Shown: piece by piece, positions 1-12,686 of the stretch
How positions within the stretch are numbered: the first letter of the stretch is position 1
Layout: every line of letters starts with the position of its first letter
Assembly (NCBI GenBank): GCA_019661845.1
Contig: JAIFWL010000002.1
Coordinates: 1-12,686 of the forward strand
Origin: Candidatus Parcubacteria bacterium
GTDB taxonomy: Bacteria; Patescibacteriota; Minisyncoccia; Phycocordibacterales; Zambryskibacteraceae
DNA length: 12,686 nt
Direction: 5' to 3'
The notes under the pieces: generated by a model
What the model was told of the DNA's origin: nothing
The model's database searches: none
Seen by the model: only the letters and a program-made list of their open reading frames with translations
Made by a program: the position numbers and the translations under genes

Positions 1-99
1 GGGGAGGAATCCATTTACATGAACTGCCGAAACAGCTTGGGGAACAACAATCAATACTAAAAATATGAGGATAAAAAGCCTTGTCATGGTTTTAATCAT
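1..99 (-). CDS. Secreted protein, N-terminal fragment (runs off window)
   Basis: The reading frame opens with ATG at 99 on the minus strand and stays open to the window edge, giving 33 residues. It starts MIKTMTRLF, followed by a hydrophobic core rich in Ile, Leu and Val and then PQAVSA, which fits a Sec signal peptide with cleavage after about residue 25. The mature part begins VHVNGF. An internal Met at residue 5 is an alternative start. It lies 26 bp downstream of the 43-residue ORF ending at 126 and may be in the same transcript. No good ribosome binding site is seen: AAAGGT is about 15 nt upstream. The function cannot be told from this much protein; secretion is the only supportable inference. 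Confidence 0.55.
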   Translation of the reverse strand, partial: MIKTMTRLFILIFLVLIVVPQAVSAVHVNGFLP

Positions 100-125
100 G
101 TATTTCAATATAGACCTTTAATTAG

Positions 126-257
126 TTATAGCAAGGGTTTAATCGTTTGAGGATCGGTGGTGAAGGATACTTTCGCTACGTCGGCGTGAAGGGGATTGGG
201 AAATAGCGCAAGGAGGAAGAGGGGGGCCAGCGATGTTTTATAGATACGTGCGGGCAT
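126..257 (-). CDS. 43-residue signal-peptide protein, possibly truncated
   Basis: This short ORF starts MPARIYKTSLAP, has a hydrophobic stretch (LFLLALF) and the cleavage-like sequence NPLHA, then continues DVAKVSFTTDPQTIKPLL and stops. A GGAG Shine-Dalgarno element (267-270) sits 9 nt before the ATG, one of the few in this window. Its start lies inside the last codons of the upstream 33-residue ORF (20-bp overlap), so translational coupling is likely. The segment VSFTTDPQTIKP resembles the beginning of Ig-like beta-sandwich repeats in larger secreted proteins, so this could be the surviving 5' end of a truncated gene. It could equally be a genuine small exported peptide. The encoded signal peptide and the ribosome binding site argue that the N-terminus is real. 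Confidence 0.5.
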   Translation of the reverse strand: MPARIYKTSLAPLFLLALFPNPLHADVAKVSFTTDPQTIKPLL

Positions 258-339
258 AGGCTAGTACTCCAATGCTTATAGAGACTAGGCACAAGAAGCC
301 GAAGAGAAACTTGAAGAATGCTTTATCGAAATACCTCAT
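238..339 (-). CDS. 33-residue single-span membrane peptide
   Basis: The ORF starts with ATG at 339 and encodes MRYFDKAFFKF followed by about 18 hydrophobic residues (LFGFLCLVSISIGVLAYA) and a short tail RTYL. This is a charged N-terminus plus one membrane helix. A TAAAAT -10-like box ends 6 nt before the ATG, so the mRNA may be leaderless; the AGAGGT just before the ATG is too close to act as a Shine-Dalgarno. The gene overlaps the next ORF by 20 bp, suggesting a small operon of three membrane or secreted products reading towards the left window edge. I do not recognise the family. It could be a chance ORF, but the composition, the coupling to a signal-peptide ORF and the promoter position support it. 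Confidence 0.5.
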   Translation of the reverse strand: MRYFDKAFFKFLFGFLCLVSISIGVLAYARTYL

Positions 340-345
340 ACCTCT

Positions 346-351
346 ATTTTA
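346..351 (-). promoter_or_regulatory. Putative -10 box for the small membrane/secreted ORF cluster
   Basis: On the minus strand TAAAAT is followed by six bases and then the ATG at 339. The expected transcription start falls on the start codon. No convincing -35 is seen 16-18 bp upstream, so this is a tentative call. Confidence 0.35.
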
Positions 352-379
352 GAACTCTTTCCCCTACCCTGCTAAAAAG

Positions 380-388
380 TTATCCACA
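380..388 (+). other. Perfect match to the DnaA-box consensus
   Basis: TTATCCACA is seen once, in the gap between the small ORF cluster and the terminator at 445. A near match (one mismatch, opposite strand) lies at 2666-2674 beside the surface-protein promoter. No cluster of boxes, no AT-rich unwinding element and no dnaA or dnaN gene is near, so this is a possible DnaA binding site rather than an origin. Confidence 0.3.
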
Positions 389-412
389 CCCCTCCGCTAA
401 AGCTACTTGGTG

Positions 413-426
413 CAAGCAGGTGCTTG
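413..426. repeat. 14-bp palindrome CAAGCA-GG-TGCTTG
   Basis: A perfect 6-bp inverted repeat with a 2-bp centre lies about 75 bp upstream of the 33-residue ORF and 19 bp from the terminator stem. It is a possible operator for the small ORF cluster. No bound protein can be named. Confidence 0.35.
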
Positions 427-444
427 ATAAACCTTACTAACAGC

Positions 445-472
445 AAAAAGCCGCCCCAACGGGCGGCTTTTT
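445..472. terminator. Strong bidirectional intrinsic terminator
   Basis: A perfect 12-bp stem (AAAAAGCCGCCC paired with GGGCGGCTTTTT) closes a 4-nt loop CAAC. The stem's GC core is followed by a T-run on the plus strand (TTTTTGTTT), and the A-run on the other side gives a T-run on the minus strand. It lies 49 bp downstream of the stop of the 649-residue surface protein and would end that transcript before the small ORF cluster. Confidence 0.92.
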
Positions 473-521
473 GTTTCCTCACTAGCCTAAGCCAGTTTGG
501 AGTTCTTCAGTAGCCTTACGC

Positions 522-2471
522 TTACGGAAGTGTGATCGAAGATGTCCTCCATGATGTCTTGTTATCCATGAAGTTGCTCTCCTGTAAGGAGTAAGGGGAA
601 GCTGAGTTAGACCAGAGGATACTCTGTACACCCCATGAGTAGGCGTCAGTAGAGAGTAATGCACCGGTTGTCAATCTGCCTGGGAAGATCACGTCAACAG
701 TGACGTCTACACTCTGGTTCTCAGCGAGCTTGAAGGCATCGGTTGAGAGAAGACCAGTTGTAATAACACCACTTGAAGGGATCACGAAGTTCGTAGTCGA
801 ACCGTTTACGAAGACAGTCTTGGTACTACCCTTGAAGGTAGCAATGTTGAATGTCGAGGAAGCGGACTGAGTACCGAAGACGATGTCGCCTCCGACTGCA
901 GTAATACCGATTACGAATGTTGCCTTAGCAGTCGAGGTAGCAGCTGAAACGCCGCCCTGGGCTGGTGTGTAGGTAACATTTGCTGACTTCAAGGTGAAGA
1001 TAGGACCAGCGTTTCTGACGTACTGGGTTTCGCCAGTTGCAGAACCGGTTTCAGAAACAGCATCGCCAGTAGACCTCTCAGCTGTGATACCGGTTGTAGC
1101 GGCAACAGAAGCTAAGAATGTGTCTGCAGCAGCTGCAGCTGAATCAATGTCCAACTTGACTGTAAGAGTCTTTGTGGTATTGACTGGAACTAAGTAGTCA
1201 ATGTCAGAGAAGGTTGCGGACATAGCCGTAGCTGATGTACCAGCAACTGTAGCAGAACCTACGAGGGTTGAACCATCGTAGAGGTAAGCTGTAGTTGCAG
1301 TAGCAACACCTGCACCACCGCGAGTAATGGAGACGACAGCATCAGTGATGGTGACATCATCCTTTTCTGCGCGAGCAGTGAACTTCAAGACAGTAAGACC
1401 ATCGAGTTCGTTCTCACCGGAACCCTGAGAAGCAATGTTCTGACCAGTGACAGGACTGTCAGAGGCAGTAGCAATTGCGAGGGTTGCGCTCTCTGCGAGT
1501 TCGCCTTCAGAAGTGAAGGTGTTCAAGAAAGCACCAGATGCAGAAGGACCGTACTGGTTAACGCCAGCACCGTCTACGCCACGAACACCGTCTGTAGCAA
1601 CGCCAACAGTCCAAGTGTCGCCGTCGTAGGCAGCATCCCAACTACTCTTAGCATCGACTGCGATGGTAAGAACTCGTGTTGAGTCCTTAGGAACAACGTA
1701 ACCGAAGCCAGAAATAGTAATAGAGATTTCACCACTCTCATCAACTACAGTGCTCGAGTTAAGATCTGCTGAGCCAAGAACGGTTGAACCGTCCATGACG
1801 TAGATCCTCGAAGCAACCTTGTTGTAGAAAGCAGAGTCCGCAGTTGCGGTGTTACCTGTCTCATCGAGATCGAGCTTAATGCGCTCAACCTTGATGTCAG
1901 AAGTCTTAGCCTCAAGCTTGATGCCGAGGACAGCCTTCTTGGTATCACCTTCGTAGACCTTCACGCCAGAAGCTGGGGAAGGATTCTTCGAAACGGTGAG
2001 GGTTCCTTCAACACCTGGAGTAGTGATAACACCACCAGAAGTAGAACCACCAACAGTAGTACCTGGAACAGTACCACCCATACCGTTAACCCTTGCGCGA
2101 GAAATCGGACCGAAGTAACCAGCTGCTGGCGAAATGCCAACAGATGCTTGCCATCGGGCGACTGCTGCCTTAGTAAGAGAACCGAAGTAACCCATCGCTA
2201 CGCCAGCTGGCATAGAGAGGTGGCCTTGAGCCACAAGCATTTGCTGAAGAGCAACTACCTGTGAACCAGTGCTGCCTACTGTAAGGTCCTGTGTAAAGGA
2301 GCCAGATACAGTTGAACCTCCGGAGAGGGCGGCGAGCTGAGCCATGAGAGCATTGATCTGTGCCTGAATATCAGCGACTGTCTGAGCGCTTGCAGTGTTA
2401 GCTGCGAGGCCGAAGACGAAGGTCATGCCGACTGTGAGGGCAGCGATCTTTGCCATTTTTGTTCTAATCAT
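522..2471 (-). CDS. Secreted surface-layer-like protein with peptidoglycan-binding domain
   Basis: The 649-residue product starts MIRTKMAKIAALTVGM with a clear Sec signal peptide cleaved near residue 29 (TASA before QT). Residues about 31-50 (ADIQAQINALMAQLAAL) form a short amphipathic helix. Residues about 59-129 resemble a PG_binding_1 domain, with LQQMLVAQGHL, GYFGSLTKAAVARWQ and GYFGPISRARVN. A Gly/Ser/Thr-rich linker (130-155) leads to about 490 residues of Thr/Ser/Ala/Val-rich predicted beta-sandwich repeats, with recurring patterns such as YVMDGSTVLGSA and AYLYDGSTLVGSA. No C-terminal anchor is seen. Proteins of this layout are common, abundant surface proteins in Parcubacteria; I infer a surface-layer or cell-wall-bound role. 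High expression is suggested by the near-consensus promoter, structured leader and strong terminator. MAKIAAL (residue 6) is an alternative start; no Shine-Dalgarno precedes either. Confidence 0.8.
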   Translation of the reverse strand: MIRTKMAKIAALTVGMTFVFGLAANTASAQTVADIQAQINALMAQLAALSGGSTVSGSFTQDLTVGSTGSQVVALQQMLVAQGHLSMPAGVAMGYFGSLTKAAVARWQASVGISPAAGYFGPISRARVNGMGGTVPGTTVGGSTSGGVITTPGVEGTLTVSKNPSPASGVKVYEGDTKKAVLGIKLEAKTSDIKVERIKLDLDETGNTATADSAFYNKVASRIYVMDGSTVLGSADLNSSTVVDESGEISITISGFGYVVPKDSTRVLTIAVDAKSSWDAAYDGDTWTVGVATDGVRGVDGAGVNQYGPSASGAFLNTFTSEGELAESATLAIATASDSPVTGQNIASQGSGENELDGLTVLKFTARAEKDDVTITDAVVSITRGGAGVATATTAYLYDGSTLVGSATVAGTSATAMSATFSDIDYLVPVNTTKTLTVKLDIDSAAAAADTFLASVAATTGITAERSTGDAVSETGSATGETQYVRNAGPIFTLKSANVTYTPAQGGVSAATSTAKATFVIGITAVGGDIVFGTQSASSTFNIATFKGSTKTVFVNGSTTNFVIPSSGVITTGLLSTDAFKLAENQSVDVTVDVIFPGRLTTGALLSTDAYSWGVQSILWSNSASPYSLQESNFMDNKTSWRTSSITLP

Positions 2472-2545
2472 TTGTTAATTTATTCTAATGCGCTAGTGCT
2501 TCCCAATAATTTCTAAATTGTAGGGTGACACTTGCGTCTGCTAAT

Positions 2546-2603
2546 TTGCCAACAACGGATAAGCCTTTGCTGGCAAGACCGGAGGCCCCAATGGGCATCC
2601 GGT
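2546..2603 (-). promoter_or_regulatory. Hairpin-rich 5' leader of the surface-protein mRNA
   Basis: Two stem-loops lie in the roughly 150-nt leader between the predicted transcription start (about 2624) and the start codon at 2471. One pairs ACCGGA (2578-2583) with TCCGGT (2598-2603) and, after one mismatch, GCCC with GGGC around a CAAT loop. The other pairs TTGCCA (2546-2551) with TGGCAA (2571-2576). Neither is followed by a T-run, so these are not simple terminators. mRNA stabilisation is the likeliest role, as known for long S-layer leaders; I could not match a known riboswitch. Confidence 0.5.
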
Positions 2604-2623
2604 TGTCTGTTAATTCCTGCACA

Positions 2624-2640
2624 CCCTTAGATTATAAGGG
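2624..2640. promoter_or_regulatory. Operator-like palindrome over the -10 box
   Basis: CCCTTA-GATTA-TAAGGG is a perfect 6-bp inverted repeat with a 5-bp centre. It covers the -10 element (2631-2636) and predicted start site of the surface-protein gene. A protein bound here would block RNA polymerase. Confidence 0.45.
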
Positions 2641-2658
2641 ATTTCTTCCCAAGTACAA
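2631..2658 (-). promoter_or_regulatory. Promoter of the surface-protein gene
   Basis: On the minus strand the -35 TTGTAC (2658-2653) and a perfect -10 TATAAT (2636-2631) are separated by 16 bp. Transcription would start near 2624 and give a leader of about 150 nt. This is the best sigma-70-type promoter in the window. Confidence 0.75.
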
Positions 2659-2666
2659 AATGTACT
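2652..2666. promoter_or_regulatory. Operator-like palindrome over the -35 box
   Basis: AGTACA-AAA-TGTACT is a perfect 15-bp inverted repeat that covers the -35 element of the surface-protein promoter. It begins 35 bp downstream of the stop of the winged-helix gene, whose product is the obvious candidate ligand. That link is inference. Confidence 0.45.
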
Positions 2667-2700
2667 GTGGATAGCCAATATATTACCGTTTTTATGGCCT

Positions 2701-3396
2701 TTATGCAAGGGAATAGCGGCTCCAGCGTTTCTCACCTGTCTTAAGGAGGATACCGGCTTGTACCATAGCTAGGAGTTCTCTCTGGATGGTCTTTTCGCTA
2801 CAGCCGCTTATAAGTGGGGAGACGTCCTTTATCATGATTTCTTTCTTGCGCTTAAGGAGGCCGATGATGATACTTTGCCTACTATTCTTCTTCACAGACA
2901 CAGCGCCGAAGTCCTTTAGAGGTCTTTCTTTAACCTCATTTTTAGGATATGTCTTTAATGCTTTTGGCTCTGGGAGATATTCTGGAGTTTTGTCTTTTAT
3001 AACTTCTGCTGGCTTAGGAGCTTCTGTTTCGGAGACGAAGAAGCTTCGGGAAAGTACCGCTTGACCCTGTTGACTCTCCAACCCTTGAGGGAACCCAAGA
3101 GATTCTAAATATTTCTTAAACTCTTCGTTCAAGAGTTCGTAGTTTACGCTCGAGATGAGTCCAGCATTCTTAGCTACCTCCATAAGAGACATGATCTCCA
3201 GGGTAACGACTCTTATTTCCATGCGAGCGGCTTCCCTTTCTTTGAAAGTTTGACCCATAAGAGACAGTCCAAGAGAGACCATATCGGACGCCAGTGTTCG
3301 TAGTCGCCACTTCAAAGGTTCCTGTTCAGGGAAGAAATTAGATAGCAAATATAGTGCGGAAGCGAACTTAGAAGGTTTTTGTATATTATCGGACAT
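2701..3396 (-). CDS. Winged helix-turn-helix protein with N-terminal helical domain
   Basis: The 231-residue product has three parts. Residues 1-105 are helical, with KWRLRTLASDMVSLGLSL and REAARMEIRVVTLEIMSLMEVA suggesting a helical bundle. Residues about 106-170 are a polar, Pro/Lys/Glu-rich linker. Residues 172-231 are a winged helix: SRQSIIIGLLKRKKEIMIKD, then the recognition region GCSEKTIQRELLAMVQAGIL and the wing KTGEKRWSRYSL. The C-terminal part resembles DeoR/MarR-type DNA-binding domains, and I recall similar proteins from Parcubacteria without a defined role. There is no signal peptide, so it should be cytoplasmic. It lies just upstream of the surface-protein gene on the same strand, with no terminator between them, so it may regulate that gene or itself. 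The ligand and the targets are unknown. Confidence 0.7.
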   Translation of the reverse strand: MSDNIQKPSKFASALYLLSNFFPEQEPLKWRLRTLASDMVSLGLSLMGQTFKEREAARMEIRVVTLEIMSLMEVAKNAGLISSVNYELLNEEFKKYLESLGFPQGLESQQGQAVLSRSFFVSETEAPKPAEVIKDKTPEYLPEPKALKTYPKNEVKERPLKDFGAVSVKKNSRQSIIIGLLKRKKEIMIKDVSPLISGCSEKTIQRELLAMVQAGILLKTGEKRWSRYSLA

Positions 3397-3426
3397 GTCT
3401 TTTTATTCTCAAGGACTTAGATCCCC

Positions 3427-3470
3427 TTGTCTTTTTGATTGTCCTTTACTCTGCCATACTTTGTCCTTTA
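3427..3470 (-). repeat. Direct repeats TAAAGGACAA upstream of the winged-helix gene
   Basis: The 10-mer TAAAGGACAA (minus strand) occurs exactly twice, at 3439-3448 and 3461-3470, with starts 22 bp apart (about two helical turns). A weaker copy, AAAAAGACAA, lies at 3427-3436. All lie between the predicted promoter and the start codon of the winged-helix gene, as expected for an autoregulatory site. Confidence 0.45.
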
Positions 3471-3485
3471 TTGCAAGTCCCGTCC

Positions 3486-3514
3486 ATTATGGAGCTCAGG
3501 GACATAATTTGCAA
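3486..3514 (-). promoter_or_regulatory. Putative promoter of the winged-helix gene
   Basis: Minus strand: -35 TTGCAA (3514-3509), 17-bp spacer, -10 CATAAT (3491-3486). Transcription would start near 3479, giving a leader of about 80 nt that carries the TAAAGGACAA repeats. It lies in the divergent gap with ftsK. No equally good plus-strand promoter for ftsK could be picked. Confidence 0.5.
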
Positions 3515-3570
3515 TAGAATTTTAGAAGTAAACTGTGTATAGCTCTCATGCTATTATTAAGAAAATCCTT

Positions 3571-5778
3571 ATGGCTAGAAAAGCGAAGAAAAATCACGAA
3601 GATTTCGACTCCTCTGACTTGGCGCTTTTGAAGTTTGCTTCCAAGGAGACCACCAATACCATTATTGGTATCCTTGCCTTCGTAGTAGCGATCTTCCTCA
3701 TGCTTGGAGCCTTCGATATGGCGGGCCAAGTGGGGGCAGCTGCTTACCGCCTCCTCTACTACCTCTTCGGCATTGGTTACTATCTCTTGCCTATAGTATC
3801 GGTAATTCTCTCCATCTCCTTTATACATGAGAGGGAGAAGAGTGTGGCCGGTCCACAACTCGTGGGTTCTGGCCTCCTCTTCATCTCGGCTCTGGGCTTA
3901 GTGAACCTCATTTCTAGTAAGGGTGGGGTGGCTGGTGAACTCCTTTCTAAACCGCTTATTTCCCTCTTTGACGTCTATTTGAGTACAGTGCTCTTAGTGG
4001 CGCTCATGGTCATCGCAGTCCTCATCATCTTTGATATCAATCTACGATTTAATATCTTCCAACTTTGGAATAAGCTCACTGGCAAGAAGATGGAGGAAAT
4101 GGGAAGTGACGCCGCTCTCGACAGAGTGGTAGAGAAGATTGAGAAGGAGCAAGAGGCTCGCATGCATGAACCAGCCATGGCTCCAATGCCGATGAAGGCT
4201 AAGAAGGATGATGGCGACGGCTTCAAACCACTTATGGTTCGTAGGAGTGGCAAACTCTGGACTCCTCCCCCACTTGATCTGCTTGATAACGACCGTGGTA
4301 AGCCTGGTGTGGGAGACATCAAGGCCAATGCGAATCTCATTAAGAGAACTCTCCAGAACTTCGGCATCATCGTTGAGATGGATGAGATCTCTATCGGTCC
4401 TTCCGTCACTCGTTATGCATTGAAGCCGGCTGAAGGAGTAAAACTTTCTAAAATCTTAGGTCTTCAAAACAACCTTGAACTCGCTCTAGCTGCTCACCCT
4501 GTGCGCATCGAGGCGCCAATTCCCGGTAAGTCTCTTGTGGGCATTGAAGTGCCAAACACTGCTAAGAGTATTGTGGGCCTCGGTTCCATGCTTGGTGACA
4601 GTGAGTTCACAGACTCTGACAAACCTCTACTTGTAGCACTTGGTAAAGATATTACCGGCCGCTCAATCTACGACAACGTGGCGAAGATGCCACACTTACT
4701 TATCGCTGGTGCCACTGGTTCGGGTAAATCTGTAACTATTCACGCAGTTATCGCCTCACTCCTCTATCGCAATCCGCCAGAGAATTTGAAATTTATCATG
4801 ATCGACCCTAAGCGAGTTGAGCTCACTCTATACAATGGTATACCCCACCTACTTACTCCAGTAATCACCGATCCGAAGAAAGCTATCATGGCCTTAAAAT
4901 GGCTTGCGAAAGAGATGGAACGTCGCTATGACATCTTGGAGAAATCGAGTGTACGAGACATTGCTTCATATCATAAAAATATTCTTGCTCCAGCATTGGA
5001 TAAGAAGAAAGAGGGTGAAGAACTTCCTGACTCCATGCCTTATATCGTGGTGGTGATCGACGAGTTAGCAGACCTTATGCAGAGTTACCCACGAGAACTT
5101 GAGGCCGCTATCGTACGCTTGGCACAAATGAGCCGTGCCGTGGGTATTCACCTCATCCTCTCAACCCAACGCCCTTCAGTAAATGTTATTACTGGTCTTA
5201 TCAAGGCCAACGTCCCTGCTCGCCTCGCTCTTCAAGTAGCTTCGCAGATCGACTCACGCACCATCCTTGATGCACCGGGCGCAGAGAAACTCCTTGGTGC
5301 TGGAGATATGCTCTTCCAGTCTGCAGAGATGGCTAAGCCTGTGCGTTTGCAGTCCGCCTTTGTTAAAGAGCCTGAATTGAAGTCCATCGCCAAATATCTT
5401 AAGGATTCATATGCTGATGAACTCCAAGATGAAATAAACTTCTCCGGACCAGTCGCAAGTGACAACGCTATCTTCTCCTCCTCTGTAGGTTCTGAAGATT
5501 CTTTCGACGGAGATGATGATGAACTATATGAAGAAGCACGTTCAACTGTAGTGGGTGCTGGTAAGGCTTCGACCTCATTCCTCCAGAGGAAACTCCGTAT
5601 TGGTTACGCTCGTGCAGCCCGACTCATGGATATGCTTGAGGAGCGTGGAGTAATAGGTGCTGGCTCTGGAGCGAAGCCACGCGATGTTATAGGTGCTGAC
5701 ACTAGTGGATACGGGCAAGAACCCCAACCTCATCACTCTCTCTTAAACGACGACAAGAACGACGGTGATGAAAATTGA
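3571..5778 (+). CDS. ftsK: DNA translocase FtsK/SpoIIIE
   Basis: This is the septal ATP-driven motor that pumps chromosomal DNA and assists dimer resolution at division. With the ATG at 3571 the protein has 735 residues, beginning MARKAKKNHEDF. A GTG at 3535 would add 12 residues (MYSSHAIIKKIL) but has no support. There are four predicted membrane spans (about 31-48, 61-85, 97-113, 128-154), a charged linker (about 165-240), then the alpha/beta motor. Walker A is GATGSGKSV (from residue 380), Walker B is VVVIDELADL (D497, E498), followed by MSRAVGIHLILSTQRPS. The C-terminal part (about 651-710, EEARSTVVGAGKASTSFLQRK and GYARAARLMDMLEERG) is a winged-helix gamma domain that reads polar DNA sequences. 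It ends with TGA and overlaps the next gene by 11 bp. Its N-terminal linker is short compared with E. coli FtsK. Confidence 0.97.
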   Translation: MARKAKKNHEDFDSSDLALLKFASKETTNTIIGILAFVVAIFLMLGAFDMAGQVGAAAYRLLYYLFGIGYYLLPIVSVILSISFIHEREKSVAGPQLVGSGLLFISALGLVNLISSKGGVAGELLSKPLISLFDVYLSTVLLVALMVIAVLIIFDINLRFNIFQLWNKLTGKKMEEMGSDAALDRVVEKIEKEQEARMHEPAMAPMPMKAKKDDGDGFKPLMVRRSGKLWTPPPLDLLDNDRGKPGVGDIKANANLIKRTLQNFGIIVEMDEISIGPSVTRYALKPAEGVKLSKILGLQNNLELALAAHPVRIEAPIPGKSLVGIEVPNTAKSIVGLGSMLGDSEFTDSDKPLLVALGKDITGRSIYDNVAKMPHLLIAGATGSGKSVTIHAVIASLLYRNPPENLKFIMIDPKRVELTLYNGIPHLLTPVITDPKKAIMALKWLAKEMERRYDILEKSSVRDIASYHKNILAPALDKKKEGEELPDSMPYIVVVIDELADLMQSYPRELEAAIVRLAQMSRAVGIHLILSTQRPSVNVITGLIKANVPARLALQVASQIDSRTILDAPGAEKLLGAGDMLFQSAEMAKPVRLQSAFVKEPELKSIAKYLKDSYADELQDEINFSGPVASDNAIFSSSVGSEDSFDGDDDELYEEARSTVVGAGKASTSFLQRKLRIGYARAARLMDMLEERGVIGAGSGAKPRDVIGADTSGYGQEPQPHHSLLNDDKNDGDEN

Positions 5779-6109
5779 TCTATCCTACAGACAACTCCTC
5801 ATCATCCTCTTCTCTTGTCTTCTTGTCCTCTATATTCTCTTCCAAGCACGGTTCCTTATCCTTGGTCCAGGAGTCACTATTCAAATACCTAGAGATGGTG
5901 AAGTGGCTACCACCTCGGTTATCACTGTAAGTGGCACTTCCCGTAATATTGCTCGTATTACCTTAAATGATAGGCAGATATTTACTGATGCTAAAGGGCA
6001 CTGGAGCGAGAAATTGGTACTTTCTAAAGGCCTAAGTATAATAACCGTCAGAGTAAGCGACCACTTCGGCCGCGAAAAGCACGAATCTATTCGCGTAATC
6101 CTCAATTAA
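5768..6109 (+). CDS. Small membrane-anchored Ig-like domain protein
   Basis: The 113-residue product has a short cytoplasmic N-terminus (MKIDLSYRQ), one membrane span (about 10-31, [20 protein letters not shown]) and an extracytoplasmic beta domain (about 36-113: [62 protein letters not shown]). The pattern fits an Ig-like fold such as the glucodextranase domain B family (PF09136). The ATG at 5768 lies inside the last codons of ftsK; an adjacent GTG at 5765 is an alternative. It ends 1 nt before recA. The overlap and spacing mean it is co-translated with ftsK and recA, so a role linked to division or the envelope is possible, but no function is established. Confidence 0.8.
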
Positions 6110-6110
6110 C

Positions 6111-7154
6111 ATGGTAAAAATCAGGAAAACAGTATCCCCAACCAACGCCTCCCCTATTACAGAACGTAGAAATATTGATACGACTCTAGATGCTATCCGC
6201 ACCAAGTTTGGTGAGGATTCTATTATGAAGTTGGGTGATAAGCCGCGCGTGGGTGTGGATGCAATTTCCACCGGCTCTATCGGACTCGATGCAGCACTCG
6301 GCGTAGGTGGACTCCCCCGCGGACGCATCATAGAAATATTCGGTCCAGAATCTTCTGGTAAAACGACTCTCTCACTTCACTGCATTGCCGAAGCGCAGAA
6401 GCTTGGAGGTATTTGTGCCTTTATCGACGCAGAGCACGCTATGGACCCAGAGTATGCCAAGCGCTTGGGAGTAAAGATCGATGAACTCCTCATCTCTCAA
6501 CCAGACACAGGTGAGCAAGCATTGGAGATTGTCGACTCACTCGTGCGCTCGGGCAAACTCGATGTAATCGTCGTCGACTCTGTCGCTGCTCTTACTCCTA
6601 AGGATGAGATCGAGGGAGACATGGGTGCTTACCACGTGGGCAAACAAGCACGCTTAATGAGTCAGGCTTTGAGAAAGCTCACAGCAATAGTGGCCAAGAG
6701 TAAAACGGTGGTGATCTTCATCAACCAGATTCGTATGCAGATTGGTGTCATGTTCGGTAATCCAGAGACTACTCCAGGTGGCAAGGCTTTGAAATTCTAT
6801 ACCTCTGTTCGCCTCGATATTCGTCGCATTGCCCAGATCAAGAAGGGTGAAGAGATTATGGGAGGTCGCACACGTGTGAAGGTGGTGAAGAATAAGGTTG
6901 CAGCGCCATTCAAACAAACAGAGTTCGACCTCATGTACAACGAGGGCATCTCTCGCGAGGGTGAGTTAATTGCTCTAGGTGAGAAGTTTGGAATTATTAA
7001 GAAGAGTGGTAACTCCTATGAGTATCTCACTCCGCAGAACGATACAGTAAAGCTAGGCCGTGGTTACGACTCCACTCGCCAATTCCTACGTGAGAACAAA
7101 CCTACAGCTGCTCAAATACTGAAAGACATCAAGAAGAATCTTGTAAACGCTTAG
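6111..7154 (+). CDS. recA: RecA recombinase
   Basis: RecA forms ATP-dependent filaments on ssDNA, drives strand exchange and stimulates LexA-type cleavage. The 347-residue length is typical. Walker A is GPESSGKTT (78-86), the catalytic Glu is E108 in [10 protein letters not shown], Walker B is [11 protein letters not shown] (151-161), the L1 region is [20 protein letters not shown], and the L2 region follows [20 protein letters not shown] (with Pro where E. coli has Thr). The polymerisation motif and C-terminal domain are present, with the short tail [10 protein letters not shown] lacking the acidic end of E. coli RecA. The gene starts 1 nt after the Ig-like gene and is the last gene of the ftsK operon. 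No lexA-like operator was recognised. It stops 11 bp before the convergent S74 gene with no hairpin terminator. Confidence 0.98.
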
Positions 7155-7163
7155 ATTATCTAA
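7151..7163. repeat. Small palindrome at the recA / S74-gene convergence
   Basis: TTAGAT-T-ATCTAA is a perfect 13-bp palindrome that includes the recA stop codon and fills the gap to the converging gene. It is all A/T except one G-C pair per arm, so it is too weak to be a convincing intrinsic terminator. It is the only structure in the 11-bp gap. Confidence 0.35.
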
Positions 7164-7165
7164 AA

Positions 7166-9895
7166 TTATTCTGGAGCCTGAACATCTTCCGAAGGTGGGG
7201 GCGTGACATCGTCTGTGCCGGAATCTGTAGGTGCTGTTACGGATTCAGAACCAGCCCCGCCTCCCCCACCGCCATTCATATTGTATTGAGCAATAAGCAT
7301 CTTCAACTGATCCTCATTGATACAGGTGTCGTTGATACAGATCTCATCCTTGGCTTCGAGCTTATCGGCGATAATTTTACTTATACCGTTTGTTGCATCA
7401 GCAAGCTTGTCTGTAATCACACTCCACAAACTCTGGAAGTAACTCGAGAGCGCTACGGAAGCAATAGTGTCAGTAGAAGTCGCTGTAGAGGTTGCCATGA
7501 GGCCGAAGGTATTCGACATTTCCTGGATAGCTTTAGCAAGTACTGCAGTCATCTTGTCGTATTGAACAGCGTTAACCAAGCCTTGAGCATCATGCCCTAT
7601 GAGTCGGCTATCTACGCCCTCCACTTCTTCTGCAATAAAGCCTACGAATACTCCATTCCAGTTTATATCGTTTATCAACCCACCAAGATACTCTGGGGTA
7701 TATTTATAAGAAACAGGTCTAAGTGACATCACCTCGGCTAACCCACTTTGCGAATCGAGAGAAGTGATTTCTGTCTTGAAGCGCCTAGATGATAGAGAAC
7801 CACAAGCAGTTGTGCCGCTCGTCTGAGTAAGGAGACCCTTGGAACCAGTTGCTTGGCCGAAGCAGACGGCACTTCCCGGAGTAGAGGTTGCGATCATTCC
7901 TGCGAAAGTCACGCTTCCACCTGCGAAGAGATTTGTGGTGGAAGCAGTAGTGGAGAAGAAGTTGGTGGAGGTAGCGTCGGTAGAAGTAGATCGAGTAATG
8001 GTGTCAAAGATCTTAGCTCCAGTAAATGTCTGCACACTACTCAAGTCGGCGAGAGTAATAGTGCCTGATGGAAGTGTGGCTACAGTGGTGTTAGTAGTTG
8101 TAAGAGTAAGTGAATGACCACCTGATCGGACCAAAGATGAAGAAGTTGGAATGGTGAGAGTGCCTGCCGAGCCTGTTACTAATAGACCGTTAAATGAGAC
8201 TGCGGTAATGGCACCTAAGGTTGCATTACCAGCATTCACAATAGTAGCGAAGAGGTTTGTAGAGCTTGCAGTAGTGGTGAAGAAGTTAGTAGAAGTAGCT
8301 GAAGTGGTGGTGGCATTAACGCCGGTGAAGTTCTGAAGAGTAGTGGAGGCATTGGCTCGGACATTAGTAATAGTGAGGAGCCCTGTAGAAGTGATATTTC
8401 CAATCGAGGTGATGCCTGTAGCGAAGAGTTCAGTTGAGGATGCAGTGGTGGAGAAGAAGCTTGTACTTGTAGCTGAGGTGCTGGTACCAGTTGTAAACGT
8501 AAGGCGCTGAAGAGTAGTGGAAGCATTAGCAAGGATATTGGTGAAGGTGCCAAGGCCAGAAGATGTGATGGCTCCTCCAATTGCTGTGGTGAAGAAGAGG
8601 TTGGTGGAAGAAGCTGTGGTGGAGAAGAAGGATGTAGTAGTAGCAGAAGTCCCAGTAGCATTGATGAATGTAAGGTTCTGCAATGTCGATGAGGCATTAG
8701 CTAGAAGGTTGGTGAAGGTGCCAAGGCCAGAAGAAGTGATGGCTCCGCCGATTGCTGTGGTGAAGAAGAGGTTGGTGGAAGAAGCTGTGGTGGAGAAGAA
8801 GGAAGTTGATGTTGCAGAGGTACCAGTAGCAGTGACGTAAGTAAAGCGTTGAAGGGTTGTAGACGCTCCAACGTATAAGTCACCCTGAACCTCAAGTTCT
8901 GCGCCTGTAGTGGTAGTAGCGCTCGCACCTATTACTACAGCACCCGCAACATTAGGGTAGATAGCAGTGCCATTGGTTGAAGTGGCAAACTGACTACCAC
9001 CGCCACTTACAGCACCGGTGTCATCTGCCTCACAACCGAACTGACCGTTAGCCCAAGTAAGTACATTGTTAGATTGGCAAGTTGTGAGACTCGCACCAAA
9101 AAGATTTGAGAGAGTGGCAGAAGCACCAGTGATTGAACCCCCAGTGATAACAGGACTTTCGAAACTTCCCTCTTGAGCAATCGATGTCGTGATCGATGCT
9201 AGTCTACTAGTGTCTGCATCTGATTGACGAGTGATGTGTGAACGAACATTTTCATACAAAAGATTTCCTTGAGAAAGAAGACCGGCCTTTATGTAATTAT
9301 CGATCTCGAGTTTAAGAGCTGGCGTCAAAACACTTAAGCTTGGAAGAGAGGCGGCTCGTGGTTGATTTGTGAGACTACTCTTACCTTTTAAATTTTGGTT
9401 TGAAATATTTGGAGTATTTGAAGTGGAGTTACTTGTTGGGAGTTCTACACTGGAATCAGAATTGCTATTAAATTCATTAAATTGTTCAGAGATATTTTTC
9501 TTTAAATTTTGGAGTGTAGATATAACAGATGCTGTAAGAGAGTTCAACGCATCAGATGACACGGGAACGTTCAGAACATTCACATGGTTAGTATCATCAA
9601 CCTTGATCTCAGGTAATTCAATCTCAGGAACTTGGAGGAAAGCTAAACTCTTAGGAAGCGGAACAGGAACAAATGTTCCCATGTACTGTTCTGCCAGAAT
9701 CACCGGCTTGTAACTCAAGGCCTGAACCTTAACTGTCGGTTCCACGGATAAAACATTAATAAAGATGAGAGGCGAAGTAACAAGTATGACCGCACAATAG
9801 ACTCTCATCTGGGCAAGTGTAGTTGTAGGTAAATGCCGCTTCCTAAAGCCGAAGAATCGAAGGACTCGTTTTTTAATTTTTAAAAATTTGACCAT
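7166..9895 (-). CDS. Membrane-anchored repeat fibre with S74 self-processing chaperone domain
   Basis: The 909-residue product has a basic N-terminus (KIKKRVLRFFGFRKRH), one membrane span (about 31-51, RVYCAVILVTSPLIFINVLS), and an extracytoplasmic stretch that includes an Asn/Ser-rich linker (about 140-175). From about residue 340 it is a Ser/Thr/Ala-rich repeat region, with 57-59-residue units containing SFFSTTASSTNLF and GLGTFTNLLA. At residue 702 begins SSRRFKTEITSLDSQSGLAE, then SLRPVSYKYTPE and VGFIAEEVE, the hallmarks of Peptidase_S74, the trimerising intramolecular chaperone of phage tail spikes that cuts itself off near the Ser at its start. A CINDTCINEDQLKMLI segment and a Gly/Pro/acidic tail finish the protein. 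I infer a trimeric surface fibre anchored at its N-terminus, possibly an adhesin. A -10 TATAAT lies at 9933-9938. Confidence 0.85.
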   Translation of the reverse strand: MVKFLKIKKRVLRFFGFRKRHLPTTTLAQMRVYCAVILVTSPLIFINVLSVEPTVKVQALSYKPVILAEQYMGTFVPVPLPKSLAFLQVPEIELPEIKVDDTNHVNVLNVPVSSDALNSLTASVISTLQNLKKNISEQFNEFNSNSDSSVELPTSNSTSNTPNISNQNLKGKSSLTNQPRAASLPSLSVLTPALKLEIDNYIKAGLLSQGNLLYENVRSHITRQSDADTSRLASITTSIAQEGSFESPVITGGSITGASATLSNLFGASLTTCQSNNVLTWANGQFGCEADDTGAVSGGGSQFATSTNGTAIYPNVAGAVVIGASATTTTGAELEVQGDLYVGASTTLQRFTYVTATGTSATSTSFFSTTASSTNLFFTTAIGGAITSSGLGTFTNLLANASSTLQNLTFINATGTSATTTSFFSTTASSTNLFFTTAIGGAITSSGLGTFTNILANASTTLQRLTFTTGTSTSATSTSFFSTTASSTELFATGITSIGNITSTGLLTITNVRANASTTLQNFTGVNATTTSATSTNFFTTTASSTNLFATIVNAGNATLGAITAVSFNGLLVTGSAGTLTIPTSSSLVRSGGHSLTLTTTNTTVATLPSGTITLADLSSVQTFTGAKIFDTITRSTSTDATSTNFFSTTASTTNLFAGGSVTFAGMIATSTPGSAVCFGQATGSKGLLTQTSGTTACGSLSSRRFKTEITSLDSQSGLAEVMSLRPVSYKYTPEYLGGLINDINWNGVFVGFIAEEVEGVDSRLIGHDAQGLVNAVQYDKMTAVLAKAIQEMSNTFGLMATSTATSTDTIASVALSSYFQSLWSVITDKLADATNGISKIIADKLEAKDEICINDTCINEDQLKMLIAQYNMNGGGGGGAGSESVTAPTDSGTDDVTPPPSEDVQAPE
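8177..8869 (-). repeat. Four tandem in-frame repeats within the S74 fibre gene
   Basis: Four units of 171, 171, 174 and about 177 bp start at 8869, 8698, 8527 and 8353 (minus strand). Each begins with (G/N)AS(T/S)TLQ and contains SATSTSFFSTTASST or a close variant. The first two units are nearly identical at the DNA level over the part that encodes TSFFSTTASSTNLFFTTAIG, which points to recent duplication. A fifth, degenerate unit lies at about 7885-8010. Each unit is a likely rung of a beta-rich fibre shaft. Confidence 0.85.
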
Positions 9896-9932
9896 GAATG
9901 CTTAAAGAGAAACTCTAATTAAGCCTGTGTTC

Positions 9933-9938
9933 ATTATA
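9933..9938 (-). promoter_or_regulatory. Putative -10 box of the S74 fibre gene
   Basis: A perfect TATAAT on the minus strand sits 37 bp before the start codon at 9895. The best -35 candidate (GTCAAT, 17 bp upstream) is poor. The leader would be about 30 nt and holds no clear Shine-Dalgarno sequence. Confidence 0.5.
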
Positions 9939-9995
9939 TATTTTGGAATACCTGTATTGACTCATTATTCAAAATGGGTGGGGATAGAGCCCCTT

Positions 9996-10030
9996 CTCTC
10001 ATCTTTCTAAATACTTGATCTTAATGAGAG
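9996..10030. repeat. Inverted repeat CTCTCAT ... ATGAGAG
   Basis: Seven-base arms at 9996-10002 and 10024-10030 are separated by 21 nt, in the gap between the S74 gene and efp. There is no T-run, so it is not a terminator; it may be fortuitous. The rest of the 9896-10177 gap holds only the two promoters and the decamer repeat described separately. Confidence 0.25.
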
Positions 10031-10096
10031 TCAGTAGAAAAACTCGAAGTCTACCTCTTGAGTAAAAATTCTTGTTGGATGTCTGAAGTAAGATAA

Positions 10097-10115
10097 ACCT
10101 TAATAGACCTTAATA
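10097..10115 (+). repeat. Tandem ACCTTAATA repeat upstream of efp
   Basis: ACCTTAATA occurs at 10097-10105 and 10107-10115, one helical turn apart (10 bp), with a one-mismatch copy ACCTCAATA at 10153-10161, inside the efp promoter spacer. It is a possible site for an activator or repressor of efp. Confidence 0.3.
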
Positions 10116-10141
10116 TGGAATCTCCCCCTTTCTACACTATC

Positions 10142-10169
10142 TTGCGTAATTAACCTCAATAAGTAGAAT
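10142..10169 (+). promoter_or_regulatory. Putative efp promoter, nearly leaderless
   Basis: -35 TTGCGT (10142-10147), 16-bp spacer and -10 TAGAAT (10164-10169). The expected start site, 6-8 nt downstream, falls within 0-3 nt of the efp ATG at 10178. No Shine-Dalgarno sequence precedes that ATG, which fits a leaderless transcript. Confidence 0.5.
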
Positions 10170-10177
10170 AAGAGCCT

Positions 10178-10738
10178 ATGCTTGATTACAACGAAGCGAC
10201 GGTACACAAATACATCATCTACGAAAACGAGCCGTGGGAAGTTATCGCTTCACATGTCTTTAGAAAACAGCAGAGAAAGCCTGTCAATGCAGTAAAACTG
10301 AGAAATCTTATAACCGGCAGAATTACTGAGGTTTCCTTCCACGTATCAGACAAGGTTGAGGAAGCCGATATTGATAAGAGTCAGGTTAAATATCTTTATA
10401 CTAATCGTGGTGAATACTGGTTCGCTGAAGCGAATGATCCAAGCAAGCGTTTCCAACTTCCTGAAGAGATGATTGGTCCGGGCGCGAAGTTTCTTAAACC
10501 TAACACCGTCGTTGATGCGATGATTTTCGACGAGAAGATTATTGGTATCAAGTTTCCTATCAAGATGGAGCTTAAAGTAATTGAGGCGCACGATGCTACT
10601 CGTGGTAACACTGCCCAAGGTGCTACCAAAGCAGTGAAGCTTGAGACAGGTGCTGAGATCCAAGTACCGATGTTTATCAAAGAGGGGGACGTTGTGCGGG
10701 TAAATACAGAGACCGGTGAGTATACAGATCGAATATAA
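10178..10738 (+). CDS. efp: Elongation factor P
   Basis: EF-P enters the ribosomal E site and rescues ribosomes stalled on polyproline. The 186-residue length and three beta domains (about 1-64, 66-126, 128-186) are standard. Family landmarks are ENEPWEVIASH, KLRNLITG, YLYTNRGEYWFAE, IKFPIKMELKVIEA and the C-terminal ETGAEIQVPMFIKEGDVVRVNTETGEY. In the ungapped alignment I made by eye with E. coli EF-P, the modified Lys34 corresponds to Gln32 here, in the tip RKQQRKPVNA. The canonical lysine is therefore missing, although Arg33 and Lys34 are adjacent. No modification enzyme is encoded in the window. The last 62 bp overlap a convergent small membrane-protein ORF. Confidence 0.96.
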   Translation: MLDYNEATVHKYIIYENEPWEVIASHVFRKQQRKPVNAVKLRNLITGRITEVSFHVSDKVEEADIDKSQVKYLYTNRGEYWFAEANDPSKRFQLPEEMIGPGAKFLKPNTVVDAMIFDEKIIGIKFPIKMELKVIEAHDATRGNTAQGATKAVKLETGAEIQVPMFIKEGDVVRVNTETGEYTDRI

Positions 10739-10982
10739 AACCGAGGAAGAATCCGAGTATTGCCCAGTACCCTATTACGAAGATGAAGTCTTGTGAGAGG
10801 ATGACAGCGCTGTCACCGAAAATTTTGTATACAAAGATAAGTGGAAGGAATATCGGCTTAGCGAAATAGTCTGACAAACAACTCTGGCCAAGTGAAGCTG
10901 GACAAAGTCCTTTGAGTAAAATTAAAACAGCAATAACTGCTGGTCCAAAAAAGAAACCTTTTACCGCATACGGAATTCGCAT
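10677..10982 (-). CDS. Small polytopic membrane protein, hypothetical
   Basis: With the ATG at 10982 the product has 101 residues, starting MRIPYAVKGFFFGPAV. A TTG at 11000 would extend it by six residues but lies inside the neighbouring inverted repeat. Three hydrophobic segments are visible: about 5-25 (YAVKGFFFGPAVIAVLILLK), 40-56 (FAKPIFLPLIFVYKIFG) and 65-87 (DFIFVIGYWAILGFFLGFIF). Two cysteines in CPASLGQSCLSD lie between the first two. The tail is polar (THRSLYLPAQRPPL). It overlaps the 3' end of efp by 62 bp on the opposite strand. A TATAAT box ends 6 nt before the ATG. I do not recognise the family; consistent membrane topology and a well-placed promoter support a real gene. Confidence 0.6.
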   Translation of the reverse strand: MRIPYAVKGFFFGPAVIAVLILLKGLCPASLGQSCLSDYFAKPIFLPLIFVYKIFGDSAVILSQDFIFVIGYWAILGFFLGFIFDLYTHRSLYLPAQRPPL

Positions 10983-10988
10983 AGAAAC

Positions 10989-10994
10989 ATTATA
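10989..10994 (-). promoter_or_regulatory. -10 box of the small membrane-protein gene
   Basis: TATAAT on the minus strand is followed by six bases and the ATG at 10982, so transcription would begin at or next to the start codon. TGCTATATAAT also reads as an extended -10 motif. It abuts the 111-bp inverted-repeat element; no good -35 is seen. Confidence 0.5.
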
Positions 10995-10996
10995 TA

Positions 10997-11107
10997 GCAA
11001 AAAGAAAACCTAGGTTATCTAGCCTCTCGCAGGCCGACTGGGCCGAGAGAGCGAAATTTGCACCGGCAAATTATCGCGAGGCTAAGGAAACTAGATTTTC
11101 TTTTTGC
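10997..11107 (-). terminator. 111-bp branched palindromic element / probable bidirectional terminator
   Basis: The outer arms 10997-11013 and 11091-11107 are complementary over 17 bp with one exception. That pair is a U-G wobble in minus-strand RNA but a C-A mismatch in plus-strand RNA. Inside lies a 7-bp stem (11020-11026 with 11078-11084). It encloses an 11-bp hairpin with one bulged base (11051-11077, loop ACCG) and a GC-rich hairpin (GGCC 11032-11035 with GGCC 11041-11044). CTCTC (11024-11028) can pair instead with GAGAG (11045-11049), so an alternative fold exists. Each strand ends in TTTTCTTTTTGC. The element starts at the base after the rpsR stop. I infer transcription termination on both strands, but it is far more elaborate than a normal terminator. 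Confidence 0.7.
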
Positions 11108-11308
11108 TTACCTACTTACGTATGGAAGTAAACCGAGGAAGCGAGCTCGCTTGATAGCTTCAGCGAGTGAGCGCTGATCTACTGAAGGCACTCCAGAGCG
11201 CTTTCGAGACTGCACACGTGCGTGTGGAGTAAGGAACTTCTTAAGAGTCTCGACGTCCTTGTAGTCGATGTGCTCAATCTTATTTTCTTTAAAGTAATTC
11301 TTTTTCAT
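11108..11308 (-). CDS. rpsR: 30S ribosomal protein bS18
   Basis: This small-subunit protein sits on the 30S platform next to bS6. The 66-residue product contains the family signature: HIDYKDVETLKKFLTPHARV, then SRKRSGVPSVDQRSLAEAIK and RARFLGLLPYV. It is shorter than E. coli bS18 (75 residues) and has no N-terminal cysteines for zinc. It is the last gene of the tatD–rpsF–ssb–rpsR group, 26 bp after ssb, and its stop codon abuts the large inverted repeat. No Shine-Dalgarno is seen; the upstream sequence is A/T-rich (ATAAATAAAT). Confidence 0.95.
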   Translation of the reverse strand: MKKNYFKENKIEHIDYKDVETLKKFLTPHARVQSRKRSGVPSVDQRSLAEAIKRARFLGLLPYVSR

Positions 11309-11334
11309 ATTTATTTATGGTGAGTCTTGTCGAA

Positions 11335-11784
11335 CTAGAATGGAATATCATCTACATTAATGTTCTCTTCTGGATAGTCAATCGTGTCTACTGGAGGAGC
11401 TGGCTGGTCATCCCCTGCAGGAGTTGATGGAGCCGCACTTGGAGCACCGCCACCGCTAGTGCGTGGGCCGAACTGCACCCTGTCTGCTACCACCTCGGTG
11501 CGATACTTCTTAGTGCCATCATTGGCATCCCAGCTCCTTGTCTGCATACGACCTTCGACAAGAGCACTTGCACCCTTCCTAAGGTACTGGGCGACAGTCT
11601 CTGCCTGTTTACCGAAGACTACGATGTTGTGGAACTGAGTGTCCTCCTTCTTATTACCATCCTTATCTCTCCAGACACTGTTGGTGGCGAGGGAGAAGCT
11701 CGTAACACGAAGGCCAGAAGGAAGTGACTTCAACTCTGGATCCCTAGTGAGGTTACCGATGATAATCGCTTTGTTTAGATACAT
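11335..11784 (-). CDS. ssb: Single-stranded DNA-binding protein
   Basis: SSB coats ssDNA in replication and repair and recruits partners through its acidic C-terminal tip. The 149-residue product has one OB fold (about 1-107: MYLNKAIIIGNLTRDPELK, FSLATNSVW, THFHN-like TQFHNIVVFGKQAETVAQYL, KGASALVEGRMQTRSW, YRTEVVADRVQFG). A Gly/Pro/Ala-rich linker (about 108-135) leads to the acidic tip NINVDDIPF, which matches the canonical DDIPF end. It lies 9 nt after rpsF and 26 nt before rpsR, the classic bacterial order. With RecA encoded in the same window, both core ssDNA partners are present. Confidence 0.97.
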   Translation of the reverse strand: MYLNKAIIIGNLTRDPELKSLPSGLRVTSFSLATNSVWRDKDGNKKEDTQFHNIVVFGKQAETVAQYLRKGASALVEGRMQTRSWDANDGTKKYRTEVVADRVQFGPRTSGGGAPSAAPSTPAGDDQPAPPVDTIDYPEENINVDDIPF

Positions 11785-11793
11785 AGTTATATC

Positions 11794-12201
11794 TTATTCT
11801 ACTACCACCTCGGCCTCCTCCTTAGCAGCCTCTTCTTGGGCCTCCTTCTCCTCTAAAGCTGCTTGCGCCTTAGCGAAGGTAAAGTAAGTCTCCCTAGGGG
11901 CCTTGACGAGCAAAACTCGGAGAACCTCATCTACCTTATCCAAACTATCTTTAAGGCTTACAGCTTGAGCTGGCTCCATTTCAAACTTAACCCAGCCCAA
12001 GTAGGCCTCATTGACCACATAGCGGCTAGCCCCTACCGTCTTAGACATCGTATAGGCAAGGTCAATCTTCATAGGCTCCTCTCCATCGAAAATATTACCC
12101 CCCTCCTTGGTTATAAGACCCTTGATCTTATCGACAACGGCAGATAGCCCGTCTTCCGGGATGCTTGGCAATATGAGGTATCCTGTCTCGTAAACTTGCA
12201 T
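11794..12201 (-). CDS. rpsF: 30S ribosomal protein bS6
   Basis: bS6 binds 16S rRNA together with bS18. The 135-residue product begins MQVYETGYLILPSIPEDGL and shows the ferredoxin-like landmarks KIDLAYTMSKTVGASRYVV and WVKFEMEP, then VDEVLRVLLVKAPRE. The Lys-Thr-Val-Gly region and the VNEAYLG segment make it longer than E. coli bS6 within the fold. The C-terminus (about 108-135) is an Ala/Glu-rich, very acidic extension (LEEKEAQEEAAKEEAEVVVE) likely to be helical. It starts 6 nt after the tatD stop and ends 9 nt before ssb, so the genes are in one operon. A weak AGG lies 5 nt before the ATG. Confidence 0.93.
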   Translation of the reverse strand: MQVYETGYLILPSIPEDGLSAVVDKIKGLITKEGGNIFDGEEPMKIDLAYTMSKTVGASRYVVNEAYLGWVKFEMEPAQAVSLKDSLDKVDEVLRVLLVKAPRETYFTFAKAQAALEEKEAQEEAAKEEAEVVVE

Positions 12202-12207
12202 GTCGGC

Positions 12208-12686
12208 CTACATTATCATACGAAGGGCATTCTCGACAAGGGTTTGACGAACTTCTTCGAAGTCTGTCCCTCTTATCTCAGCTATCCTCTTAACCACCTC
12301 CGAGACGTAGCTAGGCTCATTCCTCTGCCCTCTATGTGGGGTTGGAGCGACGAATGGCGCATCGGTCTCAGACATAATCATCTCTATAGGAACATTTCTT
12401 ATTACCTCATCGTAGTCTTTAACAAACGTAATAACCCCTGTGAAAGAGGTGGTGAAATCTATAGCCCACAACCTCTTAGCCACTTCCAAGTTCCCAGCGA
12501 AGAAATGTATGTCTCCTCTTAGCTTCTCCCTATACTCAATCTTTAAAGGCTCAAGTATTTCCAATAATTCTTGATACGCATCTCGCGCATGAATCATGAG
12601 AGGCTTGTTGTGCGTAATGGCGAAATTGATTTGATCTAAGAATAATTTCTTCTGCCTTTCGTAATCTTCCGCTTTTTTAGTCTCCC
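12208..12686 (-). CDS. tatD: TatD-family metal-dependent hydrolase/DNase, C-terminal part
   Basis: The open frame enters from the right window edge and contributes about 158 residues, ending LVENALRMIM. TatD proteins are TIM-barrel metallo-hydrolases with 3'-5' exonuclease activity in characterised members. Visible landmarks are NKPLMIHARDAYQELLEI (usual IHxRxA motif), GDIHFFAGNLEVAKRL (usual HxFxG), FTTSFTGVITF, MIMSETDAPFVAPTPHRGQR (metal-binding ETDxP) and RNEPSYVSEVVKRIAEIRG. The N-terminal metal-binding HxH lies outside the window. It is the first gene seen of the operon that continues with rpsF. An internal Met at 12597 is not the true start, because homology extends upstream of it. Confidence 0.92.
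   Translation of the reverse strand, partial: ETKKAEDYERQKKLFLDQINFAITHNKPLMIHARDAYQELLEILEPLKIEYREKLRGDIHFFAGNLEVAKRLWAIDFTTSFTGVITFVKDYDEVIRNVPIEMIMSETDAPFVAPTPHRGQRNEPSYVSEVVKRIAEIRGTDFEEVRQTLVENALRMIM

Follow-up and report, generated by a model that had tools for sequence, protein, structure and literature searches.

What is a 111-bp branched palindrome doing directly behind a ribosomal protein gene in a Candidatus Parcubacteria bacterium, a member of the Patescibacteria, whose genomes are tiny and are said to be streamlined? The palindrome lies in a 12,686-nt stretch of contig JAIFWL010000002.1 that was analysed here as a whole (the window), between rpsR, encoding ribosomal protein S18, and the next ORF. 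A first-pass annotation, made from the sequence alone, had left the choice among an oversized terminator, a small RNA, a mobile palindromic (REP/MITE-like) unit and a switch controlling the neighbouring gene. The data described below point to the mobile unit. The palindrome probably belongs to a dispersed, apparently mobile family of DNA palindromes in the Patescibacteria that gain an arm by fold-back copying.

The element occupies positions 10997–11107, and all features mentioned here are on the minus strand. As had been noted, it begins immediately after the stop codon of its host gene, rpsR (11108–11308; Pfam Ribosomal_S18, PF01084, E 3e-18), the TAA being at 11110–11108 in the ORF list. 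The upstream (5′) half of the outer arm, GCAAAAAGAAAATCTAG, starts with the first base after that stop (11091–11107; identified from the sequence, the inverted repeat and the fold), and the downstream (3′) half, CTAGGTTTTCTTTTTGC, is T-rich like a terminator tail (10997–11013; from the sequence and the inverted repeat). The first-pass description of these arms as 17 bp with one imperfect pair was accurate, and both sit within an inverted repeat of 34 nt with 82% complementarity. Inside them, stem P2 (5′ strand UAGCC, 11080–11084; 3′ strand GGCUA, 11020–11024; assigned from the sequence and the family structure) encloses two hairpins supported by the fold and by the family alignment. H1 (11051–11077) reads GCGA-U-AAUUUGC with a loop of CGGU, the commonest loop in the family being UGCU; H2 (11024–11049) reads CUCUC-GGCC, loop CAGUC, GGCC, bulge UGC, GAGAG, and is well conserved. 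The CTCTC/GAGAG pairing had been thought to compete with the inner stem. It in fact forms the base of H2 and is present together with P2, the two disputing a single G at the junction, which is the first base of the P2 3′ strand.

The branched fold with its two inner hairpins is real. RNA folding gave −48.6 kcal/mol for the plus and −49.7 kcal/mol for the minus strand, as compared with approximately −27 for shuffled sequences (z −5.4 and −7.4, respectively), and 0 of 200 shuffles folded equally well. A chance palindrome is ruled out by this test and by the further genomic copies. A known RNA family was also considered and set aside, as no Rfam covariance model matched at the gathering level over the window, or at E ≤10 over positions 10950–11150. 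The TATAAT box reported beyond the far end of the element is present at 10989–10994, 6 nt ahead of the ATG (A at 10982) of the next ORF; no promoter was reported at that position by a consensus scan. Counted from this ATG, the ORF (10677–10982) encodes a hydrophobic protein without a Pfam match (107 aa in the ORF list, where it starts at an upstream TTG). The sequence GGTTATAAT was seen at a similar place behind rpsR in several relatives, and this, together with a TATAAT only 6 nt from the start codon, would suit leaderless transcription.

A search for further copies of the arms or core, proposed in the first-pass annotation, was productive both in the organism’s own genome and in its relatives (genomes and loci are designated below by the G- and L-numbers of this analysis). 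With blastn against 99 related genomes, pieces were found on contigs lacking an rpsR match (for example, in G012, G002, G007, G048 and G078), seven core pieces were found in G076 (six at E 2.6e-4 and one at 0.012), and further sites of related pieces were found in G029 and G009. Because the element, when used as a plain blastn query at E ≤10, returns mostly noise from the A/T-rich arms, covariance models were employed: R1, derived from an alignment (A1) of ten cores with hand-chosen boundaries, and R2, built from 83 copies. R1 at E ≤0.1 matched 76 of 119 relatives, with 34 matches in G048, and the organism’s own, incomplete, genome contained seven R1 matches at E ≤1, six of them with E <0.002. 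R2 at E ≤0.001 yielded 42 matches in G056, 32 in G043, 26 in G085 and 21 in G041. At the rpsR loci, the element was seen in 3 of 20 (G000, G012 and G029).

In a phylum-wide draw, 38 of 379 genomes matched (E ≤1e-5, with stricter filters). Broken down by our own count of kinship groups, matches were obtained for 2 of 2 genomes in the group formed by the organism’s own genome and its family, 11 of 15 from other families of the same order, 2 of 15 from other orders of the class and 23 of 347 from outside the class. One strict DNA pattern, scanned over species genomes, found at least 119 stretches, some of which share a genome. Among the 80 matches listed, 55 carry the name of a lineage, which is patescibacterial in every case; the other 25 are bacteria without a lineage name. 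The lineages among those listed include Nomura-, Kaiser-, Yonath-, Zambryski-, Taylor-, Adler-, Niyogi-, Giovannoni-, Yanofsky- and Doudnabacteria, the Parcubacteria group, one Microgenomates and others. A phage element was considered and dropped, one strict pattern (CTGCTGN{10,26}CTCGSSCCGTCGSSCTSCG) giving 0 matches in viral contigs. No description of such repeats in Patescibacteria was found in the part of the open-access literature that was surveyed, and the family is apparently undescribed so far.

The common structure derived from A1 comprises the outer arms (P1), P2, H1 and H2, and the conserved part is a three-way-junction core of approximately 65–75 nt formed by H1, H2 and P2. H1 is a bulged hairpin with a loop that is mostly UGCU. 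In most rows H2 follows the form NNN-UC-NNNN-C(A)GUC-NNNN-U(G/C)C-NNN, with a C[A]GUC loop and a 3-nt bulge; its loop and internal loop are conserved and its stems vary (GGCC/GGCC, GCGC/GCGC, GCUC/GAGC, CGCC/GGCG). The covariation test that had been suggested revealed massive compensatory change: among copies that are phylogenetically non-independent, here as in the pairing counts below, the structure-fitted alignment contained 610 cells changed on both sides, as compared with 188 ± 11 in shuffles, with 89% of cells paired, and the unfitted A1 contained 39 such changes, as compared with 13.9.

The kind of pair that is tolerated tells a different story from the one first proposed. The imperfect arm pair of the window copy is a U-G wobble only in minus-strand RNA, and this had been taken as a hint that the RNA form is what is kept. 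That argument fails at the family level. Paired positions in the distinct rows of alignment A2 comprised 1888 Watson–Crick, 55 G-T, 63 A-C and 172 other combinations, and those in a second set (84 R2 matches over 76 loci, one of which, L302, repeats a first-set element) comprised 2035, 56, 71 and 174, respectively, the ‘other’ classes indicating that some of the mismatches counted are noise from the alignment. Within the upper stem of H1, the second set gave 575, 2, 3 and 8 for the same classes. The control, the acceptor, anticodon and T stems of 110 distinct tRNAs encoded at the loci under study, gave 83 G-T and 10 A-C, a ratio that may be inflated since ARAGORN itself favours standard pairs. 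The element and tRNA ratios differ at Fisher p 4e-11 and 1e-12 for the two sets, with relatedness ignored. A structure selected as RNA should tolerate G-U over A-C, and the palindrome family does not, so that a reading as an RNA switch is unsupported; on these sequence comparisons, DNA copying, not RNA, seems to keep the pairing. Double changes without intermediates, GC to CG for example, are what template switching would predict, as we infer from the published account (PMC8794818).

Core and outer arms behave differently. Near-identical cores are found at unrelated loci of one genome, between outer arms that are different yet self-complementary. Two copies in G028 have an identical core and unrelated arms, each palindromic and abutting the core, and the flanking 20-mers of this pair are 0.55 (left) and 0.60 (right) identical. 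Five copies in G043 (L367–L370 and L379) have cores of 0.95–1.00 identity and five different arms; for the G043 pairs, the mean identity was 0.96 for the core and 0.64 and 0.63 for the flanks, as compared with 0.52 for unrelated 20-mers. When all 61 same-genome pairs with core identity ≥0.93 were considered, genome means for the flanking 20-mers were 0.54–0.77 in five of six genomes, the exception being the single pair in G094 (0.90/1.00). Of the 157 copies, 88 have a perfect outer run of at least 12 bp; of 785 controls fitted with another copy’s right flank, 1 does. The remaining 69 copies lack such a run, and that of the window copy is only 4, because its mismatch interrupts it. The left arms of the 157 copies are 42% A and the right arms 43% T. 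That the core recurs at many genes, with arms matching each site, argues for DNA copying rather than for a regulatory RNA switch.

The origin of the arms can be judged at sites where related genomes vary in the presence of the element. An rplS gene was identified in 27 of the 31 family genomes, and an element follows it in only three (G028, G009 and G010), in a different version in each. Inverted copies of the rplS end extend to 13 nt in G028 and to 15 nt in G009, as compared with at most 9 in the 24 element-free genomes; in G010 the inverted copy is broken, with a longest match of 6 nt and two mismatches. The rplS end of the element-free G029 is almost as in G028, yet it has no inverted copy. 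The arms in G028 and G009 extend 10–12 nt into the coding sequence. Inspection by eye revealed plain terminators behind the element-free rplS of G025, G023, G027, G021 and perhaps G019, starting at or behind the stop codon, and none before the next gene at the remaining element-free loci. In the DnaG of G002, the codons of the left arm (KSDI) agree with several relatives and the peptide of the right arm (QYPIS) does not; the arms of the G005 dnaG and G002 secA copies are imperfect. At rplS and dnaG, therefore, the upstream arm looks like host sequence and the downstream arm like its inverted copy, a polarity judged at these two loci (rplS and the G002 dnaG) only.

The dnaG copy just mentioned is one of five that lie in frame within genes: dnaG in G002 and G005, polA in G005 and G006, and secA in G002. 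Pfam searches of the carrier proteins returned SecA, DNA_pol_A and Toprim domains, and the DnaG fragment of G002 had a weak DnaB_bind match (21.9 vs a cut-off of 20.6). All five are read in the same frame, giving, for example, RKTTEVFSAENLPDSRADALRDDFSS in the G006 PolA and RKTALSSSGEDVRSTPADAVRDGFSS in the G002 DnaG, and they occupy linkers of variable length, as judged from 28 PolA and 30 DnaG sequences, carriers included. These five are the only confidently intragenic copies among the 157 distinct copies examined; a sixth candidate within an ORF (L080) was dropped as doubtful, given a weak antisense score. The G002 and G005 dnaG copies occupy the same codon and belong to different core subfamilies, which requires conversion or repeated insertion. 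A different peptide, GQTLSTDSQGLT or nearly so, recurs in PolA or DnaG linkers of G006, G011 and G012 (L433, L403 and L409), and its presence in unrelated proteins suggests a second in-frame repeat family in those genomes. Peptides of the SPNPLL type, resembling translated REP-type repeats, were seen in the linkers of L413 (G025 polA) and L443 (G004 dnaG).

The positions of the 157 distinct copies were determined relative to codon-scored gene calls. The nearest called upstream gene was in the sense orientation for 72 copies and antisense for 39, and for 53 of the 72 its stop codon was within 40 nt of the core. The downstream gene was antisense for 57 copies (22 of them with a stop within 40 nt) and sense for 39. 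Stops within 60 nt were found upstream only for 49 copies, downstream only for 17, on both sides for 7 and on neither for 84, the last partly because many loci are short. Unrelated genes precede the core, among them those that we take from their translations to be rplB, rplL and rplS, and, since the same core is also found inside dnaG, polA and secA, the proposal of a switch controlling the next (membrane-protein) gene is unsupported. A simple terminator scan, which considers only loops of 3–8, did not call the window element, and the right arms are T-rich. Element-free terminators with similarly extended A/T arms were found at loci of G043, G048 and G056, and this similarity, together with the A-rich left and T-rich right arms, indicates that some arms may stem from older terminators. 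The palindrome behind rpsR probably also ends transcription. Of the four options first listed, then, the mobile palindromic unit fits best, the oversized terminator is a plausible by-product and the RNA switch is unsupported.

Signs of mobility are clearest in the G076 subfamily, the members of which are approximately 115 bp long and share terminal repeats. Target duplications of 7–13 nt, read by eye, were observed at five of its eight copies; none was seen at the few copies outside G076 that were inspected in the same manner. The terminal repeat had 19 matches, either singly or as the paired ends of units of approximately 113–116 bp. No long element that might be an autonomous partner was seen among these 19, and no mobilising gene was found.

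For the family as a whole, the core would be copied to new sites as DNA. Once landed, it would fold, so that its 3′ end came back beside the upstream flank, and DNA synthesis would then copy that flank (the 3′ end of a gene, or a spacer) as an inverted repeat, creating the arm in one step by template switching or fold-back. Subsequent template switches would keep the stems perfect. The A-rich and T-rich arms of copies behind stop codons would probably terminate transcription, and such copies may have been retained for that reason. The more specific proposal, that the core itself primes fold-back synthesis of the host flank, so that each insertion becomes a site-matched palindrome doubling as a terminator or in-frame linker, is advanced only tentatively.

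It could be argued instead that intrinsic terminators were there first and received the core in their loop, the arms being the old terminator stem. The closeness of stop codons upstream of 53 of 72 copies, the A-rich left and T-rich right arms, and the element-free terminators with extended A/T arms in G043, G048 and G056 are all as this would predict. However, no leftover loop lies between arms and core in the G028 pair or the G043 set, a plain terminator was visible by eye behind rplS in only approximately four or five of the 24 genomes that lack the element, the G028 and G009 arms reach into the rplS coding sequence whereas plain terminators start at or behind the stop, and the dnaG, polA and secA copies are away from terminators. 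We consider this explanation unlikely. Selection on an RNA fold (a switch, a 3′ UTR domain, a terminator module or another structured regulatory or small RNA) is less probable still. The very strong covariation, the conserved loops, the stable fold and the excess of sense over antisense upstream genes (72 vs 39) would all suit it, but in neither set does G-T outnumber A-C, presence at rplS varies among related genomes, copies are translated within essential proteins and Rfam offers no match.

Least probable is mobilisation as REP elements by an IS200/IS605-like Y1 transposase (RAYT). The size and hairpins of the palindromes are REP-like, Y1 proteins occur in 76 of the 119 relatives, and their presence overlaps weakly with that of the element (Fisher p 0.046). 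Against this, Y1 count and copy number are uncorrelated across the 119 genomes (Spearman rho 0.09, p 0.33), and Y1 matches are absent from eight genomes with at least six copies, among them G048, which has 32 copies in this comparison. Y1 (RAYT-like) transposases are common among these relatives (G117 has the most, with 11 matches) and might be serving other repeats.

REP/BIME elements, which are associated with RAYT transposases, are extragenic palindromes behind genes, and a REP hairpin has a GTAG-type tetranucleotide at its foot. By this general description, the present family resembles them in its position behind genes and in having some copies adjacent and inverted; it differs in that its copy number is not linked with Y1 transposases. 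Intrinsic terminators likewise lie directly behind stop codons with a T-rich 3′ arm, whereas the palindrome has a long branched core in place of a short loop. MITEs, including the terminator-like SPRITE of pneumococcus, are presented in PMC10969869 as short, multi-copy inverted repeats. Only the G076 subfamily, with its common long terminal repeats and its 7–13-nt target duplications, is similar; in G028, G043, G048 and G056, by contrast, the outer arms differ among copies with like cores. The same source describes the Rickettsia palindromic elements (RPE) as dispersed palindromes of approximately 150 bp, some of which are read in frame within unrelated genes and encode a shared peptide. Compared by published description, the Patescibacteria family is also a palindromic element of approximately 100–150 bp with many genomic copies, and its five in-frame copies in DnaG, PolA and SecA share a frame and a peptide; it differs in its hosts, in its three-way-junction core with site-specific arms and in having only 5 of 157 copies within genes. 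Template-switch hairpins, in which perfect stems arise in one step and compensatory changes are instantaneous, were studied in RNA genes in PMC8794818; here such events are proposed at repeated landings of one core.

Despite the tiny genomes of its hosts, the family reaches approximately 40 copies per genome, with some copies lodged in DNA polymerase I, primase and SecA themselves. By the usual test of covariation, compensatory changes such as these would be taken for those of a functional RNA. Covariation without a preference for wobble pairs points to pairing kept by DNA copying, and is thus a warning for RNA discovery. The family also provides a natural system in which to watch the creation and repair of hairpins by template switching at repeated sites. 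Fold-back arm-making at the moment of landing, if true, would be a mode of insertion distinct from known transposition.

Several individual loci deserve mention. Tandem or inverted neighbouring copies were observed at L095 (G041), L345 (G029) and L361 (G005). Behind rpsR in G015 (L016), the gene end is followed by its own 12-nt inverted copy without a core, and in G014 (L004) by a 12-nt inverted copy with one mismatch (by eye), also coreless; these are possible bare fold-back products. Finally, three copies in G000 (L131, L132 and L135), none of which has long outer arms, directly abut a convergent tRNA gene at its end.
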